DNA of 64,000 nt, taken from contig NZ_JAEPNI010000001.1 in NCBI RefSeq assembly GCF_017643475.1, positions 496,001-560,000 of the forward strand, given 5' to 3'. How positions within the stretch are numbered: position 1 is the stretch's first letter; every line of letters begins with the position of its first letter. The stretch is from Maricaulis sp. GTDB lineage: Bacteria > Pseudomonadota > Alphaproteobacteria > Caulobacterales > Maricaulaceae. Shown here piece by piece: positions 1 through 64,000 of this stretch. The position numbers and the translations under genes were made by a program. The notes beneath the pieces are model-generated. The model was not told the origin of the DNA. It searched no databases and was given only the letters and a program-made list of their open reading frames with translations.

Positions 1-459
1 GACTTCTCCTTTGCCGGTTTGAAAACCGCCGCACGACAGATCTGGGACGGACTCGAAGCGCCGTCCGAGCAGGACAAGGCTGACCTTGCGGCCTGTGTGC
101 AGCAGGCCATCGCAAGATCCCTGGCCAGCCGGTCCGCACGCGCCATGGCCATGTTCCGCGAGCGTTTTCAGGACGAGCAGGCTCCCGCTTTTATCGTTGC
201 CGGCGGCGTGGCGGCCAACAAGACGGTGCGGTCAACGCTGGACCAGGCGGCTGCGGATCACGGCTTTGAACTCAAGGCGCCGCCGATGCGCTGGTGCACG
301 GACAATGCAGCCATGATTGCCCTGGCCGGGCTGGAGCATCTCGCTGTCGGAGATGTGGATGAGCTGAACGCGCCCGCACGCGCACGCTGGCCATTGGACG
401 AAAGCTCGGCCAAGCTGGCACCTGTGATCGGATCCGGACGAAAAGGACCCAAGGCATGA
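1..459 (+). CDS. tsaD: TsaD (tRNA t6A37 threonylcarbamoyltransferase), C-terminal part
   Basis: The gene enters from outside the window; the first codons already read [10 protein letters not shown], the conserved DFSFSGLKT segment of TsaD. About 152 residues of the C-terminal half are present, including [12 protein letters not shown] and the late [13 protein letters not shown] motif, which belongs to the metal/nucleotide site of the ASKHA fold. TsaD transfers threonylcarbamoyl from TC-AMP to A37 of ANN-decoding tRNAs, together with TsaB and TsaE; tsaE lies in this window at 34839. The stop codon overlaps the gpsA start (ATGA), so the two genes are translationally coupled. The N-terminus is missing only because the window begins here. 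Confidence 0.93.
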
Positions 460-1457
460 GCAATTATCAGTCTATCGGTGTGATCGGCGCCGGCGCCTGG
501 GGCACGGCCCTGGCCCAGACCGCTGCTTCGGCCGGACGATCAGTGACCCTCTGGTCTTTCGAACAGGACGTTGCCGACGCGATCAACAACAAACACGAGA
601 ACACGATCTACCTGCCGGATGTGGCGCTGGAAAAATCCATCATGGCCACGACGGCGATGTCGGAGCTGGACGCCTGCGACGCCATCCTGGCCGTTGCCCC
701 CGCACAGCATTTGCGCCGCGTTCTGGAGAGCTTCCTGCCCTATGCCCAGCCCGGCGTCCCGATCGCGCTCTGCGCCAAGGGTATCGAGCAATCCAGCCTG
801 TCGATGATGACCGATGTGCTCTCCGAGACCATTCCGGGCGCAGTGCCGGCCGTACTGTCCGGTCCGAGTTTCGCCATCGACACGGCCAAGGGCCTGCCGA
901 CCGCGGTGACCCTGGCCTGCGCGGACGAGGCGATCGGTGCCGACCTGGTCGAGGCGCTGGGAACGACCCGTTTCCGTCCCTATCTGGCCAATGACCTTGT
1001 CGGCGCGGAGATTGGTGGCGCGGTCAAGAATGTGCTGGCGATTGCTTGCGGTATTTCCGAGGGACGTGGCCTGGGCAAGTCGGCTCACGCGGCCCTCATC
1101 TCTCGCGGGTTCGCCGAGATGACACGTCTCGCCCTGGCGCTCGGAGCGCAGCGCGAGACCCTGTCCGGCCTGTGTGGTCTGGGCGATCTGGTGCTGACCT
1201 GTTCCTCGCCGCAATCACGCAACATGTCTTGCGGACTGGCGCTGGGGCGCGGCGTGCATCTCGATGATATTCTCTCATCGCGCAAGGCTGTTACCGAAGG
1301 TGTGGCCAGTGCACCGGCCGTTGTGGCACTGGCAAAACGTCACGGTATCGAAATGCCGATCTGTGAAGCTGTCGACACCATTCTCAAGGGCGATGTCAGC
1401 GTCGAGGAGGCTATCGAGGCCCTGCTGGCCCGTCCCTTCACCCTGGAGACCGCCTGA
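456..1457 (+). CDS. gpsA: Glycerol-3-phosphate dehydrogenase [NAD(P)+]
   Basis: The 333-residue protein has the usual length for GpsA. The Rossmann motif [10 protein letters not shown] lies at residues 11-20 (GxGxWG), and the catalytic lysine is in the segment [14 protein letters not shown] (Lys191). The C-terminal helical domain carries the family pattern around [14 protein letters not shown]. It reduces dihydroxyacetone phosphate to sn-glycerol-3-phosphate in the cytoplasm, the entry step to phospholipid synthesis. The start ATG overlaps the tsaD stop, and the stop TGA shares a base with the ATG of the next gene, so it sits inside a coupled four-gene run. The tsaD-gpsA-yciI order is common in Alphaproteobacteria. 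Confidence 0.96.
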
Positions 1458-1753
1458 TGTTGTTCATTGTTCACACCCGTGACCGTGAAAATGCGCTGGA
1501 TCTGCGCATGGCCAATCGTGAAGCCCATTTGCAATGGCTGCGTGATGCGGGTGAGAGCGTGAAAGCCGCAGGCCCCTGGCTGGATGGGTCGGACAAGCCT
1601 GCTGGGTCTTTGCTGATCGTGGAAATGGCGGATCGCGCCGAGCTGGATACCTGGCTGGCCAATGACCCCTATGCGCTTGCAGGCGTGTTCGAGAGCGTTG
1701 AGGCGGCACCCTTCCGCTGGGTGATCAATCCGCCGGAAGGCGTACCGCTGTGA
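1457..1753 (+). CDS. YciI family protein
   Basis: A 98-residue protein with the YciI fold pattern: a short beta strand start ([10 protein letters not shown]), REAHLQWL with the conserved histidine near residue 24, and NDPYALAGVFESVE with the conserved aspartate near residue 70. Family members are small dimeric ferredoxin-like proteins with a His/Asp pocket; most have no assigned reaction. The ATG shares a base with the gpsA stop (TGATG) and the gene's own stop overlaps the GTG of the Rieske gene, so expression is tied to gpsA. Function remains unknown; the assignment is to the family only. Confidence 0.88.
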   Translation: MLFIVHTRDRENALDLRMANREAHLQWLRDAGESVKAAGPWLDGSDKPAGSLLIVEMADRAELDTWLANDPYALAGVFESVEAAPFRWVINPPEGVPL

Positions 1754-2085
1754 GTTCGGCGCCGGCGCCGGGAACGGTTCTCGGACGTCTTGACGAGCTG
1801 GAAGACGGCAAGGGCCAGGTCATGCATGGCGGACCGGGCGGCACATTCGTTGTGCGCTCCGGGGAAGAAGCTTTCGCCTGGCGAAATCTCTGCCCGCATG
1901 CGGGCCTTCCGCTGGGCATGCCGAACGGGCGGGTTCTTGTTCACCAGGGACAGAATATCGTCTGCCCCGTGCATGGCGCGAGTTTCGATGTGAAGTCCGG
2001 AGCCTGCACAGGTGGTCCGGCCGCCGGCGATGAATTGACTGCTGTGCCCGTTGATGTCGTCAATGGCGAGATAGTCGTACGCTAG
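1750..2085 (+). CDS. Rieske (2Fe-2S) domain protein
   Basis: This is a 111-residue stand-alone Rieske ferredoxin-like protein. Both cluster motifs are visible: CPH at residues 48-50 (Cys48, His50) and CPVH at 72-75 (Cys72, His75), giving the two Cys and two His ligands. There is no signal peptide or Tat motif, so it is cytoplasmic, unlike the Rieske subunit of the bc1 complex. The GTG start overlaps the yciI stop (GTGA). Small Rieske proteins usually pass electrons to oxygenases or reductases, but no oxygenase gene is adjacent, so the partner is unknown. It converges on the following lipoprotein gene with almost no gap. Confidence 0.88.
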   Translation: MSSAPAPGTVLGRLDELEDGKGQVMHGGPGGTFVVRSGEEAFAWRNLCPHAGLPLGMPNGRVLVHQGQNIVCPVHGASFDVKSGACTGGPAAGDELTAVPVDVVNGEIVVR

Positions 2086-2086
2086 C

Positions 2087-2572
2087 CTAGTTGGCCGCAA
2101 CGATGGCCTCGGCGATCGCATCCGCCTCGCTGGCAAGCGGCCCGGCGATGTCCGCGACATTGGTGACCGTGCAGAAGGATCCGTCACGCTCGCGGTCATA
2201 GATCACCGCGTCGGTGGTGATATCGAACACATTGCCCGCAGCCCGGAAAAAGCTGGCTGAAGCCGCTTCAGTACGGGCGACAAGGGCCTGGTCCATTTCC
2301 ACCAGGTTGAAGGCGTAATTGGCCTGGCGACCATCCAGATTATAGGAAATGTGCACGATGGCGGCGGGGCCGCGCTCGAGCAGGGCCTGGCCATCCAGCA
2401 GCTGGGCGGCGCGATCCGTCTCGTGGAAACAGGCCGCCGTCGTCGCCGGAGCTTCCGCGGTGTAGGGACCGGACGCTGCAACATCCTCGACCTCGGTCGG
2501 ACGCACAGAATCCTCTGCGCCCGAACACGCGGCGAGTGCAAGCACAACAGGACTGACGAGCCAGATTTTCAT
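2087..2572 (-). CDS. Putative lipoprotein of unknown function
   Basis: A 161-residue protein whose N-terminus MKIWLVSPVVLALAACSG is a lipoprotein signal with lipobox LAAC, giving a lipidated cysteine at residue 16. The mature part is soluble, acidic and alanine-rich, with two further cysteines (one near residue 48, one in the FCTV segment near 133) that could form a disulfide in the periplasm. No known domain was recognised. It is the last gene of the minus-strand set that includes the kelch-like and creatininase genes, but an 80-base gap separates it from them, so co-transcription is only possible. Confidence 0.75.
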   Translation of the reverse strand: MKIWLVSPVVLALAACSGAEDSVRPTEVEDVAASGPYTAEAPATTAACFHETDRAAQLLDGQALLERGPAAIVHISYNLDGRQANYAFNLVEMDQALVARTEAASASFFRAAGNVFDITTDAVIYDRERDGSFCTVTNVADIAGPLASEADAIAEAIVAAN

Positions 2573-2652
2573 TTCGGTTCACTCCGAATTTTCAGCTTGC
2601 GGACCTATAGCGGCTCGCGATTTGCGCGTGAAATGAATGTTTTGTGTCGGGG

Positions 2653-3792
2653 TTAGTGGCACCCTGAGATGATAATCGTATCAAGATCGTCAAGGGTCGG
2701 CAGTTTCGTCACGCCATCCGTGACGACTTGACCTTGCATCATGCCACCGAGGATGAACGCATTTTGCGGGTCAAAGGCGATGATTCCCCGGATGTCCATG
2801 ATCGCTGGGGCCGTCGGCATCGTTGTCCATCGAGGCGCGCGCCATACGACTGGGCTTGCGTTCGTCCACTCCCGACAAGAGCCCTCAAACGCGTTCCGGA
2901 ATAGCCCGCCTTGCGCGTCTGCGCGTGGTTCACTTGGCGCCTGATTGTATCCGATGCCATTGAAGTTAAAGGCGTTGTCTGTCCCAGCCCAGAATGAAAC
3001 GAAATGCGTTTCAAATGTTGTTGCTGCCCCTCGGTAAAACGAGCCGCCGGGCAGCTCACCGACATTGCCCCACTGAATGACCTCGGGGGCATCGACAATG
3101 ACGCCGGCCCAGCAGTCTGAAATGGCCCGGAAAGACCGACGGGCGCCGTCGGATTCAGGTGGAAACACCGCGGTGCCGCCGCAAACCAGCATCTGCGCCT
3201 GAAATCGCGAATCCTGTCCGAGCAGAGCCCCCGCATGCCCGAACACTGGTGCGCCAGGAAAAGGTGTCGCTTCGAACCAGCGATCTTCCTCGACGTCATA
3301 GACCTGGACGAGGTCGACATTGTCCGTGTCGTGCCAGCCGCTGACGAGGTAGATGTAGCGATCCTGGTGCACCAGGGCGACAGTGTCATCGACCGGAACC
3401 GGGATGTCGGTGATATGGGTGTAGGTCTCGCTGGCCGGGTCGAAACGCCAGACCTCCGGCGTCGAGCGCTCGGAATGATCCTCGGCTACCGTGTAGCCGC
3501 CGAAAATATAGATCTGTCCGCGCACGGTCACCGCGACGGATGCGAGGCGGCCAATCCCGTCAGGAAGGCCGTCGATCTCGCGGCACGTCCGGACCGTGAG
3601 ATTGCAGGCATAGGCATCCGCTGTAACATCGCGCCAGGTCTTGCCTTCGTGCAGGCCGGCAAAGGAATAGGCCATCAACTGACCGTCCAGTTCCACCCCC
3701 GCGACGGCGTTGTTGGTGACTGGCTCGGGCAGGCGCGCCCAGGCATCGTCCTGGACGGTCAGGGTGAGGGCAGTGAGGAGGTAGAGGATCAC
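2653..3792 (-). CDS. Kelch-like beta-propeller protein, exported
   Basis: The 379-residue protein has a short hydrophobic leader (ILYLLTALTLTV) followed by several about 50-residue blades that resemble kelch repeats: GQIYIFGGY followed by VWRFDPASETYTHITDIP, then DRYIYLVSGWHDTDN followed by VQVYDVEEDRWFEA, and a late FILGGM. The Gly-Gly and spaced Tyr/Trp pattern is typical. Kelch propellers bind ligands or polysaccharide; no catalytic residues are evident. The GTG start is five bases after the creatininase stop, so the two genes are probably one operon. The short leader makes export likely rather than certain. Confidence 0.7.
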   Translation of the reverse strand: MILYLLTALTLTVQDDAWARLPEPVTNNAVAGVELDGQLMAYSFAGLHEGKTWRDVTADAYACNLTVRTCREIDGLPDGIGRLASVAVTVRGQIYIFGGYTVAEDHSERSTPEVWRFDPASETYTHITDIPVPVDDTVALVHQDRYIYLVSGWHDTDNVDLVQVYDVEEDRWFEATPFPGAPVFGHAGALLGQDSRFQAQMLVCGGTAVFPPESDGARRSFRAISDCWAGVIVDAPEVIQWGNVGELPGGSFYRGAATTFETHFVSFWAGTDNAFNFNGIGYNQAPSEPRADAQGGLFRNAFEGSCREWTNASPVVWRAPRWTTMPTAPAIMDIRGIIAFDPQNAFILGGMMQGQVVTDGVTKLPTLDDLDTIIISGCH

Positions 3793-3797
3793 GCTTG

Positions 3798-4556
3798 CTA
3801 CTCCGCGGCCGCTTCCAGCTTGGTCTCGAAGAAGATGGAGAGCTCGGCAATCAGCGCCTGTTTGGCGATCGAGACGATTTCCGCGCCCGCTTCCGGCGTT
3901 GCCTGAGACGGGTCAGAGGCGATGCGGCCGTCGGGGAAGGTTGCCCGGTAGTCGGCTGCGTCGGTGAAGCGGCCGTTCGGTGCGATTTTCGGGTCCATCT
4001 CTACCCGTTTGATGGCGTCGGGATAGGCGTATTGCGTCACCGAGACTTCCGAGGCGGTGGCGTGCGCCCCTTCGCCGACCGGGAAGAGCTTCTTGCAGGT
4101 CGCCATGACGCCCGGCAATTCCCACCAGTTCTGCTGCGCCAGCCGGACCGGGCAAGGGGCGTCATCGAGCGAATAGTTCGCGTAGTACTCGGCGAAGGCC
4201 GCATTGATCGTGGTGATGTTGCCACCATGCCCGTTGAAGAAATAGATGCGGTCAAAGCCGTGTCGGACCAGCGAGGCGATCCAGTCATTCATGGCCGCGA
4301 TCATGGTCGAGGGTCGCAGCGTCATCGAACCCGGAAAGGCCAGGTGATGCTGGGCAATGCCGACATTGAAGGTCGGGCCGACGAGAAAGCCGGATTCCTG
4401 GCCGGCTTCATGAGCGATGATTTCGGGACAGATCGCATCCGTTCCCACCAGGCCATTGGGGCCGTGCTGTTCGAATGAGCCGATGGGGATGATGATGCCC
4501 TTGCAGCGTTCCAGATAGGCTTCAACTTCCGGCCAGGTGGATGTGTTTAGCAACAT
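3798..4556 (-). CDS. Creatininase (creatinine amidohydrolase) family protein
   Basis: This 252-residue protein has the normal length for the family. Metal ligands are visible: GSFEQHGP (Glu29, His31), GTDA (Asp40) and FFNGHGGN (residues 106-113), followed by an ATASEVS segment holding the late glutamate. Creatininases are cytosolic two-metal amidohydrolases acting on cyclic or linear amides such as creatinine or formamide intermediates. The start at 4556 is chosen because a GAGGAG Shine-Dalgarno lies about seven bases upstream; an in-frame extension runs further upstream but lacks family similarity. The kelch-like gene follows directly. The true substrate cannot be told from the sequence. Confidence 0.88.
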   Translation of the reverse strand: MLLNTSTWPEVEAYLERCKGIIIPIGSFEQHGPNGLVGTDAICPEIIAHEAGQESGFLVGPTFNVGIAQHHLAFPGSMTLRPSTMIAAMNDWIASLVRHGFDRIYFFNGHGGNITTINAAFAEYYANYSLDDAPCPVRLAQQNWWELPGVMATCKKLFPVGEGAHATASEVSVTQYAYPDAIKRVEMDPKIAPNGRFTDAADYRATFPDGRIASDPSQATPEAGAEIVSIAKQALIAELSIFFETKLEAAAE

Positions 4557-4630
4557 GCGGATCTCCTCGTCTGGCGAGGAGAATGACGCCTGTTCGCGGA
4601 AGTGCAAGCGGGAAGAAAGGAGGCCGGCGC

Positions 4631-4711
4631 TTAAGCGCGCCGGCACTCCGCACGGTAGTGATAAGCCGCTCCGAGCGCCAGAAGCGCCGAGAGCAGAAGT
4701 ATGATTTGCAT
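4631..4711 (-). CDS. Small membrane peptide, 26 residues
   Basis: A short minus-strand frame starts with ATG at 4711 and stops with TAA at 4631. It begins MQIILLLSALLALGAAY, one clear hydrophobic segment of about 17 residues, and ends in a basic tail (HYRAECRRA). A GGGGAGG Shine-Dalgarno lies seven bases before the ATG, which is strong support for translation. Its stop lies in a GCGCTTAAGCGC palindrome flanked by GCCGG repeats, which could act as a weak hairpin end. It lies 75 bases upstream of the creatininase gene on the same strand. Peptides of this shape often regulate or stabilise membrane proteins; the role here is unknown. Confidence 0.55.
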   Translation of the reverse strand: MQIILLLSALLALGAAYHYRAECRRA

Positions 4712-4879
4712 TGTACGGCCTCCCCGGCCCCCCGGTACGAATCAGTATCGGGTCGGGAAGAGAATCGCGCTCAAGTCCAAACCAAAGGTAAAATACCCGC
4801 GGGGGTGTCACGGGTTCGTGACTGGAAGCGTAAAGTATTTCTGTTGCAAGTATTCGACAGGGAGCAAATGGGGAAATCA

Positions 4880-5665
4880 ATGAAGCCTGTTTATTGGTTG
4901 AGTGCGGCAACACTCATGCTGGCAGCCTGCAGTGGGGGAAGCGACCAGGCGGAGGACCAGCAGGTGGTCAGCGATGCGCCCCAGACGCGCTGGGACACGA
5001 TCATGGAGGCGGTCGACGACGAGCAGAGGCCGGACGAGGACCGCGTGCTCGACGTTAATCGTCATCCGGCGGAGCTTCTGGATTTTGCAGGCGTGCAGCG
5101 GGGCTGGGGCGTCGCGGATATCGTCCCGGGTGGAGGCTATTATTCCCGCATCCTGTCGACGGCGGTCGGTGATATGGGGCGTGTTTACTCATTTAATCCC
5201 AGCTGGGTTGCCGAGCAATATGGTGACGCCAACGAAGCCATGAATGCCATGGCCCGCCGTCGCGCCAACCTCTCGCATCATGCTGATGATCTGGAGGATT
5301 TCGGCACCGGTTTTGACCGTCCACTCGACGCAGTTTTCATGGTGCTCTTCTATCATGACACTGGATATGACGGGACGGACCGCGCGGCGATGAACCAGGC
5401 GATTTTCAATGCGTTGGCACCGGGTGGAGTTTTTCTTGTTGTTGATCACCATGCGGTCGAGGGCAGCGGTCTTGATGCGGTCCAGACCCTGCACCGTATC
5501 GAATCTGCAGTCGTCATGCAGGAAGTAATGGCGGCCGGCTTCGAGTTTGTTTCCGAGAGCGACATGCTCGCCAACCCGGAAGATCCGCGCGACATTTCGG
5601 TCTTCGCGCCAAATATCCGGCGCAATACGGACAGGTTCGTCTATCTTTTCCGCAAGCCGGAATAG
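4880..5665 (+). CDS. Predicted methyltransferase-like lipoprotein (COG4798 type)
   Basis: The 261-residue protein starts MKPVYWLSAATLMLAAC, a lipoprotein signal with lipobox LAAC (Cys17). The mature part is a class I methyltransferase fold: motif I region VADIVPGGGYYSRILS, then GRVYSFNP, and a strand-loop region AVFMVLFYHDTGYDG. This matches the predicted methyltransferases of COG4798, several of which carry signal peptides. Start 4880 has a GGGGA Shine-Dalgarno at good spacing; ATG 4868 is in frame but has a three-base spacer. An exported SAM-type fold is odd because SAM is cytosolic, so the fold may have been re-used. A strong terminator follows. Confidence 0.8.
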   Translation: MKPVYWLSAATLMLAACSGGSDQAEDQQVVSDAPQTRWDTIMEAVDDEQRPDEDRVLDVNRHPAELLDFAGVQRGWGVADIVPGGGYYSRILSTAVGDMGRVYSFNPSWVAEQYGDANEAMNAMARRRANLSHHADDLEDFGTGFDRPLDAVFMVLFYHDTGYDGTDRAAMNQAIFNALAPGGVFLVVDHHAVEGSGLDAVQTLHRIESAVVMQEVMAAGFEFVSESDMLANPEDPRDISVFAPNIRRNTDRFVYLFRKPE

Positions 5666-5672
5666 GGGCACG

Positions 5673-5707
5673 AAAAAGGGGCGGCCCGTCGAGCCGCCCC
5701 TTTTTTT
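5673..5707. terminator. Bidirectional intrinsic terminator
   Basis: The stem GGGGCGGC / GCCGCCCC is flanked by A5 on the left and T7 on the right, so it can stop transcription from both the methyltransferase-like gene and the converging chemoreceptor gene. Confidence 0.85.
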
Positions 5708-5727
5708 GATTCTGGTGATGTCCAGGC

Positions 5728-7185
5728 CTAGGCGGCGTCAAGCGCAGCCTTGAAGGAGTCGAGTTCCTCATCGAGCTTGGAAGCGTTTTCGCTCAGAGCG
5801 GAGGACGCGCCCGCGAACTCTTCGGCAGCAGTACTGGCTCGGGATGCCGCCTCGTTTACCTCATCCATGTCGCGCGTGACATTCGCGGTGGCACTGGCAG
5901 CCTGTTCGGCAAGCTGGGCGATTTCACGGGTGGCATTGTCCTGTTGGGAGAAAGCATCACGTACGCTGCCGGATGCGGAGCGGATCTCGTCGATGATTTC
6001 GGAAATGCGGCCTAGCGCGCTGGCTGCACCACCGGACGCGCCACGCATGGCGTCGATCCGGCCGGCAATGTCGTTGGACGCGCGTGTGGTCTGTTCCGCC
6101 AGAGCCTTCACTTCCGAGGCTACAACGGCGAAGCCCTTGCCCGCTTCACCGGCGCGAGCCGCCTCGATAGTCGCGTTGAGTGCGAGCAGATTGGTCTGTT
6201 CAGCGACTCCGGCGACCATTTCCATGATCTCCTCGATCTCGCGTGCGGCAGACTGAAGCTCGTCGATGGAGCGACCGGCGCCTTCTGCCTCGGTGACCGC
6301 CCGCTCGGAGACTTCGTCCGAGTTTTCAAGGATGCGTGCCACCTCGGCGATGGAGGCGGAGAGTTCCTGTGCGGCAGCCGCTACGGACTGGACGTCGGAA
6401 TTGGTGTTGGACGCTTGCGTGGATGCGCTTTCCGCGCCGGAACGTGTTGCGCGCGCGTCGCCATTGAGTTGGTCCGCGAGGCCGGCGACCTGGGAGGACG
6501 CACCGGAAACGGAGGTCACCACGACACGCAGGGCCTGCTCGAAATCACCAGCGATCTTGGCGATCGCGGCGCGGCGATTCTCGGCTTCAGCCTGAAGGCT
6601 GGTCTGAGCTTCGGTCGCGTCATCAGCTGCGGTCTGGGCTTCCGTCGCCTCACTCATGCTTTCATCAGCATCGGTGAGAGCCTTCGCGGTCTGATAGGTC
6701 ATCCAGATCAGGGCGCCAGCCTGGCCGACGACAACCACGGCGTGGAAGACAACTCGGCCGAAATCTGCCCCGTCCGGGAAAACCGCCCAGGGAAGGGCAA
6801 AGTTCAAGGAGAGGTGGTGGACGGCCGTAACCGCAGATGCTGCGACGATGGCGCGCCAGTCAATCATGATGGCCGTCGCCGAGAGACAAGCGAAAAAGAC
6901 CATGTGCATGTCAAGCTGCCAGGTGGCACCGCTCATCATGTAAACGAGCACGGCCGGGAAGGCCATGATCGCGGCCGCAGTTGTCGCGCGTGATGCGACT
7001 GTGTTTGAAGCGGTGCGCCAGCTCAGGAAGGATATCGCTGCCACTAGGCCAAGGAGGAACGTCCCGGGAATGACGCGGCTCGGCGCCACGAAGAAGGCAA
7101 TAAGTGGGTAGGCGACAGCCACACCGATCGAGATGAAGGTCAGTGCCTTTTGCGCTTGGGCACGCAGGGTATCGAGACGGGTCAT
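5728..7185 (-). CDS. Methyl-accepting chemotaxis protein with polytopic membrane sensor
   Basis: This 485-residue chemoreceptor has about five to six hydrophobic segments in residues 15-175 in place of the usual periplasmic ligand domain, then a long coiled coil and the signalling hairpin. The hairpin tip reads [20 protein letters not shown], diagnostic of MCPs that bind CheW/CheA. There is no obvious HAMP domain. The membrane region contains several conserved-looking histidines ([23 protein letters not shown]), which suggests sensing within or near the membrane, perhaps with a metal or haem; that is inference. Its start overlaps the stop of the small upstream gene at 7182, so the two are coupled. 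It converges on a shared terminator. Confidence 0.9.
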
Positions 7186-7547
7186 GATGCGGTTCCAGTG
7201 AGCTGGGACGGTGGAAGTGCCGAGGCTTCGGCACCGATCAGGCAGCCGCCGAGGACTTGCGGGTCGAGCAGGAGCAAGGCTCCGGCAGCGCGTAGGCTCT
7301 CAAGGTCTGCCTGGGAGGAAAATTCGACAATGCCGACATTGGGCAGGGCGCCGAAGCGCACGAGATTTTGTCCGGCCTGTGCTGAGGCGAGGAGAACATC
7401 CCGCTCGGACCAGCCGGGTGGGAAAATGGCAGCCACCTGGTCGCCTCGCAGCGGTTCGGCGAGGCCCAGCAGCGGCGTGCACACAACCGCCAAGCCGATC
7501 AGTATTAGCGGTGCAAAAGCAGAGATGTTGCCGGTGTTGGTGGTCAA
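7182..7547 (-). CDS. Small single-pass or exported protein coupled to the chemoreceptor
   Basis: No family was recognised. The protein has one hydrophobic segment ([20 protein letters not shown]) near the N-terminus followed by a soluble region of about 85 residues with [20 protein letters not shown] and a C-terminal LGGCLIGA. Its stop overlaps the start of the chemoreceptor gene, so the pair is translationally coupled and it may modulate or anchor that receptor. The start is uncertain: a TTG at 7547 follows an AACGAG stretch at fair spacing, while the frame could extend to a TTG at 7598 that has no usable ribosome-binding site. The region upstream (7599-7708) is non-coding. Confidence 0.6.
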
Positions 7548-7708
7548 ATCGAATCTCGTTTTCAGGTGGCACGATTTGAACGAAACAAGGTTAACCAAGC
7601 CTTGCTGGGCTGGAAAGTTCGGTTGTTTGACTTGCGCGGTTGGCGGCCTGTCTAGAGCAGATTCGACGAAATAATGTCGCGAATTCGATGTGAGGATGGT
7701 CTGCCGGT

Positions 7709-8554
7709 CTACGCAGCCAGGTCTTGTGAAAGCATGCCGTAAATCAGTGTGTCGCGAACACCGATATGGGTTTTCCAGGCCCCCCGAAGACGGCCTTCAT
7801 ACTTGAAACCCAGACGCTCTACCAGCTTGATCGAGCCCGCATTGTCCGGGTCGATATCGGCGTAGAGTCGGCGGATTTTTCGCGTGGAAAAGGCGTGGCG
7901 CACCAGTGCTTTGCCAGCTTCCAGGGCATAACCCTTGCCCTGCGCCTGCGGACAGAGAATGTAACCGATCTCGGCCTGGCCGGACTTGCGGTCCATGAGG
8001 ATGATCCAGCCCAGGGCCTTTGCCGTGTCGGCCTGTTCGGTGATGGCAAAACACTCGATATTCGCGCCGTGCACATTCCAGGTGATGTAGTCGCGCGCCT
8101 CGCCCAGCGTGGTGATCGGTGCGCTGGACCAGAAGCGCATATTGCCTTCGTCCGTCAGCGCGGGCAGCAGTGCTTCGGCGTCATGGATCGACATGGGCCG
8201 CAGAACCAGGCGGGCCGTCGTCAGGATTACCGGGTCGGTTTTTGGCGTGCGGTCCTGCAGGAGGTCATTGGTCAGCTCCAGCCGGGTTTCCTCGAAGCGC
8301 TCCTCGATGCAGTCCTGCATGCGCTGGAAACACTCTCGTGAGAACCAGTCCGTCTCGTTGAAACAGATCTGCCGCGCCTGTTCCGACGGCCAGCAGGCAT
8401 AGGACCAGTAGGTCCCGTCGTCGGCCTGGTGCAGGATCGCGCCATGCGATCCACATAGCTGATGGATCTGGCGCGTGCCCTCTTCCCAGGCGAGGCGGAA
8501 GTCCGCGTCACGGCCGGGCTTGAGTTTCCAGTGATAGAGAACGGCAGAGGTCAT
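7709..8554 (-). CDS. ABM-like domain fused to GNAT (RimJ/RimL-type) N-acetyltransferase
   Basis: The 281-residue protein has two parts. Residues 1-100 (SAVLYHWKLKPGRDADFRLAW and later TYWSYACWPS) resemble a dimeric alpha-beta barrel/antibiotic biosynthesis monooxygenase-like module. Residues 108-281 are a RimJ/RimL GNAT domain: LTTARLVLRPM, then IGYILCPQAQGKGYALEA (the acetyl-CoA binding Q/RxxGxG/A loop), and NAGSIKLVERLGFKYEGRLR. The C-terminal half would acetylate an amine with acetyl-CoA; the N-terminal half may bind the substrate or mediate dimerisation. Both parts are in one frame with no gap. It is flanked by rlmN but spacing does not force an operon. Confidence 0.82.
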   Translation of the reverse strand: MTSAVLYHWKLKPGRDADFRLAWEEGTRQIHQLCGSHGAILHQADDGTYWSYACWPSEQARQICFNETDWFSRECFQRMQDCIEERFEETRLELTNDLLQDRTPKTDPVILTTARLVLRPMSIHDAEALLPALTDEGNMRFWSSAPITTLGEARDYITWNVHGANIECFAITEQADTAKALGWIILMDRKSGQAEIGYILCPQAQGKGYALEAGKALVRHAFSTRKIRRLYADIDPDNAGSIKLVERLGFKYEGRLRGAWKTHIGVRDTLIYGMLSQDLAA

Positions 8555-8604
8555 GGTGAAGGGTTAGCGTGAGCCGCCGATCCCGTCCATGACCCGCAGG
8601 GCGA

Positions 8605-9789
8605 TCAGCCCTGGTCTTCGCCCGCGAGGCGCTGCTTGCGCAGCTCGCTGGCGCGGACTTTCTGGCTTTCCGAGCGCAATTGTCCGCAAGCGGCGAGGAT
8701 GTCGCGGCCGCGCGGGGTGCGGATAGGGCTGGCATAACCGGCGCGATTTACGACGTCGGCAAAGGCCTCGATCTGGTCCCAGTCAGAACATTCATACGGG
8801 CTGTCCGGCCACGGGTTGAACGGGATCAGGTTGATCTTGGCGGGCACGCCCTTGAGCAGTTTCACCAGCTCGCGCGCCTCGGCCAGACTGTCATTCACAC
8901 CCTTGAGCATGACGTATTCAAAGGTCACGCGCTTGGAGTTGTTGAGGCCCGGATACTGGCAGATGGCGTCCATCAGTTCAGCCAGCGGGTATTTCTTGTT
9001 CAGCGGGACCAGCTCGTCGCGCAGATCATCATTGGTCGCGTGCAGCGAGATCGCCAGCATGGTGCCGGTGCGCTCGCCCAGTTCCTTGATCTTGGGCACA
9101 ACGCCGGACGTCGACACGGTCGTGCGGCGGCGGCCAATGCCCATGCCCTCGCCATCGGAAATGATGTCGATGGAATCCGAGACATTGTCGAGGTTGTAGA
9201 GCGGCTCACCCATGCCCATGAAGACGATATTGGTGATCTTGCGGTTCTCGTTCGAGGTCGGCCATTCCTGAAGGTCATCGCGCGCGATCATCACCTGGGC
9301 GGCGATTTCGGCGGCGGTCAGATTGCGCACCAGCGCCTGGGTGCCGGTGTGGCAGAAGGTGCAGTTGAGCGTACAGCCGACCTGGCTGGACACGCACAGC
9401 GCGCCGGACTTGGCGACGTCGGGAATGAAGACCGTCTCGCATTCCACGCCCGGAGACAGTTCGATCAGGTATTTGCGTGTGCCGTCGACAGAGACCTGGC
9501 GCTCGGTGAGCCTGGGCCGGGTCAGCGTGAACTCGGCCGCCATTTTGGCGCGCAGATCCTTGGAGATATTCGTCATATCGTCGAAGGACTGGACGCCGTA
9601 ATGATAGATCCAGCGCCAAAGCTGCTCCGCGCGCATCTTGGCCTTTTTCTCGTCCACACCGATCTGGATTGCCGCCTCGCGCAATTGCGCGCGCGTCATG
9701 CCGGCCAGCGAGGTGGGCAGCGCGGTCTCACCCTCATTGAGGCGAGGGGCGTTCGGGTTGGCGGCGGAAATGTTCAGCGCGTGGTTCAT
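8605..9789 (-). CDS. rlmN: Dual-specificity 23S rRNA/tRNA adenine-C2 methyltransferase RlmN
   Basis: The 394-residue radical-SAM enzyme methylates A2503 of 23S rRNA and A37 of some tRNAs. The radical-SAM cluster motif CxxxCxxC is CTLNCTFC with Cys139, Cys143 and Cys146. The family features [21 protein letters not shown] and the C-terminal AACGQL (the cysteine that resolves the methylated intermediate) are all present. The N-terminal accessory domain (LREAAIQIG and [11 protein letters not shown]) is intact. Length is slightly long because of a 28-residue N-terminal extension. It stands alone on the minus strand. Confidence 0.96.
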
Positions 9790-9975
9790 CGAGTGTCGTC
9801 TTCGGTTCTGCAGCAGGCCGGGGCGTCTATCACAGAATACGCCGGATTCCTAATCCTGGCGCGACGATCGATAATTTATTGGGTGTCGGCGCCGGGGTAG
9901 CACCACCCAAGCTTGCTTGAGGGCGCGCGGTTGGCATAGTGCGATACGAGATTGCTAATTCAGCGAGGAAATCGC

Positions 9976-10599
9976 GTGTTCAAGTTCAATTCGATTCCAA
10001 TTGACAATCGAGACCGCCGTTTTCCTGAACCGGCATTTGGCGGCGTCGTTGAAGCGGTCTGCTCGGATGTTGGGGCGGTGTTCACTCGCGCTATTCGCGA
10101 GCGGTCTGGGGAGCAATTCTACGCTTTTGCTTTGATGGCCAGCGAGGATCTGGATCATATGGGAGCGGCCGCGATGACCGAGGAGCAATTTGCTTCCCTT
10201 TGGGAGCGGCGAGGGAACTTCATGCGCGCCTTCGGCGGGCGAGCGTACTATCGATGGTCGTGCGTGGAGTGGGAGGATGGAGAAAACCTCGACCGGCCGG
10301 GAGAACTTCGGACTAGTTTAGCAGCTATCGAAGAAATGATGCGGGAGATGACATCAGAAAGTGAGCTTGATGAACACGGGAACTCGTTTGGATGGAGTGA
10401 ATATCGAGACGCGTTCTTCGCGTCGATGATCGCTTCGTTGAAAAAGATGGATGCTGCACGCGTGTTTGCAGATGCAGGAGACCGTGATCGGTTTGTGTTT
10501 TTCGCGACCATCACAGATTCAGAGTTCACATCCGCGTTGGAAAAGAAGTCTGTACAGGTTTTGAACCCGCCGGCGGCTCGGAAGTTATGGCAAAGGTGA
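9976..10599 (+). CDS. DUF4303 family protein in an AT-richer patch
   Basis: A 207-residue soluble protein resembling the DUF4303 family, with the GEQFYAFALMAS segment followed by a run of Trp/Glu-rich helices (EEQFASLWERRGNF, YYRWSCVEWED). No catalytic motif is known. The GTG start at 9976 is chosen because GAGGAAA lies seven bases upstream; the frame extends a few codons to a TTG without such a site. Base and codon use differ from neighbours: more A/T at third positions and no overlap with other genes. DUF4303 genes are often found as strain-variable cargo and sometimes near polymorphic toxins; none is present here, so a defence or immunity role is only a guess. Confidence 0.68.
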   Translation: MFKFNSIPIDNRDRRFPEPAFGGVVEAVCSDVGAVFTRAIRERSGEQFYAFALMASEDLDHMGAAAMTEEQFASLWERRGNFMRAFGGRAYYRWSCVEWEDGENLDRPGELRTSLAAIEEMMREMTSESELDEHGNSFGWSEYRDAFFASMIASLKKMDAARVFADAGDRDRFVFFATITDSEFTSALEKKSVQVLNPPAARKLWQR

Positions 10600-10629
10600 G
10601 GTTTCAGAACACTCGTTTGGGGATGATAT

Positions 10630-11133
10630 CTAGCACAGCGCATCCACGCGCTGCAGGGCTGCCGTCACACCGCGCAGGGAAAACTCATAGGCCGCGGAGA
10701 CGCCATCGCTCGTGGTGGCCTGGACACGCATGACCGAGCCGCGCCGCATGGAGCGGATGACACGGGGTTCGTCGTCGAGCTGGTCGAGGAAGCCTTCCTG
10801 GCCGTCGGTGAACATGGAATAGCGGCTGGAGCCGATGCGCACTTCCGGCGGGCTGGTGGGGCGCAGATCATAGCCGACCAGGATATTCGGCTGTTCTGTC
10901 ACCGCGCCGTTCTGCCAGCTGGAGACGATGAAATAGACCGCGCCGTGTTCGTGATTGCGTGGCGCGCTGTCGGTCGGACGACTGAGTGCGTAGCAGACCA
11001 GGCCCTGATCGGTCTGGCGTGTGAAAACGCGCCAGTCGGTATATTCGCCGCGAAATTGCGGATCGGCCTGGGCCAGGGCGGCCGGGGCAAAACTGGTCAG
11101 GGAAAGAAGGGCGGCAGCAAGCAGACGGCGCAT
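10630..11133 (-). CDS. IalB-like (invasion-associated locus B) exported protein
   Basis: The 167-residue protein begins MRRLLAAALLSLTSFAPAALAQ, a clear Sec signal peptide with cleavage after Ala-Leu-Ala. The mature part has the IalB pattern: a DWRVFTRQ segment, GLVCYALSRP, a central VYFIVSSW and a C-terminal Cys that can pair with the first. IalB proteins are periplasmic or outer-surface proteins widespread in Alphaproteobacteria, also in non-pathogens. Start 11133 is preferred since it gives a canonical signal peptide; in-frame GTG 11145 and TTG 11160 would only add a few residues. A CtrA-like TTAA-N7-TTAC box lies about 70 bases upstream. Confidence 0.8.
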   Translation of the reverse strand: MRRLLAAALLSLTSFAPAALAQADPQFRGEYTDWRVFTRQTDQGLVCYALSRPTDSAPRNHEHGAVYFIVSSWQNGAVTEQPNILVGYDLRPTSPPEVRIGSSRYSMFTDGQEGFLDQLDDEPRVIRSMRRGSVMRVQATTSDGVSAAYEFSLRGVTAALQRVDALC

Positions 11134-11204
11134 GGACAGCGACACTCCGGTTAAACGCAACAGACACGAAACAAGCGCATCGAAATGGCCGTTTCAAGGC
11201 AGGG

Positions 11205-11219
11205 TTAACCGGAATTTAC
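11205..11219. promoter_or_regulatory. CtrA-like site TTAA-N7-TTAC
   Basis: TTAACCGGAATTTAC matches seven of the eight fixed bases of the TTAA-N7-TTAA CtrA consensus. It lies 72 bases upstream of the IalB-like start, a fitting place for a cell-cycle controlled promoter. Confidence 0.4.
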
Positions 11220-11240
11220 CGTCAGGAGATTGCCGGGAAG

Positions 11241-11762
11241 TTATCGGTGTGAACCGAATTTCTTCCAGCTGTCCGGTGATTTCAGTTCCGGACCGCCGGG
11301 CATCAGCGGGCGTTCCGGATATCCGCCCATCGAAACCGTGCGATCATACAGCGTCACGGCGCAGGCCACCGAGACATTGACGCAGAACTTGGTCGGGATT
11401 TTCACGATGTGGGCACAGCGTTCCTGCATCTCTGCGGTCAGGGATCCCCGCTCGCGTCCGAAAACATAGGCCGCGCATTTGGGATGGCGGAAGCTGGGGA
11501 GTTCAACGGCATCATCGGTCAATTCAATGCCGACCAGTTGGCAATTGGACGGCAACAGCATGTCATCCAGCCCGTCCCAGCCGTAATAGGGCAGGTGGTC
11601 CATGGATTTGGATGTGTCCGCATCATTGATCTCGCGCACCCGGTGGTGGGCATTGACCGAAAAGGCGAAGCTGGCGCCAAAAGCATGGGCGGTGCGCAGG
11701 ATGGCCCCGAGATTCATCGGTTTGGAAATGCCTTCCGCGCCTACGGCAAAATATCCGCGCAT
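11241..11762 (-). CDS. SpoU/TrmH-family RNA 2'-O-methyltransferase
   Basis: A 173-residue SPOUT methyltransferase without an N-terminal substrate domain. The three SpoU motifs are present: NLGAILRTAHAFGA near residues 17-30, YVFGRERGSL in the middle, and KIPTKFCVNVSVACAVTLYD at the C-terminal knot (variant of the usual SLNVSVA). It would 2'-O-methylate a tRNA or rRNA nucleotide with SAM. The SKPMNLG beginning and compact size resemble TrmH-like rather than TrmL proteins, but the specific target cannot be stated. It follows the isoaspartyl peptidase gene by nine bases and is probably co-transcribed with it. Confidence 0.87.
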   Translation of the reverse strand: MRGYFAVGAEGISKPMNLGAILRTAHAFGASFAFSVNAHHRVREINDADTSKSMDHLPYYGWDGLDDMLLPSNCQLVGIELTDDAVELPSFRHPKCAAYVFGRERGSLTAEMQERCAHIVKIPTKFCVNVSVACAVTLYDRTVSMGGYPERPLMPGGPELKSPDSWKKFGSHR

Positions 11763-11771
11763 GGAGAAACC

Positions 11772-12635
11772 CTAGTCGACCGCGACACGAATTTCGCCGG
11801 CGGTGTTGACGACCGCGCGTTTCATGCCGGGAGAATTGAAAATATCGACGACCGTGCCGTCACGTCCCACGGCGATGATACCGCCTTCTCCGCCCAGCTT
11901 GCCAACAGCATCTACAGTGGCGCGGGTGGCGTCGGTGACACTGGCGCCGCCGAACTCGATACGGGCGGCCAGGTCCTTGGCGGCTGCCAGTCGCATGAAA
12001 AACTCACCCTGGCCGGTACAGGAAATGGCGACCTGGTCATCCGCCCAGGTGCCCGACCCGATGATCGGACAATCGCCGACCCTGCCTTCAAGCTTGTTGA
12101 GTGTTCCGCCCGTCGAGGTGGCCGCGGCAAGGCGTCCCTGGCTGTCCAGGGCAACAGCACCGACCGTGCCGGTGGGAAACTCACGATCGTCCGGCTCGGC
12201 CGCGGGGACATAATAATCATTCACGCTCTCGACGCGTTCGAACGCGCCCAGGCTGGCGAAGTTTACCGCCCCATTGCCGGCGACCATGACATGCGGTGTC
12301 TTTTCCATGACGGCCCGGGCCACCCGGATCGGGCTGACAAAGCCGGTCAGCGTGGCGACGGAACCGGCCGCGCGGCTTTCGCCATCCATGATGGCAGCAT
12401 CCAGCTCATAGCTGCCCGCCGCGTTCGGGGAAGAGCCCTTGCCCGCCACGTAAAGTCCGGAGGCTTCCAGATCCTCGACCATGGCAGTCACGACATCGAT
12501 TGCCCGGCCGCCGGAATGCAGCATGCTGCGACCGCGCTGCGCCAGGGCAGAAAGATGGGCACGCACATCCTTGTAATCATGATCGCCGAGAACGCCGGCG
12601 CCGCCATGAATGGCCAGGGCTGTGGGAGAGGTCAT
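11772..12635 (-). CDS. iaaA: Isoaspartyl peptidase / L-asparaginase (Ntn-hydrolase)
   Basis: The 287-residue precursor starts with AIHGGAG, the family's N-terminal signature. The autocleavage site is GTVGAVALD with Thr157 as the new N-terminal nucleophile, followed by STGGTLNKLEGRVGD and GSGTWAD, which form the substrate pocket. The enzyme removes N-terminal isoaspartyl residues and hydrolyses asparagine after self-cleavage into alpha and beta chains. No signal peptide is present, so it is cytosolic. It is the first gene of a pair with the SpoU methyltransferase. The gene diverges from the structured RNA candidate that begins about 135 bases upstream. Confidence 0.92.
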   Translation of the reverse strand: MTSPTALAIHGGAGVLGDHDYKDVRAHLSALAQRGRSMLHSGGRAIDVVTAMVEDLEASGLYVAGKGSSPNAAGSYELDAAIMDGESRAAGSVATLTGFVSPIRVARAVMEKTPHVMVAGNGAVNFASLGAFERVESVNDYYVPAAEPDDREFPTGTVGAVALDSQGRLAAATSTGGTLNKLEGRVGDCPIIGSGTWADDQVAISCTGQGEFFMRLAAAKDLAARIEFGGASVTDATRATVDAVGKLGGEGGIIAVGRDGTVVDIFNSPGMKRAVVNTAGEIRVAVD

Positions 12636-12769
12636 GGTCAGGGCTCCTCAAACCGCGAGTGATTTGGCGCCTCTAACATTACGCGCGGGGAAAGCGAACC
12701 AAATTTTGCCTGCGACACTTCTCCCCTGCGCCCGCGTGTCGCATATACCCGCTATGAAATTGTGGTTAA

Positions 12770-12962
12770 ATGGTCAGGTCGAAACGCTTTGAGGGCGGTC
12801 TTTCCTATCCCGGTGCCTTCCTCAAGCGTAGAGATGCACAGACCTGACTTGGTTTTGCTCACGCTCACGAGCAATACCGGCCATCCGGACAGGCAGTCTT
12901 CCCAGTCTGTCTGTCCTCTTCCCGACACGCGCGACCTGGACGCAGGTCGCGCGTTTTCTTTT
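12770..12962 (+). ncRNA. Structured RNA candidate (sRNA or leader), unknown family
   Basis: A gap of 383 bases between the isoaspartyl peptidase and SDR genes has no credible protein gene but folds into four consecutive helices. Helix 1 pairs GTCAGGTC (12773-12780) with GACCTGAC (12841-12848) and encloses ACGCTTTGAGG (12784-12794) paired with CCTCAAGCGT (12820-12829). Helix 2 pairs TTGCTC (12855-12860) with GAGCAA (12869-12874). Helix 3 pairs GGACAGGCAG (12887-12896) with CTGTCTGTCC (12907-12916). Helix 4 is a ten-pair terminator stem. The series ends in a U tract 57 bases before the SDR start, so this is either an independent sRNA or a transcription-attenuating leader. No known riboswitch, 6S, SRP or tmRNA signature was recognised. 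No clear promoter could be placed. Confidence 0.6.
12928..12960 (+). terminator. Intrinsic terminator of the RNA candidate
   Basis: Perfect ten-pair stem CGCGCGACCT (12928-12937) with AGGTCGCGCG (12944-12953), six-base loop, then TTTTCTTTTC. The polarity is plus strand, so it ends transcription before the SDR gene. Confidence 0.85.
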
Positions 12963-13018
12963 CGCCGGCGACGCGTTATGTCCCTTGGATAAATTCAACG
13001 TCGAGGGGATGAATTCCG

Positions 13019-13801
13019 ATGAAACTTGACTCTTCCATCGCCGCCATCGTGACCGGCGGTGCTTCCGGTTTGGGCGAAGGTACGGCACGCCGCCTGGCGG
13101 CCGAGGGCGCGAAAGTCGCTATTTTTGACATGAACGTCGAGCGCGGCGAACAGGTCGCCAGCGAAATCGGTGGTGTGTTCTGTCACGTCAATGTCGCCGA
13201 CGAGGACAGCGTCAATGCCGGTTTTGAAAAGGCCCGCGCCGCTCACGGCCAGGAACGTGTTTTGGTGAATTGTGCCGGCATTGGTGCAGCGGAAAAGACC
13301 GCGCGCCGTTCCGGTTCCACCGGCGAGGTATCGGCACACGATATGGGCCGCTTCACCCGCGTCATCTCGATCAATCTCATCGGTTCCTTCATGTGTGCAG
13401 CCAAGGCGGCTGAAGGCATGATGGGCCTGGACCCGCTGGACGGCTCCGGCCGCGGCGTCATCATCCACACCGCATCGGTGGCGGCACAGGACGGCCAGAT
13501 CGGCCAGGTCGCCTATTCTGCTTCGAAGGGCGGTATCTATGGCATGACCCTGCCGATGGCCCGCGATCTCGCCAAGGAAGGTATTCGTGTGAACACGATC
13601 CTGCCGGGCTTCTTTGAAACACCGATCTATCAGCAGATGCCGCCGGAAGTGAAAGTGAACCTCGCTGCGCACCTGCAATTCCCGCAGCGTTTCGGCACGC
13701 CGGAAGAATATGCGGACCTGGTGAACTTCATGGTCTCCAGCGACTACATCAATGCCGAGTGTGTCCGTCTGGACGCCGGCGCCCGCATGCCTCCGAAATA
13801 G
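13019..13801 (+). CDS. SDR family oxidoreductase, 3-hydroxyacyl-CoA dehydrogenase type
   Basis: The 260-residue short-chain dehydrogenase has the NAD-binding TGGASGLGEG (residues 13-22), an acidic residue after the second strand (FDMNVERG, favouring NAD), NCAGI in the NNAG position, and the catalytic Ser-Tyr-Lys (HTASVAA, then YSASKGG). The overall pattern, including the insertion GSTGEVSAHDMG, resembles the type II 3-hydroxyacyl-CoA dehydrogenases (HSD17B10-like), which act in beta-oxidation. It is preceded by a structured RNA with a terminator and followed by its own terminator, so it is a single-gene unit. Substrate is inferred from similarity only. Confidence 0.88.
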   Translation: MKLDSSIAAIVTGGASGLGEGTARRLAAEGAKVAIFDMNVERGEQVASEIGGVFCHVNVADEDSVNAGFEKARAAHGQERVLVNCAGIGAAEKTARRSGSTGEVSAHDMGRFTRVISINLIGSFMCAAKAAEGMMGLDPLDGSGRGVIIHTASVAAQDGQIGQVAYSASKGGIYGMTLPMARDLAKEGIRVNTILPGFFETPIYQQMPPEVKVNLAAHLQFPQRFGTPEEYADLVNFMVSSDYINAECVRLDAGARMPPK

Positions 13802-13823
13802 GGCGGAGGCAAATCCGTTATGC

Positions 13824-13859
13824 AAAAACGGCGGCCCCGTGGGTCGCCGTTTTTCTTTT
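13824..13859 (+). terminator. Intrinsic terminator after the SDR gene
   Basis: AAAAACGGCG pairs with CGCCGTTTTT around a GGCCCCGTGGGT loop region and runs into TTTTTCTTTT. Confidence 0.8.
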
Positions 13860-13967
13860 GCTTATTTTTTCAATGACTTCGGGGGTTTTGGGCCTGTTGC
13901 CAAATTGCCGCTGTTTCCGCGCAAACCGTTCTAGTGGGCTAGACTGCGAATTTGTCGCAGGTAAGAT

Positions 13968-13986
13968 GCATTTGAAAATCATTCCT
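13968..13986 (+). promoter_or_regulatory. Weak Fur-box-like sequence before the TonB-dependent receptor
   Basis: The stretch GCATTTGAAAATCATTCCT matches the central part of the classical 19-base Fur box (TGAxAATCATT) but only about 11 of 19 positions overall. Its place 45 bases before a siderophore-receptor start is the main support. Confidence 0.25.
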
Positions 13987-14031
13987 AAGAGCGTATACCG
14001 GCGCCGAAACATATTGAGTGGGATCTCATCA

Positions 14032-16149
14032 ATGAAACTTCGTGTAACCAACCTTCTCGCGGTCAGCGCCATCGCTCTCGCCGCGGCCGCTCCGGCTTCG
14101 TTCGCTCAGCAGGACGGTGAAATTTCTGACCAGATCGTTGTGACGGGGACGTATCTCTACAACGACCAGGTCAATGCCCTGCGTACGCCAACACCGATCA
14201 TCGACGTTCCGCAGAGCTTGACGATCGTCACGTCCGACCAATTCCATCGGCAAGGCTTCGACAGCATCGGCGACATTATCAACTACATCCCGGGTGTCTC
14301 TAACTCCCAAGGCGAAGGTCACCGAGATTCCGTTGTCTTCCGCGGTGTTCGCTCTACGGCTGACTTCTTCATTGATGGTGTGCGTGATGACGTCCAGTAC
14401 TATCGCCCGCTCTATAACATCGAGCAGGTCGAGATCCTGCGTGGACCGAACGCGCTTCTGTTCGGACGCGGTGGCACAGGCGGTATCCTGAATCGTGTCA
14501 CAAAAAAGGGCATCATCGGCGAGCAGTTCACTGGCTATCGTGCCTCGATTGATACGTTTGGCGCATTCGGTGTCGAACTGGACACGAACATCTCCTCGAC
14601 TGACACGTCTGCATTCCGTCTCAATGCGATGTATGAGAGCCTCGACAATCACCGCGACTTTTACGACGGCACCCAGATCGGCCTCAATCCGACTGCTCAT
14701 TTCGAGCTGAGCGATGCGACGTCTCTGGATCTGTCCTATGAGTATGTCGACCATGAACGTTTCATTGATCGCGGCATCCCGACTGGCACCAATGGCGAGC
14801 CTGTCGAGGCATTCCAGGACATCGTGTTTGGTGATCCGGAACTCAACACGACGGAGCTCCAGGCGCACATTTTCCGCGCGACGCTTCAGCACCGAATCTC
14901 CGACACGCTCAAGGGCCGCGTGAGTGCATTCTACGGCGATTATGACAAGATGTACCAGAACCTCTATGCGTCAGGTTATGACCAGGCCGGTTCTCCGAAT
15001 GTTGTCACTCTGGATGGCTATCTCGACACGACACAGCGTCAGAATCTGATCCTGTCGGGTGACCTGATCGGTGAATTCCAGATGGGTGGCCTGCGCCACA
15101 CTGTAGTTGCCGGCGCTGAGTTCATTGACACTGTCAACAACAACGATCGCTACAACACCTTCTTCAACCAAACTTCAGACGACAATGAGAGCTTCATCAT
15201 TGAGCGTCCGTTGAACATCCGCGGTGGCGTTGGCGTCAATGCAAGCGGCGATCCGACCAGCAATGATTTCACCGTTTCGATCAATGACGACACCGAAGCA
15301 GACGTATCCGTATTCTCGGTCTATCTTCAAGATGAGATCGAGATCTCCGAGAAACTAGACATCATTATCGGTGCTCGTTTCGACAGCTTCGACATCGACG
15401 TCTACAACGTCGTTGCAGACGAAAGCCGTTCGCGTACCGACGAGGAAATCTCTCCGCGTTTCGGCGTCGTCTATAAGCCGATGGAAAACGTCTCTCTGTA
15501 CGGCAGCTATTCCGAGAGTTTCCTGCCCCGTAGTGGCGAGCAGTTCGCCAATATCAACGGCAGCAATAACGCTCTCGACCCGAACACATACACGAACGTG
15601 GAAGCAGGCGTTAAATGGGATTTCTCCTCAAATCTCAGCTTCACTGCTGCGGTGTTTGAGATCGAGCAGAGTTCTCCGCAGGTTGCCGACAATGATCCGT
15701 CCACGCTTGACGTGATAGACTCCGAGACGACGGGCTTTGAAGCTCAGTTGCAGGGTCAGCTTACCGACCAGTGGTTCGTGTCCGCTGGCTACAGCCGACT
15801 AAATGGTGAAATCATCAATCGCAATGGAGCAACGGGCCTGCGTCCGCGGGAGTTGCCCGAAAACATGTTCTCGATCTGGTCCGGCTTTCAGCTCAACGAC
15901 CAGTTCGGCTTTGGCGCTGGATTGACCTATCAGGATGAGAGTTTCATCAACAATTCGAACTCGGCGGTTCTGCCGGCATTTACACGTGTAGACGCCGCTG
16001 TTTTCTACGACGTGTCGGATAATTTCCGCGTGCAGTTGAATGTCGAGAACTTGACAGATGAGCTCTATTTCCCGACCTCGCACAGCACGCACCAGGCAAC
16101 TGTTGGGGCTCCGCTGAACGCACGCCTCACGATTAGCGGTCAGTTCTGA
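14032..16149 (+). CDS. TonB-dependent siderophore receptor
   Basis: The 705-residue outer-membrane receptor starts with a Sec signal peptide (MKLRVTNLLAVSAIALAAAA, cleavage near Ala25), then a TonB-box-like SDQIVVTG. The plug domain includes IDVPQSLTIVTSDQF, SIGDIINYIPGV and VEILRGPNALLFGRGGTGG, which match the FhuA/FoxA siderophore-receptor branch. The barrel follows with alternating aromatic strands and ends LTISGQF with the terminal Phe needed by the BAM machinery. It would import ferric siderophores using TonB energy. The ATG at 14032 is used because it directly begins the signal peptide; the frame is open far upstream through the SDR terminator. Single gene, closed by a terminator. Confidence 0.93.
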   Translation: MKLRVTNLLAVSAIALAAAAPASFAQQDGEISDQIVVTGTYLYNDQVNALRTPTPIIDVPQSLTIVTSDQFHRQGFDSIGDIINYIPGVSNSQGEGHRDSVVFRGVRSTADFFIDGVRDDVQYYRPLYNIEQVEILRGPNALLFGRGGTGGILNRVTKKGIIGEQFTGYRASIDTFGAFGVELDTNISSTDTSAFRLNAMYESLDNHRDFYDGTQIGLNPTAHFELSDATSLDLSYEYVDHERFIDRGIPTGTNGEPVEAFQDIVFGDPELNTTELQAHIFRATLQHRISDTLKGRVSAFYGDYDKMYQNLYASGYDQAGSPNVVTLDGYLDTTQRQNLILSGDLIGEFQMGGLRHTVVAGAEFIDTVNNNDRYNTFFNQTSDDNESFIIERPLNIRGGVGVNASGDPTSNDFTVSINDDTEADVSVFSVYLQDEIEISEKLDIIIGARFDSFDIDVYNVVADESRSRTDEEISPRFGVVYKPMENVSLYGSYSESFLPRSGEQFANINGSNNALDPNTYTNVEAGVKWDFSSNLSFTAAVFEIEQSSPQVADNDPSTLDVIDSETTGFEAQLQGQLTDQWFVSAGYSRLNGEIINRNGATGLRPRELPENMFSIWSGFQLNDQFGFGAGLTYQDESFINNSNSAVLPAFTRVDAAVFYDVSDNFRVQLNVENLTDELYFPTSHSTHQATVGAPLNARLTISGQF

Positions 16150-16187
16150 TTTTGGAAGTTGGTTCGTTACGAGCTGAAAAATGAGGA

Positions 16188-16215
16188 AGCCGGGGCGGCG
16201 CGCCCCGGCTTTTTC
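16188..16215 (+). terminator. Intrinsic terminator after the TonB-dependent receptor
   Basis: Ten-pair stem AGCCGGGGCG / CGCCCCGGCT with a three-base loop and T5 tail. Confidence 0.9.
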
Positions 16216-16237
16216 GATTCAGGAACGGGCTTGAAGA

Positions 16238-16759
16238 CTATTCGACTTCCGGCCTGACAATGTCATCGCCCAGATTGGCCATGACATCGCGGGCATCGAA
16301 GGCGCGCGGATGGTCGGGTTTGTCGCCGTGGCCGAGAACGATTTCTGCACTGGCCTCGTATCGAGTGCTTTCACGCGGCGGGATGTCATCCCAGAAGGGG
16401 TCATACATGCCTCGCCAGCCCCATCGGGGGTGGAAATAGGCATAATGAACGCCGAATGCGTCGTAGCGGCGACGTCGATCTCGGTAGCGAGTCTCGGAAT
16501 CAACCGCTCGCTCGACCAATTGAAAATAATCATAGCCGTTCTCAACCGTGAGCTCCGCGCTGCGATAGAGCAGATATAGTTCAACCGTGTCGCGGTCCGT
16601 CAGGGCATTGCCGCCAAAGGAGACGCGGAACCGGTTCTGTTCGATGCGGGTTTCTTCGAACCCCCAGCGTTCGCCCGTCGCGGACTGATAGGGCGTTGGA
16701 ACTGCCGCACAGGCGCCAAGAGTAGCCGCTGCTGCCAGCGTCAGGAGAAAGCGTTTCAT
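16238..16759 (-). CDS. CC0125/CC1285-family lipoprotein
   Basis: A 173-residue lipoprotein: MKRFLLTLAAAATLGAC gives lipobox LGAC. The mature part starts VPTPYQ, then GFEETRIEQNRFRVSFGGN and DTVELYLLYRSAELT, the pattern of the CC0125/CC1285 family known from Caulobacter and relatives; its function is not established. A Tyr/Trp-rich patch (YFHPRWGWRGMYDPFWDD) is notable. The start at 16759 has GGTGGAG six bases upstream; the frame is open ten codons further without a better site. The gene stands alone on the minus strand. Confidence 0.82.
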   Translation of the reverse strand: MKRFLLTLAAAATLGACAAVPTPYQSATGERWGFEETRIEQNRFRVSFGGNALTDRDTVELYLLYRSAELTVENGYDYFQLVERAVDSETRYRDRRRRYDAFGVHYAYFHPRWGWRGMYDPFWDDIPPRESTRYEASAEIVLGHGDKPDHPRAFDARDVMANLGDDIVRPEVE

Positions 16760-16865
16760 TGGAAACTCCACCAGTCTTCGTCCTCGCAAATCAAAGTATG
16801 ACCCGAGTTGCGCGCGAGGAAAGGAGAAATTCCAAAAAAAGAGTGCTTCCCATCGCCGCGAGGGC

Positions 16866-17141
16866 CTAGTTTAACCGAAGCTCGATGTCCGCGCTGGACC
16901 ATTCCGCCGGGCCAATCAGGCCGCGATGAGCGATGCGTACCGTATGGATCACCGCGTGGATCTCCTGTCGCCAGAAATTCAGGAAGCGCAATAGTCGCGG
17001 GTAGCGTGGCGCCATGTCATTGGTCTGCCACAGAAAGCTCTGGAGCAGGCTGGGATGGTCCGGCAGGTAATACAGGATCTCCGCCGTCGTGAGCCGTTTT
17101 CCGTTCAGCTGGGACGTAAAGTCCCGATCAATCTCCATCAT
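16866..17141 (-). CDS. usg: Usg family protein
   Basis: The 91-residue protein matches Usg, a conserved alphaproteobacterial protein first noted next to tryptophan genes. Recognisable pieces are DFTSQLNGKRLTTAEILYYL, PDHPSLLQSFLWQ, PRYPRLLRFLNFWRQEI and the ending VRIAHRGLIGPAEW. Its role is unknown. An AGGAGG site five bases before the ATG at 17141 supports that start. Here it is not next to the trp genes, which lie 30 kb away, so the original linkage to trp is broken in this genome. Confidence 0.9.
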   Translation of the reverse strand: MMEIDRDFTSQLNGKRLTTAEILYYLPDHPSLLQSFLWQTNDMAPRYPRLLRFLNFWRQEIHAVIHTVRIAHRGLIGPAEWSSADIELRLN

Positions 17142-17215
17142 CTTGGCCTCCTTTCGCTAAGCGTGGAGCTCTTCAAGATTATGAGAAATTGCTGAACGGA
17201 ATCTGACCGGTGCGT

Positions 17216-18505
17216 TTACCGCAAATCCATTTCCAGGATTGTGGTTGTGGGGCGTTCTTGATCCGGATCGCTGCCGTCCTCCGGGAATAGCGGCCAGGCA
17301 CCATTGGCTACCAACCAGGCCCGGCCGTCGGCCAGATCGACCAGCGTCGGCTCGGTGCCCGGGCTCATGTCCGGGTGTCCGCGCAGCAGAACCTCGACAT
17401 TCTCGACAGCCGTGCCCTCGTCATTCAGGTCGATCGCCATCATCTGGTGCGGACGGGCACCGTTGCGTACGGCGACCAGACGCCCGTCGCGTGTGTTGAG
17501 CAGGCCGTCGATACCAATCAGCGAGACATCATTCGGACGAACCAGCGTCACGGACTGGTCTCCCAGATCAACGCGCCAGATGCCCATGGAATAGTCCGCC
17601 ACATAGAGTGCGCCACGGGCCAGCGCGACACCCTGCAGGTTCACAAAACGCGGATCCTCGGCCAGGACTTCCAGCTGCCCGGACACGCTGTCGAGGACAT
17701 AGACGCGCGGGGCACGGCTGTCAGAGACATATACGATCCCGTCGCGAACGACGAAGTCGGCCATCTGCTGGGCGCCTTCGATTTCATAACGGCGATAAAG
17801 ATCGCCGGTCATCAGGTCGAAGGCGAACAGCGCGGTGCCTTCTTCCTCGCCCTCTTCCATCGGGGTTTGCGGAACCACACCGGATGCGGCCCACACGAGG
17901 CGGGTACGGTCATCCACAGCAACGCCAAACACGGACCAAAGCCCGTCATCACGGTCAGCGAAGACGATCGGTTCATCGCGGGCGAACGGTTCCAGCAGGA
18001 TGATCTGACGCTGGGCCACGGAGGACAGGAAAAGACGGTCCGTCTCGATGTCCATGGCCACGCCCTCAATCAGCGCATCCGGCAAGTCGACCACGGCAAA
18101 ACGCTCGGCCTGGCCAGTCGCGGCGGCATTGGCTTCCAGCGAAGCGATGATCGCATCATACCTTGCTGTGTCGGTCTCGCGCAGCATGGCCTCAGCTCGG
18201 GAGGGGTCATAGGTCAGACCGGCGGCAACCATCGCATCGAGTGCTTCGAAGGCGTCATTCGCGTTACCCCCCCGGTTTGCGACCGCAAAAAGTCCTCCCA
18301 GGGCTGCTGGATGAGCCGGTTTCAGCGCCAGCACCGCTTCCAGCGCGCGCTTTGCGGCTTCCAGATCTCCTTGTCCGAAATAGGATTGCGCCAGGCCGAA
18401 CAGTTCGGTTGAGACTGTTTGTGGTGTTGGTGCTTCCGTTTCCTGCGCCATGGCCGGTGCCGAAAGACCCAATGAAACCGCAAGGGCAAGAATTTGATTT
18501 CGCAC
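17216..18505 (-). CDS. Exported TPR plus beta-propeller (SMP-30/YncE-like) protein
   Basis: The 429-residue protein has a Sec signal (NQILALAVSLGLSAPAMAQ), a short TPR region (residues about 30-110: LAQSYFGQGDLEAAKRALEA, then a second helix pair), and a six-bladed propeller-like region from about residue 135, with LIEGVAMDIETDRLFLSSV, VYVSDSRAPRVYVLDSVSG and LYVADYSMGIWRVDLG. The propeller resembles SMP-30/gluconolactonase or YncE proteins. No catalytic metal site could be confirmed. The GTG at 18505 is chosen because GGGGAG lies eight bases upstream and it directly begins the signal peptide; the frame is open to 18562. Confidence 0.78.
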   Translation of the reverse strand: MRNQILALAVSLGLSAPAMAQETEAPTPQTVSTELFGLAQSYFGQGDLEAAKRALEAVLALKPAHPAALGGLFAVANRGGNANDAFEALDAMVAAGLTYDPSRAEAMLRETDTARYDAIIASLEANAAATGQAERFAVVDLPDALIEGVAMDIETDRLFLSSVAQRQIILLEPFARDEPIVFADRDDGLWSVFGVAVDDRTRLVWAASGVVPQTPMEEGEEEGTALFAFDLMTGDLYRRYEIEGAQQMADFVVRDGIVYVSDSRAPRVYVLDSVSGQLEVLAEDPRFVNLQGVALARGALYVADYSMGIWRVDLGDQSVTLVRPNDVSLIGIDGLLNTRDGRLVAVRNGARPHQMMAIDLNDEGTAVENVEVLLRGHPDMSPGTEPTLVDLADGRAWLVANGAWPLFPEDGSDPDQERPTTTILEMDLR

Positions 18506-18604
18506 AGCTATTACTCCCCGAAAGCGCAACCCCGATTGCGCTTGACGGGGGCAGCTTACCAAATGAGACGCCCTGATCCAAAGCTCCGCATCATGACGAT
18601 GTTG

Positions 18605-19069
18605 TCATCGTGTCAGCGTGCCGTCGATGACATAGGCGAGGACGTCTGCGACCTGTTCAGGCTTTGTGCAGGTGGCCAGCGCTGCAGCGTCCACCTCCTT
18701 CATCGGATGGGTCAGGCTGTCATCGCGCAGGGTAATGAGGGGCGTGCCGATCGCGGCGGTGTAACCCGCATCGAAAGCGGCATTCCACTGGCGATATTTC
18801 TCGCCGAAGCGCACGACGACTACGTCCGCCCGATCCAGCAGGGTGCGGGTCCGGATGGCGTTCAGCTTGGCGCCCTTGTGGTCGCGCCAGAAGGGCTTGT
18901 CTTCCTCGCCCATGATCACGGCGCCGCAATCATCACTGTCCTCGTGCACCGTGACCGGGCCGACAAAGTCGACCGGCAGGTTCATGGTCTTGACGGCGTC
19001 GACAATGCGCTCGCGCCAGTCGGTATGGATCTCGCCCGACAGATAGACTGTCCAGATTGCTTCACTCAT
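18605..19069 (-). CDS. ytoQ: YtoQ family protein
   Basis: The 154-residue protein matches the YtoQ family: VYLSGEIHTDWRERI at the start, ADVVVVRFGEKYRQWNAAFD in the middle and a C-terminal helix after MKEVDAAALA. The fold is related to nucleoside deoxyribosyltransferase-like proteins; the reaction is not known. Its ATG overlaps the dapF stop (ATGA), so it is coupled to dapF. Low complexity and absence of a signal peptide point to a cytosolic location. Confidence 0.88.
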   Translation of the reverse strand: MSEAIWTVYLSGEIHTDWRERIVDAVKTMNLPVDFVGPVTVHEDSDDCGAVIMGEEDKPFWRDHKGAKLNAIRTRTLLDRADVVVVRFGEKYRQWNAAFDAGYTAAIGTPLITLRDDSLTHPMKEVDAAALATCTKPEQVADVLAYVIDGTLTR

Positions 19070-19908
19070 CCTGTGTCTCCCCCGGAGTTTGTTATCGTCA
19101 GGTGGATTTCGCCCTCGTCCTCGACCGGGCCGGTCATGATCACGTGGTTGTCGCTTTCACGCCATTCAATGATCAGCTCCCCGCCGTCCGCCATGATAGA
19201 GGCCTTGCGTTCAGCGAGGCCGCGGCGGTGTGCAGCGACCAGGGTCGCGCATGCGGCGGTGCCACACGCCGCGGTTATGCCTACACCGCGTTCCCATACT
19301 CGAAGCCGGATATGGGCCCGATCATAGATCTGGGCGAAACTGGCATTGACCTTTTCCGGGAAGATCGGATCCAGCTCGACTTCCGGACCCAGCCGGTCGA
19401 CCGGGAACGTCTCGACATCGCGAATGAAGAAGACAGCGTGCGGATTGCCCATATTCACGGCGCCCGGTCGTTCTATGGCGATACCGTCCGCCTCGAAGCT
19501 GACACCCATCTCCACGGTGTCCAACTCCCGGGCAAGCGGGATGTTCTGCCAGCCGAGTCGTGGCTGGCCCATGTCGACGCTGACCTGCATCTCGCCGGCA
19601 TTGCGGGCAAATAGCAACCCGCCTGCCGTCGCGATTGCGACCGTATCGGCCCCGCTTTCCTGCAACAGAACCCAGCCTGCGGCGCGGGTCCCATTGCCAC
19701 AGGCGCCGACCTGGTCTCCATCCGCGTTCCAGATGCGCATGAAGGCATCGCCGGTATCGCTGTCCTCCAGCGCCAGCAACTGGTCGAACGCGTGCTGCTG
19801 TGCCCATCGGCGCACAGTTTCCGGGCCGATCTCCAGGAAACCGGCCTGGCCCCGGGCATCGATCAGGATGAAGCGGTTGCCCGCGCCGTTCATTTTTCTC
19901 GCAATCAT
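19066..19908 (-). CDS. dapF: Diaminopimelate epimerase
   Basis: The 280-residue enzyme interconverts LL- and meso-diaminopimelate for lysine and peptidoglycan synthesis. The start MIARKMNGAGNRFILID matches the family. The two catalytic cysteines are in ACGNGTRAAGWV (Cys70) and TAACGTAAC (Cys215), and the substrate loops MGNPHAVFF and RVWERGVGIT are present. The start at 19908 is chosen since family homology begins there; a longer open frame upstream has no similarity and runs into the divergent peptidase gene's leader. It is followed by ytoQ with a four-base overlap. Confidence 0.95.
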   Translation of the reverse strand: MIARKMNGAGNRFILIDARGQAGFLEIGPETVRRWAQQHAFDQLLALEDSDTGDAFMRIWNADGDQVGACGNGTRAAGWVLLQESGADTVAIATAGGLLFARNAGEMQVSVDMGQPRLGWQNIPLARELDTVEMGVSFEADGIAIERPGAVNMGNPHAVFFIRDVETFPVDRLGPEVELDPIFPEKVNASFAQIYDRAHIRLRVWERGVGITAACGTAACATLVAAHRRGLAERKASIMADGGELIIEWRESDNHVIMTGPVEDEGEIHLTITNSGGDTG

Positions 19909-19993
19909 GTGCTTCGCATACCGCCGAGGCCGCTTTACGTCCAGCACCGGTCTGGTCTTAACTGCGTCGGGAACTTTTCTAGGGGAGCTCGAG

Positions 19994-22183
19994 ATGTCGA
20001 GACGTATCGCGACTTGGTCAGCGGCGATCAGCGCGCTGACGATTGCAGCCTGCAGCCCGTCACAGCCAGGAGACCAGGAAACAGTGGCCAGCGACACTGA
20101 AACCGAAAACACCGGGCGCCAGATCGTCCAGATCGATCCCAGCAATGACCCGCGGGTCTGGCTGGAAGAGGTCGAGGGCGAGGATGCCATGGTCTGGGTC
20201 GAAGGCCAGAATGAACGCACTTATGAACGCCTCCAGGGTGATGCGCTCTACCAGGAGCTCTTCGATGAGGCGCTCTCGATCTATGAGAGCAATGACCGTA
20301 TTCCTTACGGCTCTTTTTATGCCGGTTATGTCTGGAATTTCTGGCAGGACGCCGAGAATACGCATGGCCTCTGGCGTCGTACCTCGCTGGAAAGCTATCT
20401 CTCTGACAGCCCGGACTGGGATGTAATCCTGGACCTGGATGCCCTGTCCGAAGCGGAAGGCCGTAACTGGGTCTGGCGGGGATCCAACTGCCTGACTCCG
20501 GATTATGACCGCTGTATCCTGACGCTGTCGGACGGTGGTTCCGATGCCGCGGTTCGCCGCGAATTCCTGATCTCCGAACGCGCCTTTGTCGAGGACGGTT
20601 TCATTACGCCGGAATCCAAGGGCGGTATCGACTGGATCGACGAGAACACGGTGATGATCGGTCTTGCCATCGGTGAGGAAGACAGCACGGATTCCGGTTA
20701 TGCCAGTGTCGCCTATCGCTGGGAACGGGGCACGCCGTATGAAAGCGCCACCGAGATCATTCGCGGCGATCGCACGGACGTCGCCATGTGGGGCTTCCGC
20801 ATGGAAGACAGCGACGGCACCGCCTACATGATGATGAGCCAGGCCGTCACCTTCTATGACACGGTGTACTGGCATCTGCCCGATGGCGGCGAGCCGATGC
20901 AGATGCCTCTGCCGGCCAAGTCGTCCCTGCGGGCCCTTTACCAGGACCAGCTGGTCTTCACGGTCGAGGAAGACTGGACCCCGGTCGAGGGTGGCACGAC
21001 TTACGCCCAGGGCTCGGTTCTGTCCTTCTCCATGTCGGAATTTGCGGCCAATGGTGAACTGCCCCAGATCTTCACCGTCTACATGCCGCGAGAGCGCCAG
21101 TCGGTGGGCTCGATCCAGTCGACCCGCTCTGCCCTGCTCATGGCGATCGACGAGAATGTCGTCGGCGGTATCGAGGCGTTCAGCTTTGCGGGTGACGAAT
21201 GGACCTCCGAATCCGTTCCGGTCCCGGAAAACCTGACCTTGTCAATCAGCTCTGCGGACAGCGGCGAGGATATCTTCTTCTTCAATGCCGAGGGCTTCCT
21301 GACGCCGGACACGCTCTACATGGGCAATGTCGCCGACATGACCGTTAACCCGATCAAGTCGATCCCGGAGCGTTTCAATGCCGAGGGCCTGATCGTGGAG
21401 CAGCTGGAGTCCACGTCTGCGGACGGCACGCGCATCCCGTACTTCGTGGTCCGCCACGAAGATACGGTGATGGATGGGTCCACGCCGACACTGCTCTATG
21501 CCTATGGCGGTTTCGAGGTTTCCATCCGTCCAAGCTATTCCGGTTCGCGTGGCCGTCTGTGGCTGGAGCGCGGCGGCGCCTATGTGGTGGCCAATATCCG
21601 CGGCGGTGGCGAGTTTGGCCCGTCCTGGCACCAGGCTGGTCTGAAAATGGATCGCCAGCGCATTTATGACGACCTTATCTCGGTCGCCGAGGACATGCAT
21701 ACGCGTGGCCTCACCAGCCCGCGCCGCACGGCCGTCTATGGCGGATCCAATGGCGGCCTGCTGACCGGTGTCATGTATACCCAGCGTCCGGACCTGTGGA
21801 ATGCCGTGGTCTCGGCGGTTCCGCTGCTGGACATGCTGCGTTTCCACACCCTGCTGGCCGGGGCGTCCTGGATGGGCGAATACGGCAACCCGGAAGATCC
21901 GGATGAGGGCAGTTTCCTGCGCTCGATCTCGCCCTACCACAATGTGGATGCGAACGGCGATTATCCGGAAATCTACATCTACACCTCAACCAAGGATGAC
22001 CGCGTCCATCCGGGCCATGCCCGCAAGATGGCGCACCTCCTGGAAGAGCTTGGCCATGAGTATCTCTATTACGAGAACACCGAGGGCGGTCATGCTGCCG
22101 CAGCGGACCTCTCCGAGTATGCCCGCCGCGACGCCATGCTCTACACCTTCCTGATGCAGAACCTCATGGGTGATGACGAATAG
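19994..22183 (+). CDS. Prolyl oligopeptidase family (S9A) lipoprotein
   Basis: The 729-residue protein starts with a lipoprotein signal (ATWSAAISALTIAAC), then the S9A propeller (begins DPRVWLEEVEGEDAMVWVE) and an alpha/beta-hydrolase domain. The catalytic triad is Ser585 in YGGSNGG, Asp668 in KDDRVHP and His700 in EGGHAAA. It would cleave prolyl bonds of short peptides, probably in the periplasm, given the lipid anchor. AGGGGAG seven bases before the ATG supports the start. It diverges from dapF and ends in a strong terminator. Confidence 0.93.
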   Translation: MSRRIATWSAAISALTIAACSPSQPGDQETVASDTETENTGRQIVQIDPSNDPRVWLEEVEGEDAMVWVEGQNERTYERLQGDALYQELFDEALSIYESNDRIPYGSFYAGYVWNFWQDAENTHGLWRRTSLESYLSDSPDWDVILDLDALSEAEGRNWVWRGSNCLTPDYDRCILTLSDGGSDAAVRREFLISERAFVEDGFITPESKGGIDWIDENTVMIGLAIGEEDSTDSGYASVAYRWERGTPYESATEIIRGDRTDVAMWGFRMEDSDGTAYMMMSQAVTFYDTVYWHLPDGGEPMQMPLPAKSSLRALYQDQLVFTVEEDWTPVEGGTTYAQGSVLSFSMSEFAANGELPQIFTVYMPRERQSVGSIQSTRSALLMAIDENVVGGIEAFSFAGDEWTSESVPVPENLTLSISSADSGEDIFFFNAEGFLTPDTLYMGNVADMTVNPIKSIPERFNAEGLIVEQLESTSADGTRIPYFVVRHEDTVMDGSTPTLLYAYGGFEVSIRPSYSGSRGRLWLERGGAYVVANIRGGGEFGPSWHQAGLKMDRQRIYDDLISVAEDMHTRGLTSPRRTAVYGGSNGGLLTGVMYTQRPDLWNAVVSAVPLLDMLRFHTLLAGASWMGEYGNPEDPDEGSFLRSISPYHNVDANGDYPEIYIYTSTKDDRVHPGHARKMAHLLEELGHEYLYYENTEGGHAAAADLSEYARRDAMLYTFLMQNLMGDDE

Positions 22184-22203
22184 GAGCGTTGACGCTCCAA
22201 AGG

Positions 22204-22236
22204 AAAACCCCCGGCAGCGATGTCGGGGGGTTTTTT
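22204..22236 (+). terminator. Intrinsic terminator after the S9 peptidase
   Basis: AACCCCC pairs with GGGGGTT around a CGGCAGCGATGTCG loop region, followed by T6. Confidence 0.8.
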
Positions 22237-22404
22237 ATGTGGAGCTCGTTGATCTCACGGCAGTTCGCTGCGCTCACGCCTCCGATGGGGCGGCGCATTG
22301 GCGCCGACGCGCGGTCGCGCTTGCGAAGCCTGCGGCTTCGAGTGGTGCCCATTGGTTCAAAACCAGTTTGTGGTAATGAGATCAGTCCGGTATGGGAGGA
22401 GACT
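22237..22404. other. Intergenic stretch rich in inverted repeats
   Basis: The 168 bases between the peptidase terminator and the next gene hold several short inverted repeats, including CGAAGCC-TGC-GGCTTCG, GGCGC-CATT-like pairs around 22293, and TGGTTCAAAACCA. No protein gene is visible apart from frames without a ribosome-binding site. It may be the untranslated leader of the following lipoprotein gene or an eroded repeat element. Confidence 0.35.
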
Positions 22405-23178
22405 ATGTTACGTCCCGTTACGATCCTCTTCGCCGTGGTGTTGCTGTCGATCAGCATGACCGCATGTGCTGACGTGGCCGAAAGTCCGCAACCAGCTGAT
22501 TCAACTTTGTTGTTCACCCTCGGTGATCACGAGGTGACAACCGCGAATAGCATCCAATGGGTGGGCGCGCTGGATCCGACAGCAAGTAGACGTATCGCTG
22601 ATGGCCTTGAACGGGATGGTGTTCGATACTTGATTATCTCGTCGTCAGTTGCTGACAACGATACAGCTTTTGGGCTCGGTAATTATTTCCACAGTCGCCA
22701 GGATGTTATCCTGGTGATCGACGGGCAGTGCATCAGCGGTTGTTTTTCTGTGCTTGCCGCCGCAGCTTCAGAAGTGTGGGTCACAGACGGTAGTCTATAT
22801 GCCTACCGGGGCAGTCCGGTTTTTACGACTGAATTGATGGTCCGGCACGGCCTGCAAGATCATGACAGGTTCCTGCATGTAGCTGCCGACGGTGAGGTTT
22901 TGAGGTCATTGTACCACCGATTGGGCCTGTCACCTCAGATCCTCGTCGATGCGGGTGAGAAGCTGCTGCCAAACGGCGGATACGTTGAAAACGTGGGTGA
23001 AGACAGCCACTTCTTTTACGATCGCCTTTTCTGGGTGCCGTCACCCGAGTATCTCGCCCAGCACTCGATCGATCTTCAGGGTGATGTGATCATGGACCGG
23101 GGTGATGCGGCACGGCGTGTTTCGCATCACATTCCCCGCGAAATGATTAGCTCAGATTCTGAGTGGGGTTTCGAGTAG
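22405..23178 (+). CDS. Lipoprotein with ClpP/crotonase-like core
   Basis: A 257-residue protein with a lipoprotein signal and lipobox MTAC (Cys21). The central part reads YLIISSSVADNDTAFGLGN, then VILVIDGQCISGCFSVLAAA and VWVTDGSLYAYRGSP. This strand-glycine-CxSxC-helix order (Cys109, Ser111, Cys113) is the layout seen in exported proteins with a ClpP-like fold, where it positions the oxyanion region. No clear Ser-His-Asp triad was placed, so activity is uncertain. GGGAGGAG just upstream supports the ATG at 22405. Codon use is somewhat AT-richer than neighbours. Confidence 0.6.
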   Translation: MLRPVTILFAVVLLSISMTACADVAESPQPADSTLLFTLGDHEVTTANSIQWVGALDPTASRRIADGLERDGVRYLIISSSVADNDTAFGLGNYFHSRQDVILVIDGQCISGCFSVLAAAASEVWVTDGSLYAYRGSPVFTTELMVRHGLQDHDRFLHVAADGEVLRSLYHRLGLSPQILVDAGEKLLPNGGYVENVGEDSHFFYDRLFWVPSPEYLAQHSIDLQGDVIMDRGDAARRVSHHIPREMISSDSEWGFE

Positions 23179-23383
23179 GTAAATCCCGCTCGATCGATGA
23201 TCCTGGCGAAAATGTTGTCGTAAGGAAGCGCTGTGGCTTGCCCCACTAGGCGTGGTTTGCCCGGGTGATCTCAGCTCGTGTGTCTGCGTCGCGGCCACCA
23301 CGGAATAACCGCTGCGCTGCGTTGCTCTTTTCCTTTGTTGGGCAAGGTCGTGGGTTCACGGCTCGACCTATAGCACCAAAATA

Positions 23384-23412
23384 AAAACCCCGCGATCTCT
23401 CCCGGGGTTTCA
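23384..23412 (-). terminator. Intrinsic terminator (minus strand)
   Basis: AAACCCCG and CGGGGTTT flank a GATCTCTC loop region; on the minus strand the stem is followed by TTTTTATTTT, ending the SnoaL-like gene's transcript. Confidence 0.75.
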
Positions 23413-23434
23413 TCAAAGACAGGTCAGCGCAGAA

Positions 23435-23956
23435 TTACCGGGCGCCGCTGTATACAAACGCCTCGTCGACCTGGATGTCCTCGGTCTGCTGGCGCCAGAG
23501 GATGGAGGCGATTTTCCATTCGCCCTCGATCTTGAACAGGGTGATGAAATTGACCCCGATCAGGAAAACCTCGCCGGTGCGGCCATTGGTGCCTTCATAG
23601 GATGAGCGTGCCACGGCGATCTCGCCCCAGATATCGATATCTGTGCGGGTCGCCGTTTCGTCGAAACCGTTCTCGACCAGCCATTCGCCGGAACGTTCGA
23701 TGTAACCTTCAACGCCGAAAACCGTGCCGCGTCCCTGGCCGTTCGGCCCGGCGCCAACGGCACCCATGGACGCGTTTTCAACGAACAGCGAGCGCATGCG
23801 ATCAAAATCACGGGCCTCACCGACCGGACCGGAAATGACGTCGTAGAGCGCGTCGATCGTGGTCTCGATGTCGGAACGATCATCGGCAAAGGCCGGAGCA
23901 GCCACGAGGCTGGCCAGCGTTGCTGCAGCAACAGCAAGTGTCTTGAGTGTTTTCAT
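23435..23956 (-). CDS. Exported SnoaL/NTF2-like protein
   Basis: The 173-residue protein has a Sec signal peptide (MKTLKTLAVAAATLASLVAA, cleaved after AFA) and an NTF2-like cone fold: DIETTIDALYDVISG, DFDRMRSLFVENASM and the C-terminal strand pair FITLFKIEGEWKIASILWRQ. Members of this superfamily can be enzymes or ligand-binding proteins; the catalytic Asp/His pattern was not confirmed. The likely location is periplasm. It is a single-gene unit ended by the terminator at 23384-23412. Confidence 0.75.
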   Translation of the reverse strand: MKTLKTLAVAAATLASLVAAPAFADDRSDIETTIDALYDVISGPVGEARDFDRMRSLFVENASMGAVGAGPNGQGRGTVFGVEGYIERSGEWLVENGFDETATRTDIDIWGEIAVARSSYEGTNGRTGEVFLIGVNFITLFKIEGEWKIASILWRQQTEDIQVDEAFVYSGAR

Positions 23957-24031
23957 GAATCCCCTCCCGAAGATGTGCCTACAGGCTCCACCATCTGGCC
24001 GGAGATTGGCAAGTTACGGGTTTGACAGGCT

Positions 24032-25714
24032 CTAGCTCGCCAGCTGTTGCAGCATCGTCTGGATGTTCACCAGCTTGGGGCGGGCTTCCGGGGTCTGGGC
24101 TTCTTTCAGGCCCATTTCCGATTTGATCTGGCGCAGGGCGCGGGCCTGGGCGTCAGTGCGGCACTGGCCGGCGGGCAGGGCGCCTGCGGTGGCGAGTTTC
24201 AAAAGGCCCTCGGCCTTGTCCAGCGCGGGGCGCGGGCCGGCTTCCACGGCGTTGAGGATCTTGGTGTCATCGATGATCTTCAAGCCCATCTGGTCGATCA
24301 TGCCGGAGAGGTCGGCCTTGTCGGCTTCATTGAACTTGCTGCGCAGGATACGGGTCTGGTGCGAGGTCAGAAGCGACATGCGTTCCAGAGGCTTGCCGTC
24401 GCCGCGCACAAAATACTGGTCAGTCTGGTTTGACCCTAGCGCGGTGCGGACATATCCGGCGAGTTTCGCCTTGTTGGCATCGCCAACGATGTTTTCTTCC
24501 AGCTGCAGGAGCCGGTCCAGCTCTTCACTGGCGTCGTTGGAGAAGCGCAGGAGCTCGTCGATCGTCTCCGGCTGCAAGAGGCGGGCGGAGCGGGCGGTAA
24601 AGGCCTTGCTCATCTGGTCCAGCGGCAGGTCCTGGCCCGCACAGGTCACCAGTTTCTGTGCCAGTTCACGCGCCAGGCGGACTTCCTCGCGCACACTTTT
24701 GGGGCGCAGGCGTTTGGGCTTTTCCAGTTCCTTGAGCAGGCGTTGACCGATGTATGTGCGACACTCGTCGAGTTCACCCGCAGAGATGCGTTTGGCCATA
24801 CGGCGCGCGCCGCTGGGGGCCATGTTCATCGCGTCGGCGTGCGGGTCGCCGTCATAAAGACAGATCAGCCGCTCAATCGTCTCGCCCAGATCATTACACT
24901 TGCCCAGAAGCGCCTCGCCCCCGGCTTCAAACCCGATGACGTCGGCCAGATACCCGTCCACTTCGGCGCGGGCAAATTCACGGGCCTTTTCGTCCTCCGG
25001 CAATTGTTCAGACATGTCGAGCAGAGCGTCGAGCTTGTCCCCATAGCTGCGCTTGCCCATGAGCGCGTCGGCCATGGCGCCGCGCAGCGTATAGGCGCGA
25101 CTGTCCTTGGCGTGGATATCGGCCGCTACTTCCGCAAAATCCTTGCCCTTGGGATAGGTCGGAATGCGACCGTCGCGCTGGTCCTTGTAGATGCGTTTCA
25201 GACCGCGCTGGACCAGGTCATTGAGCTGTTTGACGAACGTCTGGACATCCGCATCGCTGTCCTGGGCGCTGGCCACGGCGATCTTTTGTACGGCGTGCTG
25301 AAGTTCGGTGCCGGAGGCCTCCAGCGTTTCCACCAGGTCCGGCCGGTGCAACAATTCCATCGGAACGGCCTTATTGCGCTCGAACCAGCCGGTCAGGGAG
25401 CGGCGGATGGTTTCGCGGGCGTGTGGCTTGGCGAGATCATCCGGCGTCAGGCAGGGAAGGGTGGCTTCCCGGTCATTATCGGTCTCGATCTGGTAGCGGT
25501 CATGGCCGCCCTCGAAAATCGGTACCGAACGGAACTTGCGTTCGCCGTCGTCGAAATTTTCCTTAGTGACCAGGACTGAGCCGTCCTTGAATTCGCGCAA
25601 CAGGGCGTGCGCCTTGCGAATGGCATCGTCGCGAACCGGAAGCGCGTCATGCAATGCCCAGCCCGCATTGCGGTTCTTCTTCAGGAAGATTTCGAAGTGA
25701 AGCTCTTTGCTCAT
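24032..25714 (-). CDS. Conserved hypothetical protein, 560 residues
   Basis: No domain was recognised. The protein starts MSKELHFEIFLKKNRNAGW and is soluble, charged and mostly helical, with segments such as RFSNDASEELDRLLQLEEN and a repeated Leu/Glu/Asp/Arg pattern that suggests long helical bundles. A beta-rich start (residues 1-90, with SVLVTKENFDDGERKFRSVPIF) precedes the helical part. No signal peptide or membrane segment. It diverges from chvI across a 160-base gap and lies next to no metabolic genes. This layout (large protein divergent to chvI) could hint at regulation by the ChvGI system, but that is inference. Confidence 0.75.
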   Translation of the reverse strand: MSKELHFEIFLKKNRNAGWALHDALPVRDDAIRKAHALLREFKDGSVLVTKENFDDGERKFRSVPIFEGGHDRYQIETDNDREATLPCLTPDDLAKPHARETIRRSLTGWFERNKAVPMELLHRPDLVETLEASGTELQHAVQKIAVASAQDSDADVQTFVKQLNDLVQRGLKRIYKDQRDGRIPTYPKGKDFAEVAADIHAKDSRAYTLRGAMADALMGKRSYGDKLDALLDMSEQLPEDEKAREFARAEVDGYLADVIGFEAGGEALLGKCNDLGETIERLICLYDGDPHADAMNMAPSGARRMAKRISAGELDECRTYIGQRLLKELEKPKRLRPKSVREEVRLARELAQKLVTCAGQDLPLDQMSKAFTARSARLLQPETIDELLRFSNDASEELDRLLQLEENIVGDANKAKLAGYVRTALGSNQTDQYFVRGDGKPLERMSLLTSHQTRILRSKFNEADKADLSGMIDQMGLKIIDDTKILNAVEAGPRPALDKAEGLLKLATAGALPAGQCRTDAQARALRQIKSEMGLKEAQTPEARPKLVNIQTMLQQLAS

Positions 25715-25873
25715 GGTCCTGCCCCTTGTGCATTAACCATCGCAGATTTGGTTTAAGACGGAGTGAACCTGGGGTTTTGCCGCGTTTGCCGCTTGGCGTG
25801 TTGCGCCGGACGCGTCTATGCTTTCAGGCGAAGACCACGACAGCTGCGCACATGCGCGAACTGCGGAGACGGT

Positions 25874-26587
25874 ATGGCTACCATCGCGCTCGTCGATGAC
25901 GACGAGAATATCATCACCTCGGTGTCCATCTTCCTGGAAGACCAGGGCTATAATGTTCGAACCTATAATGATGGCGCGTCGGCCCTGACCGCCCTGGCCG
26001 ATGATCCGCCGGATTTGGGTATCTTCGATATCAAGATGCCGCGCATGGACGGTCTGGAATTGCTGCGCCGTTTGCGCCAGTCCTCCAACCTGCCGGTGAT
26101 CTTCCTGACCTCCAAGGATGACGAGTTCGACGAGGCGCTCGGTCTCAATCTCGGCGCCGATGACTATATCGCCAAACCCTTCTCCCAGCGCCTGTTGGGT
26201 GAGCGGGTGAAGGCGGTGTTGCGTCGTGCACGCTCGTCCAACGAGCCTATCACGCCGAACAATGTGCTCGAACCGGGCGACAGCAAGCCGCTGGAACGGG
26301 GCAAGCTGCTGCTCGACCCGAACCGACACGCCTGTTCCTGGGAAGGCGAACCTGTTCGCCTGACGGTCACAGAATTCCTGATTCTGCAGGCCCTGGCGAC
26401 GCGTCCGGGTTATGTCAAAAGCCGTGATAACCTGATGGACGCGGCCTATGACGACCAGGTCTATGTCGATGACCGTACCATCGACAGCCATATCAAGCGC
26501 ATCCGCAAGAAATTCCGGGAAGTCGACAAGTCGTTCGACTCGATCGAGACGCTCTATGGCGTTGGATACAGATACAAAGAGGACTAG
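25874..26587 (+). CDS. chvI: Response regulator ChvI
   Basis: The 237-residue OmpR-type regulator has a receiver domain with acidic DDDE (residues 8-11), phospho-Asp52 in [10 protein letters not shown] and Lys in FLTSKDD, then a winged-helix DNA-binding domain from about residue 130 ([48 protein letters not shown]). The sequence matches ChvI of Caulobacter/Agrobacterium, which controls envelope-stress and acid responses. The chosen ATG begins at the receiver. The sensor gene chvG overlaps its end by 32 bases. Confidence 0.93.
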
Positions 26588-28226
26588 CGCCTCTCCGTCT
26601 CAGCTCAAGCAATTGGGTCGAGCCTTGGTCCAATGGATTCAGGGCGCGGGCCCGTCTGCATCCTCGCGTCTGGCGCAACTGATCCTCATCGCCAATCTAC
26701 TGGCGCTGGGTGTGCTGATCTTCGGCATGCTGGCGCTGACGGAGACCCGTCGTGGTCTGGTCAATGCAAAGCTCGATTCCCTGACTGCTCAGGGCGAGTT
26801 GATCGCCAACGTGCTGGCAGAGGGGGCCGCTGTTGGTATTCCCACTCCGGCGCTGAACAATGCCGATGCGCGCGCACTATTGCGCCAGCTCTATGTGCCC
26901 GAAGAATCGCGCGTTTTGTTGTTCGATAAATCGGGTGAGACGATTGCCGACAGTCACTTGCTGGCAGATGTGTTTGAAACCCAGATGTTGCCGCCACCGG
27001 AGGGCGAGACCCCGGACCTGGCAGCTGCAGCGCGAGACTTGCCGACACGTATTCTCGACGGTTTCTCGTCCATTCTTTCCTCGCCGGAAGAGCGTGCTGC
27101 GCTCGACCGGAACCTGCAGGAGGAAGTGCGCCAGGTAATCGCCGGGGAACGAATTGCCGGTGTGCGTCGCGACGCGGAAGGTCGCCGCGTGGTGTCCGTT
27201 TCCATCCCCATTCAGCCGGTGCGGGCGGTGATCGGTGTGGTCACAATGGAGTCCTATGACCTCGACAGCCTGATCGAAGCAGAACGTCGCGCGCTGCTGC
27301 CCTTCATGCTGATCGCAATTCTGGTGACGGCAATGTCCTCACTGGCGCTCACTGTCTTCATCGCCCGGCCCATCCGCCGTCTGGCGCGAGCTGCTGACGA
27401 GGCACGGCGCGCGGGGGGGCGCCGAGTGAGCATGCCGGATCTACGCTCCCGCAGGGACGAGATCGGCGAGCTGGGCGTTTCGCTCTCTGAAATGACCGAG
27501 GCGCTGTATGACCGTCTCGATGCGATTGAGCGATTTGCGGCGGATGTCGCTCACGAGCTGAAAAATCCGCTTACCTCGATCCGGTCGGCCGCGGAAATCC
27601 TGCCCCGGGCCAAGGATGATGAGCGCCGGGAGCGCCTGCTCGCAGTGATCGCCAATGATGTCAGCAGGCTCGATCGCCTGATTACGGATATTTCCCGGGC
27701 CTCCCGCGTGGATGCGGAGCTGGCGCGTGAAGATGTCGAGCCGTTTGATCTGTGTGGCCTGCTGAGCGAACTGGCGGATACCTATAACGAGGCCGATGGC
27801 CGTGAGGTCGAGCTGGTCTTCACCAATGAAGTTCGCAATGGCCTGGTCATGGGACGCGAAGTGCCGCTGGGGCAGGTTTTTCGCAATCTGATCGACAATG
27901 GGCTGACCTTTTCTCCACAAGGCGGCAGGATCGAGATCTTCGCTCGGCGCGGACATCGTCATGGCAAGGCCAGTCTGGTGATCACGGTCGAGGATGAAGG
28001 TCCGGGCATTCCCGAGGAAAACCTCGAGACCATTTTTGAGCGTTTTTATACTGAGCGCCCCAGGGGTGCGGCATTTGGATCCCATTCCGGACTGGGCCTG
28101 GCGATCTCCCGGCAGATCGTGAAAGCGCATGGCGGTCAGATTTATGCTGTAAATAGAACAGGTTCCGAGGGACAGGTTTTGGGGGCACGTTTCACCGTCG
28201 ACCTGCCCGCAGCGCCCGCGACCTGA
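26556..28226 (+). CDS. chvG: Sensor histidine kinase ChvG
   Basis: The 556-residue kinase has two membrane segments (about residues 43-64 and 250-270) around a periplasmic domain, a HAMP region ([15 protein letters not shown]), HisKA with phospho-acceptor His333 in [10 protein letters not shown], and a HATPase domain: [29 protein letters not shown]. With ChvI it forms the envelope-stress two-component system. ATG 26556 gives a 32-base overlap with chvI; TTG 26562 is an alternative. In most relatives hprK follows chvG; here the next gene is the EIIA, with only a 58-base gap. Confidence 0.92.
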
Positions 28227-28284
28227 TGTTTCGCATGACAAGATTGCAAAAAGGCGCTTCCCCGGCGGGCCAATGCGCGTTTAG

Positions 28285-28701
28285 ATGATTCACATGATTG
28301 GACTTGTCATTGTCAGCCATGGCCGTTTGGCCGATGAACTGGTCGCCGCGACGGAACATGTTGTGGGGCCAATGGATGCGCTCTTGGCCGTTTGCATTGG
28401 ACCGGACGATGACATGGAGCGCCGTCGCGCTGATATTCGTGATTCAATCGCGGATGCCGACCGCGGAGAGGGTGTTCTGGTTCTCACAGACATGTTCGGT
28501 GGAACCCCGTCCAACCTGGCTATTTCATTGCTTGATCCAGGCAAGGTGGAAGTCATCGCCGGGGTGAACCTGCCAATGCTGATCAAGCTGGCCGAGGCGC
28601 GTTCCCGCGCCGATCTCGACAGTCTTGCCCGTATGGGTGTTGAAGCCGGCAAACGCTATATCGCCATTGCATCCTCTGTCCTGGAAGGGGCTGGCAAGTG
28701 A
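28285..28701 (+). CDS. PTS EIIA component (mannose-family, ManX-like)
   Basis: The 138-residue domain begins IGLVIVSHGRLADELV with His12 of SHG as the phosphorylation site, followed by VLVLTDMFGGTPSNLA and VEVIAGVNLPML, typical of mannose-type EIIA proteins. No EIIB/C/D genes are nearby, so this is the regulatory, non-transporting alphaproteobacterial PTS. The ATG could be at 28285 or 28294 (MIGLVI). Its stop overlaps the HPr start (GTGA). Confidence 0.9.
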   Translation: MIHMIGLVIVSHGRLADELVAATEHVVGPMDALLAVCIGPDDDMERRRADIRDSIADADRGEGVLVLTDMFGGTPSNLAISLLDPGKVEVIAGVNLPMLIKLAEARSRADLDSLARMGVEAGKRYIAIASSVLEGAGK

Positions 28702-28973
28702 GTGTGATTGAACGTCGCGTTACCATCTGCAATGCGCGCGGCCTGCACGCGCGCGCAGCCGCCAAATTTGTTGAAACCGCGCAGCGTTTTGACGCCGTTG
28801 TTTATGTCACGCGTGAAGGCGAGACAGTGCCGGCGGATTCGATCATGGAATTGCTGATGCTGGCCGCCAGCAAGGGCGCGGAGATCGCCATCGCGTCCGA
28901 AGGTGCTCAGGCCGCGGACGTGTCCGAGGCGCTGGTTGAGCTGGTCGAGGCCGGGTTCTACGAGTCCGAATAG
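28698..28973 (+). CDS. ptsH: HPr phosphocarrier protein
   Basis: The 91-residue protein has the histidine phosphorylation site GLHARAAAKF (His17) and the regulatory serine region PADSIMELLML (Ser48, equal to Ser46 of HPr). It relays phosphate between EI (PtsP) and EIIA proteins, here the adjacent EIIA and probably PtsN at 57712. GTG start overlaps the EIIA stop. The kept serine suggests that HPr kinase HprK acts on it, yet no hprK lies in the usual place. Confidence 0.93.
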   Translation: MSVIERRVTICNARGLHARAAAKFVETAQRFDAVVYVTREGETVPADSIMELLMLAASKGAEIAIASEGAQAADVSEALVELVEAGFYESE

Positions 28974-28996
28974 CTCCGCGTACATGACGCAAAGCA

Positions 28997-29030
28997 AAAG
29001 GGCTGCGAGTGATCTCGCAGCCCTTTGTTC
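28997..29030. terminator. Bidirectional intrinsic terminator
   Basis: Thirteen-pair perfect stem AAAGGGCTGCGAG / CTCGCAGCCCTTT with loop TGAT lies between the convergent HPr gene and the acidic membrane protein gene. Confidence 0.8.
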
Positions 29031-29048
29031 TTAAAGCGAAGGTCCGGC

Positions 29049-30962
29049 CTATTCGGCAGGGCGCGGTTCCACCTCGACCTCGGGTGCACCCGGAGCAAAA
29101 TCGCTCTCCATGGCATTCTCGGTCATCGGGTCATTGCCATCATCCATCACCGGGTCATCAACCGGTGCCGGCATGTCGGGAGCTGGCGCATCCTCCACGG
29201 TGGCTGCTTCTGCGGCAGGCGTGGCGTCCGGAGCGTCGATGGCGTCTGCAGCTGCGAGAATGTCCTGCAACTGAGCGTCGACAGCGTCAGTCGCTTCCTC
29301 GACCTGCTCGAGCTGGGCATCGACCGCGTCGGTCATGCTCGTTTCCGGGACGTCGTCCTCGGCAGCGGGTTCAGCAGGCGTTTCCGCCGGAGCTGCCTCG
29401 ACGTCTTCCATGGTGCGTTCGGCCTGAGCCTCCACAGCGGCCGGCATCGGCGGCGGCGGTGGGACAGGCATGGTGCTTTCGTCCTCCAGGTCGATCTCGG
29501 CGCTGTCGTCGGAGCCGAGATCGTCTTGTTCGCTGGCGTTCAGAGCAGCGGCTTCAGCGACTGCTTCCATGCTTGGAAGGTCATCCTCGATGGTATCTTC
29601 GGTTTCCTGGGTGACAGCCTCGCCTACAACCGGTGCGTCATCTTCTGCAGGCTCAGCAGCCTGGCCAGCATCCTCTGCGGCTGCCTCCAGGGTTTCCGTG
29701 TCGGAGACTTCTGGTGCGGCGGTGGATTCCGCGTCCTCGGAGAGCAGGTTTTCTGCTTCCGCCGTGACAGCGTCTGAAGGCGTCTCTGCCACGATTTCAA
29801 CCGTGGCGGCCGACACGTCTTCAACCGGGGCGTCGGCAACGTCTTCAACCGGGGCGTCGGCAACGTCCTCGCTCGCTTCTACTGCGGGCAGAGCGCTCTC
29901 AGTCTCAGCTTCAAGGGCCTCTGCAGCCTCGGATGCAGCCGTCTCGGTGCTTGCCGGGGCGGTCGCCTCTTCGACCATTGTCTCAGCGGGGTCGCTGGCT
30001 TCGAGAGCGTCAGTTTCGACGACGGCGGTCTCGGCGGCGGCCGGTGCATCCTGCGTTGCGAGCACGGTTGCAGCGGCGGCAGTTGCGACAGCAGCTGTCG
30101 CCGGCATGTCGGCACTGCGCACTTCTTCCTGAGGCGGATTGCGCATGACGTGTTCGGCAAGGCGTTCGACGCGGGCATTCAGGCGTCCGCTATCGCGGAT
30201 GCGGTTGACCAAACCGCCAGCCAGATAGAGCGCGAGACCACCAGCCAGAATGATCAGGCTGGTTTCAGCTGCACCAAACATGGCACCGGCGATCAGTGAG
30301 AAAGCGGCGAAAGCCGGGATGTACAGGAGGCGCCAGGACCGAGATGAGAAAGCGAGAATTGCCAGCAGGGCCGAAACGGCGAATACGCTCAGCGCGGTAA
30401 GCTGGTCCATGGCGATGAAGCCTAGACCGGCAATGGCGTCGGCAATACCGGTCGGTAATGCTGTTTCAAGCCGCCAGTCGGCCAGGCCCGGCACGCGTGC
30501 CAGGATTTCGTCATAGACCGAAAACGCAGGAATTCCGGCCATCATGCCGGCGTTTACCTCAGTCAGGAACACATGGAGGGTCGGCCAGATGGCGACAGTA
30601 GCCGTGAGGACCATGGCCAGGATGGACAGCCACCAGTTAAAGGAGCGGGTGACACCCGAGCGCGCCAGGATCGCCGTGGCGTCCGGAGCGGCCCGCATCC
30701 ACACACCGCGTGAATGATTGACAATGGCGACAGGGCGGGAGCGCCGGTTTGGTCCGGACTGGACACGGACAATCGTCGCGCTGTCACCCGGCGCAAAGGC
30801 GTTGGATTGCTCGATGAGTTTTACGTCGTGTTCCAGCCCATCGGGATCGGTGACCCGGCCAGTGCTGGCATCAGACGAAGAAACTTGACCCGAGACTGTG
30901 AAAAAATCGATCCGGCGCGAGCCGTAAGATTGCCCCGCATGGGCGGTCGGCAGCAAAGACAT
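29049..30962 (-). CDS. Membrane protein with long acidic disordered tail
   Basis: A 637-residue protein of no recognised family. Residues 15-105 are a basic soluble part with a beta-rich section (VSGQVSSSDASTGRVTDPDG) that could be an OB-like fold. Four membrane segments follow at about 108-133, 184-205, 212-230 and 232-252. Residues 280-637 are nearly all Ala, Glu, Asp, Val, Pro and Thr with no predicted fold, including a duplicated EDVADAPV unit and a VPPPPPMPA stretch. Start 30962 has GAGGTG nine bases upstream. The topology suggests a scaffold or envelope-spanning protein with its tail on one side; function unknown. A CtrA box lies just upstream (31069). Confidence 0.75.
   Translation of the reverse strand: MSLLPTAHAGQSYGSRRIDFFTVSGQVSSSDASTGRVTDPDGLEHDVKLIEQSNAFAPGDSATIVRVQSGPNRRSRPVAIVNHSRGVWMRAAPDATAILARSGVTRSFNWWLSILAMVLTATVAIWPTLHVFLTEVNAGMMAGIPAFSVYDEILARVPGLADWRLETALPTGIADAIAGLGFIAMDQLTALSVFAVSALLAILAFSSRSWRLLYIPAFAAFSLIAGAMFGAAETSLIILAGGLALYLAGGLVNRIRDSGRLNARVERLAEHVMRNPPQEEVRSADMPATAAVATAAAATVLATQDAPAAAETAVVETDALEASDPAETMVEEATAPASTETAASEAAEALEAETESALPAVEASEDVADAPVEDVADAPVEDVSAATVEIVAETPSDAVTAEAENLLSEDAESTAAPEVSDTETLEAAAEDAGQAAEPAEDDAPVVGEAVTQETEDTIEDDLPSMEAVAEAAALNASEQDDLGSDDSAEIDLEDESTMPVPPPPPMPAAVEAQAERTMEDVEAAPAETPAEPAAEDDVPETSMTDAVDAQLEQVEEATDAVDAQLQDILAAADAIDAPDATPAAEAATVEDAPAPDMPAPVDDPVMDDGNDPMTENAMESDFAPGAPEVEVEPRPAE
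29815..29862. repeat. Tandem repeat, 24 bases x 2
   Basis: Two identical copies of a 24-base unit that starts ACGTCTTCAACCGGGGCG lie inside the acidic tail of the membrane protein and encode the doubled EDVADAPV block. Slippage could vary copy number. Confidence 0.8.
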
Positions 30963-31068
30963 AAGTACGAACACCTCACCTGTCGGAATACCGCCACACA
31001 GTGTCACGGCCCGATTGCATCCCCATCCCCCCGTATCATACAAGCTGGGGTATGCATTTTGAAACAGC

Positions 31069-31083
31069 TTAAGGGCTCTTTAA
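31069..31083. promoter_or_regulatory. CtrA box (TTAA-N7-TTAA)
   Basis: TTAAGGGCTCTTTAA is an exact match to the full CtrA recognition site TTAA-N7-TTAA. It sits between the divergent acidic membrane protein gene (start 30962) and the TonB-like lipoprotein gene (start 31152), about 70-105 bases from each start, where CtrA could control both. Confidence 0.65.
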
Positions 31084-31151
31084 TCAAATTATCAAGTCTG
31101 TTGCGGGGTTACGGTTAACGTCCGCAACGTCTTGTCTTGAAGGGCAACCAG

Positions 31152-31592
31152 ATGGCCATGCGTCTCATTTCTCTCATTATGGTTTGTGTCCTGGCGTCTT
31201 GCGCCGGTATTCCGCAGCTTCGGCAGGACAGTCAGCAGGGACCGTTTCGGCCGCGCGACATCTATCCGACGACGCCAAATGTCGAGCGCCTGATCGGCCC
31301 GGAGGATTGTCGTGGTTCCACCCTGGCAGCAGTGCAGGCCGAATTGCCGAGCTATCCCGGGCGAGCTTATCAGAATGGCCGCCAGGGGTGGGTTGTGGTC
31401 CGTTTTGACGTCAATACGGACGGGAGTGTTGCCCGCACGCGCATTGCGCGATCTGTTCCCGACGGTGTCTTTGACCGGGCGTCGCGCCGAGCGGTGTCCA
31501 GCTGGGTGTTTCGTCCGCTCGAGGGCGCGCAGACCCTGGAAAACTGCGTGGTCATGTTCGAGTTTCGCGCCGGCGAGGTCCGCATTCGCTGA
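31152..31592 (+). CDS. Lipoprotein with TonB C-terminal-like domain
   Basis: The 146-residue protein begins MAMRLISLIMVCVLASC, a lipoprotein signal with lipobox LASC. After a proline-rich spacer the domain reads YQNGRQGWVVVRFDVNTDGSVARTRIARSVPDGVFDRASRRAVSSWVFRP in adjoining pieces, the TonB C-terminal energy-transfer fold. There is no long Pro-rich span or N-terminal TM anchor like true TonB, so it belongs to the TonB-family lipoproteins of unknown role, perhaps in envelope assembly. AAGGG seven bases upstream supports ATG 31152. A 273-base untranslated region separates it from divL. Confidence 0.85.
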   Translation: MAMRLISLIMVCVLASCAGIPQLRQDSQQGPFRPRDIYPTTPNVERLIGPEDCRGSTLAAVQAELPSYPGRAYQNGRQGWVVVRFDVNTDGSVARTRIARSVPDGVFDRASRRAVSSWVFRPLEGAQTLENCVVMFEFRAGEVRIR

Positions 31593-31865
31593 GCGGCGTT
31601 AACCTTTCGATAATACTTTCCACAGGTTCGTGCAGGCTTGGTTGCAAGATTCAACGCTTTGAATCAACACATTGAGCTGACTCTGCTTTTTCCACGCTTT
31701 GTTCACGGAAAACTCGGGTTTCTGCCCGGAAACCTGCTTGTCCGTACATAACTTATTTAGTTTTTCAGCGGTGCGAGCATCGCGCCGCTGATAGCCCGTC
31801 GTTATCATGGCGATTCGTTGGGGGCTCTCATCACGGGGTGAGCCCGCTAACAAGGGCGACAAAAA
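31593..31865 (+). other. Untranslated region upstream of divL
   Basis: 273 bases without a credible gene. It holds a CtrA half-site-like TTAACC at about 31599-31604 followed at the right distance by ATAA (7 of 8 fixed bases of the full box), and an AT-rich stretch (CATAACTTATTTAGTTTTT) at about 31746-31764 that could hold a promoter. A GC stem GGGCTCTC...GGTGAGCCC lies close to the divL start. Confidence 0.4.
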
Positions 31866-34343
31866 ATGATCGGACAGATTCTCCAGGCTGCGCCAGTAAT
31901 GGTCACGTTTGGATCCATGGCCTTTGCACTGGTGGTGGGGGTATGGGCTTTCAGAAAGACTGCAGGCGCGCGAGCGACCCACGCCATCTGGCGAAGGAGA
32001 ACCGCTGAGCTTGAAGATCGGGTTGCCCGCGCTGACAGCGTGTTTGGCGCGCATCCCGGCTTGGTCGTCGTATGGGACGAGCCTCCGTTTGATGAGGATG
32101 ATACCGGCTGGGGACAGCCCAAGATATTTGGGTCCTCCGTCGCGCTGGCATCCTTGCTGCGTTTCGCTGAGGCTACAGATGGTCCGGACCCGGCTTCCAT
32201 CCTGATGGAAGGCCTGGCGGATTACGAGGCTCGTTCTTCGTCCGGTGAAGAGACGACTCTGCGCCGCCGCTTCCAGGATCTGATGCAGCAGGGACGCCCG
32301 TTCTCGCTGACGATCATCGGTCCGAGTGGCCGTTTTCTGGAAGTGGATGGACGCGCGGCCGGAACCCAGCTCGTTGTCTGGTTGTCGGATTCTACCATCC
32401 GTGGGCTCGAAGAGTCGGGCGCCCGTGGCCGGATCGAGGAAGCGCGCCGCGTGGTCTCCAAGGACCCGGTCGCATTCCTGGACATGCTGGGACGTGCGCC
32501 GTTCCCGGCCTGGCGTATCAATGCCTCCGGCCGTATCGAGTGGGCCAACCCGATTTATGTGAAGGCTGTCGATGGTGAAGTGCTGGACAATGTCCTGCAG
32601 GACCAGACCTATCTCGACGCTGGCATGAGGGAACAGACGACACGTGCGATCGAGAGCAGTGCTCCCGTCAGCGAGACGCGGATCGTGGTCGTCAATGGTC
32701 GCCGCCGCGCCATGGAATTCCTGATCTTCCCGGTATCCGGCGGTGCGGCTGGTATTGCGATCGACCAGACTGCATCGGAGGAGGCCAAGGCAGACCTCAA
32801 ACGATTCCGCCGGGCCCACGATGAAACCCTCAACCATATGGCCGAGGCCGTCGTGGTGTTTGATCGTTCCAAGCGGATGAGTTTTCACAACACGGCCTTT
32901 ACCAGGCTGTTCAAGCTGGATGATGCCTGGCTCACCGAACGCCCTGGGCATTCCCAGATGCTGGACCGCATGCGTGAGAAGCGCTTGCTGCCGGAGCAGG
33001 CGGACTATGCCGCTTGGAAGGCAGATGAGCTGGCGCGTTATGATGATAGTCCGAATGATGAAAGCCCGGATGAACTGTGGCCGTTACCTGATGGGCGCAC
33101 CCTGCGGGTCGCCCGTCAGCGTCACCCGCTGGGTGGTGTCATGCTCATCTTTGAGGACAAGACTGACGAACTGGCGCTCAAGGCCCGTTACAACACGCTG
33201 ATCAATGTCCAGCGTGCTACGCTGGACAAGCTGCACGAGGCTGTGGCCGTGTTCGGTGCGAATGGCCGTCTGCAGTTGAATAATAACGCCTTCGAGGAGC
33301 TCTGGGGTTTCCGGACTGGCGAGCTGGAGGGCGAACCGTCTTTTGATGACGTCGCGGAAACCTGCGCCGCCCTGTTCGCCGATGATCGTGTATGGACGGA
33401 TATCAAGGGCCGTGTAACTGATCCGAGCCCGCAGGCGCGCAAACAGGTCACCGGCGAGATGCGTCGTTCCGACGATCGTGTCCTGACCTATCTCACCAGA
33501 CCCCTGCCGGACGGTGCGACGCTGATCTGCTGGGACGATGTCACCGACAGCCGCCGCATCGAAGAGGCCCTGCGCGAACGGGCTGAGGCACTTGAGGCTT
33601 CCGAGCGCATCAAGACCGAGTTTGTCGAGCATGTGAGTTACCAGTTGCGCACGCCGCTGACGACGATCGGTGGATATGCCGACATGCTGGCGCACGGTTT
33701 TGCCGGCGAGCTGACCGACCGTCAAAAAGAGCCGATGTCAGCGATCCAGTCTGCTTCCACACATCTGGCCAAGTTGATCGACGACATTCTCGATGTGGCC
33801 GCGATCGATGCCGGCAAGCTGGAACTGGATCTCGGTGATGTCGCCATTGCCGATGTTGTTGGTGAGGCTGCGGAACTCGTTGCGGCCAAGGCGGATCATG
33901 AATCCATCAAGCTGGAGGTAAAGGTCGATGACGATTCAGGTCTGCTGCGTGCTGACCGCAATCGTCTGAAACAGGTCTCCATGAACCTGCTCTCCAACGC
34001 CCTGCGCCATGTCGAGCCCGGGGGGCATGTTGAAATCGGCGCCCGGCGCGCCGACGAGCAGATCACACTTTGGGTCAAGGATGATGGCGAGGGTATCGCG
34101 CCGGAACAACAGGCAAGGGTGTTCGATCGCTTTTCCCGAGGCGAGCGTGGCGGGGCCGGCCTGGGTCTGGCACTGGTCAAGGAAATCGCCCAGCTGCATG
34201 GCGGTTGGGTAGAGCTGGTTTCCGAGCCAGGCAAAGGCACGGAAGTTTCGTGTCACCTGCCGCTGGAACCGCGTGGCAGGGGAGTGCCGCCCGAGCTGGC
34301 TCTGATGGGATCAACCACGGCCAAGCTCAGCGAGACGGTCTGA
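31866..34343 (+). CDS. divL: DivL cell-cycle pseudokinase
   Basis: The 825-residue protein has one N-terminal membrane segment (residues about 5-28), at least three PAS-like domains (around 215-300, 320-440 and 455-570), a HisKA helix pair and a HATPase domain. The H-box reads FVEHVSYQLRTPLTTI with Tyr592 in place of the phospho-acceptor His, the hallmark of DivL. The HATPase motifs are present (MNLLSNAL, VKDDGEGIAPEQ, GAGLGLALVKEI). In Caulobacter DivL works with CckA and DivK to control CtrA; the same role is expected here. Alternatively it could be a divergent His kinase, but Tyr at that site plus the neighbourhood (tsaE, addAB) makes DivL by far the best call. Confidence 0.93.
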   Translation: MIGQILQAAPVMVTFGSMAFALVVGVWAFRKTAGARATHAIWRRRTAELEDRVARADSVFGAHPGLVVVWDEPPFDEDDTGWGQPKIFGSSVALASLLRFAEATDGPDPASILMEGLADYEARSSSGEETTLRRRFQDLMQQGRPFSLTIIGPSGRFLEVDGRAAGTQLVVWLSDSTIRGLEESGARGRIEEARRVVSKDPVAFLDMLGRAPFPAWRINASGRIEWANPIYVKAVDGEVLDNVLQDQTYLDAGMREQTTRAIESSAPVSETRIVVVNGRRRAMEFLIFPVSGGAAGIAIDQTASEEAKADLKRFRRAHDETLNHMAEAVVVFDRSKRMSFHNTAFTRLFKLDDAWLTERPGHSQMLDRMREKRLLPEQADYAAWKADELARYDDSPNDESPDELWPLPDGRTLRVARQRHPLGGVMLIFEDKTDELALKARYNTLINVQRATLDKLHEAVAVFGANGRLQLNNNAFEELWGFRTGELEGEPSFDDVAETCAALFADDRVWTDIKGRVTDPSPQARKQVTGEMRRSDDRVLTYLTRPLPDGATLICWDDVTDSRRIEEALRERAEALEASERIKTEFVEHVSYQLRTPLTTIGGYADMLAHGFAGELTDRQKEPMSAIQSASTHLAKLIDDILDVAAIDAGKLELDLGDVAIADVVGEAAELVAAKADHESIKLEVKVDDDSGLLRADRNRLKQVSMNLLSNALRHVEPGGHVEIGARRADEQITLWVKDDGEGIAPEQQARVFDRFSRGERGGAGLGLALVKEIAQLHGGWVELVSEPGKGTEVSCHLPLEPRGRGVPPELALMGSTTAKLSETV

Positions 34344-34370
34344 GCCCGCTCGACTTCGACAGCACACGAT

Positions 34371-34402
34371 AAAGGGCCCGGTGAGTAATCATCGGGCCCC
34401 TT
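34371..34402. terminator. Intrinsic terminator between divL and ferredoxin
   Basis: AAGGGCCCG pairs with CGGGCCCCTT around a 12-base loop between convergent genes. T-richness is modest on the plus strand. Confidence 0.6.
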
Positions 34403-34415
34403 GTTTCGGGTCTAC

Positions 34416-34736
34416 CTAGCCCTGGTGTTCCGGGATACGTACGATCAGGCCGTCCAGCGCGTCGGATACCTTGATCTGGCAAGACAGGCGGGAATTGTCC
34501 TGAACACCCTCGGCAAAATCGAGCATGGAATCTTCCATCGCCTCGCGCGCGCCGGTCTTCTCGGTCCAGGCCGCGTCCACATAGACGTGGCAGGTTGCGC
34601 AGGCGCAGGCGCCGCCGCAATCAGCATCAATACCCGGGACCATGTTGCGCACAGCGCCTTCCATGACCGTCAGGCCCTTGTCTACGTCGAGCGTATGCTC
34701 ATTGCCATTGTGTTCGATGTAAGTGATCTTCGCCAT
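34416..34736 (-). CDS. fdx: Adrenodoxin-type 2Fe-2S ferredoxin
   Basis: The 106-residue protein has the cluster cysteines in the order C-x5-C-x2-C (Cys40, Cys46, Cys49, in [16 protein letters not shown]) and a fourth at Cys86 (RLSCQIKV). The acidic surface near [15 protein letters not shown] matches the reductase-binding region of adrenodoxin-like ferredoxins. It could serve Fe-S cluster assembly or cytochrome P450-type partners; no partner gene is adjacent. Cytosolic. Confidence 0.93.
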
Positions 34737-34838
34737 ATCAAACTCCGCTAGTGCCCCGGAAATGAACAGCGTTCACGCGCAAGTCAAGATGGAGCATCAC
34801 TGCTTGCCCCTTCTGGCGGGCTCGGATAAGCCGAATGC

Positions 34839-35306
34839 ATGCCGTCCTCACATGCGATCCAGCTGGCAAATCTCCAGGAAACCCGTGCGTTGGGCAAACG
34901 CCTCGCGGCGGTTCTGCGTGCGGGGGACTGTGTGTTCCTGACGGGTGATCTCGGTGCGGGCAAGACCTCCCTGGCGCGCGGTGTGATCGAGGCCCTGACG
35001 GGTGAGGCCGATGCGCCCAGTCCCACCTATACCATCGCCCAGACCTACAGCACGCACGAGGGCGGCGAGTTGATCCACGCAGATCTCTACCGGATTGAAA
35101 ACGAGGGCGAGATCGAGGAAGTCGGGCTGGAGGAGGCGTTCGATTTTGCCATCACGCTGATCGAATGGCCGGACCGGCTGGGGGCTGCAACGCCCCCGGA
35201 CCGGCTTGAACTGGACATACGCCACGAAGAGGGCGATGACCCTGGAAAACGACAAGTCCGCATGACGGGGCGGGGAAAATGGGAGAGCAGAGTTGACGAC
35301 CTCTGA
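34839..35306 (+). CDS. tsaE: TsaE (tRNA t6A synthesis ATPase)
   Basis: The 155-residue P-loop ATPase has Walker A GDLGAGKTSLARG (Lys at about 42), SPTYTIAQTY, and the family motif HADLYRIENEGEIEEVGLEE with IEWPDRLG. It supports TsaD-TsaB turnover in t6A formation. Its end overlaps the next gene by 14 bases. It begins a run of five genes with short or negative spacing through addA. Confidence 0.93.
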   Translation: MPSSHAIQLANLQETRALGKRLAAVLRAGDCVFLTGDLGAGKTSLARGVIEALTGEADAPSPTYTIAQTYSTHEGGELIHADLYRIENEGEIEEVGLEEAFDFAITLIEWPDRLGAATPPDRLELDIRHEEGDDPGKRQVRMTGRGKWESRVDDL

Positions 35307-36393
35307 TCGCGCCGAGGCGCGCAAGGCTTTTGTGGCCGCGGCCGGGTGGGATGGCGCCGCTATCGAGCCGCTGGCGGGTGACGCCTCAACACGCAGCTAT
35401 TTCCGCGTCCGTGAGGGTGAGCGCAAGGCCATGCTGATGGATGCGCCACTGGGCGCTGAAGCGCCGGCCTGCCCGCCGGGAGCCCGTCCGGAAGAGCGTG
35501 CGGAGCTCGGTTATAATGCAGTTGCGCGCCTCGCCGGTCCAAATCTGGTGGCTTTCGCCGGGCTAGCGCGGGCGCTCGGGGAGCGCGGATTCTCGACACC
35601 GGAAATCTACGCCAGCGATATCGATGAAGGCTTCCTGCTGATGGAGGATCTGGGCGATGATCTTTTTGCCCGCATCATCCCGTCGGACTGGCATGAGGGC
35701 ACGCTCTATTCCCACGCTGTAGATCTGCTGGCCGCGCTGTATCGCTCGAGCCTGCCGGGCGAGGTCGGGGTCGATGGCAAGACGTGGCCGCTGCAGGATT
35801 ATGATGCGGTCGCCATGCGGGCTGAGACAGATCTCTTCCTGGACTGGTTTATGGACCAATACTCCGGTGTCTCGCTCAGCCAGCAGGCGCGCGATGACTG
35901 GAACGCAATCTGGGACAAGGCCTTTGCCCGCCTGGAGAACTGCCCCAAGGGCATTGTCCTGCGTGATTTTCACGCGGAAAACCTCATCTATCTGCCCGAA
36001 CGCGAGGACGAGGCCTGTATCGGCCTGCTCGATTTCCAGGATGCGGTGATGGGGCATCCGGCCTATGACCTCGTGTCCCTGCTGGAAGACGCGCGCCGGA
36101 ATGTCGACCGCAAACTTTCCGTTCCGCTCAAGGCGCGGTTCGTGGCCAAGGCCGGGATCGCGGATGTCGCCGGTTTCGACGCCAGCTATGCCGTGCTGGG
36201 TGCGCAGCGCAATGCCAAGATCCTTGGCATTTTTGTTCGCTTGGCCAAGCGCGATGGAAAGGAGAAGTATCTCGACATGTTGCCGCACGTCGCGCGCCTG
36301 TTTGTTGGCGATCTCCAGCATCCTGCCCTGATGGATCTGTTGATGTGGACCAAGACCCACGCGGATGCGGTCTTCCGGGAAGCGCACAAATGA
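35293..36393 (+). CDS. amgK: Sugar kinase AmgK (MurNAc/GlcNAc anomeric kinase)
   Basis: The 366-residue protein has an aminoglycoside phosphotransferase-like fold: AGDASTRSYFRV (glycine-rich ATP loop), FLLMEDLGDDLFARI (hinge), VLRDFHAENLIYL (catalytic loop with HAEN) and LLDFQDAVMGHPAYDLVSLLEDAR (metal-binding Asp). Directly followed by murU, it is AmgK of the MurNAc-recycling pathway that phosphorylates MurNAc at C1. The start is a TTG at 35293 with GGGAGAG five bases upstream, unusual but well supported; it overlaps the tsaE stop. Confidence 0.9.
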   Translation: MTTSDRAEARKAFVAAAGWDGAAIEPLAGDASTRSYFRVREGERKAMLMDAPLGAEAPACPPGARPEERAELGYNAVARLAGPNLVAFAGLARALGERGFSTPEIYASDIDEGFLLMEDLGDDLFARIIPSDWHEGTLYSHAVDLLAALYRSSLPGEVGVDGKTWPLQDYDAVAMRAETDLFLDWFMDQYSGVSLSQQARDDWNAIWDKAFARLENCPKGIVLRDFHAENLIYLPEREDEACIGLLDFQDAVMGHPAYDLVSLLEDARRNVDRKLSVPLKARFVAKAGIADVAGFDASYAVLGAQRNAKILGIFVRLAKRDGKEKYLDMLPHVARLFVGDLQHPALMDLLMWTKTHADAVFREAHK

Positions 36394-37103
36394 TTGATAT
36401 CCGGACCGGCATGGCCCTGGCGGCGGGCCTGGGCACGCGGATGCGCCCGTTGACCAATGACCGACCGAAGGCATTGGTCGAAGTCGATGGCCGCACCCTG
36501 CTCGATTATGCCCTGGACCGGATGGCCCGGTCCGGCGTCGAACGCGCGGTGGTGAATATCCACCATTTTGCCGATCGCATGGAAGAACACCTGGCGACCC
36601 GAAAGGGCGGCCCGGAAATCATCGTTTCGGATGAGCGCGGAGAGGTGCTTGAAACCGGCGGCGGTGTTGTCAAAGCCCTGCCCTTGCTGGGGGGCGAGCC
36701 GGTGTTCATCACCAATATCGACGCGCTATGGTTTGATGCAGGCGCGGCAGAGCTGGACCGCATGCGGGCGGCCTGGAACCCGGACGAGATGGATGTCCTG
36801 CTGTTGCTGGCGCCCCTGGACCAGACGCTGGGATTTGACGGTCCCGGCGATTTCTTCCTGGGCGGGGACGGCCGTGTCAGCTGGCGCGGCGATGCTGATC
36901 ACGCGCCCTATGCCTATGCCGGTACCCAGATCCACAACCCTGCCATCATGGCGGGGCGGCCCGAGGCGCGTTTCTCCATGGTCGAGGTCTGGAAGGAACT
37001 TGTTCCGGCTGGCCGTGTCCACGGTATCGTCATGGACAGTTTCTGGATGCATGTCGGCGACCCCGGCGCACGTGATGAAGCGGAGGCTCGAATCCGCGCT
37101 TGA
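36390..37103 (+). CDS. murU: MurNAc-alpha-1-phosphate uridylyltransferase MurU
   Basis: The 237-residue nucleotidyltransferase starts with ALAAGLGTRMRPLTNDRPKALV, the dinucleotide-sugar pyrophosphorylase signature, and has ITNIDALWFD (metal Asp) and the late FWMHVGDPGARDEAE. It makes UDP-MurNAc from the AmgK product, bypassing de novo synthesis (the fosfomycin-insensitive recycling route known from Pseudomonas and Caulobacter). ATG overlaps the amgK stop (ATGA). Confidence 0.92.
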   Translation: MIDIRTGMALAAGLGTRMRPLTNDRPKALVEVDGRTLLDYALDRMARSGVERAVVNIHHFADRMEEHLATRKGGPEIIVSDERGEVLETGGGVVKALPLLGGEPVFITNIDALWFDAGAAELDRMRAAWNPDEMDVLLLLAPLDQTLGFDGPGDFFLGGDGRVSWRGDADHAPYAYAGTQIHNPAIMAGRPEARFSMVEVWKELVPAGRVHGIVMDSFWMHVGDPGARDEAEARIRA

Positions 37104-40100
37104 CGGCTCGCCTGTTCGATACGCCGAACCCGCGGGTCTTCAATATCCCGCCCAGCACGGACTTCCTGTCCGCCGTTGTTGAGACGCTTCGCGCCGAGCT
37201 CGAAAGTGAACGCGATCCCGATGCGTTGACCAAATGCCTGATCCTGGTGCCCACACGCCGTGCTGCCAAGGCACTGGGGGATGCGTTTGCGCTCAGTGCA
37301 GGGTCCGGTGTGGCGCTGCTGCCGATGATCCGACCGCTGGGCGATATCGACGTCGATGATCCGCCGTTTGAACCGGGTGAGCTGGCCGGAATTGCGCCAC
37401 CGGCAGTCTCGCGAACCCGGCGCCTGTTTGAACTCTCCCGTCTGATCTTGGCCAAGGAAACGGCCCTGGGGCGCCCTATTGGCACACCGGGAGCGCTGGC
37501 TCTTGCGCGCACGCTGGCTGAATTGCTGGACGACCTCGCGGATGAATCCGTGACCTCGCTGGAGCCTCTGCGATCAGCGATCAGCGACCACCTTCCCGAG
37601 GACCGGCGCGAGGCGATCGAATTTCTGTCCATTGTTGAACAGATCTGGCCGGGCCGGCTGGCCGAGCTGGGGCTGTCAGACCCGTCGGCACGGCGATCGC
37701 TGGTGCTCAATGCGCTGTCCGATCGATGGCTCAAACATCCGCCGCAGACGCCGGTCATGGTGTTGGGCTCCACCGGATCCATCCCGGCAGTGCGGCGTCT
37801 GATGGGGGTGGTCTCGCGCCTGCCACAGGGCGCTGTGGTCTTGCCGGGGCTGGACTGGGACGCGGATGATCATGCCTGGGACAGCCTGGATGACGGACAC
37901 CCGCAATGGGCCATGCGTGATTATCTCAGGGAGAACGAGACTGCGCGCAGCGAAGTCCAGCCCTGGCCCGGACACGCCGAGGCGGCCTCTGCCCGCGCTC
38001 GCCGCCGCCTGGTGGCCGAGGCCCTGCGACCGGCAGAAGTCACCGATGAATGGCTGGCAAGGGTCGACCACCTGCGCCAGGCCAATGGCGCGGCGTTTTT
38101 CGACGACGCACTGGACGGTCTGTCGCTTGTGGAATGTCCGGACCCGTTGAGTGAAGCCAAGCTCTGCGCCCTGCTTTTCCGCGAAGTGCTGGAGCACGAA
38201 GGCAAGACCGCGATCCTGGTCACGCCGGACCGCTCACTCGCGCGTCGTGTTAGCGTGGAAATGCAGCGTTTTGGCGTGAGGGTGGATGATTCAGGCGGTA
38301 CTGCCCTGCCTGAAACGCTGGCCGGTGCCTTCCTTGACCGCCTGCTGGACGTTGTTGATGACCCCGGCAGTGTCGTCGCCCAGACAGCGCTGTGGAGCTC
38401 TCCGCTTTATGCCATGGGCCAGGCTCGTGGCGAGGTGCACTCAGCCCTGCAAAAATTCGAGGCGGACGGGTTGCGTGGTGTGCGGCCGGGTCCCCGTCTC
38501 GCCGATATTATCGCCCGGCTGGATCATGAGCGCTCTGAGCTGTTCGAGGCGGACCGTGAGCTTGTCCGTGGTGTCCTGAACGCCCAGATCGAGGCGCAAT
38601 CGGACATGCTGGCTGATGAGGCGCGCAGCGTGGCCGACTGGGCGCGTCACCATGCCATGCTTGCCGAGGCTGTCGCGCGTGATGGCGAACAGGACGGGGC
38701 GCTGAGGCTCTGGCGGTCCGAGGGCGGCGAGATCGCTGCGCGTGTCCTGTCCGAGCTGATGACCGAGAGCGAGGTTCTGCCGGAGTTGAGCTTGCCGGAA
38801 TACACCGGCGTTTTCCGCGAACTGTGTTCAGCCCAGCGCATACCACCCGCAACGGGCGTGCATCCGCGCCTGCAGATCCTGGGGCCGATGGAGGCGCGCC
38901 TGGCCTCGGCAGATCGTGTGATCCTGGCCGGGCTCAACGAGGGTATCTGGCCGACCGGGGCAGGGGCTGATCCGTGGATGTCACGGGGCATGCGCCAGGA
39001 AGTCGGTATGGGTGCAGCAGAGAAACGTTATGGCCTAGCCGCCCACGACTTTGCGCAAATGGCCGCGGCGGGCGAGGTCTTCATGACCCGGGCCACGCGG
39101 GCGGATGGTGCGCCAACCGTAGCCTCGCGCTGGATCTGGCGATTGAAGACGCTGGTTCAGGGCGCGCTTGGCGAGGCAGGAGAGAAGCGTCTGGCAGGTG
39201 CCGCTCACTATGTCGGCTATGCGAGCGCTCTGGATCGCTGTGATGCGCCTCCCCGGCCAGCGGTATCGCCTGCACCCACCCCGCCGGTTGCCGCTCGCCC
39301 TAGGGGGCTTTCGATCACCGAGATCCGGACGTGGGTGCGCGACCCCTATGCGATCTATGCGCGGCATGTGCTGGGGCTGCGTCCACTCGACCCGCCCGAC
39401 ATGGCGCCGGGACCCCGCGAACGCGGAACGGCCCTGCACGCGGTGCTGGAAACGGCGATGGAGATGTGGCGCAAGGCACTGCCCGGGGACGCAATTTCGC
39501 AATTGCTGGATCTCGCCGCGCAGGAATTGCGAAAGACAGGGATTTGCGAACAGGCGCTGGATATCGAGCTGAGGCGTTTTGCCCGGGCGGCCGAGTGGAT
39601 TGTGCAATGGGAAACGCAGCGCCGGGCAGACGGTCATGCCATTGCCGCGATCGAGACACGTGGCCGGATCACGCTGGATGCTCCCGCGGGGGAATGGACC
39701 TTGCGCGGGCGTGCGGACCGGATCGACAGGCGTGCCGATGGCGGACTGGACGTCATTGACTACAAGTCCGGCAATCCACCCACGGCCAAGATGATCAATG
39801 CAGGGTTTGACCCGCAATTGCCGTTGACGGCCGCCATTATCGAGCAGGCCGGCGGGTTTGAAGGCCTTGGCCAGGAAGCCGTCAATGCGCTGAGCTATGT
39901 GAAAATCTCCGGCGGCAGCGAGGCCGGTCGGGCGACACGGATCGATGGCAAGACGCCGGCTAGTGATATGGCGAGCAAGGCGCTGGACGATTTGTGTGAC
40001 TGGATCGCGCGTTTTGATGACGAGGCCGAGGCGTATCTTTCCCAGCCCCGTCGTCAGTATCGCAATGATTACGGGGATTACGACCATCTCGCCCGTCGCG

Positions 40101-40144
40101 GCGAGTGGGCGATCGCGCCCGGCGAGGACGGAGGCGAGAACTGA
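37100..40144 (+). CDS. addB: Double-strand break repair protein AddB
   Basis: The 1014-residue protein matches the alphaproteobacterial AddB: an inactivated helicase-like N-terminal half (LVPTRRAAKALGDAF at residues about 49-63, GSTGSIPAVRRLMG), the segment VILAGLNEGIWPTGAGADPWMS, and a C-terminal RecB-type nuclease with LDVIDYKSGNPPTAKM (Asp and Lys of the DxK motif). With AddA it resects broken DNA ends for RecA loading. The TTG start overlaps the murU stop (TTGA). It is followed by addA with a one-base overlap. Confidence 0.93.
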   Translation: MTARLFDTPNPRVFNIPPSTDFLSAVVETLRAELESERDPDALTKCLILVPTRRAAKALGDAFALSAGSGVALLPMIRPLGDIDVDDPPFEPGELAGIAPPAVSRTRRLFELSRLILAKETALGRPIGTPGALALARTLAELLDDLADESVTSLEPLRSAISDHLPEDRREAIEFLSIVEQIWPGRLAELGLSDPSARRSLVLNALSDRWLKHPPQTPVMVLGSTGSIPAVRRLMGVVSRLPQGAVVLPGLDWDADDHAWDSLDDGHPQWAMRDYLRENETARSEVQPWPGHAEAASARARRRLVAEALRPAEVTDEWLARVDHLRQANGAAFFDDALDGLSLVECPDPLSEAKLCALLFREVLEHEGKTAILVTPDRSLARRVSVEMQRFGVRVDDSGGTALPETLAGAFLDRLLDVVDDPGSVVAQTALWSSPLYAMGQARGEVHSALQKFEADGLRGVRPGPRLADIIARLDHERSELFEADRELVRGVLNAQIEAQSDMLADEARSVADWARHHAMLAEAVARDGEQDGALRLWRSEGGEIAARVLSELMTESEVLPELSLPEYTGVFRELCSAQRIPPATGVHPRLQILGPMEARLASADRVILAGLNEGIWPTGAGADPWMSRGMRQEVGMGAAEKRYGLAAHDFAQMAAAGEVFMTRATRADGAPTVASRWIWRLKTLVQGALGEAGEKRLAGAAHYVGYASALDRCDAPPRPAVSPAPTPPVAARPRGLSITEIRTWVRDPYAIYARHVLGLRPLDPPDMAPGPRERGTALHAVLETAMEMWRKALPGDAISQLLDLAAQELRKTGICEQALDIELRRFARAAEWIVQWETQRRADGHAIAAIETRGRITLDAPAGEWTLRGRADRIDRRADGGLDVIDYKSGNPPTAKMINAGFDPQLPLTAAIIEQAGGFEGLGQEAVNALSYVKISGGSEAGRATRIDGKTPASDMASKALDDLCDWIARFDDEAEAYLSQPRRQYRNDYGDYDHLARRGEWAIAPGEDGGEN

Positions 40145-43100
40145 TGGCCCGGTTCAATCGCGAAATCGCGGCCTCGGCCAGCCAGGCCCAGCAACGCGCC
40201 GCAGATCCTGCTGTGACCGTTTTTGTGGAAGCCAATGCGGGATCCGGCAAGACGCGTGTCCTGGTTGACCGGGTGGTCAATATCCTGCTGACCGGCACCG
40301 CTCCGGATCGCATCCTGTGTGTGACCTATACCAAGGCTGCAGCTTCGGAGATGAAGGACCGGCTGTTCGGACGTCTGGGCAAGTGGTCGGTACTGGATGA
40401 CGAGGCCCTGCGGGCCGATCTGACCGAACTCGGCCAGCAAGAGCTCGACGCACGCAGTCTCGCTGCAGCCCGCCGATTGTTTGCACGCGCCCTGGAAACG
40501 CCCGGCGGGCTGAAGATCCAGACGATCCACGCGTTCTGTGAAAACCTGCTGCGCCGTTTCCCGCTGGAAGCCGGAGCCTTGCCGGGGTTTGAAACGCTGG
40601 ATGATGGTGAGGCGCGCGAACTCAGCGCGCGGGCCCAGGCGGGTGCAGCCAGTGCACTTGTTACCGCTGATATCGACATCATACTGGCCACGGGTGGTGC
40701 GGATGCCTTTGCGGAACTGGCCGATTGGGCACGCAGTAATCGCGCTCGTGTCCGTCAGGTCGCTCAGGGCGGCGCTGAAGTCGTGATCGAACGTACGCGT
40801 CTGGCCCTGGACGTGAAGCCGGACGAGACGCTGGCCAGTTGCGCGCAAGAGGCCTGGGAGGCGACGCCGGTCGAGCTCGTACGTGAGGCCGCCATTGCGC
40901 TGGAGACGAGTTCCGCCAAGGACCAGAAACAGGCTGCAAAGCTTCGCGCCGCTTTGTCAGCTCCGTATGCCCGGGCTGCGATAGAGGCTTATCTTGGCTA
41001 TTTCCTGACCCAGAAGGGGGACCTGGCCAAGGATCTGACAACGGCCGCCCTTGCCAAGACCCATACCTGGCTCGACAGGCTCTACGGTGGCGAGAAGCGC
41101 GGTTATGGAACCGAGGTCGATCGCATGCTGGCCGTCCGGGATCGGATGCGTGCGATCAGCCTGGCTGAGGCCTCCGCCGCGGCAGCACGCTACACCACGG
41201 GCTATCTGGATGCGCTGGACGCAGAGATGCGCCGGCGCCGGGCGCTGGACTTTGATGATCTGATCCGGCTGGCAGGGGATTTGCTGAAGCCGGAGAACGC
41301 GTTTTCCGGATGGGTGGGTTACAAGCTGGATGGAATGCTGACCCACGCCCTAGTGGATGAGGCCCAGGACACCTCACCCCAGCAATGGGACATGCTGCGC
41401 GGTCTGACAGCAGAGTTTTTTGCGGGCGAGGGCGCGCGCGAGGATGAGCGGACGCTGTTTGTGGTCGGCGACGAGAAACAGTCGATCTATTCCTTCCAGG
41501 GCGCGGACCCGGCGATTTTCGTCAATGAAGGTGACCGCATCGAGGAGCTGACCCGTGCAACGGATCAGGCTTTCCGACGTCCGGGCCTGAATGTCTCCTT
41601 CCGATCGGCCCCGGAGATCCTGCGCGCCGTCGATATCGCCTTCGAGGTTCCGGCGGCGGCTCCGGAGACCAAATTCGTCGCAAGGCCTTTTTCACGTTAT
41701 CAAAGCCATCTCGCCGCGCGTGAGGGAACACCCGGCTGTGTCGAGATCTGGCCGGCCATTCCCAAGCCGGAGATCGTGGAAGAGACCTCGATCTTTGATC
41801 CCGTGGACAGTTCCGCCAAAGGCACCTCGCGGGATTTGCTGGCAGCGCGTATCGCCGACGAGATCCATGCCCTGCTGAAGCGCGGTGATGGGGTCTGGCA
41901 GGAAGACAAGGGCGGTTTCAGACTGCGCGCTGCGCGGCCGGGCGATATCGGCATTCTGGTCGCCAAGCGGACCGGCGGGTTTGTCGAGGAGCTGATCCGG
42001 CGGCTCAAATTGCTGGGCGTGCCCGTGGCGGGTGCGGATCGCATGCTTCTGCGCGAGCAGACCGCGATCAAGGACCTGTTGGCGCTGGGGCGTTTCGCGA
42101 TCAATCCGGCGGATGACCTCGCCCTCGCCGAAGTCCTCAAATCGCCCTTCTTTGAAGCTGCGAAGGACCCGGCATCCCGTCTGGGCGATGAAGATCTGTT
42201 TGTGCTGTCCCGTGATCATCGCAGCGAGCGCCGGGGCTGGCTGTGGCGCGCCCTCATGCGCTCCGAGGCGCCGCGTCTCGCGGAAGCGCGTGCAGCGCTG
42301 CTGGACTGGCGCAATCGTTCGGACAGCGTCGGGCTGTATGAGCTTTACGCCAGCTTCCTCAATGCGCGCAGTGCAACGGGTGAAACGCGCTGGGTCCGGA
42401 TGTTTGCTCGATTGAGCGAGGAAGCGCGTGATGCGGTCGAGGAATTCCTCAATCGCGCGCTCGAATTCGATCAGGGTGAGGGCGGGTCCCTGGCCAAGTT
42501 CATTGCCCGGATTGCCGCTGACGAAACGGCGATCAAGCGCGAACAGGACAGTGGTCATGACCAGGTCCAGATCATGACCGTGCACGCGTCCAAGGGACTG
42601 GAGCGCCCGATCATTATCCTGCCCGACACCACGCGCTCGCCGCTGAGCGCCCGTGGCAGCCGCGTCTTTGCGGGTAGCGGCGGGGAATTGTTCTGGTCTC
42701 GAAAGAAGGATCAGGACCCGGATCTGGTGAAAGGCCTGCGCGAGGGGCAGGATGCTTTGCGCCTCGCAGAACACAAGCGCTTGCTCTACGTCGCGCTGAC
42801 CCGGGCACGGGACCGCCTGATTGTCTGTGGCTGGAAACAGGGGCATGGCAGTGCGGGTCAGATTGCCAGTGACAGCTGGTATGAATTGCTGGACCAGCGC
42901 TGGCAGGGCGAAGACTGGGTTGAGTTCGAGCAGCACCCGGATGATGCCTCGCCCGCCCGCCGTTATGGACCCGCGCCCCAGGTGGCCGAGCGCGAGCAGC
43001 GCACCGAGCACGCATCGGAAGACCTGCCAGCCTGGTGCTTCACGGATGCACCCAGCGAGAGCGCGGCGTTTTCCAGCGCGACCCCGTCTTCCTTGCTGGC

Positions 43101-43656
43101 CGAGGGCGAGGATGATCCGGAGATCTATTCCCCTCTGGGTGAGGACCGGTCCTGGCGTTTCCGCCGCGGTGAGGTCATTCACAAACTGCTCGAAACCCTG
43201 CCCGATCTTCCGCGTGAGGCTCATCGCACGGCCGCCGAGCGGTATGCAGAGGCGCAAACGGATCTGGACGAGGATACGCGCCGTGTTCTCGTGGAAGAGA
43301 CTCTCGGCATTCTTGATCATGCAGAGTTCGGTGCCCTGTTCGGGCCGGGTTCGCGTGCTGAGGTCTCGCTGACGGGCGTCGTGGGCGGCCAGATCGTCCG
43401 GGGGCAGATCGACCGTTTGCTGGTCACGGATCACGATGTTCTGATCATTGATTACAAGACCAATCGTCCGCCGCCAAAAGCTGTGGATGATGTGGCCCGT
43501 GTGTATCTGGGTCAGATGGCGTCATACCGTAACCTGCTAAGGGAAATTTACGCTGGGAAAAGAGTGCGTTGCGCCTTGTTGTGGACAGATTCTGCTGACC
43601 TGATGGAACTGCCTGACGCCTTGCTGGACACGGTCCTGCCGGGTCAGACGGCTTGA
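40144..43656 (+). CDS. addA: Double-strand break repair helicase/nuclease AddA
   Basis: The 1170-residue UvrD-family helicase has Walker A EANAGSGKTRVL (Lys36), motif Ia VTYTKAAASEMKDRL, motif II LVDEAQDTSPQQW, motif III VVGDEKQSIYSFQGADP, a late VHASKGLERPIIILP, LLYVALTRARDRLIV, and a C-terminal nuclease: GQIDRLLVTD followed by IIDYKTNRPP. All catalytic residues for helicase and nuclease are present. ATG shares a base with the addB stop (TGATG). Together with AddB it forms the repair complex used instead of RecBCD in this group. Confidence 0.95.
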   Translation: MARFNREIAASASQAQQRAADPAVTVFVEANAGSGKTRVLVDRVVNILLTGTAPDRILCVTYTKAAASEMKDRLFGRLGKWSVLDDEALRADLTELGQQELDARSLAAARRLFARALETPGGLKIQTIHAFCENLLRRFPLEAGALPGFETLDDGEARELSARAQAGAASALVTADIDIILATGGADAFAELADWARSNRARVRQVAQGGAEVVIERTRLALDVKPDETLASCAQEAWEATPVELVREAAIALETSSAKDQKQAAKLRAALSAPYARAAIEAYLGYFLTQKGDLAKDLTTAALAKTHTWLDRLYGGEKRGYGTEVDRMLAVRDRMRAISLAEASAAAARYTTGYLDALDAEMRRRRALDFDDLIRLAGDLLKPENAFSGWVGYKLDGMLTHALVDEAQDTSPQQWDMLRGLTAEFFAGEGAREDERTLFVVGDEKQSIYSFQGADPAIFVNEGDRIEELTRATDQAFRRPGLNVSFRSAPEILRAVDIAFEVPAAAPETKFVARPFSRYQSHLAAREGTPGCVEIWPAIPKPEIVEETSIFDPVDSSAKGTSRDLLAARIADEIHALLKRGDGVWQEDKGGFRLRAARPGDIGILVAKRTGGFVEELIRRLKLLGVPVAGADRMLLREQTAIKDLLALGRFAINPADDLALAEVLKSPFFEAAKDPASRLGDEDLFVLSRDHRSERRGWLWRALMRSEAPRLAEARAALLDWRNRSDSVGLYELYASFLNARSATGETRWVRMFARLSEEARDAVEEFLNRALEFDQGEGGSLAKFIARIAADETAIKREQDSGHDQVQIMTVHASKGLERPIIILPDTTRSPLSARGSRVFAGSGGELFWSRKKDQDPDLVKGLREGQDALRLAEHKRLLYVALTRARDRLIVCGWKQGHGSAGQIASDSWYELLDQRWQGEDWVEFEQHPDDASPARRYGPAPQVAEREQRTEHASEDLPAWCFTDAPSESAAFSSATPSSLLAEGEDDPEIYSPLGEDRSWRFRRGEVIHKLLETLPDLPREAHRTAAERYAEAQTDLDEDTRRVLVEETLGILDHAEFGALFGPGSRAEVSLTGVVGGQIVRGQIDRLLVTDHDVLIIDYKTNRPPPKAVDDVARVYLGQMASYRNLLREIYAGKRVRCALLWTDSADLMELPDALLDTVLPGQTA

Positions 43657-43735
43657 CGAGCGGCGCTGGGGTCCTTACCTCACGCGCCATCGAAAGAGTC
43701 CCCAAGCGACTCGTCCCGAATAAAGGAGTAAGCCC

Positions 43736-44059
43736 ATGGCGACCAAAGCGGTCAGCGATGATTCCTTCGAAACTGACGTGCTCAATGCAAGCGGTCCGGT
43801 TCTCGTGGATTTCTGGGCAGAGTGGTGCGGCCCCTGTAAGCAAATCTCTCCGGCACTGGAAGAGATCGCGGCAGAGATGGCCGGCGACATCACAATCGCC
43901 AAAGTAAACATTGATGATCACCCGATGACGCCCGGTAAGTACGGCGTACGTGGTATCCCGACGCTGATGATCTTCAAGGATGGCCAGGTGGCCTCTACCA
44001 AGATTGGTGCCATGGCCAAGGGCAAGATCACTGAATGGGTCAAGGAAACGCTCGCTTAA
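43736..44059 (+). CDS. trxA: Thioredoxin
   Basis: A 107-residue thioredoxin with active site [10 protein letters not shown] (Cys31, Cys34), cis-Pro in RGIPTLMIF and the usual length. It reduces protein disulfides in the cytoplasm. AAAGGAGTAAGCCC before the ATG is a good ribosome-binding region. The 80-base gap after addA may hold its own promoter. Ends with a strong terminator. Confidence 0.97.
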
Positions 44060-44083
44060 GGGCGACACGTTTCTGAAATGATC

Positions 44084-44115
44084 AGGGCCGCTCGATCGAG
44101 CGGCCCTTTTTCTTT
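44084..44115. terminator. Intrinsic terminator between trxA and folC
   Basis: Palindrome AGGGCCGCTCG / CGAGCGGCCCT followed by T5 on the plus strand, lying between convergent genes. Confidence 0.88.
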
Positions 44116-44130
44116 GTTCTGGGGTCTGGT

Positions 44131-45492
44131 CTAGCCCGGCGTCTTGTGTGGCGGACATCCGCCCAACGCAAGGGCCTCGCCGGCCAGGTAGAGCGAACCG
44201 CCGATCAGGATACGCGGGGCCGGGCTTTCCTTCACCGCATCCTTGAGCGCCGGGATCAATCCGCCAGCCGCTTCCGCCTTGAGGCCGACCTCTTCGCACA
44301 GATGCACGACATCGCTGGCGTGTAGCGAACCGCCGCGACCGGCGTTGAACTCTACCGCGATCAGCTTGCGCGTCAGACCGGCGAATTGTGACGCCCAGGC
44401 GCGGACATCCTTGTTGGGCGAGAAGCCGGCGATGATGATCAGCGGGCGATCCTCACGTTCATCCATGTCAGCTAGGGCATGCGCCAGCGCGATCGCCGCG
44501 GCTTCATTATGGCCGCCATCCAGCCACAGCTCGGCCTTGGCCTTCTGGGCGATCTCCCCGAGCGGGCCACCGGTAATGGCTTGCAGGCGTCCTGGCCATT
44601 TGGCCTCGCCAACGCCTTTGGCTGCGGCTTTCTCCGGCCAGTTGAGGGCAGCTGCACACGCCGCTGCCGTGCCGGCATTGAGGACCTGGTGCGGGCCCAG
44701 GAGGCCGGGTGCGGGCAGGTCCCAGACGCGGTTCTCGTCCTCATAGACCAGACGGCCGTGTTGCGGATAGGCGCGGAAGTCCTGTCCCCAGACCAGGGTG
44801 GGGGCTCCAACCTTGTTGGCTTCCTCGATCAGGGTTTCGCGGGCATCAGGTTGCTGGTCGCCGATGATCATCGGCACGCCCGGCTTGGCGATGCCCGCCT
44901 TTTCCCGGGCGATCGTTTCCAGCTCGTCGCCGAGGAAGTCCTGGTGGTCGAGGCTGACCGGGGTGACGACCGTCAGCTCCGGTTTGGTAATCACATTGGT
45001 CGCGTCGAACCGGCCACCCAGACCCACTTCCAGGATCAGCCGGTCTGCCGGGTGCTCGCTGAACAGCAGGAAGGCGGCTGCGGTGGTGATCTCGAAAAAG
45101 GTGATCGGTTCGCCGAAATTGGCGGCTTCTGCGCGTGCAAACGCCTCGATCAGGGTACGGTCATCAACCGGCTTGCTGTCCAGCAGGATACGCTCGTTGA
45201 AATTGACCAGGTGCGGGGAGGTGTAGATGTGCACACGCTCGCCCTTGGCCCGGGCCATCTCGGCCAGGAAGGCACAGGTTGAGCCTTTGCCATTAGTGCC
45301 GGCCACATGGATGATCGGCGGCAGCTTGTCCTGCGGATTGTCGAGCGCTGTCAGCAGGCGCTGGAGGCGCCCGAGTGAGAGATCGATTTTTTTCGGGTGC
45401 AGTCGACCCAGGCGCTCAAGCGCGTCATCTATCGCCTGACGGCGCGTGCTAATGGGAACCCCCGTCGCCGGACGCGGGATTGGCTGGCACAT
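44131..45492 (-). CDS. folC: Bifunctional folylpolyglutamate / dihydrofolate synthase
   Basis: The 453-residue ligase has the Mur-ligase fold: P-loop [54 protein letters not shown] and [10 protein letters not shown]. The C-terminal domain carries [14 protein letters not shown]. It adds glutamate to dihydropteroate and folates. The frame begins at an ATG that overlaps the accD 3' end by 44 bases; homology starts about 20 residues in, so a later start is possible. Last gene of the trpF-trpB-trpA-accD-folC operon. Confidence 0.94.
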
Positions 45493-46399
45493 GATCAGCA
45501 GCGGGTGGGGTCAGCGCGGAAGGCGCTGACGAACCAGGTCGTTTCAGCATCACGCGTAACATGCGTGACAGTGTAGCCGGAATATCGCGGCGATGCACGA
45601 CCTTATCGACCATGCCCTTTTCCAGCAGGTATTCAGAGCGCTGGAAGCCTTCCGGCAGTTTCTCGCGAATGGTCTGCTCGATCACGCGCGGGCCGGCAAA
45701 ACCGATCAGGGCACCCGGCTCGGCCAGGTGAACATCACCCAGCATGGCGTAGGAGGCGGTCACACCACCCGTCGTCGGATCCGTCAGGACCACGACATAG
45801 GGCAGGCGCTCTTCCTTGAGCATTTCAACAGCGATCGTCGTGCGCGGCATCTGCATCAGCGACAGCGCGCCTTCCTGCATGCGGGCACCACCGGCAGCGG
45901 TGAACACGACCAGCGGGGCACGGCGCTTGATGGCTTCCTCGGCCGCGCGGATGAAGCTCTCACCCGCAGCCATACCCAGCGAACCGCCCATGAAGGCGAA
46001 GTTCTGGACCAGGGCGACCGTTTCCACGCCGCCGATCTCGCCGACAGCGATGGCCATCGCGTCATCACGACCGGTCTTCTTGCGCGCACCGGCAATGCGT
46101 GAGGTGTAGGGCTTGTCGTCCTTGAATTTCAGCGGATCCTTGGGGACTTCCGGCGTGTCGAGCTCGGTATAGTCGCCGTCAAAGGTGAACTGGAAACGCC
46201 AGGCCGGGCCGATGCGCATGTGGTGACCTGCCGGGGTCACGAACAGGCCGGCTTCCAGGTCCTTGTGGAAGACCATCTCGTCCGAGATCGGGCATTTGAC
46301 CCACAAATTGTCGGGCGTATCCCGCTTGGAGAAGATTTTCGACATCCCCGGAGGGGTAAGCTTGGACAACCAGTTCATTTCCGCGTCCCGATCTTTCAT
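45449..46399 (-). CDS. accD: Acetyl-CoA carboxylase carboxyltransferase subunit beta
   Basis: The 316-residue protein has the carboxyltransferase core: [55 protein letters not shown] and [15 protein letters not shown]. With AccA it carries out malonyl-CoA formation. The N-terminal zinc ribbon region reads [20 protein letters not shown] and then [14 protein letters not shown]; only Cys36 of the usual four ligands is left. Start ATG 46399 is followed by an in-frame ATG seven codons later (MNWLSKL), which may be the true start. It follows trpA by ten bases. Confidence 0.95.
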
Positions 46400-46409
46400 C
46401 GGCCTTCAC

Positions 46410-47198
46410 TCACCGTTTTGCGCCATGGGTTGCAGCAGAGAGGGATTTCACCAGCTCCACGGCAGCCTCGACACCACCTTCATTCATGGCGTCGACGATG
46501 GCGGATCCAACCACCACAGCATCGGCGCGCTCGGCAATAGCCTTCGCCTGTTCAGGCGTGCGTACACCAAACCCGACTGCAACGGGTAAACCGCTGGCAG
46601 CCCTGACGCGTGCAACAGCATCGCCGACCTCGGTTGCTACACCGGATCCGGCGCCTGTCACGCCCGTCGTAGAAACGTAATAAACAAAACCGGACGTGTT
46701 TTCGACCACTGTTCCCAGTCGATTATCGTCAGTGGTCGGTGTTGCCAGGCGAATGAGGGCGATGCCATGCGCATTGAGCGCCGTGCGCAGCTCTTCATCC
46801 TCTTCCGGCGGAATGTCGACACAGATCAGCCCATCCACCCCGGCCTTCTCGGCGCGGCGGGCGAAATTCTCAAAGCCCATATGATGGATCGGATTGGCGT
46901 AACCCATCAGGACGATCGGTGTGGAGTCATTGTTCTCTCGGAAACTGGCGGCCTGGGCGAACACGCCCTGCAGCGTCATGCCGGCCTCCAGCGCCCGCAA
47001 CGCCGCACCTTGGATGGACGCGCCATCGGCCATCGGGTCGGTAAAGGGCATGCCCAGCTCGATCACATCCGCACCGGCATCCGGCAGCGCATTGAGCAGG
47101 GACTGGCTGTCGCCATCCCCCGCCATCATGTAGGCGACAAAACCGGGGCGGCCATAGGCGTCCAGCTCATTGAAACGTGTGGTGAGGCGATTGGTCAT
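46410..47198 (-). CDS. trpA: Tryptophan synthase alpha chain
   Basis: The 262-residue TIM barrel has [17 protein letters not shown] (catalytic Asp and the ELG glutamate), [17 protein letters not shown] and [16 protein letters not shown] with the glycine-rich phosphate loop. It cleaves indole-3-glycerol phosphate and passes indole to TrpB. Its ATG overlaps the stop of the unknown gene at 47195 by four bases (ATGA). Confidence 0.96.
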
Positions 47199-47641
47199 TG
47201 CTCAATTCCGTCCAGACAAGGCACTACCCGCATCGTTAATCCCAACGCATCGCGGTAGCCGTAATCCAATACAATGTACTTGGCGCAAGTGCCGATCTCG
47301 AGACCTTCGGTTCGGCGCCAATTGGTAACTCGCTCTCTGGCAGCCGGGCGCATTGCAATCCAGCCGTTTTCACGAAGGAGTGATGTCAGCGGGGGCGTGT
47401 CGCCCCAGCGCCCGCTATCTCGAGCTGCCCCTACCACCCCGACATACAGCCAATGATCCTGACCAAATTGAGTGCACCTAGCTTCAATCGCGTCATTACA
47501 GTTCACGTACACCGGCTCAGCTTCAGAAAACTCCCCGCGCCATTCAAACGGTGCGGGAAGTGGAAACCCCAGATCGCGTTCGAACTGGGACGAAAGATCC
47601 GTATCGATTGATAGGGCAAGCCCGAACAGCAAGCCGATCAC
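47195..47641 (-). CDS. Unknown four-cysteine protein coupled between trpB and trpA
   Basis: A 148-residue protein of unrecognised family. It starts with a short hydrophobic stretch ([11 protein letters not shown]) that could be a weak signal peptide, and has four cysteines at 48, 56, 119 and 142 ([25 protein letters not shown]), which suggests two disulfides if exported. A Trp/Tyr-rich centre ([21 protein letters not shown]) follows. The GTG start at 47641 overlaps the trpB stop (GTGA) and its TGA overlaps the trpA ATG, so it is translated with the trp genes. Codon use is a little AT-richer than trpA/trpB. The alternative, longer upstream frame lies inside trpB. Confidence 0.65.
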
Positions 47642-48870
47642 AGGCTCACTCCCAGCATCTCCGCCACCTGCGGAACGTCCTTGTCCCCGCGGCCGCACAT
47701 ATTCATCAGGATGACGCCCTCGGGGCCGAGCTCTTTGGCCAGGTCGCGGACGCGGGCGAGGGCGTGGGCGGGCTCCAGGGCCGGGATAATGCCTTCCAGC
47801 TTGGTGCAGAGCTGAAACATCTCCAGCGCCTCGGTATCGGTCGCCGAGACGTATTCCGCGCGCTTGGCATCGTGCAGGAAGGCGTGTTCCGGGCCGATAC
47901 CGGGATAGTCCAGACCTGCCGAGATGGAGTGAGCGTCGATGATCTGGCCGTCATCATCCTGCAGCAGATAGGTCTTGTTGCCGTGCAGGATGCCGGGCTT
48001 GCCGCCTTTCAGGCTGGCGGCGTGTTCGCCGGTTTCGATACCGTGGCCGGCCGCCTCGACACCGATCAGGCGCACATCCTCGTCATCGATGAAGGGATGG
48101 AAAAGCCCCATCGCATTGGAGCCGCCACCGATACAGGCAACTGCCGCATCGGGAAGACGTCCCAGCCGGTCCATGATCTGGGCGCGAGCCTCGCGACCGA
48201 TAATGGACTGGAAGTCGCGCACCATGGCCGGATAGGGGTGCGGGCCCGCCACCGTGCCGATTACATAGAACGTGTCGTGCACATTGGTGACCCAGTCGCG
48301 CAGCGCTTCGTTCATGGCGTCCTTCAGCGTGCCCGTGCCCGAAGACACCGGCACTACCTCGGCGCCCAGCAATTTCATGCGGAAGACATTTGGCGCCTGG
48401 CGCTCCACATCGGTGGCGCCCATGAAGACCGTACAGGGCAGGCCGAACCGTGCGGCAACCGTTGCGGTGGCCACACCGTGCTGGCCGGCACCGGTCTCGG
48501 CGATGATACGGGTCTTGCCCATGCGCTTGGCCAGGAGGACCTGGCCCAGGCAGTTATTGATCTTGTGGCTGCCGGTATGGTTCAGCTCGTCGCGCTTGAA
48601 CCAGATTTTCGCGCCACCGAACTCCTCGGTCAGGCGTTCTGCGAAATAGATCGGGCTGGGCTTGCCGACATAATCGCGCAGAAACTCTTCCATCTCGCGC
48701 TGGAATTCGACATCACGCTTGGCGTCCTCATAGGCCGCTTCCAGCTCGATAATGTTCGGCATCAATGTTTCGGCGACGAAACGACCGCCGTAATCACCAA
48801 ATCGGCCACGTGCATCCGGCCAGGCGGAAAGCGCATTCGGTCGGGTGTCGACAGAGGCGGTATCGCTCAT
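47638..48870 (-). CDS. trpB: Tryptophan synthase beta chain
   Basis: The 410-residue PLP enzyme has the lysine in [16 protein letters not shown], the loop [15 protein letters not shown], the phosphate-binding [12 protein letters not shown], and [16 protein letters not shown] near the C-terminus. It condenses indole with serine. ATG start at 48870. It follows trpF by 11 bases and overlaps the unknown gene by four. Confidence 0.97.
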
Positions 48871-48881
48871 GGCTTTCTCCT

Positions 48882-49526
48882 TCAGGCGGTTTCGCTCAGC
48901 GCCTTGGCAAAGGCGTGGATCAGGTCGGCGTCCTTGACGCCGGAGGATGTTTCAATGCCGGACGAGACATCGACGGCGCTTGCGCCCGCCGCCTCGACAG
49001 CTTGGCAGACATTGGTGGGATCAAGCCCGCCGGACAAGAGCCAGGGCATCGATAAATACAGGTTTTTCAGTAGTGCATAGTCATAACCATGCCCCCAGCC
49101 GCCCGGTCGGTCGGCGTCCTTGGGTGGTTTGGCATCAAACAACAGCATGTCGGCGACGCCGTCATAGGCCCTGGCGGCGTCCAGATCGCTCGCCTCGGCC
49201 ACGGGCAGAGCCTTGATAATGCCCTTGCTGGCATAGGCGCGGGCCTGCTCGACCCGCTGCGGCGTTTCCGAGCCGTGCAGCTGGATCCAGTCGGGCCGCA
49301 TGGCGTCGCGGATCTGCGCGAGCAGCTCATCATCCGGATTGACGACGACAGCGACGGTCTCGGTGCCGTGTGCCAGGTGAGCCAGCTCTCCCGCACGCAC
49401 CGGGTCCACATGGCGGGGGCTGGGCGGGAAGATGACGTAACCGGTATAGCGCGCGCCTGCCTCACGTGCGGCGGCGACGTCGGGTCCGGTTTTCAGGCCG
49501 CAGAATTTGATGTCGATGGCGGGCAT
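48882..49526 (-). CDS. trpF: Phosphoribosylanthranilate isomerase
   Basis: The 214-residue barrel protein begins [20 protein letters not shown] (catalytic Cys in KFCGLK) and has [28 protein letters not shown] (catalytic Asp) and [27 protein letters not shown]. It forms CdRP in tryptophan synthesis. First gene of the minus-strand trp-accD-folC operon; an intergenic repeat lies upstream. Confidence 0.95.
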
Positions 49527-49613
49527 GTCCGGCTCGCGTTTTGGTGTTGAGAGTGACTAGTAGCTGGCATTGGGCGCGAGGCAAGGTCTTGCGGGCATGA
49601 AGCTGCATTTCTT

Positions 49614-49714
49614 ATCCCTAGAGGGGGAAGTGGCTGAGCGAAGCGAAGTCGATGGGGGTTCATCGGTACACCCCCTACGCCCCTGCGGGGCACCTCCCCC
49701 GGAGGGGGAGGAAA
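49614..49714. repeat. Dispersed intergenic repeat, copy 1
   Basis: The minus strand contains CTCCCCC-TCC-GGGGGAG followed by GAGGTGCCCCGCAGGGGCG. Nearly the same core (GAGGTGCCCCGAAGGGGCG) with its own upstream hairpin occurs at 56656-56703 on the plus strand. Both copies are between genes. Confidence 0.65.
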
Positions 49715-49722
49715 GACTTGGC

Positions 49723-50652
49723 CTACCCACCCGCCTCCGGAAACGCCTTCGGCGCCCGGTTGAGGCAGAATGCCATGGGCTGGAACAGCATCCATTGCAC
49801 GAAGGCCTTGATCTTGGGCTCGTTGGCGCGCTCTGGGTCGAAGACCATGTAGTGCGCATGGGTGTGCGGGCTTTCGTGTTCGAAGGGCTGGGCGAGGGCG
49901 CCGGAGGCGATCTGTTCGGCAAAATAGATCGGGGTGACCATGCAGGCCGCATCTCCAGCCGCGATGGCTGCGGAGATTTCCATCGTCTGGGTCTCCAGCT
50001 CCAGGTGTGGGCGTGCAGGCAGAATGGCCGGGTCGATGCCCTGTTCCTTAAACCAGGCCTGCCACCAGGGCAGGGGCCCGAACAGGCGCAACTTGAGCAG
50101 GTCTTCCGGTTTTTCCAGCGGTCCAAACCGCTGCAGGGCTGCTGTAGGAACCAGGGGCGCCGTGGTGTCGTCAAACAGTTTGCGCGCTTCCAGCCCCTCC
50201 CAATAGCCATAGCCAGAGCGCAGGGCGATGTCGGCTTCCCCGGCCTTGATATCGGTGATGTCGCGATTGGATTCGATGCGGACGGCCAGGTCGGGATTTT
50301 CCATCTGGAAGGTGCCGATGCGCGGGACCAGCCAGTTGTTGCAAAAGGTCGGGATGGCCGAGATGTGCAGGATGTGGTCCTGCTCGTCGCGTACGGTCTC
50401 GAAGGTTCGCTCCAGCAGGCGGAAGGCCTCGCTGGTGCCGCGGGCGAGACGGGCGCCGCGGGCGGTCAGCTCGACATGGCGGGCTTTGCGATCAAACACC
50501 GCAAAGCCCAGCCGGTCTTCCAGCTGTTTGATCTGATAGCTCACAGCGGCCTGGGTCATGCCTAGGGCCTCGCCGGTGCGTGTGAAATTGCCCAGGCGGG
50601 CGGCCGTCTCGAAAACGCGTATGGCCTGGATGGGAGGTAGAGGTTTAGGCAT
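49723..50652 (-). CDS. LysR-type transcriptional regulator (GcvA-like)
   Basis: The 309-residue regulator has an N-terminal helix-turn-helix (FTRTGEALGMTQAAVSYQIK) and a ligand-binding domain typical of GcvA-type LysR proteins (LPPIQAIRVFETAARLGNF, then FCNNWLVPRIGTF, DIALRSGYGYW). The inducer is not known. Its start is only about 90 bases from the divergent 49-residue gene, the usual arrangement of a LysR regulator and its target, so that gene is a candidate target. The segment 50653-50744 would hold the shared control region. Confidence 0.9.
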   Translation of the reverse strand: MPKPLPPIQAIRVFETAARLGNFTRTGEALGMTQAAVSYQIKQLEDRLGFAVFDRKARHVELTARGARLARGTSEAFRLLERTFETVRDEQDHILHISAIPTFCNNWLVPRIGTFQMENPDLAVRIESNRDITDIKAGEADIALRSGYGYWEGLEARKLFDDTTAPLVPTAALQRFGPLEKPEDLLKLRLFGPLPWWQAWFKEQGIDPAILPARPHLELETQTMEISAAIAAGDAACMVTPIYFAEQIASGALAQPFEHESPHTHAHYMVFDPERANEPKIKAFVQWMLFQPMAFCLNRAPKAFPEAGG

Positions 50653-50744
50653 AAATTTAGCTTATGAAAGACCCTTGAGGTTTAGTTGGAATGGATCTCT
50701 ATATCAAGCGTAAGACATGTCTCAGTTAATGACGGAGACGATAA

Positions 50745-50894
50745 ATGGCTTACGATTGGAAGTATGACACCAACGCACCAGAAGATGCCCAGATCTATTA
50801 CGGTCGCGCCGGCTGGCTGACGCGCCTGTTCAATGCGGCCGAGGGCTTTTTCAGATTTCTGGGCAAGTCCGGTGACTATAATCGCAAGGTTTAG
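50745..50894 (+). CDS. Small 49-residue protein, divergent from LysR gene
   Basis: The frame runs from ATG 50745 to TAG 50894. The product starts MAYDWKYDTNAPEDAQIYYG and has an amphipathic centre (GWLTRLFNAAEGFFRFLG) and a basic C-terminus (NRKV). CGGAGA lies six bases upstream of the ATG. It is too short to be found by usual length limits. Codon use fits the genome (third-position G/C in most codons). Its stop overlaps the converging metalloprotease stop. The amphipathic helix suggests membrane-surface binding; no family recognised. Confidence 0.6.
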   Translation: MAYDWKYDTNAPEDAQIYYGRAGWLTRLFNAAEGFFRFLGKSGDYNRKV

Positions 50895-51541
50895 AGAGGG
50901 GTGGCGGGTGTCGCCGGTGTGGTCGACGCGTAAACGCCCTGTGCGTAGGCCATCAGATCAAACGGCGCCACAACTCCCTGAGCCTGGTTCCCGGCACCCG
51001 CTTCCCGCTCTTCCCGGGCCGTTTCACGCATTTCGGCCAGCTTCTGGTTGAGATCGCCGCTCAACATGTTCTCCGGACTGTTCGGATCAGCCCCCTCCGT
51101 GCGCTGTGTGTTGAGTTCGGCCTGGGCCTTCATCATCTGTGCGTCAGCGAGAGCGGCCACCTTGCGGTCCTGTGCCGAGGGTTCCGCCGGAGCCAGGGCC
51201 GCAGCCTTGACGATGCGCATCTTTTCGATGGTCGCTTCCGGATCGCCGGCGATTTCGCTCGCATCGATCGGAACTTCTCCCCCTACGGCGTAGGAGCGAC
51301 CATCGGGACCCTTCTGATAGTCGTAACTGATTGCGCCGGCATATTGGCCGCCGACATTCTTGTGCGCCTGCTCATGGGCGCGCACCTCGGTGTCGCGTGC
51401 TTTCAGCTTGGCGACCTGGGCCTGCTCTTCCTTGGAGAGCGGCTGGTTGAGGCCCCCGCTTTTCTGGGGGGCAGGCGCACTTGTCCCGGCCGATGCCTGG
51501 GGCATCGACGGCAAGCCGGATAACGCGCCAACACTGCTCAT
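50891..51541 (-). CDS. SprA-related putative metalloprotease (CJM1_0395 family)
   Basis: The 216-residue protein has the family core DTEVRAHEQAHKNVGG (HEXXH as HEQAH, His56-Glu57-His60) and the conserved SYDYQKGPDGRSYAVGGEVPID. The flanks are low-complexity (Ala/Gln/Pro-rich N-terminus) and helical C-terminal. No signal peptide. Family members are annotated as putative metalloproteases with unknown substrates. Just before the start lies a perfect GCCGAT-ATT-ATCGGC hairpin with no Shine-Dalgarno, so the start may be leaderless or regulated. Confidence 0.85.
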   Translation of the reverse strand: MSSVGALSGLPSMPQASAGTSAPAPQKSGGLNQPLSKEEQAQVAKLKARDTEVRAHEQAHKNVGGQYAGAISYDYQKGPDGRSYAVGGEVPIDASEIAGDPEATIEKMRIVKAAALAPAEPSAQDRKVAALADAQMMKAQAELNTQRTEGADPNSPENMLSGDLNQKLAEMRETAREEREAGAGNQAQGVVAPFDLMAYAQGVYASTTPATPATPL

Positions 51542-51587
51542 GCCGATATTATCGGCTGAGGCGCTTAATCAGATGTGAAAAGCAGGT

Positions 51588-51893
51588 TTAGGAGAGTTCC
51601 TTGACCGTACCGCGTGAGCCGTCGACGCGCTCGCGCAATTCCTTGCCGGTCTTGAAGAAGGGAACGTGTTTTTCCTTCACGGAAACGCTTTCGCCGGTGC
51701 GCGGGTTGCGGCCGGTGCGGGCCGGGCGCTGGCGAACGGAAAAGGCACCAAATCCACGAAGCTCGACCCGGTCACCGCGGGCCAGGGCATCGGTCACGCC
51801 ATCAAGGATCGTATTGACCACACGCTCCACATCCCGGTGGTAGAGGTGGGGATTGGCTTCTGCCAGACGATCGATCAGCTCGGATTTGATCAT
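51588..51893 (-). CDS. ihfB: Integration host factor beta subunit
   Basis: The 101-residue HU/IHF-type protein begins [17 protein letters not shown] and has the DNA-bending arm [13 protein letters not shown]. It pairs with IhfA to bend DNA. The start at 51893 is chosen as GGAGG lies six bases before the ATG and family similarity begins there; the frame is open further upstream. It lies downstream of rpsA with a terminator in between, the usual cmk-rpsA-ihfB order. Confidence 0.94.
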
Positions 51894-51956
51894 GCCATGC
51901 CTCCGTGTTTGCTCGATAAAACTGCCTTGAGACAGAGTGCACGTCAACGCTTGATC

Positions 51957-51991
51957 AAAAAAAATCGGCCGAAGCAGTGCTCCGGCCGATC
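51957..51991 (-). terminator. Intrinsic terminator after rpsA
   Basis: On the minus strand the stem ATCGGCCG / CGGCCGAT is followed by T8 (A8 on the plus strand at 51957-51964). Confidence 0.85.
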
Positions 51992-52018
51992 AATTTTTAT
52001 TCGTTTGAACGTATGGGC

Positions 52019-53722
52019 TTAGCTTTTGTCTTCGCCGTCGTTCTCGCGCAGGGCAGCGCCCAGGATGTCACCCAGGGATGCACCGGCATCGGAAGAACCA
52101 TACTGCTCAACCGCTTCACGCTCCTCGGAGATCTCCAGCGCCTTGATGGACAGGGAGATGCGGCGGGACGCCTTGTCAACATTGGTGACGCGAGCGTCGA
52201 CCTTGTCGCCTACAGCGAAGCGCTCCGGACGCTGTTCCGCACGATCGCGGGACAGGTCGGACTTGCGGATGAAGGCTTTCACAGCCGTGTCATCGCCGAA
52301 GGTTACTTCGATACCGCCGGACGTGATTTCCGTAACCGTACAGGTGACGGTGTCGTTGCGGTTGACGCCGGAGCTGTCCATCGGGTCACCAGCCAGCTGT
52401 TTGATGCCCAGGGAAACACGCTCTTTGTCGACGTCGACGTCGAGGACTTTCGCGTCAACCATGTCGCCTTTCTTGAAGGCTTCCATGGCTTCTTCGCCGG
52501 ACTGGTCCCAGGAGATGTCGGACAGGTGAACCATGCCGTCGATATCGCCTTCCAGGCCAACAAACAGACCGAATTCGGTGATGTTCTTGATCTCGCCCTG
52601 GATAGCGGAACCGGACGGGTGGTTCTCTGCGAACACTTCCCACGGATTGCGCTGGGTCTGCTTGACGCCCAGGGAGATGCGGCGCTTCTCGGCGTCGACA
52701 TCGAGGACCATGACCTGAACTTCCTGAGAAGTGGACAGGATCTTGCCCGGGTGGACGTTTTTCTTGGTCCATGACATTTCGGAGACGTGAACCAGGCCTT
52801 CAACGCCCTGTTCCAGCTCAACGAATGCACCGTATTCCGCGATGTTCGTGACACGACCTTCGAAGGTTGCGCCAACCGGGTATTTCGCGGCAACGCCATC
52901 CCACGGGTCGGACATGAGCTGTTTCATGCCGAGGGAGATGCGCTGGGTTTCCTTGTTGATCTTGATGATCTGGACGGAAACCGTCTGACCAACTTCAACA
53001 ACTTCGGACGGGTGGCCAACACGGCTCCAGGACATGTCGGTAACATGCAGCAGGCCGTCAATGCCGCCGAGGTCAACGAACGCACCGTAATCGGTGATGT
53101 TCTTGACGACGCCTTCGCGGGCTTCGCCCTCAGCCAGCTGGCCGACGAGTTCTGCACGCTGTTCGGCACGGCTCTCTTCGAGGACGGCGCGGCGGGAAAC
53201 AACGATGTTTCCGCGCGGACGGTCCATCTTGAGGATGGCGAACGGCTGTTCCTGGTTCATCAGCGGGCCAACATCGCGGACCGGACGGATATCGACCTGG
53301 GAGCCCGGCAGGAAGGCGGAAGCGCCGCCGAGATCGACAGTGAAACCGCCTTTGACGCGACCAACGATCGCACCATTGACCGGCTCTTTCTTGTCGAAGG
53401 ACTTTTCCAGACGGTCCCAGCTTTCCTCGCGGCGAGCTTTGTCGCGCGACAGGATTGCGTCACCGAGCGCGTTCTCGATGCGCTCAAGGTAGACTTCAAC
53501 TTCGTCACCCACGGACGGGGCTTCGGATCCCGGACCGGTGAATTCGCGCATCGGGACGCGGCCTTCGGTCTTCAGACCTACGTCGACAACAACAACGTCG
53601 TTTTCGATTGCGGTCACGGTGCCTTTGACGACTTGGCCCTCGGCCAGATCGCGGCCGGCCAGGCTTGCCTCGAGCATCGCGGCAAAGTCATCAGTCGTCG
53701 GGGTGAGTGTTTCGGTAGACAT
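52019..53722 (-). CDS. rpsA: 30S ribosomal protein S1
   Basis: The 567-residue protein has six S1 RNA-binding domains. Typical repeats include GAIVGRVKGGFTVDLGGASAF, YGAFVDLGGIDGLLHVTDMSW, YGAFVELEQGVEGLVHVSEM and FGLFVGLEGDIDGMVHLSDI in adjoining pieces. It helps mRNA binding to the 30S subunit. The C-terminal tail is acidic and charged. It follows cmk and is ended by an intrinsic terminator. Confidence 0.97.
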   Translation of the reverse strand: MSTETLTPTTDDFAAMLEASLAGRDLAEGQVVKGTVTAIENDVVVVDVGLKTEGRVPMREFTGPGSEAPSVGDEVEVYLERIENALGDAILSRDKARREESWDRLEKSFDKKEPVNGAIVGRVKGGFTVDLGGASAFLPGSQVDIRPVRDVGPLMNQEQPFAILKMDRPRGNIVVSRRAVLEESRAEQRAELVGQLAEGEAREGVVKNITDYGAFVDLGGIDGLLHVTDMSWSRVGHPSEVVEVGQTVSVQIIKINKETQRISLGMKQLMSDPWDGVAAKYPVGATFEGRVTNIAEYGAFVELEQGVEGLVHVSEMSWTKKNVHPGKILSTSQEVQVMVLDVDAEKRRISLGVKQTQRNPWEVFAENHPSGSAIQGEIKNITEFGLFVGLEGDIDGMVHLSDISWDQSGEEAMEAFKKGDMVDAKVLDVDVDKERVSLGIKQLAGDPMDSSGVNRNDTVTCTVTEITSGGIEVTFGDDTAVKAFIRKSDLSRDRAEQRPERFAVGDKVDARVTNVDKASRRISLSIKALEISEEREAVEQYGSSDAGASLGDILGAALRENDGEDKS

Positions 53723-53904
53723 TTAAAGGGTTGCTCCAGTACAGCGCGGTCAGGCTGAAAATCGTTGATTGCGCTGTCTAAGTGCTGATGAATCAGCGGG
53801 TTAGAGTTCAAACAAGAGTGGGCCGAACGCTACCCTTTGCTCCGGAAGGGAGCATTTCAGGTGTCATCCGGTACTCGGCTGTGTTTGCAGAATCCCCGGA
53901 AGTG

Positions 53905-54531
53905 TCACGCCTTTTGGCGCTTTTCCACAATCCGGACGGCCTCCGCAATGGCCGCGTCTATACTCAAGGATGACGTATCAAGCAAGGTTGCATCATCTGC
54001 CTTGCGCATGGGCGCATCCGTGCGCTCGGCGTCGCGTGCATCCCGCGAGAGTGTCTGGGCGAGCATTTCCTCGAAGGTGATGGGGTCGCCCTTGGCATTG
54101 AGCTCGCTCTGGCGACGGCGGGCACGCGTCTCCGGATCGGCCGTGACAAAGAGTTTTACCTCAGCATCGGGGCAGATCACCGTACCGATATCGCGCCCGT
54201 CCAGAATCGCTCCTCCCGGCTGGGTGGCAAAGGCGCGCTGGACTTCGAACAGGGCGTCGCGAACAGCTTGTTGTTTCGCGACTTGGGAGGCGGCCTGGCC
54301 GACGGCTGCGGTGCGGATACGGGCTTCGTCAATCGACGTCACATCCAGCGTGCGCGCGGCCTCTACTGCGGCGGTTTCGTCGTTTGGGTCGTGGCCGGCA
54401 TCCAGCACAGCCAAAGCGGCTGCGCGGTACAGGCTGCCTGTATCCAGATAGGGCAGGCTGAATTTCTGCGACAGGGCTCGCGCAATCGTGCCCTTGCCCG
54501 AGGCCAGCGGTCCGTCGACGGCGATGATCAT
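53905..54531 (-). CDS. cmk: Cytidylate kinase
   Basis: The 208-residue kinase has P-loop IAVDGPLASGKGTIARAL, YLDTGSLYRAAA, ILDGRDIGTVICPDAEVKLFVTA and RRRQSEL. It phosphorylates CMP and dCMP. ATG overlaps the aroA stop (ATGA), so the two are coupled. A 180-base gap before rpsA probably holds the rpsA promoter. Confidence 0.96.
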   Translation of the reverse strand: MIIAVDGPLASGKGTIARALSQKFSLPYLDTGSLYRAAALAVLDAGHDPNDETAAVEAARTLDVTSIDEARIRTAAVGQAASQVAKQQAVRDALFEVQRAFATQPGGAILDGRDIGTVICPDAEVKLFVTADPETRARRRQSELNAKGDPITFEEMLAQTLSRDARDAERTDAPMRKADDATLLDTSSLSIDAAIAEAVRIVEKRQKA

Positions 54532-55868
54532 TCCGCCGGCTCCATTTGCGCGCCCAGGGACAGCATGTGATCCAGAAAGTCCGGATAGCTGGTTGCGATC
54601 ATGCTGGCATCATCAATGGTCACCGCTTCCTCTGCGATCAGGCCCAGAACAAGGGCGCTCATGGCGATGCGGTGGTCGTGATGGGTGATGACATGGCCGC
54701 CGCCCGGGACGTCTCCGCCCGTGCCGACAACATCCAAACCGTCATCGCGAATGATTGTCTCGACGCCATTGGCTGTCAGAAGGTCCGACGTGCCCATCAG
54801 GCGATCGCTCTCCTTGGCCCGCAGTTCCGCCAGACCGTTCATGCGTGTCACGCCGTCGGCGGCCGCGGCAGCAACGCCCAGGATCGGGTATTCATCGATC
54901 ATCGAGGGTGCACGCTCTTCGGGAACACTGAGGCCGTTAAGCTTGGAATAGCGTGCGCGAATATCGATGGTCTTTTCACCAGCCATGACCTGCGCAGGCG
55001 TGATTGTCAGGTCCGCACCCATCTCCTTGAGCGTGGTGTAAAGCCCGGTGCGCGCCGTATTATCCATCACGCCGCGCAGGGTGACGTCGGAACCCGGGGT
55101 GATCAGCGCGGCGACAACCGCGAAGGCTGCAGAGCTTGGATCGCCGGGTACACGGAGCGGCGTGGCGCTGAGTTTCTGTTCGCCTGGCAGGGAGATGGTC
55201 CAGCCGCTATCAACGTCCTCGATCGAGATCTCGGCGCCAAACAGCCTCAGCATGGTCTCGGTATGATCGCGGGTCGGGGTTGGCTCGTGGATCACCGTGG
55301 TGCCTCGCGCGCCCAGCCCGGCCAGTAACAGGGCAGACTTTACCTGCGCGGAGGCAACGGGCGGCGTATAGGAAATCGCATCGAGCGGTGCGGATTCGAC
55401 GGTGACAGGCAGGCGACCTTCGGTGGTGGTGACATCAGCGCCCATTTCGGACAATGGATCCGTCACCCGGCGCATCGGCCGCCCTGTGAGGCTTTCATCG
55501 CCGACAAAACGCGCCGTTGCACCGGTTCCGGCGACGACACCCATCATCAGTCGCGCACCTGTTCCGGAGTTGCCGAAGTCGAGATCCTGCGCAGGTGATT
55601 CGAATTTTCCGCCGAGTCCGGTGACCGACCAGCGATTTTTCCCGAGATTTTTTACATCAGCGCCTAAAGCTGCAATTGCCTTGGCTGTATTGATGACATC
55701 CTCGCTCTCCAGCAAACCCTCGATCTGGGTGTTACCGTTAGCAAGTCCCCCAAATATAAGGGATCTGTGCGAAATGGACTTGTCGCCAGGCGCAGCGAAA
55801 TCGCCATGCAGCGGCTTTGAGCGAGAGGCAGAAAAAGGGCCTTGCAGAGTGGGAGAATTTTGGGGCAT
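54528..55868 (-). CDS. aroA: 3-phosphoshikimate 1-carboxyvinyltransferase (EPSP synthase)
   Basis: The 446-residue enzyme has PGDKSISHRSLIFGGLA at the start, DFGNSGTGARLMMGV, SALLLAGLGARG and LAELRAKESDRL, the class II-like EPSP synthase set. It makes EPSP for aromatic amino acids. The GDKSISHR and NSGTGARL pattern resembles glyphosate-tolerant class II enzymes (for example CP4 type); this is similarity, not a measured property. ATG 55868 is used; a GTG four codons earlier is also in frame and neither has a strong Shine-Dalgarno. Confidence 0.95.
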   Translation of the reverse strand: MPQNSPTLQGPFSASRSKPLHGDFAAPGDKSISHRSLIFGGLANGNTQIEGLLESEDVINTAKAIAALGADVKNLGKNRWSVTGLGGKFESPAQDLDFGNSGTGARLMMGVVAGTGATARFVGDESLTGRPMRRVTDPLSEMGADVTTTEGRLPVTVESAPLDAISYTPPVASAQVKSALLLAGLGARGTTVIHEPTPTRDHTETMLRLFGAEISIEDVDSGWTISLPGEQKLSATPLRVPGDPSSAAFAVVAALITPGSDVTLRGVMDNTARTGLYTTLKEMGADLTITPAQVMAGEKTIDIRARYSKLNGLSVPEERAPSMIDEYPILGVAAAAADGVTRMNGLAELRAKESDRLMGTSDLLTANGVETIIRDDGLDVVGTGGDVPGGGHVITHHDHRIAMSALVLGLIAEEAVTIDDASMIATSYPDFLDHMLSLGAQMEPAE

Positions 55869-55978
55869 CAAGAAAAACACAAGGATTAGGGTGACATCAC
55901 GGTGATCGGGTTTTGACAGAGCGCGGTGATCGTGGCAACGGGACCCGCCGAAACGAATAGTGGTTGTGAAGGGAAGTC

Positions 55979-56422
55979 ATGGCCAAAGCTGATCTTGGAA
56001 CCAAGCGCACCTGTCCTAGCTGCGCTGCCAAATTTTATGACCTGGGCCGCCAACCTGCGCGTTGCCCGAAATGTGAGCATGAGTTCGATCCGGAAGCTCT
56101 GGAGCCGAAACTGCCGGTAGCGGATGATCCGAAACCGGAAGAGGCCGAGGAGAAGAAGGGCAAGGAAGCCGACGAACAGGACGGTTTCGAGGACGAGGCT
56201 GACGATACGCCTGAAGTCGATGAGGCTGCCAATGAGGCACCTGATTCCGATGAGGACGACAATGAGGACGGATCCGGCCTCAGTGACGACATCGGGGATG
56301 ACTTCGAGTCCGAGGATGATCTCGAGGACGATGATGAGGACGACAACACCAAAGTCCTTATCGACGAGGAAGACGACGAGGATTTCGGCGACTTCAACAT
56401 CGAGAAAGACGAAGATCTCTGA
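55979..56422 (+). CDS. TIGR02300 (FYDLN acid) family protein
   Basis: The 147-residue protein has an N-terminal zinc ribbon: TCPSC (Cys12, Cys15), FYDLGRQPARCPKC (Cys29, Cys32), the family name motif FYDL. Residues 45-147 are extremely acidic (runs of Asp/Glu: DDLEDDDEDDNT). This layout is conserved in Alphaproteobacteria, with unknown role, possibly in rRNA or nucleic-acid transactions. Divergent from aroA and just upstream of tRNA-Ala. Confidence 0.92.
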   Translation: MAKADLGTKRTCPSCAAKFYDLGRQPARCPKCEHEFDPEALEPKLPVADDPKPEEAEEKKGKEADEQDGFEDEADDTPEVDEAANEAPDSDEDDNEDGSGLSDDIGDDFESEDDLEDDDEDDNTKVLIDEEDDEDFGDFNIEKDEDL

Positions 56423-56525
56423 TCTTCTGCAGTAAGGGGCGCAACGGGCTCTTGATCCGGACACGATCCGGGACTAGGTTCCGCGCCTCTTGGCCGCTGA
56501 CCCCAATGCGGCCATCCCGAGTTTC

Positions 56526-56601
<76 letters not shown>

Positions 56602-56607
56602 TTATCG

Positions 56608-56637
56608 AAAACCCCGCCGGAAACGGCGGGGTTTTTT
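56608..56637 (+). terminator. Intrinsic terminator after tRNA-Ala
   Basis: Perfect stem AACCCCGCCG / CGGCGGGGTT with loop GAAA, followed by T6. Confidence 0.92.
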
Positions 56638-56655
56638 GATCTGGGAGTTTCCCTG

Positions 56656-56703
56656 TCCTCGCCCCTGATGGGCGAGGTGCCCCGAAGGGGCGGAGTAGGT
56701 GGG
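56656..56703. repeat. Dispersed intergenic repeat, copy 2
   Basis: CTCGCCC-CTGAT-GGGCGAG is followed by GAGGTGCCCCGAAGGGGCG and GGAGTAGGTGGG. The core is almost identical to the minus strand of 49614-49714. A separate GCGTC-GCAA-GACGC hairpin follows. Confidence 0.6.
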
Positions 56704-56752
56704 CGTCGCAAGACGCCATAGAAAGCCCTCCTTGGATTTCTAATCGTACCCG

Positions 56753-57649
56753 CTAGAGCCTCTCAAGATACTGCGCGGACCGCTGCTCCGCTTCGGTCAA
56801 CTGGGCTTCTTCGAGTTGGTCTTCGATGCTGGCGGCGCTTTCGGCGGCTTCCAGGTCACCGAGAATGGCAGCGGTATAGAGCAGGGCGAGGGCCTCGATC
56901 TGATCGACCTCCCCGCCGTCACCTTCCAGCATTGCCTGCGCGAGTGCGGCCATGCAGAGGCTGTCGCCGCCATTGGCCCCGGCCTGCCAGAAGGCCCGCG
57001 CAGCGACCGGGTCAGCCTCGCCTTCCATTCCGGTCATGGATCCGATGCCGAGAATATAATTGGCGCCGGCCAGGGAGGAGTCGGCCGCAAGGGCGGACCG
57101 AGCGGCAGCCAGGGCCCCGTTGGTGTCCTCGATGGCCTCCGGGCCGAACATCAGGGCTTCAGCGAGGCGCAGCTGGGCGAAGGCGCCCACATCATTGCGG
57201 GTGGAAAGCTGGCGATAGATCGCAAGTCCCCCCTCTGCCTCGCCCTCATAGTCATAGATAAGCAGATCGGCCAGATCGAGGCCGGCACTGGTGTTCTGGC
57301 CTTGCCAGGCGAGTTCAAAGAAGGCGCGGGCTCGGTCGAGCTCGGCATTCGTGCCGATGCCGTCGCGATAGACCAGACCCAGTACGTGATTGGCTTCTGC
57401 CAGCCCTGCATCGGCTGCCTGGACCAGCCAGTAGCGACCAATGGCGTAGTCCGGATCTCCACTGTCGGGAAAGGTCAGCGCATAGCCATAGCCAAAAGCT
57501 GCCGATGTGTCGCCAGCTTCCGCGGCGAGGCGTAGGTCGTCGATATTGTCCTGTGCGTACGTGGTCGAGCTCGAGTTGGCTAGGGCGACGGCCGGGGCAG
57601 GAGAGACGAGCAAGGTCGCAGAAATGACAAGTGTGGCGAGGCGCAACAT
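56753..57649 (-). CDS. Exported Sel1-repeat protein
   Basis: The 298-residue protein has a Sec signal peptide (MLRLATLVISATLLVSPAPA, cleavage after ALA) and Sel1-like repeats: DLRLAAEAGDTSAAFGYGYAL, AIGRYWLVQAADAGLAEANHVLGLVY and a later AARAFWQAGANGGDSLCMAALA, each about 36 residues. Sel1 repeats are protein-binding helical units often found in periplasmic or membrane signalling. Partner unknown. Confidence 0.85.
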   Translation of the reverse strand: MLRLATLVISATLLVSPAPAVALANSSSTTYAQDNIDDLRLAAEAGDTSAAFGYGYALTFPDSGDPDYAIGRYWLVQAADAGLAEANHVLGLVYRDGIGTNAELDRARAFFELAWQGQNTSAGLDLADLLIYDYEGEAEGGLAIYRQLSTRNDVGAFAQLRLAEALMFGPEAIEDTNGALAAARSALAADSSLAGANYILGIGSMTGMEGEADPVAARAFWQAGANGGDSLCMAALAQAMLEGDGGEVDQIEALALLYTAAILGDLEAAESAASIEDQLEEAQLTEAEQRSAQYLERL

Positions 57650-57711
57650 GTGGGTCTCCGGAGACTGTTTCCCCGCAGCATGCCGATCCTAGCTGAATGT
57701 GCGATGAGCGC

Positions 57712-58176
57712 TTACGCAGCGTCTGTGGCAGGCTCGCCCGTGAGGACGGCGAAGATGGCATCCAAGTTCGGCGCGGCGCGCAGGCGCTGGCGGATATCTT
57801 CACGGCGCAACATGCGTGAAACACGTGCCAGGGCCTTGAGGTGCTCGGCGCCGGCATCTTCCGGGGCGAGCAGCATGAAGATCAGGTCCGCCGGACGTCC
57901 GTCGATCGACTCAAAGTCGACCGGCGAACGCAGGCGGGCAAAAAAGCCCTGCACCCGTTCATTCCCACGAATGCGTGCATGAGGAATGGCGACGCCCTGT
58001 CCCACGCCGGTCGAGCCGAGACGTTCGCGCTGAAGAACGGCGTCAAAAATCGTACGCGCGTTCAGCCCGGTGGTCTCTGCAGCCAACTCGGCGAGAGATT
58101 GTAGAACTTGCTTTCGGCTCGATGCCCCCAAATCAAGGATGACACCGTCGCCGGGAATGAGATCTGCTAACGCCAT
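57712..58176 (-). CDS. ptsN: PTS system nitrogen regulatory EIIA (PtsN)
   Basis: The 154-residue EIIA-Ntr/fructose-type domain has the phosphorylated His66 in GVAIPHARIRG and the family LTDLI-like start LADLIPGDG. It follows the lpt-rpoN-hpf genes in the classical order and regulates potassium, nitrogen and other processes by protein binding. It probably receives phosphate from the HPr at 28698. Confidence 0.92.
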   Translation of the reverse strand: MALADLIPGDGVILDLGASSRKQVLQSLAELAAETTGLNARTIFDAVLQRERLGSTGVGQGVAIPHARIRGNERVQGFFARLRSPVDFESIDGRPADLIFMLLAPEDAGAEHLKALARVSRMLRREDIRQRLRAAPNLDAIFAVLTGEPATDAA

Positions 58177-58192
58177 TGATAACTTCTGGTGT

Positions 58193-58810
58193 TTACGCGG
58201 TTTCTTTCCGCTCGGCTCGTGACGGGTCTACCCACCCAATGTTTCCATCAGGCCGTCGGTAGACGATGTTGACCCCCCCGTTTGCAGCATTCTTGAACAG
58301 CAGAAACGGCGAGTCTGCCGCGTCCAGTTCCAGAGATGCCATGCCCACAGTCATCGTGCGGACTTCACCGGGCTTTTCCGCGATCACTATCGGTTCCGGA
58401 GAACCGTTCGCTGCCGGCAGGCTGTCGTCTTCATCGTCGTCAGAGAAGCTGTCACGCATCCCCTTGAGAACGACGAAAGGAAGACTTTCGCCAGGTAGCT
58501 CGGACTTATTATCAGCGTGGTGGTTCTTCAGCTTGCGCTTGTAGCGGCGCAATCGCTTCTCCAGCTTGATCATGGTGTCGTCTGCCGCCTTGTAGGCGTC
58601 ATCCGCTTCTCCATGGGCCTGGAGCATTACGCCGGACGGCAGATGCAAGGAACAGTCGACCCGAAAACCGACCCCCTCGCGTGCGATGGCTACATAAGCC
58701 TCGCCCGGGCGATTGAAGTATTTAGAGACCCCGTCCTCGACACGTCCGAGAATTTGTTCCCGAAGTACGTCGCTGACGTCGATGCCTTTGCTGACAACTT
58801 GTGTATGCAT
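58193..58810 (-). CDS. hpf: Ribosome hibernation-promoting factor, long form
   Basis: The 205-residue protein has the N-terminal HPF/YfiA domain (VVSKGIDVSDVLREQILGRV, with AYVAIAREGVGFRVDCSLHL) and a C-terminal dimerisation domain (FLLFKNAANGGVNIVYRRPD) typical of long HPF, which dimerises 70S ribosomes. A disordered linker (SFSDDDEDDSL) joins them. GGAAGG five bases before ATG 58810 supports the start; an upstream ATG at 58831 is in frame. Confidence 0.93.
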   Translation of the reverse strand: MHTQVVSKGIDVSDVLREQILGRVEDGVSKYFNRPGEAYVAIAREGVGFRVDCSLHLPSGVMLQAHGEADDAYKAADDTMIKLEKRLRRYKRKLKNHHADNKSELPGESLPFVVLKGMRDSFSDDDEDDSLPAANGSPEPIVIAEKPGEVRTMTVGMASLELDAADSPFLLFKNAANGGVNIVYRRPDGNIGWVDPSRAERKETA

Positions 58811-58988
58811 GCGCTCCTTCCCGCTGGCCATTCACCAGCATGTGAGGCGTTTCCGAACTGCTCCGCCCCTTGGAAAGCGGGCGGAACCTAGTCGCGGGCG
58901 GACCCAAGAGTCAATCTTGAAGTTCGTAACGAATCGCACGGACGCATGGGTGCGCTTCGTCCCGCGAGGCGCTCATTTGCAGCAGACC

Positions 58989-60494
58989 CTAACCGGCGCG
59001 CTTGAGAATGCGTCGGCGCTGGACCGAAGAGGGTATGTTGAGCGCCTCCCTGTATTTGGCCACAGTCCGGCGTGCAATTTCAATCCCTTCGTCACGAAGA
59101 AGTTCAACAAGCTTGTCGTCGGATAGCACGTCAGCCAAGGTTTCCTGGCCGATCAGCGTCTTGATCCTGTGACGAACTGCCTCAGCAGAATGGGCTTCTC
59201 CGCCCCCGGCGGACGGGATGGCGGAGGTGAAGAAATACTTCAGCTCAAACATTCCGCGGGGTGTGGAAACAAACTTGTTGGACGTCACCCGGCTGACTGT
59301 GGACTCGTGCATGCCGATCGCATCAGCCACCGTCTTCAGGTTCAGCGGGCGCAGATAGGCCACGCCGTGAGCCAGGAACATGTCCTGCTGGCGGACGATC
59401 TCGCTGGCGACTTTCAGGATGGTGCGCGCGCGCTGATCCAGGCTTTTCACCAGCCAGGAGGCGTTCTGGCTGCATTCAGTGATGAAGTTCTTTTCGTTCT
59501 CGGTGCGAGCCGCCGTCTGGACCTCGTTGTAATATCGATTGTTGACCAGCACGCGCGGCAGAGTTTCCGAGTTTAGCTCCACCTGCCACAGACCATCGGG
59601 CGCCTGGCGGATGAAGACATCCGGTTCCACTGCCCGGGCTGAGTCATGACCGAAGGCCATGCCCGGCTTTGGCGTCAGCTCGCGGATCTCACCGATCATG
59701 TCGTCGAGGTCCTCGTTGTCGACACCGCAGAGCGATTTCAGAGCGTCGTATTCATGCCGTGCCAGGCGTTCCAGATTGTCCAGCAGGGTCGCCATGGCCG
59801 GGTCGAGGCGATCTTTTTCGCGCAGTTGCAGGGCCAGGCACTCGCCGAGATCGCGGGCCATGACGCCGGCAGGCTCAAAGCTCTGGGTCATTTCCAGCAC
59901 AGCTTCGATGCGCGCGCGTTCCAGGCCGAGACGTGTGGCGATCTCGCTCATGTCGGAGCGCAAATAGCCGTCCTCGTCAGCCAGATCGATCAGGTGGGCT
60001 CCGATCATGCGGTCAATCGGGTCATTCGTGGCGGTAGCGAGCTGGTCATGCAGGTGTTCGGCAAGGGAGATCTCGCGCGATGAATTGGCGATCGCGTCAT
60101 ATTCCTCGCTGGCGGGACCAGCGCCGCCATTGCCCCAGCTGCCGCCCTGGCCGACAGCGTCAGCAGGCGTGCTCGAGGAAACACCGGACAGATCCGCCTT
60201 GGAATCATCGATGTGCAGGACATCCGAATCGGCATCGATCGATTCGTTTGCATCCGCAGATGGAGCGGACAGTTCCAGCTCCTGTGGCTCGCCCTCACCT
60301 TCCTGGCGCGGTGATTCGGCACTTTCCGAACTCTCGTCGCGTTCCAGCAGCGGATTGCGTTCCAGCTCGCCCTCGACGAACTCGGCAAGCTCCACATTTG
60401 ATAGCTGTAGCAGCTTAATGGCCTGCTGGAGCTGTGGCGTCATCACCAGGGACTGGCCCTGGCGCATATCCAGCTTCTGCATTATTCCAGCCAT
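58989..60494 (-). CDS. rpoN: RNA polymerase sigma-54 factor
   Basis: The 501-residue sigma factor has the N-terminal Gln-rich activator region (LVMTPQLQQAIKLLQLS), an acidic linker (about 55-120), the core-binding domain, the HTH (MHESTVSRVTSNKF) and the RpoN box ARRTVAKYRE. It is in the classical lptB-rpoN-hpf-ptsN neighbourhood. It would drive flagellar, nitrogen and stalk-type genes. Confidence 0.96.
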   Translation of the reverse strand: MAGIMQKLDMRQGQSLVMTPQLQQAIKLLQLSNVELAEFVEGELERNPLLERDESSESAESPRQEGEGEPQELELSAPSADANESIDADSDVLHIDDSKADLSGVSSSTPADAVGQGGSWGNGGAGPASEEYDAIANSSREISLAEHLHDQLATATNDPIDRMIGAHLIDLADEDGYLRSDMSEIATRLGLERARIEAVLEMTQSFEPAGVMARDLGECLALQLREKDRLDPAMATLLDNLERLARHEYDALKSLCGVDNEDLDDMIGEIRELTPKPGMAFGHDSARAVEPDVFIRQAPDGLWQVELNSETLPRVLVNNRYYNEVQTAARTENEKNFITECSQNASWLVKSLDQRARTILKVASEIVRQQDMFLAHGVAYLRPLNLKTVADAIGMHESTVSRVTSNKFVSTPRGMFELKYFFTSAIPSAGGGEAHSAEAVRHRIKTLIGQETLADVLSDDKLVELLRDEGIEIARRTVAKYREALNIPSSVQRRRILKRAG

Positions 60495-60531
60495 GAAAAC
60501 CTCTGTTTGGTACGTTTCCTGCAGAGGTTAA

Positions 60532-61296
60532 TCAGGAAAAGCTTTCTCCGAGATAAACGCGCTTCACATCGGGGTCGGAGCGGATAGCTTCCGGGGAGCC
60601 TTCGAACAGCACTTCACCATCATAGATAATGGTAGCCCTGTCAGTGATTTCCAGCGTTTCGCGGACGTTGTGATCGGTGATCAGAATGCCGATTCCACGA
60701 TCTTTCAGAAAGCGGATCAGGTCACGAATATCGGCGATGGCCAGCGGGTCGATGCCTGCAAATGGCTCATCGAGCAGCATGAAGGAGGGGCGAGTTGCCA
60801 GCGCGCGGGCGATCTCCACACGGCGGCGCTCACCGCCCGAGAGGGAGGGCGCGCGCGCGTGGCGCAGATGCGAGATGCGCAACTCCTCGAGCAATTGCTC
60901 GACCAGGTCCATGCGTTTTTCACGGTCCTTCTCGACGATCTCGGCGACGGCCAGGATGTTCTGCTCGACGCTCATGCCGTGAAAGATGGATTTCTCTTGT
61001 GGCAGATAGCCGATGCCCAGGCGTGCGCGCTGGTACATGGGCAGACGGGTGATGTCTTCGCCATCCAGCAGGATCTTGCCGTAATCGGCTTCGACCAGGC
61101 CGGTAATCATGTAGAAGCAGGTGGTCTTGCCAGCGCCGTTCGGGCCGAGCAGGCCGGCCACCTCGCCGCGCTGCAGGGTCAGGGACACGCCCTTGACGAC
61201 CGGGCGCTTGGCATAGGCCTTGCCGATCTTCTCTACCGTCAAACCGGAAATGCTCGTGGGCGTCTCGACGACGCGTTCGGGGGTCATAACATCCAT
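60532..61296 (-). CDS. lptB: LPS export ABC transporter ATP-binding protein LptB
   Basis: The 254-residue ATPase has Walker A LLGPNGAGKTTCFYMI (Lys57), Q-loop GYLPQEKSIF, signature LSGGERRRVEIARAL, Walker B FMLLDEPFAGIDP and the switch His in ITDHNVRETL. With LptF/G it powers LPS transport. Start could be ATG 61296 or ATG 61287. It follows lptA by 18 bases. Confidence 0.96.
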   Translation of the reverse strand: MDVMTPERVVETPTSISGLTVEKIGKAYAKRPVVKGVSLTLQRGEVAGLLGPNGAGKTTCFYMITGLVEADYGKILLDGEDITRLPMYQRARLGIGYLPQEKSIFHGMSVEQNILAVAEIVEKDREKRMDLVEQLLEELRISHLRHARAPSLSGGERRRVEIARALATRPSFMLLDEPFAGIDPLAIADIRDLIRFLKDRGIGILITDHNVRETLEITDRATIIYDGEVLFEGSPEAIRSDPDVKRVYLGESFS

Positions 61297-61314
61297 TGAA
61301 GAAGTATCCCGGCC

Positions 61315-61836
61315 CTAGTTTCCGTCCGTTTCCTCGTCTTCGGCGGGAACGAGTACGGCGCGCACGCGCTGGCCGTCACCCTGCTCGCCGAAGCGGGAAT
61401 TGCCGCTGACCAGGTCGTTTTCAAAAAAGGTTGTGGTGACTGTGTTGTCGCCCTGGCGAATGACGACATCGCCCGTCAGGGTGATGGTTTCCGCGGCCAG
61501 GCTGTAGACACCGCGATCACCGCGCGCAGTCTGTTCCGGCGTGATGTAGAAAACGTCGGTTGTCGCCACGATACGGTCGATATCACCCCAGCCATTAGAG
61601 CCACCGGCACCGGTGCCGGTGTAATAGACGTCGATGCGGGCCGCGCGCAGAGCGCTGTCGCCCTGAACTGCGTTGACATTGCCGCGCCAGACGATGCGAT
61701 GTTCTGCGTCCAGCACCTCGACATGGTCCGCCTCGATGTCCAGCGGCAGGCTGGAATTGCCGATTTGCGCCAGTGCCGGAGCCGTTGGCAGCACCAGAGC
61801 GGCGGCCATCAGTGCCATCAAAACCATGGTACGCAT
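61315..61836 (-). CDS. lptA: LPS transport periplasmic protein LptA
   Basis: The 173-residue protein has a Sec signal (LMALMAAALVLPTAPALAQ) and the OstA-like beta-jellyroll pattern: PLDIEADHVEVLDAEHRIVW, GNVNAVQGDSALRAARIDVYY and later DVVIRQGDNTVTTTFFENDL. It bridges LptC to LptD in the periplasm. Start shares bases with the lptC stop (TGATG). Confidence 0.92.
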   Translation of the reverse strand: MRTMVLMALMAAALVLPTAPALAQIGNSSLPLDIEADHVEVLDAEHRIVWRGNVNAVQGDSALRAARIDVYYTGTGAGGSNGWGDIDRIVATTDVFYITPEQTARGDRGVYSLAAETITLTGDVVIRQGDNTVTTTFFENDLVSGNSRFGEQGDGQRVRAVLVPAEDEETDGN

Positions 61837-62534
61837 CAGTTTCCGTCTCCGTCAGTCTCGGTGCGAGTGCGATCTTGTACGATACGAGCGCGCACACGTC
61901 CTTCGAAAATCACACGATCCCCGCCATCATGTATCTCAAACCGGTCCGCACGGATCCGGCCCATCGGTCCATCGCCATCTACTGGCAGTTCTCCGACCAC
62001 ACGTTCTTCCCGCAGGAATACGCGGGCGTGGTCGGTGGCAAAGCTGTAGCCTTCAGCCGTATTCAGATTGACCGCGGTGTTAAGGTCAATGATGCGGTTG
62101 GACGGATCGTAGATGCCTGTCTCGGCCAGCACTTGAGAGCCGATGCCACCGCCAGTCAGAAGGTCGTATTCCAGGCGCGGTTGTTCCAGGTCGGTCAGTC
62201 CGATGGTGCTGTCGCTGCGCCGGATGGCTGAGTCTGCGGTCACCGTATAAGGCGTCAGGTTCTCGTCCCGACCGGTGAAGCGCGGGTTGAGCATGCGAAC
62301 ATCCGTGCTTACGGCTTCTGTCGTTTCAACGCTGCTGCCTCGATTGCCAAAGAACATCTGGGCAATGACCAACAGTGTGATGGCGGACGCGGCACTGGCA
62401 AAAACGATCCGCAGCAGGTTCACAAAAGCGGTTCGACGCCGCGCCGCATTCAGGGTCAGCGCGCGCCGGGGTTCCCAGTTTCCGTGATGTGTCGGCTGCA
62501 GGGCTTCCAGGCCCTGCGCGGCACTCGCAGTCAT
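61836..62534 (-). CDS. lptC: LPS export protein LptC
   Basis: The 232-residue protein has one N-terminal membrane segment (about 42-62: LRIVFASAASAITLLVIAQM) and a periplasmic LptC domain: MLNPRFTGRDENLTPYTVTA, then LTDLEQPRLEYDL and the GMGRIRADRFEIHDGGDRVIF-like ending. It anchors the Lpt bridge in the inner membrane. ATG 62534 follows a weak CAGGTG; GTG 62537 is the other option. First of the lptC-lptA-lptB group. Confidence 0.9.
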   Translation of the reverse strand: MTASAAQGLEALQPTHHGNWEPRRALTLNAARRRTAFVNLLRIVFASAASAITLLVIAQMFFGNRGSSVETTEAVSTDVRMLNPRFTGRDENLTPYTVTADSAIRRSDSTIGLTDLEQPRLEYDLLTGGGIGSQVLAETGIYDPSNRIIDLNTAVNLNTAEGYSFATDHARVFLREERVVGELPVDGDGPMGRIRADRFEIHDGGDRVIFEGRVRARIVQDRTRTETDGDGN

Positions 62535-62618
62535 CACCTGATCACTTTCAATTTGGCGCTTGGTAACTCACCTGTTCACTAAGACCAGCCTTTGCGGGCC
62601 TTTTCAAGGCGAGCGGCG

Positions 62619-63233
62619 TTAGGAATGTGCGAAGATATCGGTTTCCGGCCAGCCCATCAGGTCCAGTGCTGCACGGGTCGGCAGGAAATCGAAACAGGCG
62701 CGGGCGAGATCCATGCGATCCTCGCGTGTCAGCATGGCGGACAGGCGGTCGCGCAGCTTGTGCAGGTGGAGGACATCCGACGCCGCGTATTCCAGCTGTG
62801 CCGGGGAGAGAGTTTCCGCACCCCAGTCAGAGCTTTGCTGCTGCTTGTTCATGTCAGCGCCGACGAGTTCGCGGGTGACGTCCTTCAGGCCGTGGCGATC
62901 CGTATAGGTGCGCACAAGCTTGGAGGCGATCTTGGTGCAGAAGACCGGGGTCATCGTCACGCCGAGATATTTGGCGATCATCGCCACGTCGAAACGGGCG
63001 AAATGCAGGATCTTCTCGACCTCAGGGTCCGCTAGCAGGCGTTTCAGGTTCGGGCAGTTATAGGACGAGCGGTCCATCTGGACGATGTGGGCATCACCAT
63101 CACCGGCGGAAATCTGTACGACACACAGCTGGTCACGCACGAGCGACAGGCCCTGGGTCTCGGTATCAATGGCAATAAGCGGCCCCAGTTCGAGGCCGTC
63201 GGGCAGGTCGCCCTTGTGGTAGTGGATGGTCAT
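62619..63233 (-). CDS. rnd: Ribonuclease D-type 3'-5' exonuclease (short form)
   Basis: The 204-residue DEDDy exonuclease has IAIDTETQGLSLVRDQLCVVQI (Asp23, Glu25), HFARFDVAMIAKYLGV, the region HGLKDVTREL and the Tyr-containing YAASDVLHLHKL. It lacks the C-terminal HRDC domains of E. coli RNase D, as usual for the short alphaproteobacterial form. It trims tRNA or other RNA 3' ends. Confidence 0.92.
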   Translation of the reverse strand: MTIHYHKGDLPDGLELGPLIAIDTETQGLSLVRDQLCVVQISAGDGDAHIVQMDRSSYNCPNLKRLLADPEVEKILHFARFDVAMIAKYLGVTMTPVFCTKIASKLVRTYTDRHGLKDVTRELVGADMNKQQQSSDWGAETLSPAQLEYAASDVLHLHKLRDRLSAMLTREDRMDLARACFDFLPTRAALDLMGWPETDIFAHS

Positions 63234-63384
63234 TACTCGATCCTTGTCTGAACAGCCGTCCTAACCTTCCGGGGAAAAATGGGCAATGCCGCTTGCCGCT
63301 TTGCTGCTTTTTGAGAAGGGCGAGGGCATCAAGTCTTGCGGTCAAAACGGAGGGCGGCCGACGTGCGAGGTGTACGGGGCAGTC

Positions 63385-63761
63385 ATGGCGTTCGACATTA
63401 CGGACATACAGGAGAAGCGTCTCCTGGTCATCGAGCACTGGGAAAGTGCCGCCAATGAAGTTGTGGTCGAGGCGTCTATCAAGATGGGCGCGCGTGTGGT
63501 CGAGCCGGTGTTCAGGCGTATTCTCATCGATGTGCCAAAAGCGTGGTCGAATTCGATCTGGACACTCTGGTCGAGAATAATCGAGACTTCATGGCGCTGA
63601 CCGCTGACGATGCGCATCTTGCCTACGCCATGCATCCGACTCGTCACCGGGAACAAGCCGCTGCGATCTGCGGTGTTGCCGAGCGGGAGGATTTCGCTCT
63701 GTGCATCGACTTTGATCGCGAAGCGGCGCTTGCCTGGTTAATGGAGCAGCCGGTCGAATAG
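63385..63761 (+). pseudogene. Frameshifted gene of unknown family (two overlapping frames)
   Basis: Two plus-strand frames join into one sensible protein. The first (ATG 63385 to TGA 63600) reads MAFDITDIQEKRLLVIEHWE and continues to FRRILIDVPKA; the second (open through 63543 to TAG 63761) reads VVEFDLDTLVENNRDFMAL and runs to the end DREAALAWLMEQPVE. The first frame after the join loses its pattern. Adding one A to the AAAA run at 63537-63540 gives DVPKSVVEFDLD with a continuous product of about 125 residues. So it is a one-base loss, either real or a sequencing error. The product looks like a small soluble STAS/SpoIIAA-like protein, but this family call is weak. Confidence 0.65.
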
Positions 63762-63987
63762 CGTCCGTTTATGACGACGTTTCTGTGACGTTCGCTGAAA
63801 AAATCAATATTTCTACATTTCGAGTATGCCCAAAATACAGGCGCTTTTTATTTATAAAACAGTCTTTTGGTATACATTCATGCGGTCTATTAATTGCACA
63901 GTATACGGACTTTACTTTCGCGATATTTGCTTGTTACAATAGTGTCACATTCAACGATGCACCTGTTCACATTCAGGAGGGTGAAGC
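63762..63987 (+). promoter_or_regulatory. AT-rich leader and promoter region of the last gene
   Basis: This 226-base stretch is much AT-richer than the rest of the window. It includes TTTACT (63911-63916) and TACAAT (63935-63940), an 18-base-spaced -35/-10 pair that fits a housekeeping promoter, and several A/T runs. An open frame through it lacks a ribosome-binding site and is not accepted as a gene. It serves the gene starting at 63988. Confidence 0.5.
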
Positions 63988-64000
63988 ATGAAAAAGACAA
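63988..64000 (+). CDS. Start of a gene cut by the window edge
   Basis: The window ends ATGAAAAAGACA, coding MKKT, six bases after an AGGAGGGT Shine-Dalgarno. The basic start suggests a signal peptide. Nothing else can be said about the product. Confidence 0.7.

Follow-up and report, generated by a model that had tools for sequence, protein, structure and literature searches.

According to the accessible parts of PMC5869019, GsrN of Caulobacter is a general-stress sRNA whose C-rich loop pairs with G-rich mRNA leaders, the RNA ending near nucleotide 106 and carrying the C-rich loop at its 5' end; the search for homologues relied on an EcfG promoter and on proximity to the stress regulators. The portions of PMC12559287 that were consulted describe the alpha-R8 family, SisA-D of Caulobacter, as RNAs composed of a weak hairpin, a single-stranded UUUCCUCCCU and a terminator, and the corresponding portions of PMC3927594 describe SmelA075 and SmelA099 as sRNAs with a CCUCCUCCC hairpin. 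The locus analysed here lies in a stretch of 64,000 nucleotides from Maricaulis sp. (the window) and would contain, in our preferred reading, which we hold with evenly balanced confidence, the gene of a free, fast-evolving sRNA of about 185 nt that base-pairs via C-rich segments and stands in a transcription unit that also housed an hsp20 gene.

The candidate RNA is located between a divergent asparaginase-2 family gene, which we take to be iaaA, and an SDR gene whose nearest named relative is that of Maricaulis sp. HCUG1438-2 (97% identical). The gap between the end of iaaA (12635) and the SDR start (13019) measures 383 bases, the same size as in the preliminary description of this DNA, and contains the stretch 12770-12962, whose U tract is followed by the SDR start after 56 bases on the same strand. 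A TonB-dependent receptor frame (window 13759-16149) is found directly 3' of the SDR gene and its terminator. The features of the locus are given in Table 1, where G002 is the nearest species and G000 the window's own genome. No mention of the RNA at 12778-12962 was found, at the level of search records, in the literature on Maricaulis non-coding or intergenic RNA, and the part of PMC13192938 (on sRNA origins) that was available holds nothing on the iaaA-SDR locus.

Table 1. Features of the iaaA-SDR locus (window coordinates) and ar35 matches in relatives (locus handle before the coordinates).
Feature	Coordinates	Strand	Basis and remarks
Asparaginase-2 family gene (iaaA)	11772-12635	-	Pfam Asparaginase_2 2.2e-75; divergent, upstream
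Putative promoter	12741-12771	+	GCATATACCC block and extended -10-like TGTGGTTAAAT (12761-12771)
Candidate RNA, ~185 nt	12778-12962	+	z -6.08, terminator; start inferred, possibly ~16 bases further upstream
Helix 1	12772-12780 with 12841-12849, 9 pairs	+	MFE fold; 6/9 pairs kept in G002
Inner hairpin 1b	12784-12829, 16 pairs, imperfect	+	MFE fold; 7/16 pairs kept in G002
Apical segment CTATCCCGG of hairpin 1b	12805-12813	+	Identical in G002
Helix 2	12850-12879, 10 pairs	+	MFE fold; in G002 8/10 pairs gapped, 1 broken, 1 kept
Helix 3	12887-12916, 10+2 pairs	+	MFE fold; 11/12 pairs unchanged in G002
Single-stranded linker	12917-12926	+	MFE fold; second CTTCCC at 12918-12923
Intrinsic terminator	12927-12962: 12 pairs (12927-12954), then TTTTCTTTT	+	Fold and terminator finding
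Putative -10 block of a separate SDR promoter	12975-12982 = GTTATGTC	+	Kept block after the U tract
SDR gene	13019-13801	+	Pfam adh_short 1.4e-44; downstream neighbour
ar35 sub-threshold match	L036:1439-1540	-	
ar35 sub-threshold match	L035:1404-1479	+	
ar35 sub-threshold match	L037:1442-1527	-	

The RNA had been described as belonging to no recognised family, and the Rfam search agrees with this: at gathering scores there was no match at 12770-12962, and a permissive search of 12640-13020 returned only ncS025 (18.6 bits) and, on the other strand, Methylosinus-1 (9.6 bits), both far below their cut-offs. The 6S RNA model (RF00013) does not match at the locus; its best candidate lies at another place in the genome (G000 C7:1075241-1075399, L119) and at 40.2 bits is below the Rfam cut-off of 46.4. 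A plasmid or phage origin was rejected as well, the plasmid and phage collections giving no match at E 1e-5. A coding reading is unlikely, with non-triplet gaps relative to G002 (1, 4, 6 and 13 bases) and no Pfam match. The 76-codon GTG frame at 12762-12992 in G000, without a Pfam match, runs across the terminator, as does a 72-codon GTG frame in G002, and no plus-strand frame of at least 80 codons starts in the gap in any of the seven units lacking hsp20 that are described below. With a terminator on the same strand and no reading frame that is likely to code, the locus has these attributes of a free intergenic sRNA.

The MFE of 12770-12962 is -88.1 kcal/mol, against -59.7 +/- 4.0 kcal/mol for 200 dinucleotide shuffles, none of which folded as well (z -7.07). 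The helices and the terminator announced in the preliminary description are present in this fold, with slightly different pair counts. If the likely -10 box, TTAAAT (12766-12771), is right, it places the start at about 12778 and leaves the larger part of helix 1's 5' arm outside the RNA. The region of helix 3 alone (12880-12924) reaches a z of -6.28, and the 5' part alone (12778-12880) a z of -1.88, with 10 of the 200 shuffles as good; most of the fold excess resides in helix 3 and the terminator, and the 5' half is ordinary. Both strands of the window were scanned in 1064 stretches of 193 bases (step 120, 20 shuffles each), with a mean z of -0.48. The stretch at 12841 (+), covering the 3' part of the RNA alone, had the fourth lowest value, after both strands over a tRNA gene (lowest and third lowest) and the stretch at 20761. 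The latter (20761-20953, minus strand, z -5.5) and two further stretches, 4561-4753 (+) and 53761-53953 (-), both with z -4.8, also fold better than their 20 shuffles. The top of helix 3 is formed by CTTCCC (12898-12903), its CT in the inner stem of two pairs and its TCCC in the loop.

To place the RNA in its genomic context, the slot between iaaA and the SDR gene was compared in 19 Maricaulis genomes. The SDR gene is present in all 19 and a close iaaA in 18; the gap is readable in 18, G010 being excluded as its contig ends inside the gap. Three kinds of occupancy were observed: (i) units without hsp20, long in G000, G002, G006 and G008 (gaps of 383, 367, 318 and 316 bases) and short in G001, G012 and G011 (276, 275 and 275 bases); (ii) an hsp20 gene, in G004 and G017 only (gaps of 802 and 761 bases), with its own terminator; and (iii) empty gaps of 150-175 bases in nine genomes, too short for the window's RNA. 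The product of the G004 gene is HSP20 by Pfam, a small heat-shock protein. At E 1e-30 an hsp20 of the slot type is absent from the other 135 of 137 family genomes, and an Hsp20-family gene is found elsewhere in the genome in all 19 Maricaulis genomes.

The units without hsp20 have a C-rich motif in common. YTYCCC, a motif defined after seeing the sequences, was counted in a 60-base segment whose end lies 28 bases ahead of the U tract (which left G003, devoid of a U tract, outside the count), and it occurs in 7 of 7 of these units, on three branches, in neither of the two hsp20 units and in none of the eight empty gaps with a U tract. Its background in the window is 224 of 6394 stretches of 60 bases; among the 11 terminators of the window found by script, six of the ten others being the two strands of three places, it precedes one, that of this RNA. 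The C run is situated in a predicted hairpin loop in G000, G002, G006 and G008, with the leading pyrimidines in a short inner stem, and in a predicted unpaired linker in G001 and G012; it is partly paired in G011. In G000 a second, unpaired copy lies in the linker. In the preferred reading the sRNA would be made from its own putative promoter and end at its own terminator, and two C-rich elements, the top of helix 3 and the CUUCCC of the linker, would cover the G-rich Shine-Dalgarno sequences of mRNAs. The same transcription unit appears to encode Hsp20 in two relatives, and the simplest history would be the loss of the hsp20 reading frame with promoter and terminator kept, the RNA being what remains.

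A consensus scan found no sigma-70 promoter at 12741-12771, and the putative promoter was compared with its counterparts as part of 22 alignments of promoter and hsp20-coding sequence (1000 shuffles each, p uncorrected). The promoter region aligns with the hsp20 promoter of G004 for both the window (p 0.005) and G002 (p 0.004), and does not align with that of G017 (p 0.40 and 0.14, respectively). G006 and G008 align with the promoter of G002 (p 0.001 each) and weakly or not at all with that of G004 (p 0.22 and 0.05). Among the short units, G012 aligns with the promoter and 5' leader of the G017 hsp20 (p 0.001), G011 weakly (p 0.07) and G001 not (p 0.79), the values against G004 being 0.03, 0.74 and 0.09 for G012, G011 and G001, respectively. 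The terminator 3' arm, the U tract and the stretch that follows align partly or wholly with the gaps of G001, G012, G011, G017, G006, G008 and G004, and four genomes with empty gaps show a weak match at the terminator/U tract stretch. Promoter similarity that is weak or absent in several pairs counts against the preferred reading. So do the poor retention of helices 1b and 2 in the nearest species, folds of G002, G006 and G008 that scarcely exceed chance once the terminator is removed, and a motif picked by inspection in units of three branches only. A remnant of hsp20 coding sequence in the RNA was considered and rejected: window 12857-12905 aligned with the 3' end of the G017 gene (p 0.006), a result not repeated against G004 or in G002, G006 or G008. 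A heat-shock promoter was also considered; relative to the groES promoters of the genus the window's promoter gave no clear match, and heat induction is therefore not claimed. The 18 groES upstream stretches (L164-L181) share a CTTGACG promoter-like box and an inverted repeat, which we presume to be akin to CIRCE.

A DNA search of 101 genomes matched 10: besides the genome of the window and G002, eight more gave hits of 20-54 bases, four of them at the terminator and the downstream stretch of the iaaA-SDR gap. G002 is the sole species in which the RNA can be aligned along its length. Between the two species, 5 of 34 aligned positions differ in the promoter block 12738-12771 (0.15), 35 of 84 in the middle 12785-12886 (0.42, with 18 further positions gapped), 7 of 40 in helix 3 and linker (0.17) and 2 of 36 in the terminator (0.06), compared with 44 of 182 four-fold sites in iaaA (0.24) and 47 of 142 in SDR (0.33). 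Since the promoter and the 3' third change more slowly than four-fold sites, both are constrained. The middle of the RNA displays no apparent sign of constraint in this alignment, apart from the apical segment of hairpin 1b common to the two species. The terminator keeps 12 of its 12 pairs in G002, two via a change to G-U, and together with the counts of Table 1 this divides the helices: pairing persists in helix 3 and the terminator, and only in part in helices 1 and 1b, with helix 2 nearly lost. The proposal that all four helices are selected is therefore left without support; the selected, terminated RNA of no curated family proposed earlier is supported in part. The G002 fold has a z of -3.73 with the terminator and -1.39 without it (19 of 200 shuffles as good).

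In the G006/G008 pair, 19 of 140 aligned positions of the RNA differ, against 0.31-0.38 at four-fold sites, and of the 48 pairs in the predicted fold, 38 show no change, 5 have changed but still pair, 4 are disrupted and 1 falls in a gap. Without the terminator, neither G006 (z -2.28) nor G008 (z -1.23) folds clearly better than shuffles. With the G006 RNA as DNA query, nine of 137 family genomes gave a match, over the full or nearly full length in G006 and G008 and over at most 39 bases in the other seven.

These data bear on the possibility that the RNA is decaying hsp20 debris, whose promoter and terminator survive and may still give a transcript with no function. The presence of hsp20 in the slot of G004 and G017, a middle that diverges faster than four-fold sites, and a slot that in 18 readable gaps holds seven units without hsp20 and nine times is short and empty would all fit such decay. 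It does not account for the slow change of promoter, helix 3, linker and terminator relative to four-fold sites, for the well-conserved RNA of G006 and G008, or for a C-rich motif found in 7 of 7 units without hsp20 on three branches and in 0 of 2 with it, and we judge mere debris to be unlikely, while taking it seriously.

The order of events can be considered with a tree built on RlmN, IaaA and SDR, in which the deeper forks and the root are weak. G004 groups with G000/G002 (100/98), this clade in turn joins G006/G008 (99/99), and G017 groups with G001/G011/G012 (89/90). Both an hsp20-first history, in which the frame was lost at least three times, and an RNA-first history with two insertions would be compatible with this tree. 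G004 and G017 are 63.6% identical in hsp20, 67.9% in iaaA and 87.3% in SDR; the closeness of the first two values suggests that hsp20 was present before the clades of G004 and G017 split, which favours hsp20 first. An old C-rich sRNA, into whose slot hsp20 was inserted later in G004 and G017, would explain the motif on three branches through single inheritance, the position of G004 nested between two RNA-bearing pairs, and the resemblance of the short G001 unit to suhB/mmgR (27.5 bits for a cut-off of 41). Nevertheless, it requires that the same gene was inserted twice, independently, at a single site, and is at odds with an hsp20 divergence close to that of iaaA and with the finding that, at E 1e-30, none of the 137 family genomes apart from G004 and G017 has such an hsp20. 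This order of events seems doubtful to us. The stronger form of the preferred reading, in which the hsp20 unit would have lost its frame at least three times in the genus and each leftover promoter-terminator cassette would have become a C-rich sRNA directed against Shine-Dalgarno sequences, is put forward as a tentative possibility. If true, a single locus would repeatedly have seen an mRNA gene turn into the gene of a regulatory RNA.

The remaining question is the relationship of the RNA to the SDR gene, for which the preliminary description offered a free sRNA and an attenuating leader as two options. The block GCTATGNC is found before the SDR gene in 14 of 18 readable gaps, including eight of the nine empty ones, with the variants GTTATGTC in the window and G002, GCTATGAG in G004 and GCTACGCC in G003. 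The eight empty gaps also keep the TTTTCTTTT tract, and the ninth, that of G003, has neither tract nor block. Nine short gaps, eight of which retain both elements, indicate that the SDR gene is probably transcribed from its own promoter downstream of the RNA. Before SDR the U tract persists even in gaps that have lost the hairpin, and may thus have a role in the SDR promoter as well. At other loci of two relatives (L014 and L016, ~1500), terminators likewise end in TTTTCTTTT followed by GC(C/G)GGCGACGC, comparable to window 12955-12978. Sub-threshold ar35 matches (31.0-36.7 bits, cut-off 45) were noted at the terminator 3' of SDR in three relatives. For the linker and the Shine-Dalgarno stretch of the SDR gene, GUCGAGGGGA (13000-13009), a pairing of -13.7 kcal/mol is predicted, and one of -14.0 in G002; its rank of 8 among 87 mechanically listed starts of the window means that this pairing is not outstanding, and a cis effect of the linker on the SDR gene is possible on the modelled energies. 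That the RNA is a 5' leader of the SDR gene with its terminator acting as attenuator, as the shared strand, the 56-base spacing and this pairing would allow, is improbable, because the SDR gene probably has its own downstream promoter, the gaps of nine relatives could not hold the RNA, the slot is occupied in two others by hsp20 and a terminator of its own, and an unsystematic look at the folds revealed no competing antiterminator pairing; of the two options the free sRNA is favoured.

If the preferred reading is right, sister species alternate a protein gene and an RNA gene in one slot with the same neighbours, and the origin of sRNAs from mRNA genes would become traceable step by step. It would also help to explain why family models miss such RNAs, their stems varying freely while short C-rich segments persist.

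For the function of the RNA, the best-supported reading, by analogy, is a base pairing with ribosome-binding sites resembling that of GsrN (G-rich leaders) and SisA (5' UTRs) of Caulobacter. As far as the available parts of the GsrN article go, the window's RNA is like GsrN in being terminated, in having C-rich segments and in coming from a related bacterial group, and unlike it in its length of about 185 nt and in the position of its C-rich segments in the 3' part. The pattern GGAAC-N15..18-CGTT, which we take to be the EcfG consensus, was searched as an exact pattern only and occurs on neither strand of any of the 18 gaps.

The alpha-R8 family, presumably identical to mmgR/suhB (Rfam RF00519), has a layout, to judge from the portions of its source consulted, that is approached by the short units of G001 and G012. 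These genomes contain sub-threshold suhB/mmgR matches at L036:2320-2400 (-) with 27.5 bits and L035:2319-2396 (-) with 22.6 bits, the cut-off being 41. The window's RNA differs from the family in having no suhB match up to E 10. The same search of its own genome gave 43 matches up to E 10, the best with 24.2 bits and none over the cut-off; since all 14 control genomes also gave matches, one of them above the cut-off, weak suhB scores alone mean little. The loops presumed to act against Shine-Dalgarno sequences, on freely diverging stems, are like those of SmelA075/SmelA099, in the part of the source seen, and of Rfam CcsR1. The sequence read at the locus does not contain the exact CCUCCUCCC, and CcsR1 scores only 14.8 bits in the G001 unit and 15.2 in that of G006, and is not among the window's permissive matches.

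Finally, Raghavan et al. 2015 reportedly dealt with the gain and loss of sRNA genes by genome rearrangement. The present locus would be like those cases in that an sRNA derives from the remains of other genes, and unlike them in that units on up to three branches share their slot, and partly their promoter, with a protein gene.
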